A stretch of DNA of 64,000 nt from positions 1-64,000 of the forward strand of contig JAGLOF010000013.1 in assembly GCA_023139105.1 (NCBI GenBank). Reading direction: 5' to 3'. Below, one piece after another: positions 1 to 64,000 of this stretch. The notes under the pieces are model-generated. The model was given only the letters and a program-made list of their open reading frames with translations, had not been told where the DNA came from and ran no database searches. Every line of letters starts with the position of its first letter. The first letter of the stretch is position 1. This stretch comes from a bacterium (lineage in GTDB: Bacteria > Zhuqueibacterota > QNDG01 > JAGLOF01). The translations under genes and the position numbers were made by a program.

Positions 1-144
1 GCAATTGTGTGGAACTATCAGTCAAAAAAAATCGAATATCAATTAACGAATAATGATTTAACTGCAAAACCCGGAAGAGAAAAAGATATAGGGATTGGCA
101 ACGAACAAAACGAACAAGAGAGAAAAAGATATAGGGATTTTTAA
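1..144 (+). CDS. 3' end of an unidentified gene (partial)
   Basis: Frame 1 is open from the first base to a TAA at 142-144, giving 47 residues that begin AIVWNYQSKK and end KRYRDF. The composition (polar, charged) is compatible with a protein C-terminus, but no family is recognised. A 21-bp direct repeat (76-96 and 119-139) falls in two different phases of this frame, so the last residues may be a shifted end created by a small duplication; without it the frame would read on about 14 more bases to a stop. The start lies outside the window. It could also be chance open sequence. Confidence 0.3.
   Translation, partial: AIVWNYQSKKIEYQLTNNDLTAKPGREKDIGIGNEQNEQERKRYRDF
76..139. repeat. 21-bp direct repeat, two copies
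   Basis: AGAGAAAAAGATATAGGGAT plus one T occurs exactly at 76-96 and again at 119-139, with a 22-bp spacer. The spacing of 43 bases is not a multiple of three. It is seen directly; its origin (slippage or local duplication) is inferred. Confidence 0.8.
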
Positions 145-511
145 AAATAAGATGTAAAAACCAATAGCGTATGATATTTTTGTATTAATGCTAAGTTAAG
201 TATTTTTGTTGTGTAATTATGTTTTTTGTTGTTCGTCTTGTTAGCTGCTGAATTTTTGTTTTTGCTACATTGAATTGAAATACCAGCCTTCCATTCACTG
301 GGGGGCATTTGTTACGCTTAGAATGCTTCTCGTTCCCACGCAGAGCGTGGTACCCATGCTTCGCTTGTGGACGTCCCGTGTCACCCTCCAACCTACTAAC
401 ACGATACTTAATATCTGTCTGCATAATTCTTTATCATCCATGCTGCAAAATGCCTAATCATTAGGGCTAATTTCACACAGGTGCCAGAAGAGCCTTAATA
501 CAAGAAAAAAA
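145..511. other. Intergenic stretch with one small hairpin
   Basis: No convincing gene. Short open frames at 191-424 (-) and 275-457 (+) have no recognisable domains and no good ribosome site. CCACGC at 336-341 and GCGTGG at 345-350 form a perfect 6-bp stem with an AGA loop; the surrounding GTTCCCACGCAGAGCGTGG text resembles palindromic intergenic repeats common in environmental genomes. Confidence 0.5.
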
Positions 512-586
512 TTACCATAGTGTGGGTATTGATTGAGCCGCTCTTAAATTTTTATCGGAATTGGCAAGAGTATCCGTCGTAATCAT
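512..586 (-). pseudogene. Remnant of a VapC-like PIN toxin
   Basis: A 24-codon frame starts with an ATG overlapping the antitoxin stop as ATGA, the usual antitoxin-toxin junction. It reads MITTDTLANSDKN and ends SIPTLW. PIN-domain VapC toxins commonly end with a (L)ITxD segment and a terminal -T(I/L)W, so this looks like the toxin's first two residues joined to its last twenty or so, with the roughly 100-residue catalytic centre deleted. The remnant has none of the PIN acidic metal ligands except possibly one Asp. The match is by eye and short; chance similarity is possible. Confidence 0.45.
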
Positions 587-816
587 TGTGATAAGGCTTT
601 CCATGGAGCTTCGACAGGAGAAGTTATATCACCTAGAACAATATCCCCGGCCATGGCATTTAGTTTCTTTCTTGCAATATCTTGAAAAAATTCAGGAGGG
701 AGTAATCGGGCTATAATTTTTCCTCTTGAAGTAATGTTTATCTCCGTTCCATGTTCCACAGTTTTGAGTATTTTTGTTATATTGGCCCGAAGATCACTAA
801 TGGCAAGAGTTTCCAT
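583..816 (-). CDS. Phd/YefM-family antitoxin
   Basis: 77 residues. The N-terminus METLAISDLRANITKILKTV is the typical Phd/YefM pattern (short strand, then the helix that binds DNA as a dimer), and the C-terminus ending ITSPVEAPWKALSQ is the toxin-binding tail of the family. The ATG at 816 is chosen because GAGGGAATTAAC precedes it; an in-frame upstream start gives an implausible extension. In such pairs the antitoxin neutralises a PIN RNase and represses its own promoter. Here the toxin reading frame directly downstream is reduced to a stub, leaving an orphan antitoxin. Confidence 0.8.
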   Translation of the reverse strand: METLAISDLRANITKILKTVEHGTEINITSRGKIIARLLPPEFFQDIARKKLNAMAGDIVLGDITSPVEAPWKALSQ

Positions 817-886
817 GTTAATTCCCTCAATTTTTTGTACAATTGAAATGTACAAAAAATAGCAGATCAAAGTAAGTTATTTGAGC

Positions 887-921
887 GAATATTTAGGGGC
901 TGTATCAGCCCCTAAATATTC
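887..921 (-). terminator. Perfect 15-bp hairpin after the propeller gene
   Basis: GAATATTTAGGGGCT at 887-901 and AGCCCCTAAATATTC at 907-921 pair perfectly around a 5-base loop. It lies 32 bases past the stop of the 954-3053 gene and upstream of the antitoxin. No clear U-tract follows on the minus strand, so it may act as a terminator or as an mRNA 3'-end stabiliser. Confidence 0.6.
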
Positions 922-953
922 TACAATTATCCTGGACACTTGTCCTGAAAGAC

Positions 954-3053
954 TTATTGGGCCAAAGCTTCCTTTGTGGTTGTATAACCATCCAACGTGG
1001 GAATATCAAAGAAGCCTTTTTCATACGTTGGCTCCGGAACAACCTTTAGTAGAACTTTTATCATTTCGCCTGTGGATCCGTCAGGCATAGTATATAATTC
1101 GATATATTTTTTCGGAAGGAAGTCTTTAGTGCTGATAAACCATATATCCGGCCTTGAGCCTTCACCGGGATAGTCAACATAGATTTCGTAACACTCAGTA
1201 CCCTCAATATTGACAATACCTCGTAGCTCTATAAGCTTTGAATTATTGATCTCGGAGTTGAAGCCGTTTTCAATACCAAATTTACCAAGATTGCCGAATC
1301 GGCGTAATCCTGCCCATTCACCCATGACATTACTTTCAAAATTGACATGAAGTTTCTTGGCTTCATGATCTACTGCATAGAATGAATTGCCGTTAAAGCC
1401 AACATAAAAGGAGTTGACTTCCGGATTCCCCGGAGATGATCCTTCTCCCTGGAAACGCATCACATTTCCGATAGTTGAATTGGTGAAAGTTACATTTCCC
1501 ATGCGGGATTCCAGCGCGCCTGTACCATAAAGATTAATTTTATATTGCGGTGTCGGAATAGCCTCACAAGCCAGGCCGGATATTCTTAAGATCTCTTTTG
1601 CATCGGTCTGCTTGCTCTTTGGCGGAGTGAAGGGCTTAACCGGCAGCACCTTGGGCTCTGTTTTTTTAACTGTATGTACTATAACCTTGTCGCCTTGATT
1701 ACGGACTGCCCAGAGATAACGCCTGGTTCTGATGTACAGTGTTTTGCCGGCAATTGATGGTGTGGCCATGAGTTCATCGCCCATGATATTTGTGGCCAGA
1801 TGTTTATATTCTTTGCCTGCCTGAATTACATGTACCTTGCCAAATTCGTTATTTACATATATACGACTGTCAGATGCAACAAGAGAAGCTGTGTATGCTC
1901 CCCGCTCGCCACCGGAAAGCTCCCTGTAGATCTGCTCGCCTGTAAGTGCATTAAAAGTTGTTAAAGCACCGCTGCCCTGTACTACATAAAGTAAATCATC
2001 ATATACAAGTGGTGTGGATTGATATGCGCCGCGGCGCAGGTTGGCCCAGGTGATATATTCATTTGATGTGGCTCTGCCTTTTAGAGAGATATCTCCTTTG
2101 GCTGTCTTTTTGATGGCATAAAGAGGACGCTGGCGTCCGTGAGCACTGGAGAAATAGATGTGGCCATGTGCTTCGAAAGGTGTTGGTGTAGGAATATCTC
2201 CACCGCCGTCCATGAACCAGATCTCCTCGCCCGTTATAGCATCATACGCAGCACGGCGATGCCATCCGTTTACAACAATCTGCGGTTTACCATCTACATG
2301 AATGATGATGGGTGAACCCCATGTAGGAACTTCTTCACGATCCGTGCGCCATACTTGCTCGCCGGTATCTGCGTTGTAAGCTGCAATAAAGGATTGATTA
2401 TTTACATCACACAGAGTGTATACTGTGTTGTTAAACAGAATAGGGGATGATGCAAAGCCCCACTGGATTGTCGGAGAGTTAAATGCGCCGGCGTCCAGAT
2501 AGCCCAGATCTTTTGACCAGCGTAGGTTTCCGTCCATGTCATAGCAGTAGAGACCCTGCGAGCCGAAGAATGCTACCACATGTTTGCCGTCAAGGGCAAC
2601 TGAACAGTTAGCGTGGCTGGATTTGATATGTCGTTTAACTTTAGGGACAGCGGTAATTGCGATTCTTTCCCAGATAATCTTCCCTGTAGTGGCGTCCAGG
2701 CAGTATACAGTATATTTATGGTCATAATCTTCAGGATGATCCGGACTCTCACCGTAGAGACCTACGCGGAGAAAGGGTTCGTCAATATGAGTGACAGCAG
2801 AAGTCACAAAGACTTTTCCGTCCCAGATAGTTGGTGAAGAGAGACCCAGACCGGGAATGCGTACCTTCCATGCAATATTAGCCATGCTTTCTCCGTCCCA
2901 TTGCATAGGTAGATCTTGCTCTGCACTAATGCCCTTTGAACCTTCACCACGGAATTGCGGCCAGCGGTCCTGGTGTTGAGCCGTGGCCAGGGTTGTTACA
3001 GCCAGTGTCGCAAGAATCATTGTACCAAGAAGACGGCGGATTACGTATGTCAT
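954..3053 (-). CDS. Exported PQQ-type beta-propeller with LolA-like C-terminal domain
   Basis: 699 residues. A signal peptide (MTYVIRRLLGTMILATLAV, cleavage near TAQ) precedes WPQFRGEGSKGIS, the hallmark start of PQQ-binding-like WD-type propellers. Repeats of the form GxVYxxDAxTGExxW run to about residue 440 (for example ITGEEIWF, LTGEQIY). A Pro/Lys linker (about 465-485) leads to a C-terminal beta domain (about 500-695) containing a TPQYKINLYGTGALE segment and an SRPDIWFISTKDFLPKKY segment, resembling LolA/LppX-fold outer-membrane-lipoprotein-sorting domains. Probably periplasmic or surface-located; the ligand is unknown and PQQ binding is not implied. GGAG lies just before the ATG. It may be transcribed with the transglutaminase gene upstream. 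Confidence 0.8.
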   Translation of the reverse strand: MTYVIRRLLGTMILATLAVTTLATAQHQDRWPQFRGEGSKGISAEQDLPMQWDGESMANIAWKVRIPGLGLSSPTIWDGKVFVTSAVTHIDEPFLRVGLYGESPDHPEDYDHKYTVYCLDATTGKIIWERIAITAVPKVKRHIKSSHANCSVALDGKHVVAFFGSQGLYCYDMDGNLRWSKDLGYLDAGAFNSPTIQWGFASSPILFNNTVYTLCDVNNQSFIAAYNADTGEQVWRTDREEVPTWGSPIIIHVDGKPQIVVNGWHRRAAYDAITGEEIWFMDGGGDIPTPTPFEAHGHIYFSSAHGRQRPLYAIKKTAKGDISLKGRATSNEYITWANLRRGAYQSTPLVYDDLLYVVQGSGALTTFNALTGEQIYRELSGGERGAYTASLVASDSRIYVNNEFGKVHVIQAGKEYKHLATNIMGDELMATPSIAGKTLYIRTRRYLWAVRNQGDKVIVHTVKKTEPKVLPVKPFTPPKSKQTDAKEILRISGLACEAIPTPQYKINLYGTGALESRMGNVTFTNSTIGNVMRFQGEGSSPGNPEVNSFYVGFNGNSFYAVDHEAKKLHVNFESNVMGEWAGLRRFGNLGKFGIENGFNSEINNSKLIELRGIVNIEGTECYEIYVDYPGEGSRPDIWFISTKDFLPKKYIELYTMPDGSTGEMIKVLLKVVPEPTYEKGFFDIPTLDGYTTTKEALAQ

Positions 3054-3178
3054 AATTGCTCCTTTTATTAATTTATGTCTGAGTTTACAAGAATTTTAAT
3101 TTTTGGTATTGCTCTATACTAGACGGAATAGGAATCTGAAAGTTGCATGCTGCATAGAGTATTTGTTTTTTAAAGAAG

Positions 3179-3201
3179 ATGGCGCCAATTCAAGGCGCCA
3201 T
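3179..3201 (-). terminator. GC-rich hairpin between two exported-protein genes
   Basis: ATGGCGCC at 3179-3186 and GGCGCCAT at 3194-3201 form an 8-bp stem with a 7-base loop, 28 bases after the stop of the transglutaminase gene. The U-tract is poor. It could attenuate read-through into the propeller gene. Confidence 0.45.
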
Positions 3202-3228
3202 TGTCATAGTCTGAAATTATCTAAAACT

Positions 3229-4908
3229 CTATTGAGCCTTATTGCATTGAGGCAGAGTATCTTCATTTTCTTTTAAAATTTTGAAGTCTCGTGCCGGCAG
3301 CCAATCGGCAAAATACTCAAAGTTCATATTGGTTTTGGGCTCGGTCTGATACGCTTCATTTGAGTTATATGTCCAGCCCATGGTTTTAGAGCCACCGCCG
3401 GAGACTGTGGTAATAAGGGCTGCATTGCGGCAGAGGCCAATGGGAAAGGCCTGGTCTCTGGGAGATTTTCTGTCACCATGGGTAGGATCTGTAGGTACCC
3501 AGCCGAATCCCGGCAAATAGACTTCAACCCAGCGATGGAAGACATTGTCCATGCTGGCTGCATCTTTCTTTATCCAGGTGGCACCAACATAACGGGCAGG
3601 CAGACCGGCTGCCCGGCATAGGGCTATGAAAGTAAAAGTATATTCCGAACATGATCCGTGGCCATTGCGAATAACAGTGGGTGCTGTGTCCCAATATCCG
3701 TCCATGATGTATTCCAAATGATCGATCAGATACTGGTGAATTTTACGGAGGATCCAATATGGATTTTTTTCATCACCAACTACAGATGTTACAGTTTGTT
3801 GAATGCGGGGATGAGAAAGTTGATATTTTTCATCATCAACAAGATATTTTTTACTAATATGAGTTGGAATATCTTTCATGCTGCCGAGATTTTCAGGATA
3901 GAGAAAGTAACGCACATACCATGAATTAAAGTTTGCTGTATATGAGAGATCAAGCTGTGTTCCTGATTTCAAATTATCAAAGTGATAATGAGCAGTGCGT
4001 TGCCCCCAACGATCTGTGTCAATTTGCGTGGGTTTTGGCGAGAATGAAATTTTTCCGATTATTTCCTGATTTGGCCTGGTCTGAGGAAGGGCCAGGTGGA
4101 CATCCAGAGAGAGGCATTGACCGGGGCCGAAGACCTTTGTCTGGTGAGTATAGTTAACGGATTGCTCTTTCCTGTCATATTTCAGGAATTGAACCTTGTC
4201 ACGTATTTTGATTTTGTAGAGCATGTCTGTTTGAAAATCAACACACCATAGATTCTTACCATCATATGAGAGACCTCGCATATATGGCCCCGGTGCTTGA
4301 GCAATAATGATAACGGCACCGGACCTTGGTTCAACCATGTAGAATTCATTTTTGACTCTGTCGGAGATCCACAGATATTTGCCATCGTATGTAATGCCCA
4401 TTGGATCAGATGCGGGAGAAGGAAATGAATGAATAGTTGACCCGTCAACAGTGCTGAACTGAACTACAATATTCTTCCGTTCATCTACAACCCAGAGATA
4501 TTTACCATCCCATGCAAGACCCTGAGGAGAGGATACAGGAGATTTCAGAGTTTTGATTATATTGCCGTTTTCAGGGTCAATCTGAAATATCATGCCATCA
4601 AAATTTTCCGAAATATCGGAGCGTCCACGTATATCGGCATTCCAGAGAAACTGTCCATCCCAGCACATGCCAGTAGGGAAATAACCTGGAGATTCCAGGG
4701 TTTTTAAAATTTTGCCATTGCCTGTATCGAGGCAGTAAATTTTATCTGTTTTTCGGTCCGCAGTCCAGAGGTGGCGGCCGTCGTAGGTCAATCCTGTGCA
4801 GTATTTTGATGGAGCAGGGAACGAACTGATGATTTTACCTGTCTGGGCCCAAATAACGGGATTAGAAAATATAATGGTGGCAATTGTTAATACTGCAATT
4901 TTCTTCAT
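3229..4908 (-). CDS. Exported beta-propeller / transglutaminase-like protein
   Basis: 559 residues with a signal peptide (MKKIAVLTIATIIFSNPVIWAQ). Residues about 25-270 carry six or so repeats of the form GLxYDGxxLWxxD...I..ID, a YncE/NHL-like propeller. The C-terminal half holds a transglutaminase core: GHGSCSEYTFTFIALCRAAG gives the catalytic Cys, FHRWVEVYLPGFGWVPTDPT the His and Asp. These domains act as papain-fold peptidases, amidases or cross-linkers; the substrate is unknown. The start is 13 bases after the TonB receptor stop and has only a weak AAGG site inside that gap, suggesting translational coupling. The fusion of a propeller with a transglutaminase is notable. Confidence 0.85.
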   Translation of the reverse strand: MKKIAVLTIATIIFSNPVIWAQTGKIISSFPAPSKYCTGLTYDGRHLWTADRKTDKIYCLDTGNGKILKTLESPGYFPTGMCWDGQFLWNADIRGRSDISENFDGMIFQIDPENGNIIKTLKSPVSSPQGLAWDGKYLWVVDERKNIVVQFSTVDGSTIHSFPSPASDPMGITYDGKYLWISDRVKNEFYMVEPRSGAVIIIAQAPGPYMRGLSYDGKNLWCVDFQTDMLYKIKIRDKVQFLKYDRKEQSVNYTHQTKVFGPGQCLSLDVHLALPQTRPNQEIIGKISFSPKPTQIDTDRWGQRTAHYHFDNLKSGTQLDLSYTANFNSWYVRYFLYPENLGSMKDIPTHISKKYLVDDEKYQLSHPRIQQTVTSVVGDEKNPYWILRKIHQYLIDHLEYIMDGYWDTAPTVIRNGHGSCSEYTFTFIALCRAAGLPARYVGATWIKKDAASMDNVFHRWVEVYLPGFGWVPTDPTHGDRKSPRDQAFPIGLCRNAALITTVSGGGSKTMGWTYNSNEAYQTEPKTNMNFEYFADWLPARDFKILKENEDTLPQCNKAQ

Positions 4909-4921
4909 ATTTATGCCTTAT

Positions 4922-7270
4922 TTATAAGATGATTTCTGCTCCGATATTAAAGACACGTCCGCTTAAGTAACGTTTAAGCAGTTCATGTCCGAACCATGTA
5001 TATCCCAATGTGTTCTTACGGTTAAACAGATTTAACACTTCTTCACGGCATGTAATCTGCAAGCCCTTCCATTTGAATTTCTGTGTGAAGCCAATATCGA
5101 ATCTCTGATAGTATGGAAGTTTATTTGCATTTCTGGGTCCGCTTCGCAGGTATGCATTGCCCTGATCGTCTTCTACACGGTAGCGATAAGTAAAATATGT
5201 TCCACTGCCAAGTATGAGCCGTACATGCAGTCTTGAGCCCGGGAATCGCACCATTTTGTCCTGGAAGTTCAGTGCAAGTGTGTGCCGCTGGTCCGCAGGC
5301 CGGGGTACCCATCCTTGATTGTCACATTCTATATTTTCCCTGGCAATTAAAAACTGATAACTTACCCAGGAGTGACAATCGGGAATGAAGGGGCCTGATA
5401 GTTGTGCATCAATACCATAAACATATCCCCGGGAGTCATTTTTACCGGAATATACGGCCCTGACATCCCACAGGTCATAACTGATAAGATCTGTTAATGA
5501 TTTAACGAAAATTTCTGATTTCAGACTATAGCCTGGATTCCATGTATGACGCAGGCTCAGTGCAGCCTGTATTGATTTTTGTGATCTGACTTTAGCTTGT
5601 TCTTCCCCGGATTTATTTAGCAGTTCTTTATAAAGAGGTGGTTGCACATAACGTCCTGCTGAAAATGCTATGTCTGTTTGATCGGAAAATGTCCAATCAA
5701 GGCGCCACCTCGGCATCCAGTCTTGCTGGTTATTGAAATCTGTAAACATGCCGCGGAGACCATATGTCATTGAGAGCAGTGGTGATATCTGCCAGCGATG
5801 TTCAATCCAGGCCGTTGTCATTGTTGCTTTAAATGAACCGGATTTATTGATAGGTTCCAGAGGATCGGTTATTAGTAGAGCACTGCCGGACACGGCTTCA
5901 TATCGTTTATCATTAAAAGTGATTTCTTTAATTGCACCGCCTGCCCGGATACGGTGATCACCAAGTCTCAAGGTGATATCACCACTGATATTTTTTGCGT
6001 GAATGTCAAGAGTATTGTTATATTTTTCTTCACGATCAACATTTTTATTGTATTCAATCAATAAGGAATCAGTCTCGGCATCTGTAGTGTCGGCAAAAGG
6101 TGAGCGTACTTTATACTTTAACCAGGCATCTTCAGATTCATGCTGCTTGTATGTAAAGGCTTCTATGTTAGTAGTGAACGAGGGAGTCCACTGTGCTGTC
6201 CATGCGGTTCTGATAGCACTGGTTTCATAATCAAAATGTTCGTGTCCATCTATATAAAAATCGTAGAATATGATTTTATCAATGGGATCCCATTGAGCAT
6301 TTTCTGCTTCCGGTAGTGCGCGATACCTGGATTTGGCATGTAGTCCGAATAATTTTAACTTTTGGCCCTCAAAAGGACGGAGAGTTAATTGGCCCTGGAA
6401 GTCTGTATACTGTGGATTATATTTCCCCTCAGTACGCAGGCCTTTGAAGATGTATCCATAGTCGATACGTCTTGCAGCGGCCATCCAGTGTGCCCACTTG
6501 CCAATAGGGCCGTTAATTGCAGCTTCCATAATGACAGTAGTAGCTCTGGCAGATGCATTGATTTTAGATGCTGAATCTTTATAGGTAATATGCAGTATCG
6601 ATGCTGTTTTATCTCCCTGGGAAACAGGTGAGAATCCAGTTTGCAGTACCATAGACTGAATAAGTGCGCCATTAACGGGTGAAGGATTCTCTGCTACGGC
6701 TTTTCTGACAAGGTGAGGCTGATAGAGTTCGATGCCATTGAGTAATATGAGATTATCATCGTATGAGCCACCCCTTACGCTGTAAAAACTGGATTGATCA
6801 TTCTGGCTGAATACGCCGGGCAACGTTTTTATTGCCATTAGCGCATCTGGCAAGGGAGCAGGAATGTCGCGTATAGCCTGTGTAGGAATAATATATTTTC
6901 CGGTTTTTGCATTCTCGCCCTGTGCTGTTATTGTAATGGTTTGACCCATTACTACAGAAGGCTCCATACGTATTGTCATGTATGCAGGTGGGCGGGTGGC
7001 TCCAACACGGATTCTTTTTTTATGTTCGGAAAAACCAATATAGCGAAAAATGAGAGTGTAGTGGCCAGCGGGCAGGTTTATGGAAAATCTGCCATCATTT
7101 CCTGTAACCGTACCAAGTCCGGTTCCTTCAATCAGGATTTGTACGGCTATCATAGGTTGACCGGTTTCGCCGGAATATACACGTCCTTTTACGGGTTGAG
7201 AGGCTTGCAGAGATGAGGCCGATAGTGTGAATATTAATAAAAGCAGGTGAATAACATTTGTCTGGCGCAT
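4922..7270 (-). CDS. TonB-dependent receptor with carboxypeptidase-regulatory N-domain
   Basis: 782 residues from the ATG at 7270; a TTG 45 bases upstream is less likely because the signal peptide MRQTNVIHLLLLIFTLSASS then starts inside. Residues about 25-110 are a carboxypeptidase D regulatory-like beta domain (VKGRVYSGETGQPMIAVQI), followed by a plug (about 125-235, with SVRGGSYDDNLILLNGIEL) and a 22-strand-type barrel ending in a hydrophobic terminal strand. It would import a bulky ligand through the outer membrane with TonB/ExbBD energy. No SusD partner or cobalamin element is adjacent, so the ligand is not inferable. First gene of a likely operon with the transglutaminase protein. Confidence 0.85.
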   Translation of the reverse strand: MRQTNVIHLLLLIFTLSASSLQASQPVKGRVYSGETGQPMIAVQILIEGTGLGTVTGNDGRFSINLPAGHYTLIFRYIGFSEHKKRIRVGATRPPAYMTIRMEPSVVMGQTITITAQGENAKTGKYIIPTQAIRDIPAPLPDALMAIKTLPGVFSQNDQSSFYSVRGGSYDDNLILLNGIELYQPHLVRKAVAENPSPVNGALIQSMVLQTGFSPVSQGDKTASILHITYKDSASKINASARATTVIMEAAINGPIGKWAHWMAAARRIDYGYIFKGLRTEGKYNPQYTDFQGQLTLRPFEGQKLKLFGLHAKSRYRALPEAENAQWDPIDKIIFYDFYIDGHEHFDYETSAIRTAWTAQWTPSFTTNIEAFTYKQHESEDAWLKYKVRSPFADTTDAETDSLLIEYNKNVDREEKYNNTLDIHAKNISGDITLRLGDHRIRAGGAIKEITFNDKRYEAVSGSALLITDPLEPINKSGSFKATMTTAWIEHRWQISPLLSMTYGLRGMFTDFNNQQDWMPRWRLDWTFSDQTDIAFSAGRYVQPPLYKELLNKSGEEQAKVRSQKSIQAALSLRHTWNPGYSLKSEIFVKSLTDLISYDLWDVRAVYSGKNDSRGYVYGIDAQLSGPFIPDCHSWVSYQFLIARENIECDNQGWVPRPADQRHTLALNFQDKMVRFPGSRLHVRLILGSGTYFTYRYRVEDDQGNAYLRSGPRNANKLPYYQRFDIGFTQKFKWKGLQITCREEVLNLFNRKNTLGYTWFGHELLKRYLSGRVFNIGAEIIL

Positions 7271-7800
7271 TATTTTGTTTCCATCGTTTAGAATTACCTG
7301 TAGCCCGACGTTCAATGCCGGATCAGTTCCTGGGAATTTTAATATCTAATATGCCCCGTTTCTAAAAGGGGTGCGGTAACGATGGTGGGGCAGCGCCTCC
7401 TTGCAGTATAGACAACTAGTAATCTTCAGTGAAACGAAATATACAAAATCTTTTTGAAATGTCAAAGGAAAAGAAGGATTTAGTGTGTTTTGAGTGTGTG
7501 ATTCCTTATATAGCCAGGATTGTTGACTGCTATTTTCCTTGCATTAATTATTTGTGAGTTCATACATTAAAAGAAGCAGAGCACTCGCACAGAGATCACA
7601 AAGGGCACGGAGCCACCCTGCCCCGATAGATATGGAATTTTTTGGGGAAAACGAGATTGTTGTTTTGCTCCTCCGTACGTGCTGCGGTTAAAGCTTTAAA
7701 AAAATCACCGCAAAGATATTGAATTTCGCGGGAGCAGTTATCTACTATGTAAAATTGTACAAGAACCAGTCAACATTTTATGAACTTTGGGGAGTGCAAT
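7271..7800. other. Divergent intergenic region with repeat traces
   Basis: About 530 bases between divergent genes, so it should hold both promoters, though none is certain by eye. A GC-rich patch at 7350-7405 (CCCCGTTTCTAAAAGGGG and nearby) could fold in the receptor leader. Phrases CACAGAGATCACAAAGGGCA (7585-7604) and AAATCACCGCAAAGAT (7702-7717) belong to a degenerate intergenic repeat type; the second is 15/16 identical to 13800-13815. Confidence 0.5.
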
Positions 7801-9792
7801 ATGAGACGATTTAGTCTTTTGTGCGGTATATTAATATTTTGTAGTTGTTTTTCAGGGCGTTCGACTCAAATAGATTGGTGGAGAAATGCACGTACGGGCA
7901 TGCTTGTTCATTGGAGCCTGTCTTCAACTCCGGATGACGTTACTATGCGCAATACTGCGCAAATTCCGAAAAAAATCTATACACGTTATCTTGAATCTTT
8001 TAATCCAAAAGATTTTAATGCTGATGCCTGGGTGCTGGCGGCCAAGAATGCCGGCATGAAGTATATTATAGTTACTGCCAAACACCGTGATGGCTTTTGT
8101 TTTTTTGATTCGCGTCATACGGAATTTGATATCATGTCTACACCTTTTAAGCGGGATGTGATGAAGGAGATGGCAGATGCCTGTCACAGGCATGGAATGA
8201 AAATAGGCTGGTATTACTCAATAATGGATTTGCATCATCAGGATTATCTGTCAAAAGGTCTGTGGGAGTCATCCTCTTCTTCTGTTAAGGACAAATATAA
8301 ACGGTATTTTGATTATATGGCACGCCAGATGGAAGAACTGCTTGGTAATTACGGGCCTGTTGATATCATGTGGTTTGACGGTGAGTGGGAAGAAACATGG
8401 ACTTCAGAGATGGGACTCAAGCTCTACGGTTGGATAAAAAAGATACAACCTGATATTATAGTAAATAATAGAATTGGAGCTGGTAGAAAAGGAATAGATA
8501 GTTTCTCCGGTCCTGGCTCATTTGCAGGTGATTTTTATTCAGAGGAGAATGCCATCCCCAAAGGTCGGCTGGGAAATTCAGATTGGGAAACAATAATCAG
8601 TATGAATGATCATTGGGAATGGAAAGAGTTTGATACTAAATGGACGAAATCTGAAAAATTATTACACATGCTTTCAAAAGTTGTATCCAAGGGTGGAAAT
8701 TTATTATTAAATGTTGGGCCCGGGCCTGACGGCAAATTTCCCGAGCCGGCAATGAAACGGCTTTCAGTCATTGGCAAATGGATGGAGTATTATGGGGAAT
8801 CTATTTATGGTTCCGATGCCGGACCTTTCAAGAGCCTTCCATGGGGTTATTGTACGCAGAAAAAAATGGGTCAGTTGACACGTCTCTACCTGCATGTCTG
8901 GGAATTCCCCAAGGATGGCAGATTAGTGTTGCCCGGACTATATAATAGAGTAGAGACAGGATTTTATCTGGCAGATCCGGATTGGTCAATTTCTATTTTG
9001 AAGAAGAATGAGGATCTCGTTTTAAAGTTACCAAAGGAAGCTTTTGATCCGATATGCAGTGTAATTGTACTGGACATTTGGGGCAAAGCTGATGTTTCCA
9101 TGCCTCCGGAATTTATGAATAATTTTGATTCCTTTGTCGACAAAATGTATTTTAAATTGTCCAGTACACGGAATAATGTTACAATACGTTATGCACTTAA
9201 CGGCACCAATCCAACGGCGTTATCACCGGAATATAAAAAGGGTATAAAATTGACCGCGAACGCAATGGTTACTGCCCGTTGTTTCAGAAACGGCAAGCCT
9301 GTGTCTGACCCTGTGCGACGTAATTTCAGAAAAGTTACTCCTGAACCCGGTCAATTTTTTAAGGTGCATAAAAAAGGGTGGAAGTATAAATATTACCGGG
9401 GAAATTGGGAAAAACCACCTCTCCTGGAAAAACTTACACCGATTAAAAAAGGAATCATCGACAATGAGTCTTTGTGTAAAATGGATGGTAGTGAAGGGTT
9501 TGGCCTTGAACTTAAAGGTTATCTAAAGATACCGAAGACGGGTATGTATGAGTTGACATTATTAACGGATAGCCGTTTCACATTGCAAGTAGGTGAAAAA
9601 ACTTATTTGTCGGATACCAGCAGTATAAAGGAGCAGAAAGAAAACAATCTTGAGGTTGCATTATCAAAAGGGTGGCATCCTATAAAGCTGCAATATTATA
9701 ACAGTTCGAAGAAGAGTAAACTCTATTTATTATGGCGCGGTCCGGGAATAGAAAAAGAGATAATTCCCTCAAATATGATAGTACACAAATAA
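7801..9792 (+). CDS. Exported GH29 alpha-L-fucosidase with C-terminal accessory domains
   Basis: 663 residues from the ATG at 7801, preceded by GGGGAGTG. A short hydrophobic signal (MRRFSLLCGILIFCSCFSG) has Cys at a possible lipidation site, though the lipobox is not canonical. The GH29 barrel spans about 25-370 and includes ITVxAKHRDGFCFFDSRHT-type text (VTAKHRDGFCFFDS), KIGWYYSIMDLHH and VDIMWFDGEW, whose Asp (about 193) is the expected nucleophile. About 440-505 is a chitobiase/hexosaminidase C-terminal-like domain (IRYALNGTNP) and about 510-660 a PA14-like domain. It should release fucose from glycans outside the cytoplasm. Next gene begins 15 bases after the stop, and the downstream aldolase and lutABC fit fucose catabolism. 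Confidence 0.9.
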   Translation: MRRFSLLCGILIFCSCFSGRSTQIDWWRNARTGMLVHWSLSSTPDDVTMRNTAQIPKKIYTRYLESFNPKDFNADAWVLAAKNAGMKYIIVTAKHRDGFCFFDSRHTEFDIMSTPFKRDVMKEMADACHRHGMKIGWYYSIMDLHHQDYLSKGLWESSSSSVKDKYKRYFDYMARQMEELLGNYGPVDIMWFDGEWEETWTSEMGLKLYGWIKKIQPDIIVNNRIGAGRKGIDSFSGPGSFAGDFYSEENAIPKGRLGNSDWETIISMNDHWEWKEFDTKWTKSEKLLHMLSKVVSKGGNLLLNVGPGPDGKFPEPAMKRLSVIGKWMEYYGESIYGSDAGPFKSLPWGYCTQKKMGQLTRLYLHVWEFPKDGRLVLPGLYNRVETGFYLADPDWSISILKKNEDLVLKLPKEAFDPICSVIVLDIWGKADVSMPPEFMNNFDSFVDKMYFKLSSTRNNVTIRYALNGTNPTALSPEYKKGIKLTANAMVTARCFRNGKPVSDPVRRNFRKVTPEPGQFFKVHKKGWKYKYYRGNWEKPPLLEKLTPIKKGIIDNESLCKMDGSEGFGLELKGYLKIPKTGMYELTLLTDSRFTLQVGEKTYLSDTSSIKEQKENNLEVALSKGWHPIKLQYYNSSKKSKLYLLWRGPGIEKEIIPSNMIVHK

Positions 9793-9806
9793 AAGAGGAA
9801 TTGTTG

Positions 9807-10496
9807 ATGAGTATTGAGAGTAGCCGTGAGGAAATAGTTTCCATGGGGCGTCGTCTGTGGGAGCGGCGGGCAGTTGCAGCCAATGACGGAAACTTATCTG
9901 TCAGGCTGGAGGATGGCAGCTTTCTGGCTACTCCAACCGGCGTTTCAAAAGGATTTATGAAGTCTGAGCAAATAGTGCATCTGGCAGCTGATGGATCTGT
10001 GCACTCCGGCGGCCGGCCCTCTTCCGAGATAAAGATGCATCTGGCAATATATGCTGCTCGTCCAGATGTACACGCTATTGTACATGCCCATCCCGCCTAT
10101 GCAACCACTTTCGCTGTAGCCGGAATTCCGCTGGATCAGGCACTTTTGCCAGAGGCTATTTTGCTTCTGGGTGCTGTACCCATAGTTCCATATGGGACAC
10201 CATCAACAGATGAGCTTTCCGAGAATGTGATTCCTTATGCAATCAGAGGAGATGCAATGTTGCTCGCTCATCATGGAGCAGTGACCCTTGGCCATGATCT
10301 GGAGACCGCTTACTACCGTATGGAGACATTGGAGCATGTAGCGCAGATTACATATCAGGCAAGACAACTTGGTGCTGTCCAGCCTTTATCTGATGAGCGT
10401 ATTCTTGAGCTGGTAAATCTCAGAGAAAAATATAGATTGAAAGGCAGGGTCGATCTTGCCGGTTTTGGACTGGCAGAAGGCAGGGAGGGTGTATGA
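9807..10496 (+). CDS. fucA: Class II aldolase, L-fuculose-1-phosphate type
   Basis: 229 residues. GNLSVRL and TPTGVSKG form the phosphate-binding part; SSEIKMH, HAIVHAHP and LAHHGAV supply the Glu and three His that bind zinc in FucA/AraD aldolases. Expected reaction: L-fuculose-1-phosphate to dihydroxyacetone phosphate plus L-lactaldehyde; related phosphopentose or rhamnulose substrates cannot be excluded by sequence alone. The ATG at 9807 follows AAAAGAGGAATTGTTG; an earlier in-frame start lies inside the fucosidase gene. Its stop overlaps the lutA start by four bases. The neighbouring fucosidase and lactate oxidation genes favour the fuculose assignment, but no fucose isomerase or kinase is in view. 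Confidence 0.75.
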   Translation: MSIESSREEIVSMGRRLWERRAVAANDGNLSVRLEDGSFLATPTGVSKGFMKSEQIVHLAADGSVHSGGRPSSEIKMHLAIYAARPDVHAIVHAHPAYATTFAVAGIPLDQALLPEAILLLGAVPIVPYGTPSTDELSENVIPYAIRGDAMLLAHHGAVTLGHDLETAYYRMETLEHVAQITYQARQLGAVQPLSDERILELVNLREKYRLKGRVDLAGFGLAEGREGV

Positions 10497-11233
10497 CAGT
10501 TTCATTGTTTATTCCATGTTTAACCGAGCATTTGTACCCGGAGTCGGGATTGGCAATGGTGCGGATCCTGAAGCATCTGGGTTATAAAATAGATTATGTT
10601 GACAATCAGACATGCTGCGGGCAGCCGGCTTTTAACTCCGGTTATCGCAGGGAGATGATTCCGGTGGCTGAGCGTTTTATCCGGCTCTTTCAGGACAAAG
10701 AATTGATAGTGGCTCCCTCCGGATCATGTGTGGCAATGATACGAGTGTTTTATGATCAGCTTGCACTGGACCCGTCTTTGATGCCAGGTCTCAAGGCTTT
10801 GAAGGAGAGACTGTTTGAATTGACGGAATTTTTAGTGAAACGTAATCATCATGATAAACTACAAGGTTGTTTTCCACATAGAGTGACTTATCATGATTCA
10901 TGTCATCTTTCCCGTGAACTAGGAGTACGTCAGCAGCCGCGTCAATTAATACAATCGATTAAAGAAATTGATTTTGTGGAGATGACTCCACCTGATCTGT
11001 GCTGTGGATTCGGTGGCACTTTCTCCTATAAGTTTTCAGATGTCTCAGTGGAAATGGTGAAACGTAAATGTGAATCCATTGAAGCTACTGGAGCAGAATA
11101 CTGTATTGGAGCGGATTCATCATGCCTTATGAATATTGAAGGTTATCTCAGAAAGCACGGAATGAAGGCAAAAACTCTGCATATTGCCGAACTATTATCC
11201 AGGAGCCTGGATCTTGAGAAGGGGGCTGCCTGA
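10493..11233 (+). CDS. lutA: Lactate utilisation protein LutA (CCG-domain Fe-S subunit)
   Basis: 246 residues, the usual size of LutA/YkgE. Two cysteine-rich CCG segments are present: QTCCGQPAFNSGY (about 41) and LCCGFGGTFSYK (about 174). With LutB and LutC it forms the cytoplasmic, flavin-independent L-lactate oxidising system known from Bacillus and Campylobacter. The start overlaps the aldolase stop (ATGA), and GGGAGGGTG provides the ribosome site, so the five genes are one transcription unit. Within the pathway it would act on lactate made from lactaldehyde. Confidence 0.9.
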   Translation: MTVSLFIPCLTEHLYPESGLAMVRILKHLGYKIDYVDNQTCCGQPAFNSGYRREMIPVAERFIRLFQDKELIVAPSGSCVAMIRVFYDQLALDPSLMPGLKALKERLFELTEFLVKRNHHDKLQGCFPHRVTYHDSCHLSRELGVRQQPRQLIQSIKEIDFVEMTPPDLCCGFGGTFSYKFSDVSVEMVKRKCESIEATGAEYCIGADSSCLMNIEGYLRKHGMKAKTLHIAELLSRSLDLEKGAA

Positions 11234-12639
11234 TGCTGAAACCCCGGAAGACACACCATTATATACGTCAGGCCCTTAAAAATGACTGCCTGCGTGCAGC
11301 AGTTGGCAAGGCTACTGATCTGGCTGTTCGGAAAAGGCAGGATCTTGTCAATGAAACACCTTATTGGGAAGATCTCAGGCATCATGTTCACCACCTGAAA
11401 TCGAAGGTTCTGGAGAATCCGGAACAGTCACTCATGACATTTGAGGCGCGTTGTATTGCCAACGGCATCAATGTGCACTGGGCTGAAGATGCTGCTGAGG
11501 CGCGGCAAATTATAGTCGATCTGGCAGCTCAAAAAAAGGTTAAAAAAATTGTAAAATCCAAGTCTCTCACCACAGAGGAGATTGAACTTAATCCGGCACT
11601 TGAAAAAGCCGGCCTGGAGACGTGGGAGACAGATCTTGGCGAATATATTGTTCAGCTTGAGGGTAAGACACCTTCACATCTCACCATGCCGGCCTTGCAT
11701 CTATCCCGCTATGATATTGGCAGACTCTTTGAAAAAAAACTAGGTATTGAATACACCGATAATCCCAACGAACTCCTGCAGGTGGCACGCCAACGCCTGC
11801 GTGAACACTTCCTTTCGGCGGATATGGGGATCAGCGGGGTGAATTTTGCAGCTGTGGAAGAGGGAGCCTTTGTAGTCATTGAAAATGAGGCTAATGCTCA
11901 TCTTTCTATCTCTATCCCCAAAATTCATGTAGCTATCATGGGTTTGGAAAAACTGATTCCTTCGCTTTCAGATCTGCCATACTTCTTAAAAGTGCTGGCA
12001 CCCAGTGCAACCGGACAGAAGGCATCATCCTATGTCAACATCATCGGCGGCCCGCAGCAGCATCTCATGGAAGAAGGGCCGGAAGAGGTGCATTTAGTGA
12101 TTCTGGACAACGGGCGTTCCAATATTCTTGCAGATGCGTCACTCCGGGAGACGCTCTTTTGTATACGCTGCGGTGCCTGTCTGAATATCTGTCCTGTATT
12201 TCGTCAGGTGGGGGGTCATGCCTATGGCTGGGCCTATATGGGGCCTATCGGTGCAACCTTGATTCCCCTGTATAATGGATTGTCTGAAGGACGTTATGCC
12301 CCTTTCCTCTCCAGCTTGTGCGGTGCATGTTTTGATAACTGTCCCATGCGTATTCAGATTCCGAAACATCTGTTGACTCTCAGAAATCGTATTGCTGAGT
12401 CCGGTAAGACCATGTTGATAGAGAGAGTGGGTATGAAGATATGGTCGATGCTGGCAGTTCGTCCCCGGTTGTATAGATTTATAACAGGATTGGCTGCAAT
12501 AGTACAGCAGTTGATCCCCTTTGACAAGGCCTTTCCCGCACCGGGTTATGTGCGGCACCGGGCATTGGGGCGTATGGATTCAAAGGGTTTCAGGAGTAGA
12601 TTTATGGATTCCGAAGATCGCCGGGAAGGGGGCAGATGA
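11233..12639 (+). CDS. lutB: Lactate utilisation protein LutB (4Fe-4S subunit)
   Basis: 468 residues. The N-terminal LUD-type domain is followed by a ferredoxin-like module with two clusters, CIRCGACLNICP (about 312) and CGACFDNCP (about 359), and by a C-terminal tail typical of LutB/YkgF. It transfers electrons from lactate within the LutABC complex. The ATG overlaps the lutA stop by one base and the lutC start overlaps its own stop by four, indicating coupled translation. Confidence 0.93.
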   Translation: MLKPRKTHHYIRQALKNDCLRAAVGKATDLAVRKRQDLVNETPYWEDLRHHVHHLKSKVLENPEQSLMTFEARCIANGINVHWAEDAAEARQIIVDLAAQKKVKKIVKSKSLTTEEIELNPALEKAGLETWETDLGEYIVQLEGKTPSHLTMPALHLSRYDIGRLFEKKLGIEYTDNPNELLQVARQRLREHFLSADMGISGVNFAAVEEGAFVVIENEANAHLSISIPKIHVAIMGLEKLIPSLSDLPYFLKVLAPSATGQKASSYVNIIGGPQQHLMEEGPEEVHLVILDNGRSNILADASLRETLFCIRCGACLNICPVFRQVGGHAYGWAYMGPIGATLIPLYNGLSEGRYAPFLSSLCGACFDNCPMRIQIPKHLLTLRNRIAESGKTMLIERVGMKIWSMLAVRPRLYRFITGLAAIVQQLIPFDKAFPAPGYVRHRALGRMDSKGFRSRFMDSEDRREGGR

Positions 12640-13298
12640 TGAATGCAAGAGAACAAATTTTAGGGCGGTTGAAGGCGATTTCCATGACCGACCCGATCTC
12701 GACATATGATGATGGGTTGAAACACAGATTGGACGCTGCATGGGACGGATCATTTCCAGATGAGAGCCGTCGTCTTGCAGGTTTATTTGCAGATGCTCTT
12801 GAAGCTGTTTCCGGTGAATTTTATAGTGCGGCTTCAGTGGAAGAGGCAGCGGAGATTGTCGGTCGGATTGCACATTCATCAGACTACAACGCCATTGTTG
12901 TTGACGGTGGTGATATGGCAGATAATATTGCATTGCGAGTAACTGATACGTTACAGGTAATCGCAATACCGGAGGCGGCTCAACGGTCAGAAGTGTTGGC
13001 CGATATACACTGTTCTATGGTTGAGGCCCATTGGGGCGTGGCAGAGACTGCCAGCCTTGCCTTTCCATACATACATGCAGTCTCTACCCAGCCGCATTTT
13101 TTGGCAGAGACTGTAATTGCCATTCTTAAAAGAGATAGGCTGCTAGCACATCTTGGAGCATTATTCAACCACCTTTCTCCGGAAGAGATGAAAAATCTTG
13201 TCCTTGTAACAGGGCCAAGCCGTACTGCTGATATTGAAAAAATTCTTATTCTTGGTGCACATGGACCTAAGAGATTGATTGTGATATTGCTTGATTAA
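12636..13298 (+). CDS. lutC: Lactate utilisation protein LutC (LUD domain)
   Basis: 220 residues, a stand-alone LUD (DUF162) domain like LutC/YkgG. The C-terminal LVTGPSRTADIEKILILGAH is the family signature, and AHWGVAETASLAF precedes it. It is the last gene of the fucosidase-aldolase-lutABC run; the following 285 bases contain palindromic repeat text rather than an obvious U-tract terminator. Confidence 0.92.
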   Translation: MMNAREQILGRLKAISMTDPISTYDDGLKHRLDAAWDGSFPDESRRLAGLFADALEAVSGEFYSAASVEEAAEIVGRIAHSSDYNAIVVDGGDMADNIALRVTDTLQVIAIPEAAQRSEVLADIHCSMVEAHWGVAETASLAFPYIHAVSTQPHFLAETVIAILKRDRLLAHLGALFNHLSPEEMKNLVLVTGPSRTADIEKILILGAHGPKRLIVILLD

Positions 13299-13932
13299 GA
13301 GTGTTTAAGCAATGGCATGAACTTGAAGTAGCCTCCTGAAGTGGCGACCACTTTCCTGTCATTACTGGCGTTGTGTTGCCGTGGCAATCTCACTACGCAG
13401 CGTCGTTAATCAACAGTTCCCGCTGATCCTTGAGGAGACTGCCACGGTCGCCTGAGAAGATGCCTCCCTCGCAGAGACAGCCTTTTTCGGGGGGTGCCTG
13501 CATGAATGTTCTAAAAAGCAATTGAACGCGGAATGCACAGACAGATTTGATTGACATGGATTAAAATCAGTCAAAATTAGTAAATTGGCCCCGGGGTGTC
13601 AGTGCTGCTCTTCCACTGATTCCCCGGGGCCAATGTATCTCCCACTGGACGGATGAATCTTTTAGTGATCCTTTATAAATGATGAATATTCAATGTCCAA
13701 TAGCCAATAGCCAATATCGAATGTAGAAGTAAGTGCTCCTTGGAAATTCGACATTCGATATTCTGCTGCTCAATATTCGCTCTGGTAAATTTCAATTAAA
13801 AATCACCGCAAGGATCGCAAGGGAATCGCTAAGAGCGCAAGGAAGAACCATGTACAGAATTATGCATTGAGGCACAAAGTTCAATCGTCCCTATTTCAAC
13901 ATCTGCATGGATTGGATATGCTTTAGCGATAA
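13299..13932. other. Repeat-rich gap between convergent genes
   Basis: About 630 bases with no gene. It holds at least four repeat types: an imperfect inverted repeat of GCCGTGGCAATCTC (about 13377-13393) with GAGACTGCCACGGTCGC (about 13437-13453); a long GC hairpin (13584-13634); an AATATCGAATGT inverted repeat (13713-13724 and 13751-13762) inside CAATGTCCAATAGCC-type text; and AAATCACCGCAAGGAT followed by GCAAGGGAATCGC-type text from 13800. Confidence 0.6.
13584..13634. repeat. 51-nt near-perfect GC hairpin
   Basis: ATTGGCCCCGGGG (13584-13596) pairs perfectly with CCCCGGGGCCAAT (13622-13634); inside, CAGTG (13600-13604) pairs with CACTG (13614-13618). The segment CCCCGGGGTGTCA resembles the CCCCGGGTGTCA core of the dispersed element at 34.1 and 46.3 kb. 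Placed between convergent genes it could serve as a two-way terminator. Confidence 0.75.
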
Positions 13933-14340
13933 TTAATTAAATATATACCAGCCCAAGCGGCCAAAGCCGAATCCAATCCACAACAATATTATTAGCCACA
14001 GGGTGTTGCGCAGATAATCAGCACTATTAGTGCTAATTATTTTTCCTCTAAACGCCTCAAACATTAACCAAGATCCGACAATTATTAATATGCTCCACAA
14101 TATAATACCAAAGGGGTGATGTGTGAATGCTTGCGCAAACTGCAATCTGCCTGTTGCTGCTATTGAGCGGCTAAGACCACATGTCAAGCATGGAAGACCT
14201 GTCCAGTCATTGAACAGACAGTTGCCGATTGGATGTGCTTGTGGATTCCATATGCTGGCGTAGATAGCCGCTCCCAGCAATATGAAAGCAACACCGGCCC
14301 GTTTCAAACGGGCCGGAATGTTTATTGATATTAATTTCAT
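13933..14340 (-). CDS. DUF2752 membrane protein
   Basis: 135 residues. The segment NCLFNDWTGLPCLTCGLSRS is the conserved DUF2752 signature (a GxPCPxCGxTRA-like motif between helices), with three to four hydrophobic helices around it. Function unknown; the Cys pair may bind metal or form a disulfide at the membrane. The ATG overlaps the stop of the upstream membrane gene by four bases, so the two are co-translated. Confidence 0.8.
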   Translation of the reverse strand: MKLISINIPARLKRAGVAFILLGAAIYASIWNPQAHPIGNCLFNDWTGLPCLTCGLSRSIAATGRLQFAQAFTHHPFGIILWSILIIVGSWLMFEAFRGKIISTNSADYLRNTLWLIILLWIGFGFGRLGWYIFN

Positions 14341-15269
14341 GAAATTAGAGATGTATCAGATTTGCTTTCGAAAAAATTAAAATCCGGGGCGAATTGTGAT
14401 AGATATTCCATGCTGAATGCCCTGAAAGAGACAGAGATAGGCAGTAATGCAATTGCATTGATATATGGAATGACAAGCAATAGAAATCCAACACAACAGG
14501 TCAAGAGCATGGCTATGACTATCAATATTCCTACGCCGATATGGAGTAGCAAGAGAAAAAGCAGGTAGAGTATAAAATGGCCGATATTGTCTTTTAGCAC
14601 AGGCAGAAATTTGCGCCAAGCGTCATTTGTTGTTAAATTATGATGATACATTATCGGCACAATAAAATTATTCAGTATGGCAGAGACGCCCGAGATCATG
14701 GCAATGATGGCAAGGAATAATAATCCGAAACCAAATATTGTAAAAAATCCAAGCCCTTCAAAAAGATCAGCATGATATGTGGCACCACTGGCCAGGAACA
14801 CCTGAAAAATCATCAATCCCATAGTTGCAATTGTTACTACACCGAAGATTAATCTCCATAAGGTCAGTGAATTGCCCTGGCGTTTGTAGTCTGCCCAGGG
14901 GCGTGATATCTGGCCCGTGCCAGTGACCACATTATGAACAAACAGGAATTTCCCTCTTGAGCTTAACCATGTCAACAGTACTGATAATCCAATTAAAAAA
15001 ATCACACCAAATATTATGAGCATGGTCCAGCCGGGATTATCTTGAATCCACTCCCATGCAATATAGGGTGCTTCAAAAATGTCGTTAGTATTGTCTATAT
15101 GGCCTCTGTCTTTAAGGAGTGAGCGCATGCCGCCTTTACCATCGGTCAGGCCGGCAATAAATGAAGACAGCCCAACGGCCAGCCACAATGACAGATCAAA
15201 GGGTTTGAAAAGAATCTTTTTCATACGGCTGACAGCATTGGATAGAGGTGCAGCATATTGAATATTCAT
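14337..15269 (-). CDS. Multi-pass membrane protein of unknown function
   Basis: 310 residues. After an amphipathic N-terminus (MKKILFKPFDLSLWLAVGLS) there are about six hydrophobic segments, including LIIFGVIFLIGLSVLLTWL, FTIFGFGLLFLAIIAMISGV and a long run near 255-285. The pattern resembles DUF4013/glycerophosphodiesterase-type membrane domains, without a firm family call. The ATG follows ACGAGGTTAATC. It is coupled to the DUF2752 gene. Confidence 0.7.
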   Translation of the reverse strand: MNIQYAAPLSNAVSRMKKILFKPFDLSLWLAVGLSSFIAGLTDGKGGMRSLLKDRGHIDNTNDIFEAPYIAWEWIQDNPGWTMLIIFGVIFLIGLSVLLTWLSSRGKFLFVHNVVTGTGQISRPWADYKRQGNSLTLWRLIFGVVTIATMGLMIFQVFLASGATYHADLFEGLGFFTIFGFGLLFLAIIAMISGVSAILNNFIVPIMYHHNLTTNDAWRKFLPVLKDNIGHFILYLLFLLLLHIGVGILIVIAMLLTCCVGFLLLVIPYINAIALLPISVSFRAFSMEYLSQFAPDFNFFESKSDTSLIS

Positions 15270-15465
15270 GATTAACCTCGTTTTTTAATGTGATGTCTAT
15301 TAAACGGCTTATGAAGGAAAATATTCAAATTTTTGAAGGTAGTCTCAATATAATATTAATTGAGGAGTATTTCAAGAATCAATCGTAAATAAAGCAGTTG
15401 GGTTAAAACTTGAAGGTATGTATATTGAAGTCCATGCGTTTTGTCAAATACCAAGAGGAAGATCA

Positions 15466-16908
15466 ATGCAACGACCTGATACCTTATCATTAAATGATGC
15501 CTTCAGCCCTGAGGATTTTAGAAAAACAGGGCATGCCCTTATTGATCAACTTGCCGATTATCTTTTTCATTCTCAAGCGCGTACACAGACTACTGTACTG
15601 CCTTCGATAGATCCAGAGGAGATGCTTCAAAGGTGGGATGCTGATTTTATGGCCAGTGGTGATTCAAATTTTACTCAACTCATCAGCAATGTGCTCTCGG
15701 ATTCAAATAATCTCCAGGATCCCAGGTATATCGGTCATCAATGCTGTCCTCCTCTTCCATTGGCGGCCTTGAGTGATCTGGTCGGTAATCTAATCAATAA
15801 TGCTTCTGCAGTCTATGAAATGGGCCCGGTGAATGTTGCCATGGAGAGGCAGCTTATCCGGTGGATGGCAGGGCTTGCGGGCTGGAAAGATAATGCAGAT
15901 GGAGTATTCACCCATGGCGGTACCATTGGTAATTTAACTGCGCTCCTGGCTGCTCGTCAGGCCATGACAGATTATGATATTTGGACAGAAGGTGTAAGGC
16001 ATGATAAAAGACTGGCCGTACTTGTAAGTGAACAGTGTCATTATTCAATTAAGCGTGCCGTTGCAATGATGGGTCTTGGAGAGGATGCAGTCTATCTTAT
16101 TCCCACCGATGATACTTATCATATTACGCAGCGGGGACTCAGCTTGCAATTTGCTAAAGCGATATCCGATGGCCGCCGCCCTTTTACGTTGGTGGCAAAT
16201 GGGTGTTCAACTGCAACAGGCAGCTATGATGACCTGGAGATGGCCGCCGCTTTTTGTTCTAATAATAAGTTATGGCTGCATGTAGATGGTGCACATGGTG
16301 CATCGGTCCTCCTGTCGCCTGAATATCGTCATCGCCTGAGAGGTATTGAAAGAGCAGATTCTTTTGTCTGGGACGCACATAAGATGATGATGGTGTCTGC
16401 TCTGGCAACGGCTGTAATTTTTCGTGAAGGTGTTCACTCCTATGAAGCTTTTTCTCAGAATGCCAGTTATCTCTTTGAAGCTCATGCCAGAGATGAATGG
16501 TACAATTACGCTCATAGAACCGTGGAATGCACCAAGGCGATGATAGGGCTGAAATTATATGTGCCGCTTAAGGTGTATGGGACAGATCTTTTCAAAAATC
16601 ATATTGAAACGACTCATAAGCTGGCTGAATCATTTGCAGATTTATTAAGATTGTCTGATGATTTTCAACTAGCTGTGGAACCAGAGAGCAATATCGTATG
16701 TTTTCGTTTTATTCCTAAAGATGTTTCAGATCTTAATAGCTTACAAGCTGAACTCAGGTGCCGGGTATTACAATCAGAAAAATTTTATATTGTTCAAACC
16801 ATGTTGAAAGAAGGTCTGTGGCTCAGGGTTACATTGATTCATCCTCTGACAACGTTAGATGACCTCAAAGATCTGTTAAATCATATTAGAGAATTGGCAA
16901 TTTCATAG
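15466..16908 (+). CDS. Group II PLP-dependent amino acid decarboxylase
   Basis: 480 residues from the ATG at 15466, preceded by AAGAGGAAGATCA; an earlier in-frame start at 15418 lacks a ribosome site. The fold type I decarboxylase signature is clear: GGTIGNLTALLAAR, LHVDGAHGAS (the Asp that contacts the pyridine nitrogen) and VWDAHKMMMV with the PLP-lysine. Closest in style to aromatic-L-amino-acid and 2,4-diaminobutyrate decarboxylases; the substrate cannot be named. It stands alone, with about 150 bases to the next gene. Confidence 0.85.
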   Translation: MQRPDTLSLNDAFSPEDFRKTGHALIDQLADYLFHSQARTQTTVLPSIDPEEMLQRWDADFMASGDSNFTQLISNVLSDSNNLQDPRYIGHQCCPPLPLAALSDLVGNLINNASAVYEMGPVNVAMERQLIRWMAGLAGWKDNADGVFTHGGTIGNLTALLAARQAMTDYDIWTEGVRHDKRLAVLVSEQCHYSIKRAVAMMGLGEDAVYLIPTDDTYHITQRGLSLQFAKAISDGRRPFTLVANGCSTATGSYDDLEMAAAFCSNNKLWLHVDGAHGASVLLSPEYRHRLRGIERADSFVWDAHKMMMVSALATAVIFREGVHSYEAFSQNASYLFEAHARDEWYNYAHRTVECTKAMIGLKLYVPLKVYGTDLFKNHIETTHKLAESFADLLRLSDDFQLAVEPESNIVCFRFIPKDVSDLNSLQAELRCRVLQSEKFYIVQTMLKEGLWLRVTLIHPLTTLDDLKDLLNHIRELAIS

Positions 16909-17059
16909 AGTCCGGGCCATGATGTGCCTGGTATTATACAGATTAGATTGTAATCAGGTCGTTTTTATTGGCATCGGGACGGTGCTTTTGGACGTTAGTC
17001 TCAGATCTTAATAAACGGCCAGTTTAGAAAATGAAGAAGTGAATCATTATGGAGGATGC

Positions 17060-18169
17060 ATGTATAATAATTATATTGATAAACTGGCCCATTTACTAGT
17101 CAATTATTCTGTTGAGGTCAAAACAGGTCAGAAAATAATGATCTCCGGTTCCAGTTATTCAGAGGCATTGATGCGATCAATTTATGTTGAGGTGTTAAAG
17201 GCCGGCGGCCATCCTTCAGTTGAGATGAGCTTTGAAGATCAGGAGTATCTGTATTATGCACATTCCAAAGATCATCAGATCGATTATGTTGATGAGCTTC
17301 AGCTTCATATTTATAATAACATTGACGCCTCTATTGCAGTTTTTCCTAATATGAATCCTCAGGCATTATCCTCTGTGGATCCAAAGTTGAAACAGCGCTG
17401 CACCAAGTCCCGTGAAAAGCTGATGGAGACTGTCTTTTCACGCTGGGGTGATGGCAGTTTTAAGTGGGTGGGTACTGGTTTTCCATCATTGGCTCTTGCG
17501 CAGGAGGCCAAGATGTCCATGACTGAATATAAAGAATTTGTCTACTCTGCCATGCGGCTGGATCTGGATGACCCTGTTCTGTTTTGGAAAGATTTTTCTC
17601 TTGAGCAAGAGAAAATATGTAAGTTTCTGAATCAAGTCAAACATGTTCGTATTGTAGGCGAGGATACTGATTTAAGTTATTCATGTGGCGGGCGCACCTG
17701 GGTGAATTGTGATGGTCGTTATAATTTTCCTGACGGAGAAGTCTTTACCGGTCCTATAGAGGATTCTGTAGAGGGGGATATTCGTTTTACTTTTCCGGGT
17801 ATTTATCAAGGCCAGGAGATTGAAGATATCAGGCTGAGCTTTGAGAAAGGGCGGGTAGTGAAGGCTTCTGCAAAAAAAGGAGAAGAGCTGCTCAACACAA
17901 TACTGGATACCGATGAAGGTGCGCGTTATGTTGGTGAAGCGGCTATAGGCACCAATAAGGGAATTACACGGTTTACAAAAAATATGCTTTTTGATGAAAA
18001 GATGGGCGGTACTATTCATATGGCAGTTGGCCGTGGTATTCCGGAGAGTGGCAGTAAGAATGTATCGGCGGTTCATTGGGATATGTTGAAAGACATGAAA
18101 AATGGTGGTGAGATTTATGCCGATGGCAATTTGATATATAAAGACGGTAAATTCACCATATCCTTTTAA
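17060..18169 (+). CDS. M29-family metallo-aminopeptidase
   Basis: 369 residues from the ATG at 17060, with GGAGG six bases upstream; a GTG 21 bases earlier is less likely. The M29 (AmpS/AmpT) features are present: an N-terminal domain beginning YIDKLAHLLVNYSVEVKTGQ, and the dinuclear metal ligands in EVFTGPIEDSVEG, YVGEAAIGTN, TIHMAVGRGIPES and SAVHWDML. It removes N-terminal amino acids from peptides in the cytoplasm. Confidence 0.9.
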   Translation: MYNNYIDKLAHLLVNYSVEVKTGQKIMISGSSYSEALMRSIYVEVLKAGGHPSVEMSFEDQEYLYYAHSKDHQIDYVDELQLHIYNNIDASIAVFPNMNPQALSSVDPKLKQRCTKSREKLMETVFSRWGDGSFKWVGTGFPSLALAQEAKMSMTEYKEFVYSAMRLDLDDPVLFWKDFSLEQEKICKFLNQVKHVRIVGEDTDLSYSCGGRTWVNCDGRYNFPDGEVFTGPIEDSVEGDIRFTFPGIYQGQEIEDIRLSFEKGRVVKASAKKGEELLNTILDTDEGARYVGEAAIGTNKGITRFTKNMLFDEKMGGTIHMAVGRGIPESGSKNVSAVHWDMLKDMKNGGEIYADGNLIYKDGKFTISF

Positions 18170-18344
18170 GGGTCACATGAAAATTAATTCTTAACGGATG
18201 AAGCAAGATACAGGTGATGAGCGTGTACTAAGTGAATTTTGTATCAATCAAAATTAATTCATTCAATGAAGATTTATATTGTATCTCCCGGGTAAATTGC
18301 TTATTATTAATTATAAATTTGCTGATTCTGTGAAAGGATTCGTA

Positions 18345-19523
18345 ATGCATTCCTCTAAAGTCCGCCTGTCTATGTTTGTGATACTCTTCGCCTTTACTTT
18401 TGTTTTCGGACAGAGTCGGGATATAATCGGATACTATCCGTCATGGGCGTATGCAGATAGAGATGGTAAGATTGCAGCAGCGCATCTGGCTTATGATAAG
18501 GTCACTATCATTAATTACGCATTTTTTCTGCCTACTGAACAGGGTCTGCTTATTGGTAAAGACGCAGAGGCAGATTCTGTTTTGCTTGTGGGGGTTCTGG
18601 ATAATGAGACAGGACGGCGTGATCCGCATACTAGCTTGATTGCACTGGCCCATGCTCATAAAGTAGAAGTTATGCTCTCTATTGGCGGTTGGGCCGATTC
18701 ATCAATTTTCCCGTCTGTAGCAGCTGATAGCATGAAAACGGCTAGATTTGCCGGAGAGTGTGTAAGATGTATCCGGCAGTATGGTTTTGATGGAATTGAT
18801 ATTGACTGGGAGTATCCCGGTTATTCGCCACATCGCGGATCGCCTGTGGATCGTGTCAATTTTACTGCATTTCTTCAGGCTGTCCGTAAGAGCCTGGATG
18901 ATTATACAAAAATAACAGGTGTGTATTACCCCTTATCAGCAGCTCTGTCTGCCTCTCCTTCACGGGCAGTGGATATGGAGATGGGGAAAATAGCGGAAAT
19001 CCTTGATTTTGTAAATCTTATGACCTATGATTATCATGGCAGCTGGGATAGTAGCAGTAATCATAACTCTCCACTCTATCCAACAGCTGGCGGAGAACCT
19101 CAGTCCTGTTTTGACAGTACCTTTAAGTTGTATAATGGTGTATATCAAATTCCCGCAGAAAAAATCAATATGGGTGTAGCTTTTTATTCACACTCCTTTG
19201 GAAGCTGTGACAGTCTATATGGCGCGTCCATAGGTAGTGGCCGTGCAGCATTGCCTGAAGGTGGTGATTATCAGAGTCTTATGAAACAGGTGTCATCTTT
19301 CACCAGATTGTGGGATGACAAGGCGCAGGTGCCTTATCTGTTGCATGAGGAAAAGCGTGTACTGGTCTCTTATGATGATGTTCGTTCCATAAGCTTGAAA
19401 GCGGAGTATGTGAAGACCCATGGCGCACGCGGTCTTATTATCTGGGAGATGACGGGTGATATGTGTGATGATGGTACGACACCGCTTCTGGATGCAATTA
19501 ATTCAACATTTGAAAAATTTTAA
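18345..19523 (+). CDS. Exported GH18 chitinase-like glycosidase
   Basis: 392 residues from the ATG at 18345 (AAAGGATT upstream). A signal peptide (MHSSKVRLSMFVILFAFTFV, cleavage after FGQ) is followed by one GH18 barrel: IIGYYPSWAY at strand 1, VMLSIGGWADSS at strand 3 and FDGIDIDWEYPGY with the DxxDxDxE catalytic Glu. VNLMTYDYHGSWD and GARGLIIWEMTGD complete the pattern. It should hydrolyse chitin or other GlcNAc-containing polymers. No carbohydrate-binding module or sorting tail is present. Confidence 0.92.
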   Translation: MHSSKVRLSMFVILFAFTFVFGQSRDIIGYYPSWAYADRDGKIAAAHLAYDKVTIINYAFFLPTEQGLLIGKDAEADSVLLVGVLDNETGRRDPHTSLIALAHAHKVEVMLSIGGWADSSIFPSVAADSMKTARFAGECVRCIRQYGFDGIDIDWEYPGYSPHRGSPVDRVNFTAFLQAVRKSLDDYTKITGVYYPLSAALSASPSRAVDMEMGKIAEILDFVNLMTYDYHGSWDSSSNHNSPLYPTAGGEPQSCFDSTFKLYNGVYQIPAEKINMGVAFYSHSFGSCDSLYGASIGSGRAALPEGGDYQSLMKQVSSFTRLWDDKAQVPYLLHEEKRVLVSYDDVRSISLKAEYVKTHGARGLIIWEMTGDMCDDGTTPLLDAINSTFEKF

Positions 19524-19545
19524 GTGAGATTTATATTTTTATTGG

Positions 19546-19734
19546 TCATAGAGCTTTAAACTTTTCATCTATATGCTGCTCAAACCATGCATCAATCATT
19601 GAACGCTTGAAGCGCCACTCCTTGCCAAGCTTGGCAGCCGGTATTTTTTTCTGTTGTGCCCAGGTATATATTGTCTGCGGTTTCAGACGTAGATATTCGG
19701 CCACTTCCTCAAGTGTCATTATTTCATTCGACAT
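19546..19734 (-). CDS. Excisionase-type helix-turn-helix protein
   Basis: 62 residues: MTLEEVAEYLRLKPQTIYTW followed by KKIPAAKLGKEWRFKRSMID is the MerR-like/excisionase (HTH_17) fold. Stand-alone proteins of this kind are common chromosomal regulators and do not by themselves signal a mobile element. The start overlaps the stop of the upstream membrane gene by 11 bases, so the two are translated together. Confidence 0.85.
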   Translation of the reverse strand: MSNEIMTLEEVAEYLRLKPQTIYTWAQQKKIPAAKLGKEWRFKRSMIDAWFEQHIDEKFKAL

Positions 19735-20479
19735 GCTCGCCCACTTTTGTAATATCCTCTGATGTGTCGGTTTTTAATGTTGTTTCATCCAGCGTAGCAG
19801 CTGATGTTTTTCCGGTAAAAATATCACTGATTGAGATTGCCAGGGTTTGGTATATATTGCCTTTTCGATTGCGGAAAAGTTGAAAGTCTTCACCCTTGTT
19901 GCCAATAAACGGGCGCAATGTCCAAGAGAGCTGTGCTGCAACAAAGGCCATGATAAAGATCCATATTCTAAATATTTTGACGCCGATCTTGGGATATACG
20001 CCTTTGCTGTCACATGCATAGTGCAAGGCTTCAGTTACAATGCGCATGCCAAAGAAACCGGAAAAGAGAAAAATTGCAACATGCAGGAGCTTGAGAAATG
20101 GGTAGTTGTCTCCCGTCATCATGAAAAATATGATGATTGGTGAGAATGACAACATTATTGATGCAGACAAGACAAATCCGGCTAAAATAATTGATACCAT
20201 TTGTTTTACATGAAGCTGTGATCCCAGAACATGCTGGATCATGAAGAATGCCGGAAAGCAAATTGTCAGTACCAGTGTATATAATAATGGCAACTTAATG
20301 CCGGAAGTAAGTGCCTGCTCCAGGCTGTTATAACATCCCATTATGAGACCGTATGCAAATAGAATGACTACCAGGGCCAGAACATGCAGCAATATTGTAG
20401 AGATAGACTGGTCGCTACGGCTCAGTGTATCATAATAGTCGTCCTTATTCTGAAAGCTGGGAAAGAACTCAAGTTTCAT
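19724..20479 (-). CDS. Membrane protein of unknown function
   Basis: 251 residues with five to six hydrophobic segments between about 30 and 195 (for example ILLHVLALVVILFAYGLIMG and IWIFIMAFVAAQLSW). A polar C-terminal tail follows. The N-terminus FFPSFQNKDDYYDTLSRSDQ is soluble. Overall it resembles a group of FCB membrane proteins of unknown role, some annotated as WH2-containing, but no functional motif is seen. AAGGAGG lies before the ATG. It is between the HEAT-like and HTH genes in a three-gene operon. Confidence 0.7.
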   Translation of the reverse strand: MKLEFFPSFQNKDDYYDTLSRSDQSISTILLHVLALVVILFAYGLIMGCYNSLEQALTSGIKLPLLYTLVLTICFPAFFMIQHVLGSQLHVKQMVSIILAGFVLSASIMLSFSPIIIFFMMTGDNYPFLKLLHVAIFLFSGFFGMRIVTEALHYACDSKGVYPKIGVKIFRIWIFIMAFVAAQLSWTLRPFIGNKGEDFQLFRNRKGNIYQTLAISISDIFTGKTSAATLDETTLKTDTSEDITKVGEHVE

Positions 20480-20488
20480 ACTGCCTCC

Positions 20489-20935
20489 TTATTCTGTTTC
20501 TGTAAGTGTCAGGCTATCAGTGGGCGAGATTGTCCATCTCCAAAATAGTGCTGTTATATTGAACCCGCCTCTGCATTTAGCAATTGCTTTTTTTAGCTCG
20601 TATTGGCAGATCGTACTGTCATGATGGCACTCGCCATCGTAAAAGTATTTTGTCAGCATGGGCAGCGCACGGGCGTCGCCCAGCTGTCCAAGGGCCCAGA
20701 TCGCATCATTCTTGAGATTCAGCGGAATGCCATCTGCGTCTATCAATCTTGTCATTGCCGTTACTCTGTCGCCTTTGTATTTTTTCATGGCCAGCACGGA
20801 GTGGCGATTAACATCAAAGCCAATATAACTTATAATGAAGATCAGGCCTGCCAGGAGTATTGTAGCCAGCCAGGTGATGATAGCCCGTATTCGGGTGCCA
20901 GTGTCCGCATTTTCCGGTATTTTATATTGCAACAT
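20489..20935 (-). CDS. Small membrane-anchored HEAT-repeat-like protein
   Basis: 148 residues. One transmembrane helix (about 18-42, ITWLATILLAGLIFIISYIG) is followed by a HEAT/PBS-lyase type repeat, LKNDAIWALGQLGDARALPM. ACAGGAGGACACG precedes the ATG. It is first in an operon with the membrane and HTH genes, with 9 bases to the next. HEAT repeats usually bind partner proteins; no enzyme motif is visible. Confidence 0.65.
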   Translation of the reverse strand: MLQYKIPENADTGTRIRAIITWLATILLAGLIFIISYIGFDVNRHSVLAMKKYKGDRVTAMTRLIDADGIPLNLKNDAIWALGQLGDARALPMLTKYFYDGECHHDSTICQYELKKAIAKCRGGFNITALFWRWTISPTDSLTLTETE

Positions 20936-21153
20936 CGTGTCCTCCTGTATTTGTGACAGGAGTAAAGTAATTGTTTAATGTTAAAATGTCAAGTTTTTTA
21001 TTGTTTGTTATTGTTTGTTGGTGTTTTCTGTGTGTTGGAGGTGTTAATGGATTTGTTGTTTTTTGGTGGATAGGTTGTTACCTGAGCGCGCGCAACGTTT
21101 GGCGGCTTAAACTGCAACTTTTGACATTGTGACCCGTTGATTCACTTGACAAA
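20936..21153. other. Intergenic stretch upstream of the HEAT-like operon
   Basis: No gene. It should contain the promoter of the minus-strand operon. T/G-rich text (20990-21080) and a GAGCGCGCGCAACG patch near 21086-21099 are visible. The end (21135-21153) is the start of a 28-base segment repeated at 22490. Confidence 0.4.
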
Positions 21154-21162
21154 AAAAGCCCC
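21135..21162. repeat. 28-base repeat, copy 1
   Basis: CGTTGATTCACTTGACAA followed by AAAAAGCCCC-type text; 27 of 28 bases match 22490-22517. On the minus strand it is the U-rich end of a terminator followed by GTCAAGTGAATCAACG. Both copies lie just 3' of small minus-strand frames. Confidence 0.8.
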
Positions 21163-21178
21163 AGAAATAGGGGCTTTT
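21154..21178 (-). terminator. Rho-independent terminator of the DUF5678/retropepsin operon
   Basis: AAAAGCCCC (21154-21162) and GGGGCTTTT (21170-21178) form a perfect 9-bp stem with a 7-base loop, followed on the minus strand by further T residues. It overlaps the stop codon of the small zinc-ribbon frame by two bases. The A and T runs make it potentially two-way. Confidence 0.85.
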
Positions 21179-21292
21179 AAATATTCATTTTTCTATCACA
21201 TTCGATACAAACCACTTGATGCTTTTCCGTCACTAAAACACCACTGGGTTTTGGCCACCAGGGATAAGTGTTTTACACTTGAGACATTTCAT
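21177..21292 (-). pseudogene. Small zinc-ribbon protein, probably frameshifted
   Basis: Starting with the ATG at 21292, three bases after the retropepsin stop, frame one reads MKCLKCKTLIPGGQNPVVF and stops. A second frame, open from further upstream, continues with VTEKHQVVCIECDRKMNI and ends directly in the terminator. Joined, they give a 38-residue or so protein with CxxC, about 25 residues, then CxxC: a minimal zinc ribbon. A shift of one or two bases near the GTGGTGTTTTAGTG stretch (about 21235) would restore it. A sequencing error or a programmed shift are alternatives. Confidence 0.45.
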
Positions 21293-21295
21293 CTG

Positions 21296-21763
21296 TTATA
21301 CATCAAAGTCAAATACTTCTATTGATGGAATTCTAAAAGTGAAAGTTGTTTTGTCCTCAAAGTTAGAAATAGCCATATCCCCTAGGCCGATGATGTCCAT
21401 ACCAATTAACAAGTCAATGCCATTGCCAATTTGGCCTTCAGTAACTCGAACATTCGGAATTCCAAGCTTATTTGGCAAGCCGACATTAACCAGATAAATA
21501 TTGGCATCAACCACACCGCCAGCAGTAGATACCTGTGTCATGGCAGTAGGATGTAGGCCGCACTGCTCAGCGACTCTTTGCGTAACAACTGTATTTGTTG
21601 CTCCGGTATCCCAAATAGCTAGATACTGGGCCATTCGTGGATACTCTGTTGGCTTAATTGAAGGGTCGAATGCAGAAGATATCGAAACTTTTGTCACCAG
21701 AACATTAGACCTGTTTGGGTAGGCATTGGTGAATGCATACACCCGGGGAGAGTCTGGGGTCAT
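21296..21763 (-). CDS. Retropepsin-like aspartic protease family protein
   Basis: 155 residues, no signal peptide. AIWDTGATNTVV carries the DTGA motif of retropepsin-type aspartic proteases, with the supporting hydrophobic segment DLLIGMDIIGLGDMAI later in the fold. Such proteins act as homodimers, each giving one Asp; activity here is untested. The ATG overlaps the stop of the DUF5678 gene (ATGA), so they are co-translated, and a terminator follows after the zinc-ribbon frame. Confidence 0.8.
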   Translation of the reverse strand: MTPDSPRVYAFTNAYPNRSNVLVTKVSISSAFDPSIKPTEYPRMAQYLAIWDTGATNTVVTQRVAEQCGLHPTAMTQVSTAGGVVDANIYLVNVGLPNKLGIPNVRVTEGQIGNGIDLLIGMDIIGLGDMAISNFEDKTTFTFRIPSIEVFDFDV

Positions 21764-22002
21764 ACAAACGCCACACGTGAATGAAAAGTTTGTGTATAGC
21801 TAGAATTACCTGGTTCACACTTCTGGACTAAAAATGTACCTAATGGGTTCTCTTTAGATGATTCGCGAATTGCTTCCATTTCATCATCATAAAAACCAAT
21901 GACCTTTTTATCTCGAATTACAATATACTTCTGGTTGTACTTTTCAACGAGCTCTTCTTGATGCGCAAGATAATATTGGAAGTCCTCTTCAAGCGGCTTC
22001 AT
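21760..22002 (-). CDS. DUF5678-like small protein
   Basis: 80 residues. Text such as FQYYLAHQEELVEKYNQKYI and VIGFYDDEMEAIRESSKE matches the DUF5678 pattern (a protein that 'has' a residue block YxGkyVai..g.vi, then a helix). The strong site GGGAGGTG precedes the ATG. DUF5678-like genes are often found next to retropepsin-like genes, as here, but the joint role is not known. Confidence 0.7.
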   Translation of the reverse strand: MKPLEEDFQYYLAHQEELVEKYNQKYIVIRDKKVIGFYDDEMEAIRESSKENPLGTFLVQKCEPGNSSYTQTFHSRVAFV

Positions 22003-22159
22003 CTTACACCTCCCTCTGATATTGCAGAGTTATTTGTGTATTCCTATTCATTGTACGCTTAAAGCCCCGCCCCTTGTTCCGGGCAAGGTAAATAGGTCAA
22101 CATAGATTAGTGTACAAATAGGAATTATTTGACCAGCAATTGGACAATTTTTACCAAAG

Positions 22160-22189
22160 AACGTTACTGCGGCGCGTCGCAGTAACGTT
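22160..22189. repeat. Perfect 12-bp inverted repeat
   Basis: AACGTTACTGCG (22160-22171), a 6-base GC loop GCGCGT, then CGCAGTAACGTT (22178-22189). No U-tract follows on either side, so a terminator is unlikely; it resembles extragenic palindromes or a protein-binding site. Confidence 0.7.
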
Positions 22190-22489
22190 TAACGCAAAAA
22201 CTGTTCCGATTGTTTCTATATACTATTATAACGGCAACAATTTGGAAAAATTGAGAAAATACACGGGAATAGTCCGTTCACTCCAAAATACAATCATCTT
22301 AATTATGACTAATTAGCATTTAAATAGATGTTAATTAGATGCAATACTAAACTAATAAACTAAAAGTAAAAAATGCAAGAAAAAACTTAACATTTATCAA
22401 TAAAATCCTGGTTTTCACCAAAATTTTACAATTGAATGTATCTATGCCACATTTTTCTTCCTTATTGCCGCAGCTTTGATGTTTTTTCT

Positions 22490-22517
22490 CGTTGATTCAC
22501 TTGACAATAAAAGCCCC
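22490..22517. repeat. 28-base repeat, copy 2
   Basis: CGTTGATTCACTTGACAAT followed by AAAAGCCCC, differing from 21135-21162 by one base. Here the partner arm of the terminator stem is lost, so the stem does not form. TTGACA with TATAGT 16 bases later could also be read as a plus-strand promoter, but nothing is coded downstream. Confidence 0.75.
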
Positions 22518-22529
22518 GAGATTATAGTC

Positions 22530-22607
22530 TTAGGCAAGAATTTTAGAGATTAATTCTAAAGCCACACTTTCCTTAGAATCGCCAATAATCACTTTGTCTT
22601 GAGCCAT
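22530..22607 (-). CDS. Possible 25-residue microprotein
   Basis: MAQDKVIIGDSKESVALELI plus five more residues, with GGAG about nine bases upstream of the ATG. The frame continues upstream to 22760 but that part is low-complexity. It sits just before the second 28-base repeat, as the zinc-ribbon frame sits before the first. It may be a truncated gene end; no family is recognised. Confidence 0.25.
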   Translation of the reverse strand: MAQDKVIIGDSKESVALELISKILA

Positions 22608-22898
22608 TATCACTTCTCCAATAAAATGAAAGGGGTGTAATAAAATTAAACCCTTATTTATAAAAGCCAAGCTAATTCGCTCAAGCGGCAACCTTTTTTC
22701 TTCACCACCCCCGCTTACCACCCCAACCCCAACACACCCCATCAAAACCCCCACGGCCACTCACTTGGCCAGCAGCATGAACCCTGTTGTGTATGACTTT
22801 AATTTATGTATAACATGCATTCCAAACTCAAAGGTTGTAGATCCAATTTGAGTTGTGCAAGCTTTGAGTCCTAAACTGTAGCCGCGCTGTTAAATTTT

Positions 22899-23909
22899 TC
22901 AGAACAGCTCTTGTTTAGTTTTGCATGTCAGCAGCCACGCTGACACACGCTTCATACCCTCCCGTGTAGAGACTGTCGGGGCATATCCTAGCCGGGTTTT
23001 GGCTGCACTGATGTTGAACCAATGGGCAGTGGTGAGCTCTTTTACTGTGAAGCGGGTGAGATTGGGTGTTTTTTTAATACCCATTCTTTTATAGAGTAAT
23101 TCTGTTGCTCCAGCCGCAGTCAGGGCCAGTCTTACGGGAATCGTTCTTTTTATGGATGAGATTCCCGCTGAATTGAGAATGTCATTAATGAAGTCCCATA
23201 TTACAATCGGTGCAGCATTGCTTATAAAATAGGCTCTGCCGGCAGCTTCAGTATTTTGGTCGATGGCACTCAGAGCGCAGATGTGGGCGGAAACGGCATT
23301 GTCAATATAGGTGGTGTCAACCAGGGGAGATGTCGTTCCAATCCGTCTGAGCTTGCCAGTTCTGCCCCGTGCAATGATGCCGGGGATAATATGGTTGTCG
23401 CCGGGACCCCACACCAGATGGGGGCGTAGTGATATTGTCTTCAATCGAGAAGAATTGGCCTTCAGGATACATTGCTCCGCCATTGCCTTGGTCGCCGTAT
23501 AGGAAGATTGGGGTTGTTCAGGATAGGGCAGAGATTCGTCTGCGCCTTCAATGGCGTTCCCACCGAAGATCACGCTGGCGGAACTGGTGAAAATTAAGTG
23601 ATGAACGTCCTGAGAGAGGCAGGCTTTGATCACATTCTCCGTACCGATCACATTCGATTGGTAGAAATCATCATGGGTGCCCCAGATGCCTACTTTAGCG
23701 GCTGTATGAAAGACGGCATCCCGCCCGCGGCAGGCTTTGGTAACCACATCCAGGTCTGAGAGGTCGCCTCTGATGGATTCAATGCCCAGATGCTGATGTT
23801 CAGGATAGGCCTGTCTTGAGAAACTGGCGACGTTGTGCCCCTCATTCACCAATCGTTTTATCAGCGCACCGCCGATAAAACCGCCGCCCCCTGTCACCAG
23901 GATGTTCAT
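22899..23909 (-). CDS. oleD: OleD-like NAD(P)-dependent 2-alkyl-3-ketoalkanoic acid reductase
   Basis: 336 residues, extended short-chain dehydrogenase/3-beta-HSD type. MNILVTGGGGFIGGALIKRL carries the Rossmann GxxGxxG; LIFTSSASVIF has the catalytic Ser and SYTATKAMAE the YxxxK pair. LVDTTYIDNAVSAH is typical of the family. OleD reduces the 2-alkyl-3-keto acid made by OleA to the 2-alkyl-3-hydroxy acid. The ATG at 23909 (GAGGAAATT upstream) overlaps the oleC stop by four bases; a longer in-frame start is unlikely. The call depends partly on its place in the cluster. Confidence 0.85.
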   Translation of the reverse strand: MNILVTGGGGFIGGALIKRLVNEGHNVASFSRQAYPEHQHLGIESIRGDLSDLDVVTKACRGRDAVFHTAAKVGIWGTHDDFYQSNVIGTENVIKACLSQDVHHLIFTSSASVIFGGNAIEGADESLPYPEQPQSSYTATKAMAEQCILKANSSRLKTISLRPHLVWGPGDNHIIPGIIARGRTGKLRRIGTTSPLVDTTYIDNAVSAHICALSAIDQNTEAAGRAYFISNAAPIVIWDFINDILNSAGISSIKRTIPVRLALTAAGATELLYKRMGIKKTPNLTRFTVKELTTAHWFNISAAKTRLGYAPTVSTREGMKRVSAWLLTCKTKQELF

Positions 23910-25552
23910 AATTTCCTCTGTGCCGCCCAAAGGGCCAGTTTTTCACGGTTGATTTTGGCATTGTGCCGCGCATCAACTGGAAACGTACGGGGAAAGCGCA
24001 GTGTTCTAATCGTCCTTGTCATCGGATTGGCTGCGCCCATTTCAAGCAATTCCTGAATCAGTCCGGCACGATCACTTCTCTTGTTTCCCGCCTCCAATTG
24101 AACGCACAATACCGGTTTCACAGTCTGATCAGATTTGTCAGCGATTCCCACCAGTGCAGTTCGGAAGACCCTGGGGTGACTGTTGAATACGGCTTCACAG
24201 GGGATGGTGTATAGTGTGCCCTCACTTGTGATGAGACGTTGGGATTTTCGTCCATAGTACCAGAGCCGGCCTGATGCATCAATACGTCCCAGATCACCCA
24301 TTCGATGCCAAAATCCGCCATCGTCCTGATCCATCATTTTAGCGGCTGAGCTGGCCAGGAGCAAATGGAAATATTCAGGACTGACCACCGGCCCCTTGAC
24401 GACAATCTCGCCCACATCATCTGTCCCGAGCCTGCTGGCATTTTGCCATAAGGCAATTGGCTCATCGGTAATTTCAATGATTTTAATCTCTATTCCTTTC
24501 AGCGGAATGCCCAAGCAGCTGCCTTCGCTCCCGGCTATGTCTATTCCATCTAAATCGGAAAGTGTCAGGTTTGTCAGAGGCAGGGCTTCTGTGGCGCCAT
24601 AGGGCGCGTGTATTTCCGCTTCTGAGGGCATGCATTGTTTAAAGGCATTCATCAATTCCATGGATACCGGCGCCCCTGCGGTGATCACTTTTTTCAATGA
24701 GGGAAACTGAATGCGATTGGCATTGCAGTGCCTGGCCATTCGGTTCAGTACCATGGGTGAACAAAACATCTGAGAGCACTGGTTCTTCAGGATATTGGCG
24801 CTGATTTTTTTTGGATCCAAAGATGCAGGATGTGACATATCCATGTCAGCCAGTACGATTGACTGGCCAATGCAGATTGAGAACAGTCCAAGCAGAGGGA
24901 ATGTGCAGAGTTCTATCTCATCAGGATGATATTTGAATTCTGATTCCAATAGAGATATTTGAGCATTCAGCATCGCATGTGTATAGACAACGCCTTTGGG
25001 GATTCCTGTGCTGCCGCTGGTAAAAAAGATGGCTGCTGTTCTGTGGGGATGATTGTGTGCCGGAGGGCAGGGTGCTGTTTGGTCGGAACGCAAGTCTGAA
25101 AGGCAATATCCGCGCCTTGACCATTTCCGGCCCAGGGTCACGAAGGTGCGTACTGTTTTAAAAGCTTCGGGTAAGATATATCTCAACAGATGGGCTTTCG
25201 ATGAGCCAATAAATGCTTCGGCGTCAACGGTGGCCAGTGCCTTTCCCATGGTTTTTAAACCCATGCCAGGATCAATCATCATTGGAACCGCGCCCACACG
25301 CAACAGGGCAAAGGTTAATATGAAAAATTCCGGTCCGGGAGGGATGAGTAAAAGTGTGCGCTTTCCATTTTTAATCCCTGCCCGGCTCAATCCATGGGCA
25401 TACCGATCTATTTCATCCTGCAATTCACCAAAGGTTATGCGGACTGGATGAAGCAGTGCCAGCTTGGAGGGGAATTTATTTGCCATGAGAGACACATGTT
25501 CCGACAAGTTTCGCTCAATATTCGGGCGGATATTTAATTTGGATTTATTCAT
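23906..25552 (-). CDS. oleC: OleC-like beta-lactone synthetase (AMP-ligase family)
   Basis: 548 residues from the ATG at 25552. ANL-superfamily adenylating motifs: IFFTSGSTGIPKGVVYTHAM (P-loop) and HAPYGATEALPLTNL, a form (PYGATEALP) characteristic of OleC rather than of acyl-CoA ligases. MGDLGRIDASGRLWYYGRKS is the hinge region, and the C-terminal lid is present (NAKINREKLALWA). OleC uses ATP to close 2-alkyl-3-hydroxy acids to beta-lactones. Its start overlaps the upstream thiolase gene by eight bases. No strong ribosome site precedes either candidate start, consistent with coupling. Confidence 0.9.
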   Translation of the reverse strand: MNKSKLNIRPNIERNLSEHVSLMANKFPSKLALLHPVRITFGELQDEIDRYAHGLSRAGIKNGKRTLLLIPPGPEFFILTFALLRVGAVPMMIDPGMGLKTMGKALATVDAEAFIGSSKAHLLRYILPEAFKTVRTFVTLGRKWSRRGYCLSDLRSDQTAPCPPAHNHPHRTAAIFFTSGSTGIPKGVVYTHAMLNAQISLLESEFKYHPDEIELCTFPLLGLFSICIGQSIVLADMDMSHPASLDPKKISANILKNQCSQMFCSPMVLNRMARHCNANRIQFPSLKKVITAGAPVSMELMNAFKQCMPSEAEIHAPYGATEALPLTNLTLSDLDGIDIAGSEGSCLGIPLKGIEIKIIEITDEPIALWQNASRLGTDDVGEIVVKGPVVSPEYFHLLLASSAAKMMDQDDGGFWHRMGDLGRIDASGRLWYYGRKSQRLITSEGTLYTIPCEAVFNSHPRVFRTALVGIADKSDQTVKPVLCVQLEAGNKRSDRAGLIQELLEMGAANPMTRTIRTLRFPRTFPVDARHNAKINREKLALWAAQRKL

Positions 25553-26474
25553 GATAAAAATCGTTTCTGTAGAGGGCAAGGGCGGTGGTGATGCCGGCGC
25601 CTACGCAGATAAACAGAATATTTCCGGAATTTTTAAATCTACCGTCTTGCCACGTTCTGTGCAGGGCGATGGCTGGACCGGCTGTGTGCCACTCTCCTTT
25701 TTTGCTTTCCACCTGAGAGAACTGATCCGCCATACCCATTTGTTTAATTAATTTGTGCACATAGCCTTTGGGGCTCTGTGAAGGTATGATGAGATCAATA
25801 TCATCAAGCTGCAGGTCTGTTTCTTTGAAGAATTGATTTATTGAATGTAGGGTACACTGCACACAAAGATCGACATAGTTGTCCTGTTGATTGATCCAGA
25901 GCACGTTCCGGTTTCTTCTTAGAAGTCCCCACGGAGTCCATGAGACATGGCTTTCAAATGACTGTTTGAATTCCGGGAAAGTGCGGGTCTGGAATTTTAC
26001 AAATCCCGATCCGCTGTCCGATTTGGACAGGAGAACAGCCGCAGCCGCAGGAGCAAAAGCGAAGGATTTTGAATGATTTTTAATCGGCTCCGCGTCTCCA
26101 GTGACAAGCAGTCCGCGCTTTATTTTGCCTGTCTGAATAAATCCATCCATCAATTGCAGGCCGGAGACCAGTCCGCAACCCCCATTATTCAAATCAAATG
26201 ATGAAGTGCCATTTAAGCCGTCCCAAATCTCTGAGTTTGACGACTGTTGCGGAAGCGCACCAATTTTTCTTTGGATCAAAGCGGCGATCGCAGGCTCTGC
26301 GATGTGGCTGTCTCTGTAAACGCCGGTATTCACAAGCATTCCGATATCATTGGGGCTGCATCCTGTGTCTTTCAGGCAGTGTTTTGCAACCTGGCTTGTG
26401 AGAGCGATAGCACCCTTTCCACCGAAGCGTGGAGCGGATGTCAATGCGTTTACCATTTGGATCTTAGCGGCCAT
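25545..26474 (-). CDS. Second OleA-like KAS III homologue with altered catalytic triad
   Basis: 309 residues, about 40 shorter than the neighbouring OleA. The thiolase fold is recognisable: LNNGGCGLVSGLQLMDGF holds Cys100 at the nucleophile position, but the catalytic His motif reads IIPSQSPKG (Ser232 instead of His) and the Asn motif reads EWHTAGP (His263 instead of Asn). A Glu (60, in SHIAEPAIAA) is at the place of the OleA Glu that reaches into the partner's active site. This suggests a non-condensing or altered partner subunit of a heterodimer with OleA, as known for LstA/LstB in lipstatin formation. Overlaps oleA by 11 bases and oleC by eight. Alternatives: an independent acyl transferase or a decaying duplicate. 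Confidence 0.8.
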   Translation of the reverse strand: MAAKIQMVNALTSAPRFGGKGAIALTSQVAKHCLKDTGCSPNDIGMLVNTGVYRDSHIAEPAIAALIQRKIGALPQQSSNSEIWDGLNGTSSFDLNNGGCGLVSGLQLMDGFIQTGKIKRGLLVTGDAEPIKNHSKSFAFAPAAAAVLLSKSDSGSGFVKFQTRTFPEFKQSFESHVSWTPWGLLRRNRNVLWINQQDNYVDLCVQCTLHSINQFFKETDLQLDDIDLIIPSQSPKGYVHKLIKQMGMADQFSQVESKKGEWHTAGPAIALHRTWQDGRFKNSGNILFICVGAGITTALALYRNDFYHE

Positions 26475-27516
26475 ATTGATTCACCATTTCATTCATGGTA
26501 AAAATGACAATGCCCATGACCAGGCCCGAAGCAAGGCCCAAAAGCATGATTCGATCACCCTGCTTAAAACGCTGTTCTTTCAGATAACGATACAGGGCGA
26601 GGAAATGGGTGGTTGATGCGGTATTCCCATATTCCTCCAGATTGATCACGATTTCTCCGGGTTTTGCATTGAAGTAATTGGCGTAATGTTTGGCTCCGAA
26701 ACGGATAGAGCTTTTTGAAGTTTGATGGGGAATGAGATAATCAATCTGATCCATGGTGAGCGTGTTATCATGTAAAACTTTTTCTATAATGGTTGTAGAA
26801 TTGGATATGGAGACTTCATGGATTTTTCTGGCATCTGTCTTCATGAAGAATCCGGCAGAGGTCCGGCTCTGCCTGCCGATACAGAGATGATTGTATTGAG
26901 CCAGGGTGGTAAAATCAGAGACAATTAATCCATCAGACTTATGTGATGCCCGTTCTATGATAACGGCTGCGCCGGCATCCCCAAGGGTAAGCGAGGCCAG
27001 TTCTGAACTTAATAATGATTTTACAGATTTGGCGGCATGGTCAGCGATGCGGGAAACATGTTCACCGCTTATGACCATGCAGGAACGAATAGTCCCTTGC
27101 TTAATGAAGTTTTCCGCAATATTTACTCCTGTCAGCATACCGGCACAGGCGTTGGTGATATCAAAGTTGAGTGCATTGTGTGCACCCATAGCGTCTTTAA
27201 TATAGAGCGAAAGAGGCGGTTCGCACTGGAATGATGCGCCGTTTTTCTGCTTGGAGATTGAACAGCACAAGATCATGTCAAGGTCTTCAGGGAGATATCT
27301 GGAATGGCGCAGACAGTCTTCAGCGGCGTGTACGGCCAATGTCAATGAATCTTCCCCTGGTGCACAAATATGCCGCGCCTTGATTCCAGTTAAAAGTTCA
27401 AACCTTCTGATGCAGGATGATTGAACCTTGCCCACTATTTCTTTTGTGGTAATGCGTTTTTCCGGAATAAAGACGCCAATGCTTTCAAATTGACATTTAA
27501 TGCCTTTTATTGTCAA
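26464..27516 (-). CDS. oleA: OleA-like thiolase (non-decarboxylative acyl-CoA condensation)
   Basis: 350 residues, KAS III family. The full triad is present: Cys124 (ITNACAGMLTGV), His264 (YLIPHQTSKSS) and Asn298 (EYGNTAST). Glu99 (QCEPPLSL) aligns with the OleA glutamate that acts as base across the dimer, where FabH has Phe. OleA joins two fatty acyl-CoAs head to head to a 2-alkyl-3-keto acid. The TTG start is preferred because AAAGGAGATGG lies eight bases upstream and no better ATG exists. It is followed at once by the degenerate homologue. Confidence 0.88.
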   Translation of the reverse strand: MTIKGIKCQFESIGVFIPEKRITTKEIVGKVQSSCIRRFELLTGIKARHICAPGEDSLTLAVHAAEDCLRHSRYLPEDLDMILCCSISKQKNGASFQCEPPLSLYIKDAMGAHNALNFDITNACAGMLTGVNIAENFIKQGTIRSCMVISGEHVSRIADHAAKSVKSLLSSELASLTLGDAGAAVIIERASHKSDGLIVSDFTTLAQYNHLCIGRQSRTSAGFFMKTDARKIHEVSISNSTTIIEKVLHDNTLTMDQIDYLIPHQTSKSSIRFGAKHYANYFNAKPGEIVINLEEYGNTASTTHFLALYRYLKEQRFKQGDRIMLLGLASGLVMGIVIFTMNEMVNQYGR

Positions 27517-27548
27517 TCTTCCATCTCCTTTGATTAAAGGACTGCACT

Positions 27549-28469
27549 TTATTCTGCATGTTCTGATAGATTGATCTTCATTTCGTTGACAAATTGATTT
27601 ATAATCTGCCCCAGTTGTTCCCCTGCATCTTCCTGTAGAAAATGCCCTCCTCTTACAATGAGGTGCTTTTGATCCCTGGCGCCTGGAACGCTGTTTTTAA
27701 AATAAATATCACCGTTTTTTGTGAATGGATCCCGATCACTGAAGACCGTTAAAAAGGGCTTGTGCCACTTTTCGAGTATTTTCCATGCTTCACGGTTTGC
27801 CGGAGTTGCCGGATTGTTCTCTGAGAGAGGAAGCAGTGTTGGAAAGGCACGCACTCCGGCTTTATACTTCATTGATGGGAATGGGGCGTTATAGGCTTGT
27901 TTTTCTTCATGGGTGAGTTTTTTGATGCAGCCGTAGTCAATGATTCGATGAATGGGAAGCCAGGGGGAGAGGCTGGCGAAGTGTATCCAGAGTCTCAGCA
28001 GAAGCGGAATCCTCTGATTCCCTGTCAGCAACATTCCGTTGCCTATGATAATCGATGCAAATCGTTTTTCATTCTCCGCGGCTAGGCGTAAGCCGATCAT
28101 GGCGCCCCAGTCCTGACCGAATAATGTGATCCTGTTCAGATTTAAATTCTGAATAAAAAAGGTCATCCAGTCCATGTGAGCCTGATAGGAGTAGTCTGAT
28201 TTTTTCCCGGGTTTGTCGGACTTGCCAAAGCCAATAAAATCAGGGGCGATGACTCTATGACCCGCGGAGACGCAAATGGGAATCATGTGGCGGTATAGAT
28301 ATGACCAGGAGGGCTCGCCATGCAGCATTAATATTGGGTCGGCATCATCTGGCCCTTCATCGATGTAATGCATACGCATCCCATTTTCATCGAGTTCAAT
28401 GTAATGGGATTTGAAAGCATAATCTTTCAGTTGTTCAAATCTGGATTCCGGTGTTCGGAGAAAATTCAT
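27549..28469 (-). CDS. oleB: OleB-like beta-lactone decarboxylase (haloalkane dehalogenase family)
   Basis: 306 residues, alpha/beta-hydrolase fold. HGEPSWSYLYR is the oxyanion region, FGQDWGAMIGLRLA holds the nucleophile Asp (about 120) followed by Trp, FSDRDPF the acid and GGHFLQED the His. These are haloalkane-dehalogenase features; OleB belongs to this family and splits CO2 from beta-lactones to give cis-olefins. Context favours OleB over a dehalogenase. The ATG at 28469 has a weak ribosome site; the stop of the outer-membrane gene is 18 bases away. The following gene, oleA, starts 32 bases after its stop. Confidence 0.82.
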   Translation of the reverse strand: MNFLRTPESRFEQLKDYAFKSHYIELDENGMRMHYIDEGPDDADPILMLHGEPSWSYLYRHMIPICVSAGHRVIAPDFIGFGKSDKPGKKSDYSYQAHMDWMTFFIQNLNLNRITLFGQDWGAMIGLRLAAENEKRFASIIIGNGMLLTGNQRIPLLLRLWIHFASLSPWLPIHRIIDYGCIKKLTHEEKQAYNAPFPSMKYKAGVRAFPTLLPLSENNPATPANREAWKILEKWHKPFLTVFSDRDPFTKNGDIYFKNSVPGARDQKHLIVRGGHFLQEDAGEQLGQIINQFVNEMKINLSEHAE

Positions 28470-28487
28470 TGTGTTGACCGTGATCAA

Positions 28488-29084
28488 TTATAGATTAAAT
28501 GTCACGCTGATGCCCAGCATGACAATAAATTCATCGAAATCAATTGCCTTTTGCCCGTCAATCTCTTTGTGCGCCACCAGATATTTGGCCATCATGTAAA
28601 AGCCGAGTTTCCATACAAAACGGTAATTAATGCCGCATTCCAGATTGGCCATCAACCCTGTTATCGTCTCTTCAGGATCTTCTTCGGTTTTTGGTACCTC
28701 CAGCCGGCCCAGGCCGCCTCCGCCAAAGAAAGTCAATCGCTTATGAATGTGTGTATTGATGTATAGAATGTTCAGAGCGATCAGGTCTGAGATTTCATAA
28801 CGATGGGTTGGGCTGGGGCTGTTGGTGTAGTATTCCGTGAAGAATGAGAGCGCCACGGGCCAGTGAGTGGGCTTGATATCCAGTGTCATTTGCCCGCCGC
28901 CCAGCTTGTTGATAGGGGAACGGTCATCAGTGAATCCACCCTGGCCCATGCGGATGGTGAAGAAACGTGTTTGCTTCTCACCGTCTGTTGGCGTCTGAGC
29001 CTCAAGGCCTGCTGTGAAGCAGAGGACGATGAGAAGCAGAACGATCCATCGGGCTGCTTTTTCAGTATGTTTGTTGTTGGTCAT
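28488..29084 (-). CDS. Small outer-membrane beta-barrel protein
   Basis: 198 residues. A signal peptide (WIVLLLIVLCFTAGLEA, cleavage before QTP) is followed by alternating beta strands with aromatic ends, and the chain ends VMLGISVTFNL, with a terminal aliphatic/aromatic strand of outer-membrane proteins. It is the first gene of the ole cluster, so it may handle the hydrocarbon product or its effect on the outer membrane; that is inference from position. No close family is recognised. Confidence 0.7.
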   Translation of the reverse strand: MTNNKHTEKAARWIVLLLIVLCFTAGLEAQTPTDGEKQTRFFTIRMGQGGFTDDRSPINKLGGGQMTLDIKPTHWPVALSFFTEYYTNSPSPTHRYEISDLIALNILYINTHIHKRLTFFGGGGLGRLEVPKTEEDPEETITGLMANLECGINYRFVWKLGFYMMAKYLVAHKEIDGQKAIDFDEFIVMLGISVTFNL

Positions 29085-29434
29085 TTTTCAGTCCTTATTA
29101 TTTAATTAGTTCCTGAACTGAAAGGCTTGATGATGGCTCGTTATCCCTATGAAGATACATTGATCGTTTTTGCAACAATATATTTAAAAGATTTGACTGA
29201 AGGCAGTTGTTTGATTTTAATTGATCGGCACAGTACAGCATGAATTGAAGTTATTGATAATAAGTTATAAAATTTGTCGTCGGATATCAATGATTTTCCG
29301 TAGCCATCTTTTAGCCGATATTTTTTAAACGGTCTACAAATATTCTAATTATAAAAATCTAAAACCATATTAAACCTTTTCGGCGGATCTCCTGTCTAAA
29401 ATGGGTATGACATTGTCTGTTTATGGAGGTTATA
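29085..29434. other. Divergent intergenic region upstream of the ole cluster
   Basis: About 350 AT-rich bases between the ole cluster (-) and the permease gene (+); both promoters should lie here. No operator, riboswitch or repeat could be identified by eye. Confidence 0.4.
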
Positions 29435-31810
29435 GTGATCGTTCATCATTTGAAGTCAATACTGCGCCAATTCAGGCGATATAAATTCTACACTGGATTG
29501 AATGTTCTGGGGTTGTCTTCAGGTTTGACCATATGCCTGTTGATTGGGGTATATGTAGTGCATGAGCTAGATTATGATAGATTCCATGTTGATACTGAGC
29601 GAATATTCAGGCTTGTTGTAAAGACAGATTTTTATGGTGAGAAGACAATTGCGGTCATCAGTGAAAAGGCAGGCCCTGTTTTACTGGAAGATTATCCGGA
29701 ATTACAGAATGTTGTCCGTGTCAAGCATCGTCGTCAGGTTGTATTGAAAGTTGATAATCAACTCACTAGTATTGATGATGCCATTTATGCTGACAGAGAC
29801 TTTTTCAAGCTCTTTTCATTTTCTATATTGAGCGGTGATCCTGCAAGGGCAATAGCTCGTCCGGGCACGGTAGTGCTTACACGTCAACTGGCCTTTCAAC
29901 TTTTTGGTGATATTGATCCCATGGGCAGGATCTGCCAAATAGATCATAAAAGTTATGAAGTTACCGGTGTTGTTGATAATCCGCCATCAACAAGTCATCT
30001 GCAATTTTCTCTTGTAGCTTCTATGGCAACGCTGGAACCGGGACTCAGGTATAATGACTGGACTCGTTTTGCCATGAGCACATATTTGAAGTTTTTGCCG
30101 GATGCAGATATTGAATCCTTTAAAAGAAAAATCCTCTGTCTTTCGGGAACGGCCCAAAAACCAGATCCGGGGTGGCAGGAATATCATCTACAATCAATAT
30201 ATAATATTCATCTTGAGCCTGAGATAATGTGGGATAATAGTACACATATGGATCAAAAAATGTTAATGATCTGGTTATTATTGGGAGCAGGTGTGTTGGC
30301 AATGGCCGTTATAAACTATATAAATCTCTCAACGGCCAGGATAGCTTCCCGTGTTCCGGAAGTAGGTGTTCGTAAAGTCCTGGGTGCCAAACAAAGTAAC
30401 TTAACGCAGCACTTTCTAACGGAGTCTTTGGTTATAACTCTATGTGCATTTATTATTTCATTGATTGCTGCCTGGTTTATGTTGCCCGTTCTACAGCAAG
30501 TAAGTGGTGTAGCAGTGAATTTCTCCCGTTTTTTCCAGCCTTTGAACCTTTTTTTGATGGCAGTGCTTTGGCTGTTTACCGGATTTGCTGCAGGGTGTTA
30601 TCCTGCCATGGTGCTTACGGCATTCACTCCTATATCGGCTTTGAAATACAGAATGGATTCAAAGCGTAGCAGTGCTTTGAGAAAAATATTGGTTGTTGTG
30701 CAGTTTGCTCTGACAATTATACTGGTTATATCGACATTAATTATTCATAGTCAGTTGAAATATATGCGTGAGAGACCACTTGGTTTTGACAAGTACCAGA
30801 AACTTATTCTTCCATTTCCTTATGAAGGTGGCAGTCGTTTTGATCCACTGGCAGTAAAGTCTGCCTTTATGGAGTTGGCAGCAATCAAGGGCGCTACTCT
30901 TTCAAGGGGTGTGCCTGGTTATGATATGGACTATGCCAGCGGAATGAGGGTTGACCAGTCTGATGGTGATAATCGGATTCGTATCTATCATATGGAGGTT
31001 GATAAGGATTTTACGTTAATTTATAAACTTCAACGTGTTGCCGGTACAATTGCCGGACCAGATGTGGGAGTGGCACCGGAACAAGGAATCTTTGTAAATG
31101 AGGCCCTGGTCAAGGCCATGGGTTGGACTACTTCCAATGATGCTGTGGGGCAATATTTGAAGACTGGACATTTCAGTGTTCCGGTGGTAATTGCGGGTGT
31201 ATTCAAAGACTTTCATTTTGCGGGGCTGCAACAGGAAATAGATCCTGTTATCATGGCCTATTGGCCGGAAATGACAAGTGTCCTTACTTTGCAAGTAGAT
31301 ATCGAAGCCTTGCAGGATATACGCCATCTACTTGAGAATATCTGGAAAAACCACTTTCCGGCTTATCCCTATCCAGCCTTTTTTCTGGATGCAAATTTTA
31401 ATAGTTATTATGATAAAGAGGAAAAGGTTGGACAAGCTTTAACAGGAGTATCAATTTTGGGGATCTTGATTGCCGGAATGGGATTGTTGGGCTTGGCCGC
31501 TTTTCTTACATCCAGCAGAAAAAAAGAGATTGGAATCCGTAAAGTATTAGGTGCATCTTCATATCAGGTGACGTGGTTGCTTTCAAGGGAATTTTTCAGG
31601 TGGGTAGCTGTTGCCAATGTTGCGGCATGGCCTTTGGCATGGTGGCTAATGCGGAAATGGCTAAATGGTTTTGCTTATAGAACTAGTGTAACAGTAACAC
31701 CATTCATAATAGCTTCATGTATGGCATTATCTATTGCTCTGCTGGCTGTCAGTTTTTTAACCTGGAGGTCTGCAACAGCTAATCCCTCTGTTTCAATAGA
31801 TTCACTTTAA
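29435..31810 (+). CDS. MacB/FtsX-type ABC transporter permease (two-module)
   Basis: 791 residues. The GTG at 29435 is chosen because GGAGG lies five bases upstream; the ATG at 29423 overlaps that site. The chain has the duplicated layout seen in FCB bacteria: an N-terminal helix (about 18-40), a periplasmic MacB-like domain (DYDRFHVDTERIFRLVV), an FtsX core with EVGVRKVLGAKQSNLTQHFL (about 310-335), more helices, a second periplasmic domain and a second FtsX core with KEIGIRKVLGASSYQVTWLL (about 700). It would couple a cytoplasmic ATPase to periplasmic export or mechanical work. No ATPase gene is adjacent. Confidence 0.88.
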   Translation: MIVHHLKSILRQFRRYKFYTGLNVLGLSSGLTICLLIGVYVVHELDYDRFHVDTERIFRLVVKTDFYGEKTIAVISEKAGPVLLEDYPELQNVVRVKHRRQVVLKVDNQLTSIDDAIYADRDFFKLFSFSILSGDPARAIARPGTVVLTRQLAFQLFGDIDPMGRICQIDHKSYEVTGVVDNPPSTSHLQFSLVASMATLEPGLRYNDWTRFAMSTYLKFLPDADIESFKRKILCLSGTAQKPDPGWQEYHLQSIYNIHLEPEIMWDNSTHMDQKMLMIWLLLGAGVLAMAVINYINLSTARIASRVPEVGVRKVLGAKQSNLTQHFLTESLVITLCAFIISLIAAWFMLPVLQQVSGVAVNFSRFFQPLNLFLMAVLWLFTGFAAGCYPAMVLTAFTPISALKYRMDSKRSSALRKILVVVQFALTIILVISTLIIHSQLKYMRERPLGFDKYQKLILPFPYEGGSRFDPLAVKSAFMELAAIKGATLSRGVPGYDMDYASGMRVDQSDGDNRIRIYHMEVDKDFTLIYKLQRVAGTIAGPDVGVAPEQGIFVNEALVKAMGWTTSNDAVGQYLKTGHFSVPVVIAGVFKDFHFAGLQQEIDPVIMAYWPEMTSVLTLQVDIEALQDIRHLLENIWKNHFPAYPYPAFFLDANFNSYYDKEEKVGQALTGVSILGILIAGMGLLGLAAFLTSSRKKEIGIRKVLGASSYQVTWLLSREFFRWVAVANVAAWPLAWWLMRKWLNGFAYRTSVTVTPFIIASCMALSIALLAVSFLTWRSATANPSVSIDSL

Positions 31811-31949
31811 AATAATCGTCTATATTTTTGGTGTGCAAATTTTGGCCGTTCTCCTGTATGCTTCCGGGATACGGCCTCTTTTTCCTTGACTTTAAGAAGT
31901 TGATAGTATAATATTGTTAAAATGAATTGTAATAAAATAAGAGGTTGCT

Positions 31950-33140
31950 ATGTTGCGCTCGTTATTTTTACTGATCATCGGTACAGGGATGATGATGACT
32001 GCCTGTAAGGAACTGCCGAAAAAATACCGGGTTGCAACGTATAACATCAAGGAACTCTCAATGGAGAAGTTAATTGATGTGGATGAAGATGGATGCGGGC
32101 AGAACGCACAGATCTTGGATGCGGCCGAGATTATTCAGCGTATTCGTCCGGATATTCTGATCATCAATGAAATTGACCATGAATATGGTCAATATGATGT
32201 AGATGTAACGGGTCCGGCCATGCAGTTTGTAAGAGCCTATCTGGATAGAGGCAGCAAGGCTATAGACTATCCCTATATCTATGCGGCACCATGTAATACA
32301 GGCATCCCTTCCGGAAGAGATCTGAATGGAGACGGCGGTATTGCCAGAATGGGAGATCCGAGGTCTTTTGAATTTGCCGGAGACTGTTATGGCTGGGGCG
32401 AGTATCCCGGTCAGTACAGTATGGCCCTTCTATCCCGTTTTCCCATTGATGTTGATAACATACGGACTTTTCAGTCATTTCTATGGAGCGATTTACCGGG
32501 AAATCATCTGCCTGTTGAATATTACAAAGAGAATGCAGACTGTCTTCGTTTGTCGTCCAAATCACATTGGGATATACCTGTGCACATAGGAGCTGAAGTA
32601 CTGCATATGTTTTTATGCCATCCAACGCCTCCCGGATTTGATGGGGTGGAAGACCGCAATGGCAGGCGTAATTTTGATGAATTAAAGTTTTGGGTGCATT
32701 ATCTGATAGATGATCCGGCATTGGTTGATGATCAGGGAAAGACTGGTGGCTGTGGTGAAAATATTAACTTCATGTTGGCCGGTGACTTTAATGCAGATCC
32801 TTCAAATGATGCGATATATGAGGGTGTAACAGCAATTGGTCAGCTTTTGCATCATCCCCGTATTCAGGACAGCTCTGAATGTTTATTCAGTAGCGGCGGT
32901 GCTGAAGGCAGAATAGCAGGGCCGCCTTCTTTTCCCGAGCGATATACGGCGCGCTTTGGCAAAGACTCGCGTATGCGTATAGATTATCTGCTGCCATCAG
33001 CTGGCTTGAAAGTTATTAACGGCGGAGTATTCTGGCCTTCTAAGCATGAAGATAAGGCCGGGAACGAGCTGGCGGAAAAAGCTTCTGACCACCGGTTGAT
33101 CTGGATGGACCTGGTGTGGCCTCAATCGTCAGGTCAATGA
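31950..33140 (+). CDS. Lipoprotein of the endonuclease/exonuclease/phosphatase family
   Basis: 396 residues. MLRSLFLLIIGTGMMMTACK ends in a lipobox-like MTAC, so it is probably a lipoprotein. The EEP fold is shown by YRVATYNIKELS, ILIINEIDHEYG (metal-binding Glu), FMLAGDFNADPS and the terminal KASDHRLIWMDL with Asp-His. Members cleave phosphodiesters in DNA, RNA, lipids or sugars; the substrate is not inferable. AGAGGTTGCT precedes the ATG. It stands alone. Confidence 0.85.
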   Translation: MLRSLFLLIIGTGMMMTACKELPKKYRVATYNIKELSMEKLIDVDEDGCGQNAQILDAAEIIQRIRPDILIINEIDHEYGQYDVDVTGPAMQFVRAYLDRGSKAIDYPYIYAAPCNTGIPSGRDLNGDGGIARMGDPRSFEFAGDCYGWGEYPGQYSMALLSRFPIDVDNIRTFQSFLWSDLPGNHLPVEYYKENADCLRLSSKSHWDIPVHIGAEVLHMFLCHPTPPGFDGVEDRNGRRNFDELKFWVHYLIDDPALVDDQGKTGGCGENINFMLAGDFNADPSNDAIYEGVTAIGQLLHHPRIQDSSECLFSSGGAEGRIAGPPSFPERYTARFGKDSRMRIDYLLPSAGLKVINGGVFWPSKHEDKAGNELAEKASDHRLIWMDLVWPQSSGQ

Positions 33141-33199
33141 GAGTAAGAGGTTTGCGAATCATGTTTTCATACATGGCCGCTCTGCTGAGATGCGGGTGA

Positions 33200-33823
33200 T
33201 CAAGCAGAAGACACTAATATTTTATTGGAATAAGAGCGTGCCAGTAGTGTAAGTTCTTTAATGAAAGAATCCGCATTTTCATCAATATAGAAGCGTCGTG
33301 GACGTCTGCGGCCTGTATGAATTACAGTGATCATATGTGATTCGATTTGTATAGAGGATATTTCTGACCAAGGAATTGTTTCAGGTCGTTTTTTGAAAGT
33401 ATTGACAGTCAATGCGGACTCATCGGCCTTTAAAATAAAATTTTCCTCAACTTTTTTTCTTAACGAAATTAATCCGAAAAAATAAAATAGTCCCAGTGCG
33501 TAATGTATTATAAAAACAGTATGACTTCCCTGAAGCTGGAGCATTGCTCCGTCTAAAAGAAAGACGATACCGGTGATGCGGAAGAGTGCTATGTCAAAAT
33601 GATTATCCATTAAATTTTTTAGATGATTGTATCGGATGCCACAGAATAGATGTACACAACCGATTAGTACAGAGATAATAGCTAAAATAATCAGAGGTGT
33701 GGTAGGGTCTTCTAATACACCCATGAGAGTCAGCATTAGTACAAGTGCTGTTCCAATGAGTTGAGCTCTGTCTCGTCTTTGTTCTTTAGCCGGGGAACTA
33801 CGTTTGTATTGTATTTGAATCAT
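33200..33823 (-). CDS. Membrane protein with C-terminal PH-like domain
   Basis: 207 residues from the ATG at 33823, preceded by CAGGAGTAGAC. A longer frame exists to 33958 but its first 45 residues are read from the AT-rich repeat and should not be included. Four hydrophobic helices (about 20-120) are followed by a soluble part with TIPWSEISSIQIESHMITVI and FYIDENADSFIKEL, typical of bacterial PH-like membrane proteins. Function unknown. Confidence 0.7.
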   Translation of the reverse strand: MIQIQYKRSSPAKEQRRDRAQLIGTALVLMLTLMGVLEDPTTPLIILAIISVLIGCVHLFCGIRYNHLKNLMDNHFDIALFRITGIVFLLDGAMLQLQGSHTVFIIHYALGLFYFFGLISLRKKVEENFILKADESALTVNTFKKRPETIPWSEISSIQIESHMITVIHTGRRRPRRFYIDENADSFIKELTLLARSYSNKILVSSA

Positions 33824-33869
33824 GTCTACTCCTGAATATGGAGTGGAAGTTTGAAAGTAATATACAATA

Positions 33870-33990
33870 TACTGTTTGAAAATTCCAAATTCCAAAGAAC
33901 AAATAGCAAATAGCAAAATACAAAGGACAAAATACAAATCCCAAATAACAAAATACAAAGATCAACACAACAAATAGCAAAATACAAAAG
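33870..33990. repeat. AT-rich short-period repeat tract
   Basis: A run of related units such as AAATAGCAAAATACAAAGG (33908-33926), ACAAAATACAAATCCC and CAAATAGCAAAATACAAAAG (33971-33990), beginning with AAATTCCAAATTCCAAAGAA. This degenerate text is frequent between genes of uncultured bacteria. It generates spurious open frames on both strands. Confidence 0.75.
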
Positions 33991-34002
33991 GTCTTCTCCA
34001 TA

Positions 34003-34142
34003 GAGATTGTTGAAAAAGGATAGACCCCGGTTGTTGTCGTTCTTTTTACGACATCACCGGGTGTCTAAATTCAATAATAACAGGCAAATTATTAAAACAC
34101 CCGGGGTCAAAAAGATGACACCCGGGGTTTTTCAACAGTCTC
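34003..34142. repeat. 140-bp element with inverted ends and CCCGGG cores
   Basis: The ends are GAGATTGTTGAAAAA (34003-34017) and, inverted, GAGACTGTTGAAAAA (34142-34128), 14 of 15 identical. Inside are several palindromic cores (ACCCCGG near 34024, CACCGGGTGTC near 34055, CACCCGGGGTC near 34099, GACACCCGGGG near 34117). Read from its right end, the first 50 or so bases align with 46342-46400. It resembles a small non-coding palindromic or MITE-like element. It lies upstream of the beta-galactosidase gene. Confidence 0.75.
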
Positions 34143-34268
34143 ATAGGGGGGACTATAAAAGAAAGAACATGGCTTTAGTCGAAGCATAGAAGCACGACTA
34201 CAATATTTCTCCGGAACTGAGAATTACCGTATCGTTCGGTAAATTATTGGGATTTTGATTGAGAATGA

Positions 34269-38123
<3,855 letters not shown>

Positions 38124-38372
38124 GTGGCAATGAGATTTGAAACTTATAAAAGATAGTAAACTGGCAGATTCCGATAGAAATAAATAGCGATTGTAAGTAA
38201 AAGTTGTATGAGTTATATATTTTTTTGTGGTTTGGACAGATATTTGCACGATACCTTTATGTATCTAATAATAGTAAAGATCTGTTCAGTTTTTAAACAT
38301 TAAGACAAAAATGTATTAATATTTGCAATCATTTAGTTGCTTAGACTTAATAATTAGGCATGGAGGTGCATA

Positions 38373-38771
38373 ATGGAACTGAATCAAAAAGATCTAAAAT
38401 ATGTCAAGAAACTTAATACTACAGTGGTTTTTGAAGGGATCAAGATGAAAGGGGATGTCACCGGTACACATAATTATTATTTAGCCGGTGAATTTGAGGG
38501 CACCCTGGATCTGACTGCACTTTTAATTGTAGGTAAAACTGGTAAGTTCTCCGGGACTGCCAAAGTAAATGATGCAGTGATTGAAGGGGAATTTGAAGGC
38601 AAGCTGACGGCCAGTGGTAAGGTGGATATTAATGACTCTGGCCATTTTAGTGGTGAGATTTTGACACCCTCTGTTAAAGTTTCCGATCAAGCTTATTTTG
38701 AAGGTAAAGTGTCTATGGCCCGTGAGGGTGAAAATAAACGTGTTATTGATATGAATGCCGCTTCTATGTAA
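38373..38771 (+). CDS. Bactofilin
   Basis: 132 residues. A central right-handed beta-helix of short repeats with the alternating pattern (GTHNYYLAGEFEGTLDLTA, KFSGTAKVNDAVIEGEFEGK, ASGKVDINDSGHFSGEI) marks the DUF583 bactofilin family, with short polar ends. Bactofilins polymerise without nucleotides and position cell-wall enzymes. CATGGAGGTGCATA gives a strong ribosome site. A convergent M23 peptidase gene follows, a pairing often seen in cell-shape modules. Confidence 0.9.
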   Translation: MELNQKDLKYVKKLNTTVVFEGIKMKGDVTGTHNYYLAGEFEGTLDLTALLIVGKTGKFSGTAKVNDAVIEGEFEGKLTASGKVDINDSGHFSGEILTPSVKVSDQAYFEGKVSMAREGENKRVIDMNAASM

Positions 38772-38860
38772 GAGAGTCTATAGGTGGTTATCTTTGTTGT
38801 AGCCTGATGATTTGGATGTAATGTCAGTGGGTATTTTTAGGATTTTAAAAAAGATAAAAA

Positions 38861-38897
38861 AGTGCCGCATATAATTGTTAAAGGCGGTACTTTTTTT
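38861..38897 (+). terminator. Terminator after the bactofilin gene
   Basis: AGTGCCGC (38861-38868) pairs with GCGGTACT (38884-38891), with one G-U pair, and is followed by a run of seven T (38891-38897). It is preceded by an A-run, so it may also serve the convergent M23 gene. Confidence 0.8.
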
Positions 38898-39038
38898 ATA
38901 GTATTATGTTGAATATAATGAGTAATGCACATTCTTCCATTTAACAAAATATCTTCCCGGTGAATAGAAGCTCTTGTTACAATAGAATAGAGCAAATATA
39001 TTTGCTCTATTTCAGATCCAATTGTTAACGATTAACAG

Positions 39039-39944
39039 TTAGCCGTCGTGGTCACTAAGAATGAAATGATTGGGATCCTTTTCTTTACCGTGATGATATA
39101 CAGCATAATGAAGGTGTGGACCAGTTGATTTTCCTGTGTTTCCTGATAAGCCAATTACTTGCCATCTACTGATTTTGTCTCCAACTTTTACATTAATCTT
39201 GTCAAGATGTGCGTAAAGTGTCTGGAATCCATATCCATGATCGAGAATAATATACTTTCCATAACCTTTATTTTGTATTGTACGTTGGTTTATCTTTTTA
39301 ACAATACCATCCGCAGTGGCGAATACATTTGAGTTCATTTTTATTGAGATATCCAGGCCATTATGAAGTTCCATTTTCCGTGTGAACGGGTCCATCCTGT
39401 TGCCAAATCCGGATGAGACCCATCCACCCTTTACAGGCCGTATTGAAGGATAGTGATCAATAATTTTCTTTTTGACAGATAGGTGGGTGGAAATCACCAA
39501 TACTTTATTTTTGAGATGGTAGATCTCGTTTTCGAGAGAATATATATTATCATTGTAATTTTTATATTCAACGTCCACGATGTCTACCATGGGATTTGCT
39601 GAAATGCCTCCAATACCAGTAGTATATGAGGCTGTGCCTATGGAGTCTTCAGTTAAAACATCATATTTATTTTTCAAGGTGAGTAAAAAAGATTCAGCTT
39701 TTTTTACTCGATTCTGCCATTCATAAAAATTTTGACGCATTACGGCATTTTCTGCTTGTGCAGTATTTAGTTCTTTTTGAAGCAATTTGGTTTTACCTGT
39801 TTCCAGGAACGGAAAATAAAGCGCAAAATACAGCAGGGAGATGGTGATAAAACCTCCCAAAATCCGATAACTTGTGATCATTGTGCTGAAATTTTTACCT
39901 TTTGAAGGCATAACCAATGTTAATAGAAACGTTTGTTTTTTCAT
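39039..39944 (-). CDS. Membrane-anchored M23 (LytM) endopeptidase
   Basis: 301 residues from the ATG at 39944; a longer frame to 40163 only adds unlikely sequence overlapping the M28 relic. A transmembrane helix (about 27-45) is followed by a coiled coil (about 50-95), a linker and the M23 domain: GFGNRMDPFT, HNGLDIS (zinc His and Asp) and GPHLHYAVY (HxH). It should cut peptidoglycan cross-bridges in the periplasm. It probably works with the convergent bactofilin in cell shape. The ribosome site is weak (GGGATAAAATT). Confidence 0.88.
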   Translation of the reverse strand: MKKQTFLLTLVMPSKGKNFSTMITSYRILGGFITISLLYFALYFPFLETGKTKLLQKELNTAQAENAVMRQNFYEWQNRVKKAESFLLTLKNKYDVLTEDSIGTASYTTGIGGISANPMVDIVDVEYKNYNDNIYSLENEIYHLKNKVLVISTHLSVKKKIIDHYPSIRPVKGGWVSSGFGNRMDPFTRKMELHNGLDISIKMNSNVFATADGIVKKINQRTIQNKGYGKYIILDHGYGFQTLYAHLDKINVKVGDKISRWQVIGLSGNTGKSTGPHLHYAVYHHGKEKDPNHFILSDHDG

Positions 39945-40077
39945 AATTTTATCCCAGTGGTACAAAAATATAAATATCGTAACGTATATATCGCAAAATT
40001 GGTGCCAACTTGATTTTAAGGTAAATGACCTATATTTGATGCCACTATTTTGCAAATTGAAATGATTTTGACGTCGT

Positions 40078-40473
40078 TCATCTAAAAAAATGCAATTTTG
40101 AACAGATGGGAATTGATTTCCAATGTGTTTCACCTGATTTTGCAGCCCACTTACCATATTCAACAGCTCCGCTCAAGCCAAATTCTTCATTCATAAAAAA
40201 GACTACACGGATAGTACGTTTTGGGCGTATTGCCAGGCGATTGATCAATGTCAATACTTCCAGGCCACGGATTTCTCCAATCAGAGATGAAGACATTCCG
40301 TCAGAAAGCTGCCTGCATGATAAAGTTAGTTTGACCTTAGTTCCAGGAATAGTAGAAATTGTCCGGCTCAGTTTATCAGCATCCACCAGACTAATGGCCG
40401 CTGCGGGTATTTGAGCCATTAAAGTGTTGACAGAGCAGATCAGACTGATGAGAATCATTCGACATGTTCGCAT
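40078..40473 (-). pseudogene. Relic of an M28-family peptidase
   Basis: 131 codons. IPAAAISLVDADKLSR, VKLTLSCRQL and LIGEIRG are typical of the PA-to-M28 junction of carboxypeptidase Q-like enzymes, and RPKRTIRVVFFMNEEFGLSG is their metal-binding Glu-Glu motif. Between them the block that should hold the first zinc ligands (HxD and DDGA) is missing, RG running straight into LEVLTLINRL. The remaining C-terminal half is absent: the frame ends soon after AKSGETHW in non-family residues. The start still has a signal-like MILISLICSVNTLMA. It cannot be an active peptidase. Confidence 0.7.
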
Positions 40474-40602
40474 AAAGACCTCGAATTATGGATGATTGAA
40501 CTAATAATATACATTTTTTAGCTACAAATTCAAAAATAGATTGATAAACAGCTAAAAACATTGTAAAATGAGGCTCATCATATCCATAAGAAGGAGAATA
40601 CT

Positions 40603-41142
40603 ATGACCCGCTTGAAATGGCTTTTACCCCTGTTGGCTCTGTTTATATTAGCTTGTGGAACTCCCAAAGAAGAGGTCTGCGTTCTGGAAACATCTATGGG
40701 TACTATGACATTTAAATTTTATAATGAGGATGCGCCCAACACCAGCACACATTTTAAGCAACTGGTAACTGAAGGGTATTATAACGGCCTTGATTTTTAT
40801 CGTGTAGTAAAAGGTCATGTGATTCAATGTGGTGATTCCAGTGTTGCTGTGGATGCCGAGTTTAATCATAATCCTCATATTGAGGGAACGGTTGGTTTGG
40901 CGCGAGGAGATGATCCTAATAGCGGTCAGGCTGCTTTTTTTATCTGTTTGGCTCCAAGGCCACATCTTGACGGGCGTTACACCGTCTTTGGACAGTTGAT
41001 AGATGGTATTGATGTGCTTAGGGCCATCGGCAATACAGAAGTGAATGAAAAATATTTTGGTGAGGCAAAGATAGCCTTCCATGAGCCCAAAGTGCCTGTG
41101 ATCATTGTTGAAGCTCGGATTGAACAGCGAAAGCTTAAATAA
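40603..41142 (+). CDS. Cyclophilin-type peptidyl-prolyl isomerase lipoprotein
   Basis: 179 residues. MTRLKWLLPLLALFILACG ends in the lipobox ILAC. The cyclophilin core follows: LETSMGTMTFKFY, NTSTHFKQLVTEGYYNGLDF, RVVKGHVIQCGD, GTVGLARGDDPNSGQAAFFI and LDGRYTVFGQLIDGIDVL. It should assist folding of exported proteins, probably anchored to a periplasm-facing membrane. GAAGGAGAATACT precedes the ATG. The normally conserved Arg of the active site is kept in FYRV. Confidence 0.9.
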   Translation: MTRLKWLLPLLALFILACGTPKEEVCVLETSMGTMTFKFYNEDAPNTSTHFKQLVTEGYYNGLDFYRVVKGHVIQCGDSSVAVDAEFNHNPHIEGTVGLARGDDPNSGQAAFFICLAPRPHLDGRYTVFGQLIDGIDVLRAIGNTEVNEKYFGEAKIAFHEPKVPVIIVEARIEQRKLK

Positions 41143-41336
41143 TGGTGTCATCGTTTCACTAATCAGCTCTAACATTTAGTAAGAAATGAAAATTCTACAG
41201 TATTATCAATATCATGTTATTTTTACTATTGGGCGGATTTGTTATATATTGTTCATGTGCTGGCTTGATAATCGTATGTAAATTGTGTAAATTTTAAAAT
41301 TAGTATCATTCTGTTTAAAGAATGCGGGATTAATTT

Positions 41337-41954
41337 GTGACAATAGAAGATCTGTTTAATGACGGAAAAAACCGGTGTGCATGGACTCTGTCCTTTTCTG
41401 AGGTGATTATTCCATATCATGATAAAGAGTGGGGTGTTCCCTTATATGATGATCAGAAACTTTTTGAGTGTTTGGTTCTGGATGGTTTTCAAGCTGGTCT
41501 GAGCTGGGCAACTATTTTGAAAAAGAGGAGCCATTTTCGTAGAGTTTTTGCTCAATTTGATGCCAATAAGATTGCATATTTTGATGAACATCGTATCAGA
41601 GAGTTACTACTTGATCCCGGTATTATCCGTAATAGACTTAAAATAATTGCCACTATAAAAAATGCCCGTTCATTCCTCTCCGTTCAAGCTAAATTCGGAT
41701 CATTTAAAAATTATATCTGGCAATTTACAGATGGTGAGACAATTATCAATACATGGAAGGATGCTTCTGAGGTACCGACCATTAGTGAACAGGCTATTGC
41801 CATGAGCAAAGATCTTCGTCGAAGAGGGTTCTCATTTACCGGGCCTACAATTTGTTATGCATTTATGCAGGCAACGGGTATGGTGCATGACCATACTGTC
41901 GATTGCTTTCGTTACAGTGAAATTATTGAAAAGTACCACAATGTCTCAGCATGA
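41337..41954 (+). CDS. tag: DNA-3-methyladenine glycosylase I
   Basis: 205 residues from a GTG start. CAWTLSFSEVIIPYHDKEWG, LFECLVLDGFQAGLSWATIL, NRLKI and the terminal FTGPTICYAFMQATGMVHDH with C..H are the signature of Tag, a helix-hairpin-helix glycosylase with a zinc site made from Cys and His residues at both ends. It removes 3-methyladenine from alkylated DNA. It is 57 bases upstream of the acyltransferase-like gene. Confidence 0.93.
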   Translation: MTIEDLFNDGKNRCAWTLSFSEVIIPYHDKEWGVPLYDDQKLFECLVLDGFQAGLSWATILKKRSHFRRVFAQFDANKIAYFDEHRIRELLLDPGIIRNRLKIIATIKNARSFLSVQAKFGSFKNYIWQFTDGETIINTWKDASEVPTISEQAIAMSKDLRRRGFSFTGPTICYAFMQATGMVHDHTVDCFRYSEIIEKYHNVSA

Positions 41955-42010
41955 GCTATTCATATGATCAATGCCAATAGTAATCAATCTTTTTTATTTG
42001 GAGTAACTTT

Positions 42011-43198
42011 ATGATTGAAAAAGCACAGCATGGCGAATTCGAGTTAATTTCCTTTGGAAATGAATCCAAACAAGAAAGAAAGTTATTGAAGCAGTTTGTT
42101 AGTTTTCATTGGATTCATTATAAAAATGATTCTCAGTATGTCCCACTTTTGGATTATGAATATCATGGATTTAGACTTATTGGCATAACCGGTTTTTTTG
42201 AGCCGCGTAATCTATTTTTCAAACATGCTGTAATGCGGTTTTTTATGGTACTTAAAGATGGCAATGTTGTTGGCAGGTGTAATGCTTTTGTTAATTATTG
42301 TCATAATGAGCATTGGAAAGAAAAAACAGGATTTTTTGGCCAGTTTGAATGTATAGAAGATGATGGTGTTGCCAAGCTGCTTATTGATCAGGCTACGGAC
42401 TATTTGAAAGAACAGGGCATGGATACTGTACGCGGCCCCCAAAATTTACCGGTTAATGACGCAACTCCCGGATTTTTGACCAAGGGTTTTGATTCACGGC
42501 CTGTGATGTACTATCATTACAATAAACCCTACTATGCGGCAATGGCGGAACGGCTTGGATTTAAGGTGGCCAAGCGTGTACTTTCCTGGGAGGTAGAGGT
42601 TCAGCGTCCCATGGAGGAGAAGTTGGTCAGTATAGGTCAGAAAGTTATTGACAGATATGGAGTTAGCATTGAACAATGGGGTGACCGGCCTCTTGATGTT
42701 CGTAAGAAGGAGATGTTGAAGATATACAACGCGGCCTGGAATGAGAATTATGGATTTGTGCCTTTTACGCAGGAAGAATTTGATCAGATAATTGATGATA
42801 TGATGCTGATCATGGATAAAAAGCTATTTATATTTTTATATATTAAGGGCGAGTGTGCGGCATTCTTCGGCGGCGTACCTAATGTTTCAGAGAATCTGTA
42901 TCGCATCGGTAATTTCCGGCATTTGGAGTTGATCAGAGCCATCAAACTTATCATTGGAGCTAAACGAAGCAATGGCTTCCGTCTGGGTTATCTTGGAGTT
43001 GATCCCAAATTCAGGCATCTGGGGCTGGATGGTGTAATGCTTTGGAAGCAGAAGGATTATACAAAGACTACAAAATATACATATTGTGATATGGGCTGGG
43101 TGCTGGAAGATAATAAAATGACAGTAAGGCTGACAAAAATTGTTGATGCTAAAGATTCTAAAACTTATACTATTTATGAAAAGAATATAGAATCATAG
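42011..43198 (+). CDS. YghO-like GNAT-fold protein
   Basis: 395 residues. It resembles the E. coli YghO group: MRFFMVLKDGNVVGRCNAFV, FFGQFECIEDDGVAKLLIDQ, DTVRGPQNLPVNDATPGFLT and LGYLGVDPKFRHLGLDGVML, the last two typical of acyl-CoA-binding GNAT folds. The substrate is unknown. TTGGAGTAACTTT gives the ribosome site. Neighbouring genes (tag, tldD) do not suggest a pathway. Confidence 0.75.
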   Translation: MIEKAQHGEFELISFGNESKQERKLLKQFVSFHWIHYKNDSQYVPLLDYEYHGFRLIGITGFFEPRNLFFKHAVMRFFMVLKDGNVVGRCNAFVNYCHNEHWKEKTGFFGQFECIEDDGVAKLLIDQATDYLKEQGMDTVRGPQNLPVNDATPGFLTKGFDSRPVMYYHYNKPYYAAMAERLGFKVAKRVLSWEVEVQRPMEEKLVSIGQKVIDRYGVSIEQWGDRPLDVRKKEMLKIYNAAWNENYGFVPFTQEEFDQIIDDMMLIMDKKLFIFLYIKGECAAFFGGVPNVSENLYRIGNFRHLELIRAIKLIIGAKRSNGFRLGYLGVDPKFRHLGLDGVMLWKQKDYTKTTKYTYCDMGWVLEDNKMTVRLTKIVDAKDSKTYTIYEKNIES

Positions 43199-43249
43199 AT
43201 GAAACAATTAAAATTCGTCAAATTTCCCATTAATTGAGGAGACAGATGC

Positions 43250-44782
43250 ATGACATCCCCTAATACCTTTGTGCACGATATTCCCAGACGGGAATTCCTG
43301 AAGAAATCGGCTAAAGGCACATTGCTAATGGCAACGGCACCAGCGTTGATTTCATCCCTTTCGTCGTGTAGCAGTCAGTTGGATCCAGGTGCAAAAACAG
43401 CTTTGGACCCGGCATTATTTAACAAAGTGATAGCCCGGGCATTAGCCGGAGGCGGGGACTTTGCCGATGTGTATGTTGAACATCGGGTGACTCGAAATAT
43501 CATGCTTGAAGAGTCCAAGTATAAAAATGCAGTCTACGGAGTTACACAAGGTGCTGGAGTTCGTGTCATATCCGGCGATAAAACCGGATATGCATATACA
43601 GATGAATTAACAGAAGAAAAACTTCTCAGAGCGGCTGAAGTGGCTTCTGCTATTGCCAAGAGCAGTAAGATCATTACACCGGTGGATGTCTCTGTCAAAT
43701 CACTTCCGTCTTTTGTCTCGGTTAACATGCCTTTAAATGATGTGGCAAATCAGAAAAGGCTCGATGTTATGCTGCGTGCCAATGAAGCGGCAATGTCCTT
43801 CAGTGATAAAATTAAAATGACTACTGTATCCTATTATGATGAGGTGCGTGCCCGTACCATAGCCAATTCCGAAGGTCTGTTAATCACAGATGAGCTGCCG
43901 CTTCTCTTTTTTATTGTTCAGTGTATGGGTGAAGGAAATGGCACAAAACATATGAGCCGTGAGCGGCTCAGCATGCATTCCGGCTTTGAGATGTTTGATG
44001 AAGTCAGCCCTGAATCTATAGCTGAGACTGCTGCCAGGGAAGCCGTGGTCATGTTAGATGCCAAAGATTGTCCTGCCGGTAAGATGGATGTAGTAATGGA
44101 GAACGGATGGGGTGGTGTTCTGGTTCATGAGGCAGTAGGGCATCCACTTGAAGCTGATAATATTGCAAAAAAAATTGGAGCTTTTACTGGCAAGCTGGGT
44201 AAAAAAGTAGCCAGTGATGTTTTTACAATGGTTGATGATGGCACACTTCCTAACTATCGCGGTACAACCAACTTTGATGATGAAGGCACGCCTATGAAAC
44301 GAAATGTGCTGATTCGTAATGGTGTTCTTGAAAACTATATGACAGACATTCTCTCTGCCGGGCAGCTTGGACTGGAACGCACTGGAAATGGAAGACGTGA
44401 GAGTTTCAAACATATGCCTATCCCCCGCATGACAAATACTTTTATTGAGGCAGGTAAGGACAGGTCCGAAGATATTATTGCATCTACTAAAAATGGTATT
44501 TTTGTAAAATCACTCTCCGGAGGCAGTGTGAATTCCATAACAGGAATGTTTAACTTCACCTGTCGTGAAATGTATCTCATTGAAAATGGTCAGATTACCG
44601 TGCCGGTTAAAGGTGGTACACTTATCGGCTCCTGTATGGATATTATTTCCAATATCGATGCTGTCGGAAATGATCTGGCATTCGGACCGGGAATTTGTGG
44701 AAAAGGACAGTCAGCAGAAGTGACTGCGGGACAACCTACAGTTCGGTTGCGTGGAATGACTGTCGGTGGAAGCCGGGCCTGA
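43250..44782 (+). CDS. tldD: TldD-family metallopeptidase with Tat-like signal
   Basis: 510 residues. The N-terminus PRREFLKKSAKGTLLMATAP looks like a twin-arginine signal with a possible lipobox Cys (SSCSS). The TldD/PmbA fold follows, with GVLVHEAVGHPLEADNI giving the HExxxH zinc motif (about 292-297) and the C-terminal ligand region NITGMF-like. TldD pairs with PmbA/TldE to degrade unfolded peptides, as in microcin B17 and CcdA processing. The pmbA gene starts 27 bases later. An exported TldD, if the Tat reading is right, differs from the cytoplasmic E. coli protein. Confidence 0.88.
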   Translation: MTSPNTFVHDIPRREFLKKSAKGTLLMATAPALISSLSSCSSQLDPGAKTALDPALFNKVIARALAGGGDFADVYVEHRVTRNIMLEESKYKNAVYGVTQGAGVRVISGDKTGYAYTDELTEEKLLRAAEVASAIAKSSKIITPVDVSVKSLPSFVSVNMPLNDVANQKRLDVMLRANEAAMSFSDKIKMTTVSYYDEVRARTIANSEGLLITDELPLLFFIVQCMGEGNGTKHMSRERLSMHSGFEMFDEVSPESIAETAAREAVVMLDAKDCPAGKMDVVMENGWGGVLVHEAVGHPLEADNIAKKIGAFTGKLGKKVASDVFTMVDDGTLPNYRGTTNFDDEGTPMKRNVLIRNGVLENYMTDILSAGQLGLERTGNGRRESFKHMPIPRMTNTFIEAGKDRSEDIIASTKNGIFVKSLSGGSVNSITGMFNFTCREMYLIENGQITVPVKGGTLIGSCMDIISNIDAVGNDLAFGPGICGKGQSAEVTAGQPTVRLRGMTVGGSRA

Positions 44783-44809
44783 TAATTCAATAGAGATAAG
44801 GAGAGAATC

Positions 44810-46144
44810 ATGGATTATAAATCATTAACAGAAGACTTAGTACATCAATGTTTGAAAAAAGGAGCTGATGCAGCTGAGGTGTATTTGCAGTCAGGCCGAA
44901 ATTTAAATATTTCGATTCGTAACAGTGTTGTTGAGACCATTCAGGAAAATGCTTCAAAAGGTGTTGGTTTTCGTGTGATTGCAGATGGGAGGATGGGATT
45001 TGCCCATTCCAATGACCTGTCTACCCAATCATTAAAAGCAACACTTGCAAGTGCTATTGATTTTGCCAAAATATTATCAGCAAATGAATATAATGGCCTG
45101 CCTTCTGAAGCAGGTATTTCTGAAGTGAAGGGCTTATATGATCCTCAAATTGCTAAGGTCTCCCTGGACTGCAAGATGGAGATGGCAAAAGAAGTAGAGG
45201 CACTGGCTGTAAAACATCGAAAAGTAACGAAAAGTGCAGGTTCAAGATACTTTGAGAGAGATTCGGAAATATTTTTAGCCAATTCCAATGGATTAATAAA
45301 AAGTTACAGATCAGCATCATGCGGATATGGTGTATCTGTAGTTGCAGAAAAAGGTGATCAGAAATGTACGGGTGGTGAATTTTGTTCAAGGCGATTTATT
45401 GCCGATCTTGAGATGCCTGAAAATCTTGCAAATAAAGCTGCTAAAGAGGCTTACTCAATGCTGGATCCCAGAAGAGTTCGCACTCAGAAGGCGGCTGTTA
45501 TTTTTGATCCGTCAGTTGCACGATCAATACTTGGTGGAGTTCTGGGTGCATTGAATGGTCAACGTATATCACAAGGTGCAAGTTTTCTTTGGAAAAAATT
45601 GGATCGGAAATTTGCATCTGATTTGGTGACTCTTATAGATGATGGACTTCGTCCCAAGGGTCTGGCCAGTGCACCTTTTGATGGTGAAGGAGTGCCTACG
45701 CAGCGTCGTGTTCTTGTGGATAAAGGCATATTGAAAGGTTTTATGTATAATACTATTGCGGCAAAACGGGCTAATACCAGGTCAACCGGAAATGCCTCCA
45801 GAGGCGGATATACCAGACTTCCCGGTATTGGTGCCCATAATTTTTATATGGAGGCTGGCTCCCATACCCCCAAAAATATTATACAACAAACCCGTCGCGG
45901 ATTATTATTAACGGGTGTCACGGGTTATGGTATAAATTCGGTCAGTGGGAATTTTTCCGGTGGTGCATCCGGTTTTTGGATTGAAAACGGGCGTATTACC
46001 TTCCCTGTGAAAGGTCTTACTATTGCGGGCACAGCCCTTGATATGCTTAATAATATCGATATGGTAGGTAATGATCTTGATTTGAACAAGTCATTTACAG
46101 CACCAACTTTCCGTATTCGTGAGATGTTGATAGGCGGGGAATAG
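44810..46144 (+). CDS. pmbA: PmbA/TldE-family protein
   Basis: 444 residues of the same fold as the preceding TldD but without a HExxxH motif, as expected for the non-metal partner subunit. DYKSLTEDLVHQCLKKGADA at the start and NIDMVGNDLDLNKSFTAPTF at the end are typical. It has no signal peptide, in contrast with its partner. AAGGAGAGAATC precedes the ATG. Confidence 0.9.
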   Translation: MDYKSLTEDLVHQCLKKGADAAEVYLQSGRNLNISIRNSVVETIQENASKGVGFRVIADGRMGFAHSNDLSTQSLKATLASAIDFAKILSANEYNGLPSEAGISEVKGLYDPQIAKVSLDCKMEMAKEVEALAVKHRKVTKSAGSRYFERDSEIFLANSNGLIKSYRSASCGYGVSVVAEKGDQKCTGGEFCSRRFIADLEMPENLANKAAKEAYSMLDPRRVRTQKAAVIFDPSVARSILGGVLGALNGQRISQGASFLWKKLDRKFASDLVTLIDDGLRPKGLASAPFDGEGVPTQRRVLVDKGILKGFMYNTIAAKRANTRSTGNASRGGYTRLPGIGAHNFYMEAGSHTPKNIIQQTRRGLLLTGVTGYGINSVSGNFSGGASGFWIENGRITFPVKGLTIAGTALDMLNNIDMVGNDLDLNKSFTAPTFRIREMLIGGE

Positions 46145-46150
46145 GTTTTT

Positions 46151-46276
46151 GTGAAGTTGTTTAGTAACACCATATTGCTTGCACTGTTGACCGGACTAAT
46201 TGCCGGTAAAGTTTTATCGATTACAGGAAGAAGAACAGTTCCGTATGTTGATTCTGAAGAATTTGAGATTGATTAA
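46151..46276 (+). CDS. Possible 41-residue single-span membrane peptide
   Basis: A GTG-started frame six bases after the pmbA stop: MKLFSNTILLALLTGLIAGK, then a short basic stretch (GRRT) and an acidic tail (VDSEEFEID). One hydrophobic helix with a polar tail is the layout of small membrane peptides. GGGGAA lies about ten bases upstream, inside the pmbA end. It is too short to be sure, and no homologue is known to me. Confidence 0.4.
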   Translation: MKLFSNTILLALLTGLIAGKVLSITGRRTVPYVDSEEFEID

Positions 46277-46499
46277 TATATTTGATTTAAGTATTTGGCT
46301 CTGACGTAATGTATATGATTTGACCCCGGGTTTCAGACCGGGAGACTGTTAAAAAGCCCCGGGAGTCAATTTTTTCTGACCCCGGGTGTTTTTTTACTAT
46401 TTGTTTGAAATTTATCTTTCGGTGAACAAACGCTGTGCCAGTCCAGCAGGGGTTTAGAACAATGGTTGTTTTATAGTCCCACATAAGATGTTGAATATT
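46277..46499. other. Gap between convergent genes with palindromic repeat
   Basis: Holds GACCCCGGGT at 46322-46331 and the element copy at 46342-46400; the rest is unremarkable. The T-runs after the CCCGGG stems could end transcription of the pmbA side. Confidence 0.5.
46342..46400 (+). repeat. Second copy of the GAGACTGTT...CCCGGG element
   Basis: GAGACTGTTAAAAAGCCCC, then GGGAGTCAATTTTTTCTG, then ACCCCGGGTGTTTTTTTA. It aligns base by base, with a few changes, to the reverse complement of 34142-34084. It lies between convergent genes and its T-runs suit a terminator role. Confidence 0.75.
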
Positions 46500-47723
46500 T
46501 TACTCGCTATGAAGGGCAACAATAGGGTCTAGTAAAGAAGCTTTATGTGCAGGGTACACACCAAAGAACAATCCGATCATTAATGAAAAACAGAATGAAA
46601 GCAGGATAGTAAACAATGATATAGATATAGACCAGGCCGCCAGATATTCCAGTAACAGGGCACCGGAAATGCCTATGAAAATACCGATTATCCCACCTCC
46701 CAGGCTTAAAATAGCCGATTCAAATAAAAATTGAATCCGCACATCCTTTTGCCGGGCACCCATAGCCATGCGCAAACCGATCTCACGTCGCCGCTCACGA
46801 ATTGAAAGCAGCATTACTGCCAGGATTCCGAATCCTCCCACCAGCAGTGAAATACCGGCAATACTGGCAGTTAACGTGGTAAAGGTATTACTTGTCTCCT
46901 CCTGTGCCGCAATTAGATCCGTCTGACTTTGAATAATGAAATCATCCGGTTTATCCCCTTGGTTGAGCCGATGACGCTGCCGCAGTATCGTTTTCACTCC
47001 TGTCAGTGTGGAGGCCATATTCTCTTGCCTGTCAATTTGCAGATAGATCGCTTCAATATGTTCTTGATTGAACACCCGCCGCAGTGCAGTGTTAACAGGA
47101 ATGAAAATTTGATCATCCTGATCTGTGCCGTACATATCCACACCTTTGGGCTCCATTACACCGATCACTTGAAACGGTACTTTGCCTATGCGTATGACAG
47201 AACCTAAAGGATCGCGGTTGTCAAAAATGTTTTCAACAACACTCTGGCCTAATACTGCCACACGCATAGAAACTCTGTTTTCCCTGTCTGAAAAGAACCA
47301 TCCGCTGACTGTATTGAAATTCCTTACCCAGGGATAATTCGGCATACTGCCTACAATGGAAGTAGTAGTACTGTAATTATTAAATTTCACCTTAATTTTT
47401 TTAGCCTGTACAGGAACCACTGCTTCCACGGATGACAATTCCCGCAGTATGGTTTTCGCATCCTGTAGTGTAAGTGTGGTGACTTTGCCTCTTATTTGCT
47501 GCCGTCCTGTAAAAGTTCGCACATCTCCGGCGTTAATAATAATAAGATTGGTTCCCATAGCCTCTATTTGTGAGACTATTTCATGCCTGGCACCATTGCC
47601 GATTGCTACCATAATAATCACCGCCGATACTCCGACAATGATGCCCAGTAAAGCCAGCAGAGTTCGCATTTTATGGAGAAGCAGTGCTTTTTGTGAAATT
47701 TTCAGGTTTCTGTACAGTTTCAT
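46500..47723 (-). CDS. MacB-type ABC transporter permease (second of pair)
   Basis: 407 residues from the ATG at 47723; a TTG one codon earlier is less likely. One helix near 20-42 (LLALLGIIVGVSAVIIMVAI), a periplasmic MacB-like domain (about 45-275) and three C-terminal helices with RRREIGLRMAMGARQKDVRI make a single FtsX module. It is encoded 33 bases downstream of a similar permease, so the exporter may use a heterodimer. The substrate is unknown. Confidence 0.88.
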   Translation of the reverse strand: MKLYRNLKISQKALLLHKMRTLLALLGIIVGVSAVIIMVAIGNGARHEIVSQIEAMGTNLIIINAGDVRTFTGRQQIRGKVTTLTLQDAKTILRELSSVEAVVPVQAKKIKVKFNNYSTTTSIVGSMPNYPWVRNFNTVSGWFFSDRENRVSMRVAVLGQSVVENIFDNRDPLGSVIRIGKVPFQVIGVMEPKGVDMYGTDQDDQIFIPVNTALRRVFNQEHIEAIYLQIDRQENMASTLTGVKTILRQRHRLNQGDKPDDFIIQSQTDLIAAQEETSNTFTTLTASIAGISLLVGGFGILAVMLLSIRERRREIGLRMAMGARQKDVRIQFLFESAILSLGGGIIGIFIGISGALLLEYLAAWSISISLFTILLSFCFSLMIGLFFGVYPAHKASLLDPIVALHSE

Positions 47724-47759
47724 CAATATTCCAGGCTTAAGTATAGATGTTCAATTCAC

Positions 47760-48977
47760 TTAACCTCTTAATGCATCAACAGGTTGTAAATCAGATGCAC
47801 GTTTTGCTGGTTGAATGCCGGAAATCAAACCAACCAGGCTGGAAAAAACAATTCCCAGTACTATTCCTTCCCATGATATCAAGACCGGGATCGCTGTTGC
47901 CAGCCGTAAAATAAATGCACCGAAAAAGCCAAGCAAGACACCGATCACACCACCGCTGAAAGTAATCGCAATGGTTTCCAGTAAAAATTGAAAACGGATA
48001 TCGCGGCTACGTGCACCGACAGCGAGTCGCAGGCCTATCTCATGACGTCTTTCAGTTACTGCAATAAGCATAATATTGGTAATTACAAACCCACCAGAAA
48101 TAAGTGAGATTCCTGCTACCAGAACCAGAAAAATGTTGAATGTTCCGGTAACTTTTTTTGCAAATTCAGTTACTGCTTTGGGAGTGATGACACGAAAATC
48201 ATCTGGCTCATCGTGTGCTAATACGTGCCGTTCCCTTAAAATAGACTGAATATCAACGACGACCTCATTCATTTTTTCGACATCATCTAAACGAATTTTA
48301 ATTCCGGCGATATAATCCACATTGGCAATCCTGCGCATATAGGTTGATAGAGGCACATAGACACGGTTGTCCATATCTCCGCCGCCGGGGCTGATCCCGC
48401 GTGCCTCCATAATACCTTTAATTTGAAAAAGCACATTACCGATTCGAATTTGTTCGCCGATAGGGTTGGCATCACCAAATAATTCTTTTTGTAGCGTCGG
48501 GGCGATGACACATACCCGGGCCATTCGTGAATTATCTTCATCGCTGATAAAGTCTCCGTCTTCTGTGTACCAGCTCCACACTGGTGCCCAGGTTGGCGTC
48601 ACGCCAAATATCATAGCAGTAGAAGATTTTTCCTTATATTTAATCATGCCCCCGCCCTGACGGTTAAAAGGAGCGACTTCGGCAATAGCGGGTATTGTGC
48701 TTTTTATTGTTTCTGCATCACTCAGTTTAAGAGTTGTTACAGGCTGTCCGGATGAAGGTCTGCCTGTCTCACGGCCGCCTCCGGCAAAAACCATAAGGCT
48801 TTCCAGGCCAAATTTTTTAACCCGGGTCATAACCTTTTTTTGTGCGCCCAAACCTGCAGAGACCACGATAGTAACTGCAGTTATGCCGATGACAATACCA
48901 ATCATCATTAAAAATGAGCGTAATTTATTTTTTCCAAGCCCCATAAAAGATGATTTAATGATTCGTGCGGTTTTCAT
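47760..48977 (-). CDS. MacB-type ABC transporter permease (first of pair)
   Basis: 405 residues, the same layout as its neighbour: helix at about 18-40, periplasmic domain, then ERRHEIGLRLAVGARSRDIR and three helices. It overlaps the ATPase stop by one base (ATGA-like coupling). Together with the ATPase and the HlyD-like adaptor it gives a MacAB-style tripartite efflux pump. Confidence 0.88.
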   Translation of the reverse strand: MKTARIIKSSFMGLGKNKLRSFLMMIGIVIGITAVTIVVSAGLGAQKKVMTRVKKFGLESLMVFAGGGRETGRPSSGQPVTTLKLSDAETIKSTIPAIAEVAPFNRQGGGMIKYKEKSSTAMIFGVTPTWAPVWSWYTEDGDFISDEDNSRMARVCVIAPTLQKELFGDANPIGEQIRIGNVLFQIKGIMEARGISPGGGDMDNRVYVPLSTYMRRIANVDYIAGIKIRLDDVEKMNEVVVDIQSILRERHVLAHDEPDDFRVITPKAVTEFAKKVTGTFNIFLVLVAGISLISGGFVITNIMLIAVTERRHEIGLRLAVGARSRDIRFQFLLETIAITFSGGVIGVLLGFFGAFILRLATAIPVLISWEGIVLGIVFSSLVGLISGIQPAKRASDLQPVDALRG

Positions 48978-49717
48978 TACTTAACCTCCGCGGTTTCAAT
49001 TAATTTCTTTAAATCTTCCTGTGCCTTGCGTATATGATTGTTTGAGGTGTCGTTTTGAATATTACCATCTGAAATTTTTATAACCCGTGTGGCATATTCA
49101 GCGATATCCGGCTCGTGGGTAACAACAACTATGGTCCGGCCTTGTTCATGCAGTTCCTGAAATAAAGCCATAATTTCATAACTGGAGCGCAGATCCAGAT
49201 TGCCAGTGGGTTCATCCGCAAAAATAATTTCCGGATCATTGACTAGTGCCCGGGCTATAGCCACCCGCTGCTGCTGACCGCCAGACAGTTCCGCAGGAGT
49301 ATGTGATAAACGATCTGCCAAGCCAACTTTATTCAGTGCCTCTTTTGCCAAGCCGCTAATATTATTCCGATCAGAATAAATTAGCGGCAATTCAACATTT
49401 TCCAGGGCAGTCGTGTTGGGCAGAAGGTTAAAGGATTGAAACACAAATCCAATTTTTTGATTTCGAATTCGTGCCAAGGCCTCATTGTCCAGAGTATGGG
49501 CAGCCTGGCCGTCTATAATTACTTCTCCTTCACTGGGACGGTCGAGACAGCCTGCAATATTCATCAATGTGGATTTGCCTGAACCAGATGCACCCATAAT
49601 GGCAATAAACTCGCCCTCTGTAATAGATAGAGATATATTACGCAGTGCGTAAATTGGTACTCCACCATTTTTTTGATACACTTTTGATACATTCTTTGTC
49701 TGCACAATGATATGCAT
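48977..49717 (-). CDS. ABC transporter ATP-binding protein (MacB/LolD type)
   Basis: 246 residues. GASGSGKSTLMNIAGCLDRP (Walker A), FQSFNLLPNTTALENVELPL (Q-loop), LSGGQQQRVAIARAL (signature), IIFADEPTGNLD (Walker B) and VVVTHEPD (H-loop) are intact and of the MacB/LolD type. It powers the two permeases encoded directly downstream. It starts three bases after the HlyD stop. Confidence 0.95.
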   Translation of the reverse strand: MHIIVQTKNVSKVYQKNGGVPIYALRNISLSITEGEFIAIMGASGSGKSTLMNIAGCLDRPSEGEVIIDGQAAHTLDNEALARIRNQKIGFVFQSFNLLPNTTALENVELPLIYSDRNNISGLAKEALNKVGLADRLSHTPAELSGGQQQRVAIARALVNDPEIIFADEPTGNLDLRSSYEIMALFQELHEQGRTIVVVTHEPDIAEYATRVIKISDGNIQNDTSNNHIRKAQEDLKKLIETAEVK

Positions 49718-49720
49718 TTT

Positions 49721-50788
49721 CTATCTCCTGTTTATATTATTCAATAGAACTTCATCGCCTTCCTGTAATCCGGAACGAATTTCTATATAGTCATTGCTGC
49801 TCCATCCTGTTTTTACCGGCGTTTGAACTGGTTGACCATTTTCTATCTGTGCTACCATGTAGACCCCATTCTGACGCTGTACTGCCATGCGTGGTACTGT
49901 GAGTACTTTTTCGCGTGTCTCTAAATAAATGGTCAATGTAGTAGTCATTTCCGGTCGCAGCACTTTTTCTTTAAAATCAGTAATTTTTATAGTGACAATA
50001 TAATTCACAACGTTATCCTGAATTACTGCTTTGGGATAAATAGCAGTTACAGTCCCTTCAAAATCCGTATCCATATACGTATCAACGGTGAAGGTTGCAT
50101 TATGTCCTACCTGGATGCGACCAATATCAGTTTCATCAACATAGGCCCACACTTCCAGTCGGTCAAGATTGATTATACTCATAAAAGTGGGTGCAGAAAA
50201 ACTGGCGGCTATTGTTTCACCCTCCTGAGTGGAGATTGTTGCTATCACTCCGGCAATTGGTGCAACAATTTGTGTGTAGCCCAATTGTACCCCGGCATAA
50301 GTGAGGTTCGCTTTAGCTTGTTTATACTGGGCATTATTTATTTCAAAAGCCTTTGAGGCTAAATCAAGCTGGTTCTGGGAGATAAGATTTTGTTTGAACA
50401 GTGGTTTTTGGCGGTCGAGATCCAATTGGGCATATTTGCAATTAATACGGGCGTTGTCTGTCGCTGCCTCTGCCTGATTGTATTTTGCCTGCAATTCAGC
50501 AGGATCTACCTCAGCAATGATCTGCCCTTTTTCTACAACATTACCAATATTGACGTGAAGTTGTTTTACAATTCCAGATATACGAGACCCCACCCGTACC
50601 TCAGCACCCACCATTGGTTTTATAATGCCTGTGGCCAGTACATAGGAGTTGACATCTCTCCGTGTGACTATGACGCTTTGATGCTTGCCTGTCACTTTAT
50701 CTTTAGCTTTAAACAATGAACCACTTACAAGAATGACAGCTGCTCCGGCCAAAGCAATGCCGGTAATAATATACCCTTTTTTCTTCAT
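49721..50788 (-). CDS. HlyD/MacA-family periplasmic adaptor
   Basis: 355 residues. An N-terminal helix (about 8-25) anchors it; the barrel-sandwich halves are at VRVGSRISGIVKQLHVNIGN and YTQIVAPIAGVIATISTQEG, with a helical hairpin between them (about 95-165), then beta-barrel and membrane-proximal domains (VWAYVDETDIGRIQVGHNAT). It should connect the permeases to a TolC channel. AGGAGATATTTTA precedes the ATG, and the start overlaps the TolC stub stop by one base. Confidence 0.92.
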   Translation of the reverse strand: MKKKGYIITGIALAGAAVILVSGSLFKAKDKVTGKHQSVIVTRRDVNSYVLATGIIKPMVGAEVRVGSRISGIVKQLHVNIGNVVEKGQIIAEVDPAELQAKYNQAEAATDNARINCKYAQLDLDRQKPLFKQNLISQNQLDLASKAFEINNAQYKQAKANLTYAGVQLGYTQIVAPIAGVIATISTQEGETIAASFSAPTFMSIINLDRLEVWAYVDETDIGRIQVGHNATFTVDTYMDTDFEGTVTAIYPKAVIQDNVVNYIVTIKITDFKEKVLRPEMTTTLTIYLETREKVLTVPRMAVQRQNGVYMVAQIENGQPVQTPVKTGWSSNDYIEIRSGLQEGDEVLLNNINRR

Positions 50789-51040
50789 TAAAATATCTCC
50801 TCAAATTCTTTGCTGTCTGTCAACCCCGTTTTAGCCCATGAAATTTGTAAATCCACAAGTGATTCAATATAACTCTCCTCAGCGGTGATTAAAGCAATGT
50901 GGGCATTGATAACATCCAGCAATGAACCTACGCCTTCTATTATATTCACCTTTGACAACATACTTACTTTCACGCGTGTTCTCGTAAAAAACTTTAAAAT
51001 TGCTCACTCGGTCACTAGCTTCTTTTACTTGCTGAAATTT
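50788..51040 (-). pseudogene. Frameshifted 3' stub of a TolC-family outer-membrane channel
   Basis: Two frames together give a TolC C-terminus. Frame A reads KFQQVKEASDRVSNFKVFYE and on to KYVVKGEYN (about 51040-50945); frame B then continues with IIEGVGSLLDVINAHIALIT and ends in QISWAKTGLTDSKEFEEIF (to 50788). EGVGSLLDVINAH is the TolC repeat helix start. Everything 5' (about 350 residues expected) is missing; upstream of 51040 the text no longer looks like TolC. The protein cannot form a channel, so the pump must use another TolC or be inactive. Confidence 0.75.
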
Positions 51041-51308
51041 CTTTCTTCTTACTATCCTATATAATATTTGACACTTTAAATTGATAAAACTTGCGCTTTA
51101 AATTGAATAAAATAAATATATTTTTTCATACAGCACTCAAGCACAAAATAAAAAAAGTGGATTCAACCGCAGGTGAGTGTCAACAGTAGTTTTGGCAGGG
51201 TCGTTTTCAAGCTTTTATAAAGAAGGTTGATGCATTGGAGTTTGGTCTACCGGGAACATTTGATGGTTTTGTCGCAATTATGGTAGTCAATGGAATCAGT
51301 AAAGGTGC
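51041..51308. other. Gap upstream of the TolC stub
   Basis: AT-rich text without a gene. A plus-strand stretch near 51190-51310 reads FQAFIKKVDALEFGLPGTF in one frame with no start, so it may be another coding relic; no family is recognised. The break point that removed most of TolC should lie here. Confidence 0.35.
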
Positions 51309-52115
51309 TCATCTTTCAGGAAACAAACGCTGTGCCAGGCTGACAATTGTTGCCCAGCGTCGGACATAACGCCTGTCAATTTTATCAGAAATGAAGTGCT
51401 GTGCTGCCATCCATGTGGCGGCCAGGGCTTTAATGCCTGCTGCTCCAGGAGGAGAAATTTCAAAGTTTATCATCTCACTGTATTCTTCAGTTTTCAGGAA
51501 TGTAAAAATATCGCCCAGATCCAGTTCTCCCCCCATTCCAAAGGGCAGGTGACTGTCTTCAGGAGCTATTATGTCACTCAAGTGAATGACTTTTATCCGC
51601 GGGTGAAATGTATTGTAAAAACTACGCCAGTCATCGCCTGCAAGTGTTGCATGGGGAATATCCAGACAGATACCGGGCGCGTGATCCAGTTTGTGTGTTA
51701 TAATTTCATCGATTTTTTTAAAATCAGTCAATGATGTTGACCGCAGGTTTTCAAGAAGCAGAGGAATAGTGACCAGCTTCAATCTCGATATAAGAAGTGC
51801 CATTCCATCGGGATTCTTATTATATTCCGGAGGATGGAATACTGCATATTTAAGTGTTGGATTTGCATTGATGCGGGAGAGGTCGTTAGTAATCTGCCGA
51901 TCATGATTATCTGAAGAAAAATCATAGTCGTTATCACCGAAGTTTGGCAGGTGCAGGCCCAGATCCATGGATTTACCGGCCCATTTGAACAACAATTGAT
52001 GTGAAAGTGCATGCACGGTAATCTCTGAGCAGCCTATTCCAAGCCAGCGCCACAGGCGGAGAACGGCCCATGCCGGAAGTCGTTTGAAATTAGCAGATGT
52101 AAGGCTTATTTTCAT
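51309..52115 (-). CDS. Xylose-isomerase-like TIM-barrel protein
   Basis: 268 residues. Barrel-strand motifs of the AP-endonuclease-2/xylose isomerase-like fold are visible: KYAVFHPPEYN, PLLLENLRSTS (metal Glu), GICLDIPHAT (Asp, His), KVIHLSDI (His) and GMGGELDLGDIF, and a final MINFEISPPG (Glu). It should be a metal-dependent isomerase, epimerase or endonuclease-like enzyme; the substrate is unknown. It is last in a six-gene operon, three bases after nadB. Confidence 0.8.
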   Translation of the reverse strand: MKISLTSANFKRLPAWAVLRLWRWLGIGCSEITVHALSHQLLFKWAGKSMDLGLHLPNFGDNDYDFSSDNHDRQITNDLSRINANPTLKYAVFHPPEYNKNPDGMALLISRLKLVTIPLLLENLRSTSLTDFKKIDEIITHKLDHAPGICLDIPHATLAGDDWRSFYNTFHPRIKVIHLSDIIAPEDSHLPFGMGGELDLGDIFTFLKTEEYSEMINFEISPPGAAGIKALAATWMAAQHFISDKIDRRYVRRWATIVSLAQRLFPER

Positions 52116-52118
52116 GGT

Positions 52119-53765
52119 CTAATATCCAAAAGCATTAGCAAGAGCTTTCAGCGATACATTACCTTGGTGGATGACTGTGAGTCCAAGCCAGTTGATATCA
52201 TCTTTTTGAGGATAGTCTGTGGTATAATGCAGTCCGCGAGATTCTTTTCTGTAAAGTGCGGACCTGATAATCAGGCTTGCCACAAGACTCATATTTCTCA
52301 GTTCCAACAAAGGTTCGGTTACAACGGTTTTTTTATAGTATGATTCAATCTGATCACGTATCAGGTTTATTCTGGCACCGGCTCTTTCCAATCTTTCATC
52401 AGATCTTACTATACCCACATAGTCCCACATGAGACGTTGGATCTCACGCCTGTCATGAGATATTAATACCCATTCTTCCTGATTAAAAGTGCCTTCATCA
52501 TCCCACTCGGGTATAGTTGGTATTGCGCATTTATGAGAGTCCAGATATGCCTTGGCATTATGAAATGCTCTTTCTGAAAAGACCAGGGCCTCTAAAAGTG
52601 AATTTGATGCCAGGCGGTTGGCACCGTGAACACCTGTACAGGCAACTTCGCCAGTAGCATAAAGTCCCTCAACACTGGTTTGTCCTTGTAAATTGGTTAT
52701 TACACCGCCGCACATGTAATGAGCAGCTGGTACTACAGGTATCATCTCTTTTGTCATATCCAGATTCAGGGCAAGAAGTTTTTCATTAATCTGTGGGAAA
52801 CGTTTTCTTAGATTATCTGCATCAATATGGGTAACATCAAGGTATACGCATTCATCCCCGCTACGTTTTATCTCCGAATCAATCGCTCTGGCAACAATAT
52901 CACGGGCAGCCAATTCTCCAAGTTCATGGTATTGTTTCATGAAGGCTTCTCCGGCTTTGTTTCTCAGGATGCCTCCATGTCCGCGTACAGCTTCGGAGAT
53001 AAGAAAGGATTTACCTTTTGAGTGATAGAGTGTTGTGGGATGAAACTGCATGAATTCCAGGCCGCCAATAGCCGCTCCGGCACGATAGGCCATGGCAACG
53101 CCGTCTCCGGTTGCTATTGCCGGATTGGAGGTGTGCTGATATACTTGACCGGCTCCACCGGTTGCCAATAGTGTAACTCTTGCCAGATACATTTCAACCT
53201 TGCCTGTCTCGCAGTTTAAGACATAGCTGCCCCAGCAATGTATGTCGCCTTTGGGGTATTTGCCACCGCCTCTTACATGATGCTCAGTGATCAGATCAAC
53301 AGCAACATGGTTGTCCAGAATGTTTATATTGGGATGTCTGCGAAGTTGATCCAGCAGGCCGTGTTCGACAACGCGGCCTGTTTTGTCCATAGCATGAACA
53401 ATACGATTTTTGCTGTGGCCGCCCTCTCGGCCCAGATCAAAGACTTTTCCCTTGTCATCCAGAGTGAAATGAATGCCCCATTTGGTCAAATCTTTAATAC
53501 GCTCAGGGCCTTCTGTTACAATGGTCTTGACTGCTTCCGGATAGCACAGGCCTACACCGCCTTTAAATGTGTCTTCAATATGAGATTCAAAGGTATCATT
53601 GGGATCAAATACTGCTGCTATGCCACCCTGGGCATAGTTTGTATTAGATTCAGCTTCTTCTTTTTTTGTTACAATGGTAACTGTGCCGTACTTTGCAGCT
53701 CTTAGTGCAAAAGAGAGACCAGCTGCACCGCTGCCAATTACCAGTACATCTGATTGAATTGCCAC
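52119..53765 (-). CDS. nadB: L-aspartate oxidase
   Basis: 548 residues from a GTG start with AGGAGTCTATT upstream. FAD-binding VLVIGSGAAGLSFALRAAKY, the NTNYAQGGIAAVF segment, HSKNRIVHAMDKTGR, FMQFHPTTLY and the MCGGVITNLQGQTSVEGLYA region define NadB of the succinate dehydrogenase flavoprotein superfamily. It oxidises aspartate to iminoaspartate for NAD synthesis. nadA and nadC are not in the window. Unusually it follows lipid A genes and a sigma-54 regulator. Confidence 0.95.
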   Translation of the reverse strand: MAIQSDVLVIGSGAAGLSFALRAAKYGTVTIVTKKEEAESNTNYAQGGIAAVFDPNDTFESHIEDTFKGGVGLCYPEAVKTIVTEGPERIKDLTKWGIHFTLDDKGKVFDLGREGGHSKNRIVHAMDKTGRVVEHGLLDQLRRHPNINILDNHVAVDLITEHHVRGGGKYPKGDIHCWGSYVLNCETGKVEMYLARVTLLATGGAGQVYQHTSNPAIATGDGVAMAYRAGAAIGGLEFMQFHPTTLYHSKGKSFLISEAVRGHGGILRNKAGEAFMKQYHELGELAARDIVARAIDSEIKRSGDECVYLDVTHIDADNLRKRFPQINEKLLALNLDMTKEMIPVVPAAHYMCGGVITNLQGQTSVEGLYATGEVACTGVHGANRLASNSLLEALVFSERAFHNAKAYLDSHKCAIPTIPEWDDEGTFNQEEWVLISHDRREIQRLMWDYVGIVRSDERLERAGARINLIRDQIESYYKKTVVTEPLLELRNMSLVASLIIRSALYRKESRGLHYTTDYPQKDDINWLGLTVIHQGNVSLKALANAFGY

Positions 53766-53774
53766 AATAGACTC

Positions 53775-55160
53775 CTATCTGGATATGGGGAGATTATGCT
53801 TTTTTGCCTTACGGTAGATCGTGGCTCGACCGATACCGAGTCTTCGGGCAACTTTTGCAACATTGCCGTTCAGTTCTAACATTGTGCGTTGTAGAATAGC
53901 GATCTCTATTTTTTCAAGATATGCGGGCAGAGTTTCCTGGTCAGGATCATGTTCATCTTTGGTCTTGCTTCGGTGTTCATCAATGCCCTGTATATCGGAT
54001 GAAAGGTCTTTTCGTGAGATCTGTGATTCATTGCTAATAACGACAGCTCGTTCAATTACATTTTCAAGTTCGCGAATGTTACCCGGCCAATTGTATACAC
54101 TGAGTGCATGCATGGCTTCAGGTGTGATTTCATCTATAATCTTGTTCTCTCGTCTGGCATATCTATTGAGAAAATTAATAGCAAGTAACGGTATGTCCTC
54201 CACTCTTTGTCTCAATGCAGGAATTTTGATTTGGAAGACATTGAGTCTGTAAAAAAGATCTTCACGGAAGCGGCCTGCAGCAACTTCTTTTTCCAGGTCT
54301 TTATGAGTTGCGGAAATGAGCCTGATATTAATTTGTACCGTTTTATTACTACCAATCCGCTGGATTTCTCTCTCCTGTAATGCTCTCAATATTTTTGCCT
54401 GGGTCGACAGGCTCATCTCACCTATTTCATCCAGAAAAATTGTACCTTCATTTGCTAATTCAAATTTTCCTATACGCTCGGAAACAGCACCTGTGAAAGC
54501 ACCTTTTTCATGTCCAAAAAGTTCGGTTTCCAGAAGTGATTCCGGTAATGCCGTGCAATTAACCACTATAAATGGTTTGCCTTTTCTTATAGGATTGTGA
54601 TTATGTATTGCTCTTGAGAACAGTTCTTTTCCTGTTCCGGATTCACCTTGAATTAGTATGGTAATATCGCTTTTAATTAATTTTTCAATCCTCTTAAAGA
54701 GTTTCTGCATGACCGGACTCTGGCCGATAATAGTGTCAAAGTGAAAAATATTATAATTGTCGATATGTGGTGAGCGGGCATCAGTTTGTGTCTTGCATGT
54801 TTTAATTGCAGCATCAATACAGTCCCGGATGTTATTTTTTGTAAATGGTTTGAGCAGAATTCCATGAGGAATGTGCTTTTTAGTTTTAAAAGATTCCTTA
54901 ATTCTTTTGCTGGATGTAATAATAACTACCGGTAGAAAAGAAAAAGAAGATCTTATTTTTTCAAGTATGTCGATTCCGTTGATGTCAGGCATATGCACGT
55001 TCAGCAATACAAGGTCAAATGGAGTTTCTTCAAGTTTTTTCAGGCAATCTTCTCCATTGCTCGCATGTTCAACAATGTACTGTCCTAAAAACATCAAGCT
55101 GTGCGAAATAAATTCACTTGTATCGCTATCATCCAGAACTATGATTCGTATTTTTTTCAT
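53775..55160 (-). CDS. Sigma-54 activator with Asn in place of the receiver Asp
   Basis: 461 residues, NtrC architecture. Receiver (1-115): acidic pair Asp10/Asp11, Thr82 and Lys104 are kept, but the phospho-acceptor position reads [10 protein letters not shown], Asn54 (codon AAC at 55001-54999). Central AAA+ domain: GESGTGKE (172-179), GAFTGA (220-225, sigma-54 contact) and FLDEIGE (242-248). The C-terminal Fis-type HTH is [20 protein letters not shown]. The ATPase looks intact, so it should activate sigma-54 promoters, but not through Asp54 phosphorylation. It overlaps lpxK by four bases and is followed by nadB after nine. No histidine kinase is near. Confidence 0.9.
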
Positions 55161-56224
55161 GATATAGCCTGGCCGGGTGATGATGAATTAAGTCGTTTTG
55201 ATAAAGACAACATTCCATCCTGTATGAATATATCTATACGCAGTGCCATTACAGGTATTGACCAGCTATATTGTGTTGATAGCTTCACCATGTCTTTTTC
55301 TGTTGTTACAATGTATTCCACTCCGGCATCGGCAGCGGCCAGCTCAATAGTATTCAGATCGGATTTATCAAAATAGTGGTGGTCTTTGAATTTGGTCATG
55401 CCTTCAACCTTGATACTGCATTCTGATAAGCTGTGATGAAAAGCATCCGGATTTCCAATGCCGGTAAATGCCCATGCTTTTTTGCCTGACAACTTGGATA
55501 TAGGAAGTGTATTGCCATTTTCATCAATCCAGGCTACCGGGCGGTGAGAACTTGAATAGACAGGGGCAGATGTCCACTGTTGTAGCTGCATAGTCAGTGC
55601 AGATATGTCTCCGGCCTGATCCGTGCGTGTAAGCAAGATTGCACAGGCCTTTTTAAGTTGTGTCAAGGGCTCACGTAATGGGCCGGCAGGTATCATCCAG
55701 CCGTTTCCCCATGGCTGTGTTGCGTCCATGACTACCAGATCAGCATCTCGATAAAGGCGTATGTGCTGCATGGCATCATCTGCAATAATGTGGGTGAGGC
55801 CAAACATGTCTATTCCCAGTTGGCCGGCTTTTGTACGATCTGCACATACTATGACAGGGACACCGGGCAGGCGTTCTGCCATTAATAGAGGTTCGTCTCC
55901 CGATTCTTCTGCATTGCTCAGAATCTTCTCCCCATCACTTACAACGATAACAGATTCATTTGACTGGCGGCCATATCCTCTGCTGATAATACCAACACGA
56001 TGGCCCTGCTGCTGCATGCAGGCTGCAAGAGCAATTACCGTGGGAGTTTTTCCTGTGCCTCCTACGGTAATATTACCAACGCTGATTACTGCTGCATCCA
56101 GTTTTTTTATATTTAATTTATTGGGCCCGTATGCATTCTGCCGCATTAGCATAATCAATCTATATATTTTAGACGGAGGCCACAGTAACCACGACCACTT
56201 CCTGTCTTTCCAAAAGGATATCAT
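55157..56224 (-). CDS. lpxK: Tetraacyldisaccharide 4'-kinase
   Basis: 355 residues. The N-terminal membrane-associated helix is followed by VISVGNITVGGTGKTPTVIA, the modified Walker A of LpxK, and IISRGYGR. The catalytic Asp region reads IIADDAMQHIRLYRDADLVV. It phosphorylates the disaccharide precursor of lipid A at the inner membrane. It overlaps lpxB by four bases upstream and the sigma-54 activator by four downstream. Confidence 0.95.
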   Translation of the reverse strand: MISFWKDRKWSWLLWPPSKIYRLIMLMRQNAYGPNKLNIKKLDAAVISVGNITVGGTGKTPTVIALAACMQQQGHRVGIISRGYGRQSNESVIVVSDGEKILSNAEESGDEPLLMAERLPGVPVIVCADRTKAGQLGIDMFGLTHIIADDAMQHIRLYRDADLVVMDATQPWGNGWMIPAGPLREPLTQLKKACAILLTRTDQAGDISALTMQLQQWTSAPVYSSSHRPVAWIDENGNTLPISKLSGKKAWAFTGIGNPDAFHHSLSECSIKVEGMTKFKDHHYFDKSDLNTIELAAADAGVEYIVTTEKDMVKLSTQYSWSIPVMALRIDIFIQDGMLSLSKRLNSSSPGQAIS

Positions 56225-57387
56225 TTTTCTGCCAGTAGTTCGGATACGGCTTTGGCTGCTCGTTCCGAAGCACCGGGCTGTCCAAGTTTAACAGAGATAA
56301 TTTTCAATCCCTCAATTATCTCATTTCGTTTTTGTATGTTATCCATTATTATGGCAGCCTCTTCTGCCATGCGGCTTGCCGTGGCTTCATGCTGTATGAG
56401 TTCCGGAACAATAGTCCGGCCTGCAACTATGTTTGCAAGGCCAATGTGTTTGATTTTCACAAGAAAACGACCGATAAAGTATGATAAAGAGGCCATCTTA
56501 TAGCATATTATCATTGGAGTCTCCAGGATGGCAGTCTCCAGTGTGGCAGTGCCCGATGCAACCAAAGCTATGTCAGAATGAGCCATTAGGTCATATGTTT
56601 GATCGGTCAGGAGTGTCATGCCGGCAGCCAGGTGAGGTGTATATAGCTCTTTGTCAAGATTGGGTGCTCTGCCTATGCATATTTGAAGATTAGCTCTGTC
56701 TTTTTTTAGAATCAATGCAGCTTCTGTCATCTCAGGCAGCAGGGCCTGCAATTCCTGAAGTCGGGAACCAGGGAGTAGTGCAATGACAGGATTATCCGGA
56801 TTTAGGCCATTAAGAGAACAGAATGTATCTTTATCACATGTTGCGTGTACTACATCTTTTAACGGATGCCCTACAAATTGAACATCTAAATCTGTATTAG
56901 CGTAGACTTCTTTCTCAAAGGGTAGAATGACCAGAAGTTTATCCACCAGGCGCGCCATCTGGCGGATGCGCTTTTTACCCCATGCCCAGACCTGTGGGCT
57001 TATGTAATAACATGTGGGTATATCAAGATTTCTGATTGTCTTTGCAAAACGAAGATTAAAACCGGGATAGTCGACAAAGACTATAAGGTCTGGTTTTCTG
57101 GCCGTGATTTCCGATTTTAAAGTGCGATAGACTCTGCGGATAAATGGCAGATGCTTGACCACTTCCAGAAAACCAAGTATGGATAGATCACGCACATGAA
57201 ATAGCAGTTCCGTACCCAGGGCCTGCATTTTATCGCCACCCATGCCGAAAATTTCCAGATTCGGATGCAGCTTTTTCAGAGCTTCCAACAGTTCTGCTGC
57301 ATGCAGATCGCCTGAAGCTTCACCCGCCAGTATACAGATACGAAATGGCGTGTCAGTTGCCGTAATAGGTTTGCTTGATAGATTCAT
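56221..57387 (-). CDS. lpxB: Lipid A disaccharide synthase
   Basis: 388 residues. ICILAGEASGDLHAAELLEA, IFGMGGDKMQALG, LIVFVDYPGFNLRFAK, YYISPQVWAWGKKRI and VALLPGSRLQELQALLP are GT19 family motifs. It joins UDP-diacyl-GlcN with lipid X in lipid A synthesis. It starts 14 bases after the Gfo/Idh gene. lpxA, lpxC and lpxD are outside the window. Confidence 0.95.
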   Translation of the reverse strand: MNLSSKPITATDTPFRICILAGEASGDLHAAELLEALKKLHPNLEIFGMGGDKMQALGTELLFHVRDLSILGFLEVVKHLPFIRRVYRTLKSEITARKPDLIVFVDYPGFNLRFAKTIRNLDIPTCYYISPQVWAWGKKRIRQMARLVDKLLVILPFEKEVYANTDLDVQFVGHPLKDVVHATCDKDTFCSLNGLNPDNPVIALLPGSRLQELQALLPEMTEAALILKKDRANLQICIGRAPNLDKELYTPHLAAGMTLLTDQTYDLMAHSDIALVASGTATLETAILETPMIICYKMASLSYFIGRFLVKIKHIGLANIVAGRTIVPELIQHEATASRMAEEAAIIMDNIQKRNEIIEGLKIISVKLGQPGASERAAKAVSELLAEK

Positions 57388-57401
57388 GATAAAAGGGCTT
57401 G

Positions 57402-58379
57402 CTAAATAGCCTGTCCTTCCATCTGTTTCATGACTTGCATGGCTACTGCCAGAGCATCACGGCCTTCCTGCCCGGAGACAGTGGCTACTGTCTGACCGGC
57501 TAATGTCAGCACAAAGGCTTCAAGTTCTACTTCAAGACCAAATACATCTGAAATTTTCGGACGATGATAACCGATCTGCTTTTTGCGGTCTCCAATACCC
57601 ATTTCACCCAGGATCATTGTGGCATCAGATGCGTCTTCTTCAAGCTGAAAGATTTCGGCGACTTTATCCAGAAAATCAACAGTCACATATGCGTCTTTTT
57701 GGAATAGCCGCATTTTCCTCATTTTTTTCTGAGAGATGCGGCTGGCAGTCAGGTTGGCAACTGCACCGTTCTCAAAGGTCAATCGTGCATTTGCTATATC
57801 TATAGTATCAGAAACAACGGCAACTCCGCTGGCATCCACTTTTGCAACAGGGCTCTTTACCATATGCAGAATAAAATCAATATCGTGTATCATCAGATCA
57901 AGCACAACAGCTACTTCTGTACCTCTGGGATTGAAAGGTGCCAGACGATGAGATTCAATGAATTTTGGTTGAAGATCAAACTGATCCAGTGCACGAACAG
58001 CCGGGTTGAAACGCTCAACCTGCCCAACCTGCAATGTGAGGTCTCGTTTCTGTGCTTCATTAATGAGTGTATCGGCTTCTTCGGTATTTACAGCAATTGG
58101 TTTTTCTACAAGGACATGAACGTTTTTTTCAATGGCTTTTAAACCTGCTTCAAGATGTTTATCAGTTGGGACAACAATACTTACACCATCAACTGCTTCC
58201 AGAAGATCATCCAGCGATTTAAATGCCTGGCAATTAGTCTCTGCTGCAATTTCCGTTGCACGATCATAGTCAACATCATAGACGCCTATTAATTCGGCTT
58301 GTTCAATTTTGGAATAGTTCTGTGCATGAAAACGGCCAAGATGACCAACACCAATTACACCTACTTTTATTTTTTTCAA
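57402..58379 (-). CDS. Gfo/Idh/MocA-family oxidoreductase of the lipid A operon
   Basis: 325 residues from a TTG start, chosen because AAGGAGTAGTAAC lies upstream. VGVIGVGHLGRFHAQNY binds NAD(P), VLVEKPIAVN is the family EKP motif and LMIHDIDFILHMV the catalytic helix. Oxidoreductases of this group sit beside lpxA/lpxB in several FCB phyla; a role as a UDP-GlcNAc 3-dehydrogenase (GnnA-like, for amide-linked lipid A) is possible but would need a GnnB-type aminotransferase, not seen here. Confidence 0.85.
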   Translation of the reverse strand: MKKIKVGVIGVGHLGRFHAQNYSKIEQAELIGVYDVDYDRATEIAAETNCQAFKSLDDLLEAVDGVSIVVPTDKHLEAGLKAIEKNVHVLVEKPIAVNTEEADTLINEAQKRDLTLQVGQVERFNPAVRALDQFDLQPKFIESHRLAPFNPRGTEVAVVLDLMIHDIDFILHMVKSPVAKVDASGVAVVSDTIDIANARLTFENGAVANLTASRISQKKMRKMRLFQKDAYVTVDFLDKVAEIFQLEEDASDATMILGEMGIGDRKKQIGYHRPKISDVFGLEVELEAFVLTLAGQTVATVSGQEGRDALAVAMQVMKQMEGQAI

Positions 58380-58626
58380 GTTACTACTCCTTGTTTTTGA
58401 ATGTAACGCTTAAATCAAGTTAATGTAACAAGATGAGACATTCACTGCAACAATGTTTTTCGTGAAAAATAAAAAACAATCTTTCACAAGATTTTCCTCT
58501 CTGACTTTTACTCATGTTATATTTGCATTTCAGCGAGACAGTAATTTTCCAGTAGTGTCTCAAACATATTTGTTGTTATATTCAAATAGCATTTTAGTGT
58601 ATATTTTTTTTCATGAGGTGATATCT

Positions 58627-60075
58627 ATGAAGAAGTTTGTTATAATAGTAGTACTATGTTTGGTATCACATGTATTTGCACAGGATACAGATCCTCCGGT
58701 GCTGGGCGGATTTGCATTTTCGCCGGATAGCATTGATGTGCTGACTGTTGCTGATACTGTGGAAGTAACTGTCAGTGCCACTGATGCCGGGAGCGGTTTG
58801 TCGTATTGCAAGGTGTATTTTATCTCTCCGTCAGGCCAGCAGTCGCAATCCAGATTCTTTTTGTTCCGGACAGGCAGTGCTGCAGATACGGCAACAGCCC
58901 TTATCGTTTTTGATTCTTTCATTGAATCGGGGGATTGGTTAATTGAAAAAGTTGTAATAGCAGATGTGCAGGGGAATGAGATTACTGCGTTTACAGCTGA
59001 TTTAATTGGTCTGGGATTTCCTGCTTCTCTCAATATTGTATCTGAGCAAGATGTTGAGCCTCCGGGATTGACGGATTTTGTCTTTGCCATTAACATTGTC
59101 AATGTAGAGACCGGTCCGGATACTGTGCAATATACAATTAAAGCTGAAGACAATCTCAGTGGCCTGTCTCATATTATGATTTCTTTGGAATCACCATCAG
59201 GCAGTATGAGCGTTTCCGGTATCAGTGGATTCAGTCATGTGGGCAGCCTGTTGGACTCATTGACCGGTTCAATAATTATTCCATCGAATTCAGAGCCGGG
59301 CAAGTGGGGTGTAGCTGAGCTTAAGTTAGTGGATTGTGTCGGGGAATTTATTACATATACTAGAAATGATCTAGTAGAAATGGATGTTGATCCGTCATTT
59401 ACCGTGATTTCCGTAGAAGACAGTTCTCCCCCAAATTTGCTTGAATATACATTCTCTCAAGACTCTTTTATTAAGGAGATAGATTCTGATACTTTAAAAA
59501 TTACAGTCAGTGCCGTTGATGATGTGAGCGGCCTGAGTAATGCGATTTTCAGGTTTACATCGCCGTCTGAAGAGCATGTTGCCATATGCAACATTGATTT
59601 TGATGCAGGGGAGCTATCAGATACATCTGCGGCATTTATCTCCTCCGGGCAGTGGTCTGAGAGCGGCAATTGGTATTTAACATCGATCTGGATTAAAGAT
59701 GTAACTGGCAATGAGGTAGAGTATTCCAGGGCAGATCTGGAAGGAAGAGCTTTGCCGACTTTGATTACTGTTACAGAACAGACATCCGGAATTGAAGAAA
59801 CCGGGGCTCCTGCTAATTTCAGGCTTTTACAAAATTACCCCAATCCGTTTAATCCCAGCACAACCATTGAATATCATCTGCCAGGGACGATGAAGATAGA
59901 GATATCAATTTACAATATTCTCGGAGAGAAAGTAGCGACATTATTTAAAGGTATGAAAAACGCAGGTGATCACATGGTCTTGCTGAATGCAGAGAACCTG
60001 GTATCAGGCATATATTTTTATGAATTAAAGACAGAGGGCGGCAGGTTTCTACGACAATGCCTGCTCCTTCGATAG
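58627..60075 (+). CDS. Secreted three-repeat protein with type A T9SS sorting tail
   Basis: 482 residues from the ATG at 58627 (GAGGTGATATCT upstream); the longer frame to 58453 is not credible. Signal peptide MKKFVIIVVLCLVSHVFAQ. Three repeats of about 125 residues follow, each starting D-x-x-PP-x-L and containing a DxxSGLS motif (DAGSGLSYCK, DNLSGLSHIM, DDVSGLSNAI). The end has LLQNYPNPFNPSTTIEYHLP and VSGIYFYELKTEGG, a FlgD-like type A sorting domain. Probably exported by the type IX system and displayed or released. Confidence 0.85.
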   Translation: MKKFVIIVVLCLVSHVFAQDTDPPVLGGFAFSPDSIDVLTVADTVEVTVSATDAGSGLSYCKVYFISPSGQQSQSRFFLFRTGSAADTATALIVFDSFIESGDWLIEKVVIADVQGNEITAFTADLIGLGFPASLNIVSEQDVEPPGLTDFVFAINIVNVETGPDTVQYTIKAEDNLSGLSHIMISLESPSGSMSVSGISGFSHVGSLLDSLTGSIIIPSNSEPGKWGVAELKLVDCVGEFITYTRNDLVEMDVDPSFTVISVEDSSPPNLLEYTFSQDSFIKEIDSDTLKITVSAVDDVSGLSNAIFRFTSPSEEHVAICNIDFDAGELSDTSAAFISSGQWSESGNWYLTSIWIKDVTGNEVEYSRADLEGRALPTLITVTEQTSGIEETGAPANFRLLQNYPNPFNPSTTIEYHLPGTMKIEISIYNILGEKVATLFKGMKNAGDHMVLLNAENLVSGIYFYELKTEGGRFLRQCLLLR

Positions 60076-60098
60076 AGAATTTTAAACAGGAGAATACT

Positions 60099-62126
60099 AT
60101 GAGAAAAGCAGGAATATTTATTTTGCTTATCATGGCTGGATCTTTAATAGCTCAGGATTTGGATGTATTATCGGAAAGGCAAAAAGAAGACAGCTTCCCC
60201 CGGGTGATGTCCTATGAAGGATTTATCACAGAGGCTGATGGTAAGGCTGTTGATAATGGAGAGTATGATTTTATTTTTTCAATTTATACAGTGCAGAGCG
60301 GCGGCATCGCTATTTGGACGGAAAGCCATGAATCGGTGATGGTCAATGGAGGTTTGATTCAATTGTATCTTGGAAGAGGAAGCGATCCCAGGCCGTTGGA
60401 CCTTCCCTTTAATACGACTTATTATCTTGGTATTAAGGTAGGTAACAAGCCAGAGATGTCTCCCCGCATGGAGCTGACACCTTCTGCTTATAGCTTTCAT
60501 TCCAGAATGGCCGATGAAGTGGCAGATGGGTCTGTCAGCACAGAAAAGCTGGCTGCCAACGCGGTTACTGATGATAAGATAAAAAGTGTCAGCTGGAACA
60601 AGATTACAGATATTCCATTGCAAAGTTCGGATGTTATGACAGCAACGGGAGGCAGCGGATGGACTCTGCGCGGTAATATCAAAACAAAACCTCCTGTAGA
60701 TTTTCTCGGCACCATTGATTTTAATGATCTGGTACTGAAAACAGACAATAGAGAACGATTCAGGCTTGGCAAAGAGGGCAATACACATGTTGCTCATAAC
60801 ATTTTGATGCAGGATGATAATGCCATTGGAGCCGCTGTAATTACACAAATAACACCGGGAGAAGTTGTCTACAAAATGAAAGAGCGGCTCATCTTTGATG
60901 AGGATGAGAACGACCTTGAAATGATGGGAGCGGATGTTGGTGTAAACGTACAGCAGCCGGAAGGTCTATTCCATGTAAGAGGAACCGGAGAGATCAGCAA
61001 AAAGCATATTGCCCTGTTTGAAAATGCTGAAAATGAGCAGGGGGTGGCAATAACTAAAGATCAGGATGTTGGCATAGGCACCGAAGAACCCCTGTGCAAG
61101 CTGCATGTTAAGGCTGTTGGAAGGTTTGCCACAGCCACAACTACTGCCATGGAACCCTTGCAAACAGGCAAATCAGTATCTGAAGATGAGCATGTTGCCC
61201 TCTTTGAAAATACGGAAAACGGTGATGGTATTGCCATTAAAATAAATGCCGGAACGCCGGGGTATGACAATAATTTTGTCACTTTTCTTAATGGCAGTGA
61301 TAAAATTGTGGGAAGAATTGAAGGCGAGACCCTGGCTGAATTGCATTGGCTGAATTGGGAATTTATCTGGCATACCACTATGTTTTTGCTTGATGAAGTT
61401 TTGGTTATAGCTGAAGGTGTCGCATGTAAAAAACAAGGTGATGGATATGAATTTAATGTTCAGATCTGTCATGGTGTCAAGATGCTGGCAGAGTATGCTG
61501 AATGGGAAATTAACCGCTGCCTGAGTGCAGGGGTTGCCTATAACTCATCTGCAGGAGATTATGCCGAGTATCTTGAGAGGATGAACCCTGATGACATCAT
61601 GACACCGGGTGATATTGTGGGCGTGTTCGGCGGAAGAATATCCAAAGATACAAGAGGGGCCCAACAGTATATGGCCGTTTCCACAGCACCCATTGTACTT
61701 GGAAATATGCCCGGCGAATCCAATCTTCATCAATATGAAAAAGTTGCTTTCATGGGTCAGGTGCCTGTCAAAGTCAGCGGCAGAGTTGAAGAAGGTGATT
61801 ACATTATTCCCTCAGGATTAGATGATGGTATAGGAATAGCAGTTTCTCCTGAGATGATGACAGCCAGGGAATTTTGCAAAGTTGTGGGCCGCGCATGGAG
61901 TGCTTCTGAAAATGAATCAGTGACCTTCATCAACGTTGCAGTAGGTCTGAATGGTGGAGATATTGCCAAATTTGTAGAGAAACAGACAGAAGAACTCTTA
62001 AGAACCCGTTCCGAGTTATCCAGTTTAAAGCAGGAAGTCAGCCAGATGAAGACGCTGATGTACAGAATGGCCAGAGATGAAAAAATTTCCACTGATGCTA
62101 CAATTATAAAAACAAGCTTAAGATAG
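60099..62126 (+). CDS. Large exported fibre-like protein with C-terminal coiled coil
   Basis: 675 residues from the ATG at 60099 (CAGGAGAATACT). Signal peptide MRKAGIFILLIMAGSLIAQ. The N-domain (about 35-150, VMSYEGFITEADGKAVDNGE) is of the kind found before tail-fibre-like repeats; EKLAANAVTDDKI is a typical phage-like fibre repeat. About 480-640 (SSAGDYAEYLERMNPDDIMT, TPGDIVGVFGGRISKDT) resembles Peptidase_G2/intramolecular-chaperone-type domains. The end is a coiled coil (EELLRTRSELSSLKQEVSQM). No T9SS tail. Its start is 23 bases after the preceding stop. Confidence 0.65.
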   Translation: MRKAGIFILLIMAGSLIAQDLDVLSERQKEDSFPRVMSYEGFITEADGKAVDNGEYDFIFSIYTVQSGGIAIWTESHESVMVNGGLIQLYLGRGSDPRPLDLPFNTTYYLGIKVGNKPEMSPRMELTPSAYSFHSRMADEVADGSVSTEKLAANAVTDDKIKSVSWNKITDIPLQSSDVMTATGGSGWTLRGNIKTKPPVDFLGTIDFNDLVLKTDNRERFRLGKEGNTHVAHNILMQDDNAIGAAVITQITPGEVVYKMKERLIFDEDENDLEMMGADVGVNVQQPEGLFHVRGTGEISKKHIALFENAENEQGVAITKDQDVGIGTEEPLCKLHVKAVGRFATATTTAMEPLQTGKSVSEDEHVALFENTENGDGIAIKINAGTPGYDNNFVTFLNGSDKIVGRIEGETLAELHWLNWEFIWHTTMFLLDEVLVIAEGVACKKQGDGYEFNVQICHGVKMLAEYAEWEINRCLSAGVAYNSSAGDYAEYLERMNPDDIMTPGDIVGVFGGRISKDTRGAQQYMAVSTAPIVLGNMPGESNLHQYEKVAFMGQVPVKVSGRVEEGDYIIPSGLDDGIGIAVSPEMMTAREFCKVVGRAWSASENESVTFINVAVGLNGGDIAKFVEKQTEELLRTRSELSSLKQEVSQMKTLMYRMARDEKISTDATIIKTSLR

Positions 62127-62137
62127 AGGGCTGAGGC

Positions 62138-63040
62138 ATGAACCAGAGACTTCAATTATTATGTGTCATGATTTTCATGATGGGGCTTGATGTTCAGCCT
62201 GTTAAGAGTCAGGATGAAAATGTAAAAGAAAAGTGTGTCTATCAATATGATGTAGTTAACGGCCAGGCCGGTCAAGGCAAACGTCTGCTTTCGCGTACCC
62301 GGTTTAATCAAATCGGTAAACTGACTGCACATATTAAATATGATCAACATGGCCGTATTTCTGCTCAAGAGAGTAATATTTACGATGATGCGGGGCGTCT
62401 GGCCGAATCAATTATCAGCTCAGGATCGGCAAATATATCAAAAAAAATTGTCTATGAGTATGATGATGATGGCTCAATGATCAGGGCGGTATCAGAGAAT
62501 CTGGCCTCCAATCTCAGAATCATCATTGAACATAGATATGATGATCAAAAAAATAGAATCGAGACGTTGGTGCATACGCCGGATAATGGCTATTATCGTC
62601 GTATGGAGCATAGGCATATCGGCATAGAAAAAGAAGTAAAAACGGTAGTCTATAATCTTGCGGGAGATATTGTCAGCAGCGGTGATATGAAATATGATGA
62701 TAATGGTAAGATGGTTGCCGCCGGAAGTGCAAAGGCTAGTCCATCTCAAAGAGTTGAGAGAGAGTATGATGCTGATAATAATCCCATAAAGGTTGTAAGA
62801 TTTGATCTTCGCGGCAGAGTGACATCACGAACTTCAAATAAATATGATGAAGCTGGAAATTTGGCAGAAGTTATCATAGAAAGACCCTCTGCCAATATGA
62901 AGACGCGTACAGTGAACGGCTATAATGAGCAGGGTTTACTGGAGAGGCAGATTAGTTATAACGGGCTGGACAGGCCGGTTAAGATTCTTGGCATTGTCTA
63001 TGATTTTCATGACAATAAGCAGGAGGACAATGATGAATAG
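62138..63040 (+). CDS. Exported YD-repeat-like protein
   Basis: 300 residues with a signal-like N-terminus (LLCVMIFMMGLDVQPVKSQ). It has about eight repeats of the form YDxxGxxxxxxxxxYDDAGRL or KYDDNGKM, as in RHS/YD-repeat proteins, but no RHS core or toxin tip. It begins 11 bases after the fibre-like gene and overlaps the next by eight. The repeats may form a small beta shell or bind carbohydrate; that is inference. Confidence 0.65.
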   Translation: MNQRLQLLCVMIFMMGLDVQPVKSQDENVKEKCVYQYDVVNGQAGQGKRLLSRTRFNQIGKLTAHIKYDQHGRISAQESNIYDDAGRLAESIISSGSANISKKIVYEYDDDGSMIRAVSENLASNLRIIIEHRYDDQKNRIETLVHTPDNGYYRRMEHRHIGIEKEVKTVVYNLAGDIVSSGDMKYDDNGKMVAAGSAKASPSQRVEREYDADNNPIKVVRFDLRGRVTSRTSNKYDEAGNLAEVIIERPSANMKTRTVNGYNEQGLLERQISYNGLDRPVKILGIVYDFHDNKQEDNDE

Positions 63041-63578
63041 ATTTCAATTGGCGATTGTCCTGTTAATTTTCTCGGGCAATATTTTGGCCCAGACAGCGAG
63101 GATGGCACGGATAACAGGGGGGGTGCAAAACAGTGTTATTGATCATGGAGTGAGAATGAAGAGCCGTATTGGCAGTCCTTTTATTGGTTCAACCGGAAAC
63201 GCTGCATTGTCAATTTCTTCGGATGTGTATGCCCTGCTAGCAGGTACTGTTTTAAGTGCCGGGCAGGAAGAATCTCGTACAGGTTCAGAAGAGAAAGAGA
63301 TGGCGGTTAAACTTTTGCAAAACCATCCAAATCCTTTCAATCCTCATACTACTATAAAATATTTTCTTCCGCAATCTTCAAGGGTAGTTGTAAAGATTTA
63401 TCATATTCTAGGCATAGAGATCTGCACATTGGTAGATGAGGAACAAGATGGCGGAGAGAAGAATGTGCGATGGAATGCCAAGAATCAGAACGGAGAAGCA
63501 GTGGCTTCAGGCATGTATATCTGCCGTATTATTGCCGGTAAATATCATGCAAGTATGAAAATGATCCTCCTTAAATAA
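63033..63578 (+). CDS. Short secreted protein with type A T9SS sorting tail
   Basis: 181 residues from the ATG at 63033, six bases after AGGAGG; the ATG at 63030 is nearly equal. Signal peptide MNRFQLAIVLLIFSGNILAQ. The middle (about 25-75) has no known domain. The C-terminal 90 residues, with LLQNHPNPFNPHTTIKYFLP and VASGMYICRIIAGKY, are a FlgD-like type A sorting domain. Half of this small protein is sorting tail, so its mature part would be tiny. Confidence 0.8.
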   Translation: MNRFQLAIVLLIFSGNILAQTARMARITGGVQNSVIDHGVRMKSRIGSPFIGSTGNAALSISSDVYALLAGTVLSAGQEESRTGSEEKEMAVKLLQNHPNPFNPHTTIKYFLPQSSRVVVKIYHILGIEICTLVDEEQDGGEKNVRWNAKNQNGEAVASGMYICRIIAGKYHASMKMILLK

Positions 63579-63605
63579 ATGTTTGTACTAATATAGGAGC
63601 TTCCA

Positions 63606-64000
63606 ATGGATTTTGAATGTTACAGGACAGGCCCGTTTTATTTGAGGCCGCTGGCAATTGTACTGCTGATTGCATTGATCGTTATCGGGCAATCTGCAGG
63701 TTTCGCCGCTGTGGCTGAAACAGATGTCGGGCACGCTGATCAGCCGTCTCCAGTGGTCGATTCAAAAGGTAATGTGCATATTGTATCAGCCAGGTACAAC
63801 TATTTTACATGCCTCTACCGTACATCAGGTACAGCACCGCACAGGTATACTATCTTTGAATGGGATACTTATCACAAAATTAGCGGCGAACCGGGCAGGT
63901 TTCAGGTAGTGCTCTATGAAAGCGGTAATATAGTCATTACAATCAACGAGAGTAGTGGAGCCATAGACGGTTTTCCCATTACAGGTGTTAATTGTGACTC
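63606..64000 (+). CDS. Secreted protein, 5' part (runs off the window)
   Basis: Open from the ATG at 63606 (TAGGAGCTTCCA upstream) to the window end, 131 codons. A hydrophobic signal (LAIVLLIALIVIGQSAGFAA) is followed by DQPSPVVDSKGNVHIVSAR, a BNR/propeller-like strand. Later, ISGEPGRFQVVLYESGNIVI resembles the strand found in many large secreted proteins of KSB1-type bacteria. A T9SS tail would be expected beyond the edge. Confidence 0.7.
   Translation, partial: MDFECYRTGPFYLRPLAIVLLIALIVIGQSAGFAAVAETDVGHADQPSPVVDSKGNVHIVSARYNYFTCLYRTSGTAPHRYTIFEWDTYHKISGEPGRFQVVLYESGNIVITINESSGAIDGFPITGVNCD

What the first reader, a model, noticed from the sequence alone, without database searches (positions are those of the whole stretch)
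21177..22002. DUF5678, retropepsin-like and zinc-ribbon trio
Three small genes with -4 and +3 base spacing end in a strong terminator that touches the last stop codon. The third, CxxC-n-CxxC, is split between two frames. A soluble retropepsin-like protease co-translated with DUF5678 and a zinc ribbon might be a regulated proteolysis unit.
Basis: partly seen in the sequence, partly recalled or inferred. Interest (0 to 1): 0.5.

Follow-up and report, generated by a model that had tools for sequence, protein, structure and literature searches.

The report
Retropepsin-like protease with coupled small partner
Two of the three genes form a small, mobile-looking pair found in many bacterial phyla and some phages, in which an HIV-protease-like enzyme is made directly after a small partner protein of unknown function; the third, zinc-finger-like gene is broken here and was found in none of the related copies examined.

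Summary
The trio exists, on the minus strand: DUF5678 (22002-21760) overlaps a retropepsin-like gene (21763-21296) by 4 nt; 3 nt on, a CxxC...CxxC stretch is split between two frames; a terminator overlaps its stop. The pair is real and widespread; the trio is not. DUF5678-like genes lie directly upstream in 45 of 72 protease relatives from genomes and 11 of 11 from viral contigs. Searched from the DUF5678 side in four phyla, 25 of 30 loci have a protease next and 4 a truncated one. No related locus has the zinc ORF, though 19 of 46 proteases end in a SEC-C metal motif and 17 in a basic tail. Protease starts seldom have a ribosome site (5 of 48; DUF5678 starts 27 of 48; background 5.8%), so translation is probably coupled. 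The pair is sporadic, its tree partly mixes phyla, and it occurs on phages. Best reading: an autonomous two-gene regulated protease whose partner is made first and probably restrains it through a conserved, disordered tail. A toxin-antitoxin or defence role is plausible but unproven.

The parts
21760..22002 (-). DUF5678 protein, 80 aa: predicted alpha-alpha-beta-beta-alpha-beta core plus a conserved, low-confidence C-terminal tail (SYTQTFHSRV)
   Evidence: PF18929 above cut-off; AlphaFold2 mean pLDDT 81.7, residues 71-80 mean 45; tail conservation
21296..21763 (-). Retropepsin-like aspartic protease, 155 aa, WDTGATNT active-site motif and LIGMD motif; no SEC-C or basic tail
   Evidence: PF13650/PF13975 E 1.6e-9; alignment A2; fold of a relative matches APRc and HIV protease
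21177..21292 (-). Broken CxxC...CxxC ORF: first half 21292-21233, second half about 21239-21177 in another frame; begins in frame with the retropepsin after its stop
   Evidence: no Pfam family over cut-off; no homologue in related loci or elsewhere in the genome
21154..21178 (-). Intrinsic terminator, 9-bp stem followed by a T run
   Evidence: -14.2 kcal/mol, z -3.0
22003..22014 (-). Shine-Dalgarno-like sequence before DUF5678 (GGGAGGTGTAAG)
   Evidence: sequence printed

Best explanation
The first two genes are an autonomous two-gene regulated-protease module. The small DUF5678 protein is made first from a good ribosome site. The retropepsin-like enzyme is made mainly by ribosomes that finish DUF5678 and restart, so the partner is present whenever protease is. 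Inferred from here on: the partner's conserved but disordered C-terminal tail docks on the protease (at the terminal beta-sheet or the cleft of the retropepsin dimer) and restrains it until the tail is lost or displaced; the C-terminal extension of most relatives (SEC-C metal motif or Lys/Arg tail) places the enzyme on ribosomes or nucleic acid. Because the pair is sporadic, is scattered over phyla, rides on phages, and a protease without any small partner ORF was seen in only 3 of 72 loci, it most likely serves as an accessory toxin-antitoxin-like or defence module rather than housekeeping. In this window the protease has no such extension and the third ORF is a broken, non-conserved leftover. 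Shown: pairing, gene order, spacing, retropepsin fold of a relative, scattered and phage-borne distribution. Inferred: coupling mechanism, complex, inhibition, target, physiological role.
For: Pairing: 45 of 72 protease relatives, 0 of 10,598 control frames; 11 of 11 viral contigs, two of them near-identical; both Leptospira phages examined. A different 38-57 aa peptide fills the same slot in 23 of the 27 loci without DUF5678, plus L060 by eye. DUF5678-first: 30 loci in 26 of 924 genomes, 25 with a protease next and 4 with a truncated one. Coupling: strict ribosome-site motif at 27 of 48 DUF5678 starts, 5 of 48 protease starts, background 5.8%; looser motif 31, 11, background 16.8%. Tail: R76 and V77 each conserved in 82% of 55 rows although residues 75-80 have pLDDT under 50. 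C-terminal extensions: SEC-C 19, basic 17, neither 10 of 46, at least 10 switches on the tree. Fold of a relative: APRc Z 12.8, HIV-1 protease Z about 10.5. Sixteen phyla on one tree, 21 label changes where 15 is the least. Protease frame broken in 7 of 58 protease-first loci, DUF5678 frame in 0 of 58.
Against: No complex or inhibition was shown. The pseudo-fusion model has pTM only 0.64 and leaves the tail disordered. PADLOC matches of the window pair are weak. Of 30 DUF5678-like loci in 26 genomes known to hold the pair, 27 have an intact protease next, but L122 has only fragments, L123 a short remnant and L124 none that I could recognise. Phylum labels cluster on the tree more than in any of 200 shuffles, so vertical inheritance also plays a part. 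The ten proteins nearest the pair on viral contigs gave no repressor or known defence family. Preferential loss of the protease could reflect its length, the way loci were chosen, and assembly errors. The window's protease lacks the proposed docking extension.
Confidence: 0.45

Rival explanations
1. DUF5678 is an obligate activating or substrate-delivering subunit, not an inhibitor. The pair performs specific trimming of a ribosomal or nascent protein, like RimB on RpsF, as a conditional regulatory enzyme.
For: RimB shows that a bacterial retropepsin can act on a ribosomal protein together with operon partners (abstract and passages of PMC11957791). The metal-binding domain of SecA binds ribosomes (passages of PMC6620043). 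Near-invariable pairing.
Against: A sporadic (26 of 924 genomes), phage-borne and decaying distribution fits a conserved housekeeping target poorly. No RimK-like neighbour among the ten window proteins scanned.
Confidence: 0.3
2. Phage or prophage accessory module (superinfection exclusion or counter-defence) that is repeatedly left behind in chromosomes.
For: 11 IMG/VR contigs and Leptospira phage genomes carry it; phage repressor families match up to 4 of 78 proteins around it there; phage capsid genes are 2 of 141 chromosomal neighbours.
Against: The ten nearby proteins on viral contigs that were scanned singly are mostly of unknown function with no repressor. How many chromosomal copies lack phage genes nearby was not settled: only the 25 commonest of 183 families were shown. 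Viral contigs may include chromosomal DNA.
Confidence: 0.15
3. The zinc ORF is a real third component whose frame is disrupted only by an assembly error, making the locus a true trio.
For: Twin CxxC in 47 of 5,000 shuffles; it starts 3 nt after and in frame with the protease; 19 of 46 proteases carry a metal-binding SEC-C tail at that end.
Against: No homologue in the related loci; of 78 tested, two have a CxxC frame downstream, neither similar. No slippery site is evident on inspection.
Confidence: 0.1

Closest known systems
RimB of the RimABK operon (Pseudomonas)
   Same: Soluble bacterial retropepsin-like aspartic protease encoded with partner genes and linked to the ribosome (PMC11957791, abstract and passages)
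   Different: Partners are the phosphodiesterase RimA and the ATP-grasp RimK; here the partner is DUF5678 and no RimK-like gene was seen among the ten window proteins scanned
APRc (RC1339) of Rickettsia
   Same: Best structural match of the protease domain of a relative (5c9f, Z 12.8)
   Different: Search listings link APRc to rickettsial surface proteins (listing only); a DUF5678-like partner of APRc was not looked for
RloA proteases of Pseudomonas aeruginosa
   Same: Bacterial retropepsin-like enzymes, one in an operon (PMC12239564, passages)
   Different: Secreted, with signal peptides, and RloB/RloC partners
Pfam DUF5678 (PF18929)
   Same: Window protein scores above the family cut-off
   Different: The family has no described function; the conserved C-terminal tail lies outside the matched part (residues 17-59)
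PADLOC candidate PDC-M08B
   Same: Also matches retropepsin-like proteins; L148, a distant relative, scores 1.6e-7
   Different: Window protein only 0.0014; none of the 12 partners scanned matched a PDC-M08 model

Membership tests
Retropepsin-like aspartic protease (clan AA) | D-T/S-G-A catalytic motif | tested here: met
   WDTGATNT, residues 51-58. Its invariance in that alignment is partly by construction, because WDTGATNT was a search pattern; DUF5678-first loci vary it
Retropepsin-like aspartic protease (clan AA) | Second hydrophobic-hydrophobic-Gly motif and single-lobe size | tested here: met
   LIG at 119-121 in a 155-aa protein
Retropepsin-like aspartic protease (clan AA) | Retropepsin fold | tested here: met
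   Modelled on relative L045, not on the window protein: 5c9f_A Z 12.8, rmsd 4.0, 122 aligned; 1fmb Z 11.0, rmsd 2.4, 103 aligned
Retropepsin-like aspartic protease (clan AA) | Dimerisation and proteolytic activity | not testable with these tools
   needs biochemistry
DUF5678 (PF18929) | Score above gathering cut-off | tested here: met
   29.1 against 23.2 bits
NCBIfam clan_AA_DTGA / clan_AA_DTGF | Score above curated cut-off | tested here: not met
   22.3 against 57.95 and 16.3 against 57.35 bits
Zinc ribbon (third gene) | Four ligands in one open frame | tested here: not met
   halves in two frames; no Pfam family over cut-off
SEC-C-tailed subgroup of the pair | C-terminal SEC-C motif | tested here: not met
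   Window protein ends at FDFDV and has no SEC-C hit; SEC-C found in 19 of the 46 rows of A2
RimABK system | RimK-like ATP-grasp ligase beside the protease | tested here: not met
   None among the ten window proteins scanned around the locus; the rest of the genome was not searched for RimK
PADLOC PDC-M08 | B component match and A component beside it | tested here: inconclusive
   B component E 0.0014 with no cut-off given; no PDC-M08 model matched the partner
Toxin-antitoxin module | Toxic gene neutralised by its partner | not testable with these tools
   only gene order, spacing, ribosome sites and distribution seen

The most novel reading that the evidence does not exclude
DUF5678 plus retropepsin is an unrecognised class of phage-mobilised toxin-antitoxin or abortive-infection module. 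The toxin is an HIV-protease-like enzyme carried to ribosomes by exchangeable SEC-C or basic tails. The antitoxin is a small protein that blocks it with a C-terminal peptide, and in the Bacteroidales a different small peptide does the same job.
Probability: 0.25. Interest if true: 0.82.

Novelty: new variant of a known kind. Interest (0 to 1): 0.5.

Why it matters
Few bacterial clan AA peptidases have been characterised (said in PMC12239564, passages). A two-gene unit seen in 16 phyla in this sample and in phages, with a near-constant partner of unknown function, gives a compact, testable system for how a single-lobe aspartic protease is controlled inside bacteria. It would also give DUF5678 a first role. 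If the pair proves toxin-antitoxin-like it would, to my knowledge, add retropepsins to the effectors of such modules.

Tried and rejected
Zinc ribbon as a conserved third gene: no counterpart in the related loci, 78 tested downstream, none elsewhere in the genome. Programmed frameshift joining its halves: no slippery heptamer on inspection. Mobile-cassette reading of the 43-bp direct repeat around the trio: only two copies in the genome; no empty site found, because the best matches to the flanking gene in 6 of 11 order-level relatives are 28-31% identical and not clearly orthologous. Hairpin at 22137-22212 as an integron attC site: rejected on inspection, from recalled consensus. RNA family: no match. 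Plasmids: none. DUF5678 fold search: no significant match, best Foldseek E 0.75 and Z 3.5, so the fold gave no function; that excludes nothing. Pfam model PF18929 across 398 Pseudomonadota rang nowhere, not even in a genome known to hold the gene, so that search was set aside and repeated with alignment A1. Protease in relatives of the window genome: 2 of 99, own included.

Weak points. Eighteen of the 45 upstream ORFs built the profile that counted them. Preferential protease decay: 13 broken proteases against 1 broken DUF5678 gene over both sets (my reading of frame coverage); by hand, allowing for profile length, P is about 0.05, so weak. Start offsets were chosen within -30 to +30, so their closeness is partly by construction; 7 of 55 loci had no assignable start. 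In some searches some genomes had more first-look candidates than were scored. Whether the loci without DUF5678 form a clade of their own was not tested (tree holds only DUF5678-linked proteases). Tail class of L016, cut by its contig end, was set by hand.

Literature: DUF5678 gave one paper, seen as a listing and off topic by its title; retropepsin with SEC-C motif, PDC-M08, clan AA aspartic protease with toxin-antitoxin, and retropepsin with anti-phage gave none; retropepsin with prophage gave one plant-virus review (listing); two searches listed other bacterial retropepsins. A statement that the pair is unpublished rests on these searches of an open-access library only.

Full report
What is there. 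On the minus strand of a draft genome (5.29 Mb, 223 contigs, 87% complete) lies a short operon-like group: DUF5678 (22002-21760), a retropepsin-like gene (21763-21296) overlapping it by four bases, and, after three bases and in the protease's own frame, a CxxC...CxxC stretch split between two frames, closed by a terminator whose stem overlaps the last stop. Pfam supports the first two above cut-off and names nothing over cut-off for the third.

The pair beyond this genome. A scan of one genome per species found 72 relatives of the protease. A profile built from 18 of the upstream ORFs finds a DUF5678-like ORF directly upstream in 45 of the 72 (those 18 included), and in none of 10,598 other open frames of the same loci. 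Of the other 27, 25 bear titles of Bacteroidota, one is a Dechloromonas bin and one an unnamed bacterium; in 23 of them, and in L060 by eye, a different peptide of 38-57 residues fills the same slot, 12 of the 23 with the ATGA overlap, while L078, L080 and L081 show neither. So 69 of 72 proteases have a small gene of one kind or the other directly upstream. All 11 relatives on IMG/VR contigs have DUF5678 upstream; L087 and L088 are near-identical. Five phage records matched the protease; the two examined, both Leptospira phages, carry the pair with the protease unannotated. No plasmid record matched.

The reciprocal test. Because those loci were chosen by protease, I searched from the DUF5678 side with alignment A1: 3 of 82 genomes in the window's phylum, 6 of 148 in the phylum of L014 (Nitrospirota), 14 of 296 in that of L043 (Bacteroidota), 3 of 398 in that of L023 (Pseudomonadota). 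The sum is 26 of 924, of which four are the centre genomes, known to be positive. Of the 30 loci, 25 have a protease detectable by profile directly downstream (L127 and L147 in two frames; L133 only at E 7e-4), four (L138, L142, L143, L145) have a visibly truncated protease frame there, and one (L130) is half of a DUF5678 gene broken in the same genome as L127. A search of 26 genomes already known to hold the pair gave 31 DUF5678-like matches; of the 30 fetched, 27 have a full protease next, L122 fragments, L123 a short remnant, and L124 none that I could recognise. Some distant proteases vary the catalytic triplet (DIG in L133, DNG in L153, DAG in the truncated L142). DUF5678 of this kind is therefore, as far as sampled, a nearly dedicated partner of retropepsin-like proteins.

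Coupled translation. A strict ribosome-site motif precedes 27 of 48 DUF5678 starts but 5 of 48 protease starts, with a random background of 5.8%; a looser motif gives 31, 11 and 16.8%. Protease starts that could be assigned lie from -20 to +26 of the DUF5678 stop, 22 of 48 at -4 or -1; they were looked for between -30 and +30, and 7 of 55 loci had none. Several use GTG or TTG. This points to termination-reinitiation, which would keep the partner in step with or above the protease.

Structure. For a relative (L045) in which both genes share a frame, a read-through chain was modelled with 67 aligned rows: mean pLDDT 90.8, pTM 0.64, both domains well defined, and the DUF5678 tail disordered. The protease part matches Rickettsia APRc (Z 12.8, rmsd 4.0, 122 residues) and HIV-1 protease (Z about 10.5). 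The window's own protease was not modelled. The window's DUF5678 protein alone has an alpha-alpha-beta-beta-alpha-beta core; no solved structure matched well (best Z 3.5). Its tail is conserved (F73 75%, S75 76%, R76 82%, V77 82% of 55 rows) although its confidence is low, as for a segment that binds something else. That is an inference.

The metal-binding theme. SEC-C occurs at the C-terminus of 19 of 46 proteases and a Lys/Arg-rich end in 17; ten, including the window's, have neither, and the tree needs at least ten switches. A comparable metal-binding domain of SecA binds ribosomes (PMC6620043, passages). The window's broken CxxC ORF sits where such tails sit and in the same frame, but it is not SEC-C, has no relative in the loci examined (78 tested for downstream CxxC frames, two unrelated hits) and no second copy in the genome. 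The zinc ribbon is therefore not part of a conserved trio.

Mobility. The protease tree holds 16 phyla and needs 21 changes of phylum label, against a least possible 15 and a shuffled mean of 26.9 with 0 of 200 shuffles as low; labels are thus partly clustered and partly mixed, and only nine of 43 inner branches are well supported, so single transfers are not proven. DUF5678 and protease distances correlate (Mantel r 0.48, maximum of 2,000 permutations 0.25), as expected for genes inherited together. Among 141 of 256 chromosomal neighbour ORFs no Pfam family matches more than three (25 of 183 families shown) and no PADLOC model more than three (25 of 71 shown). Among 78 of 84 neighbours on phage contigs, repressors, an integrase, terminases and portal proteins occur, but ten nearby proteins scanned singly gave no repressor and mostly nothing known. 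In the window a 43-bp direct repeat, 84% identical, flanks the group.

Judgement. The firm result is an autonomous two-gene protease unit, probably translationally coupled, spread over many phyla and phages. The most likely working is a protease restrained by its partner; an activating partner is the main rival. Toxin-antitoxin-like or defence use fits the distribution and the rarity of partnerless proteases, but no toxicity, binding or cleavage has been shown. PADLOC's candidate PDC-M08B is a related protease family, weakly matched by the window protein (0.0014) and better by L148 (1.6e-7), which keeps a defence link open. RimB is the nearest precedent I found for a soluble bacterial retropepsin acting with partners on the translation machinery (PMC11957791, abstract and passages).

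Noticed in passing
21120-21162 and 22475-22517: 43-bp direct repeat (84% identical, 27-bp core nearly exact) flanking the group; only these two copies in the genome. The second copy looks like the tail of a terminator without its stem.
   Followed up: partly
22137-22212: Long inverted repeat upstream of DUF5678, -34.8 kcal/mol, z -5.7, none of 200 shuffles as stable; no other copy found in the genome.
   Followed up: partly
L093 7983-8546, L094 3983-4546: Leptospira phage LE1-type genomes carry an unannotated retropepsin gene next to an annotated hypothetical DUF5678 gene.
   Followed up: partly
L127 and L130: In one Nitrospirota genome the DUF5678 gene lies in two pieces on different contigs, as if cut by an insertion.
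   Followed up: no
L061-L068: Nearly identical small-peptide plus protease pairs in several Bacteroidales genera and one Dechloromonas bin (probable recent transfer or contamination).
   Followed up: no
L074, L075, L079: Fibrobacterota copies have a DUF5678-like partner that ends in PMVxL instead of the FHSRV tail; the proteases of L074 and L075 are short, 142 codons.
   Followed up: no
22530-22607: Short 25-codon frame (MAQDKVIIGDSKESVALELISKILA) beside the second repeat copy; possibly a gene remnant.
   Followed up: no
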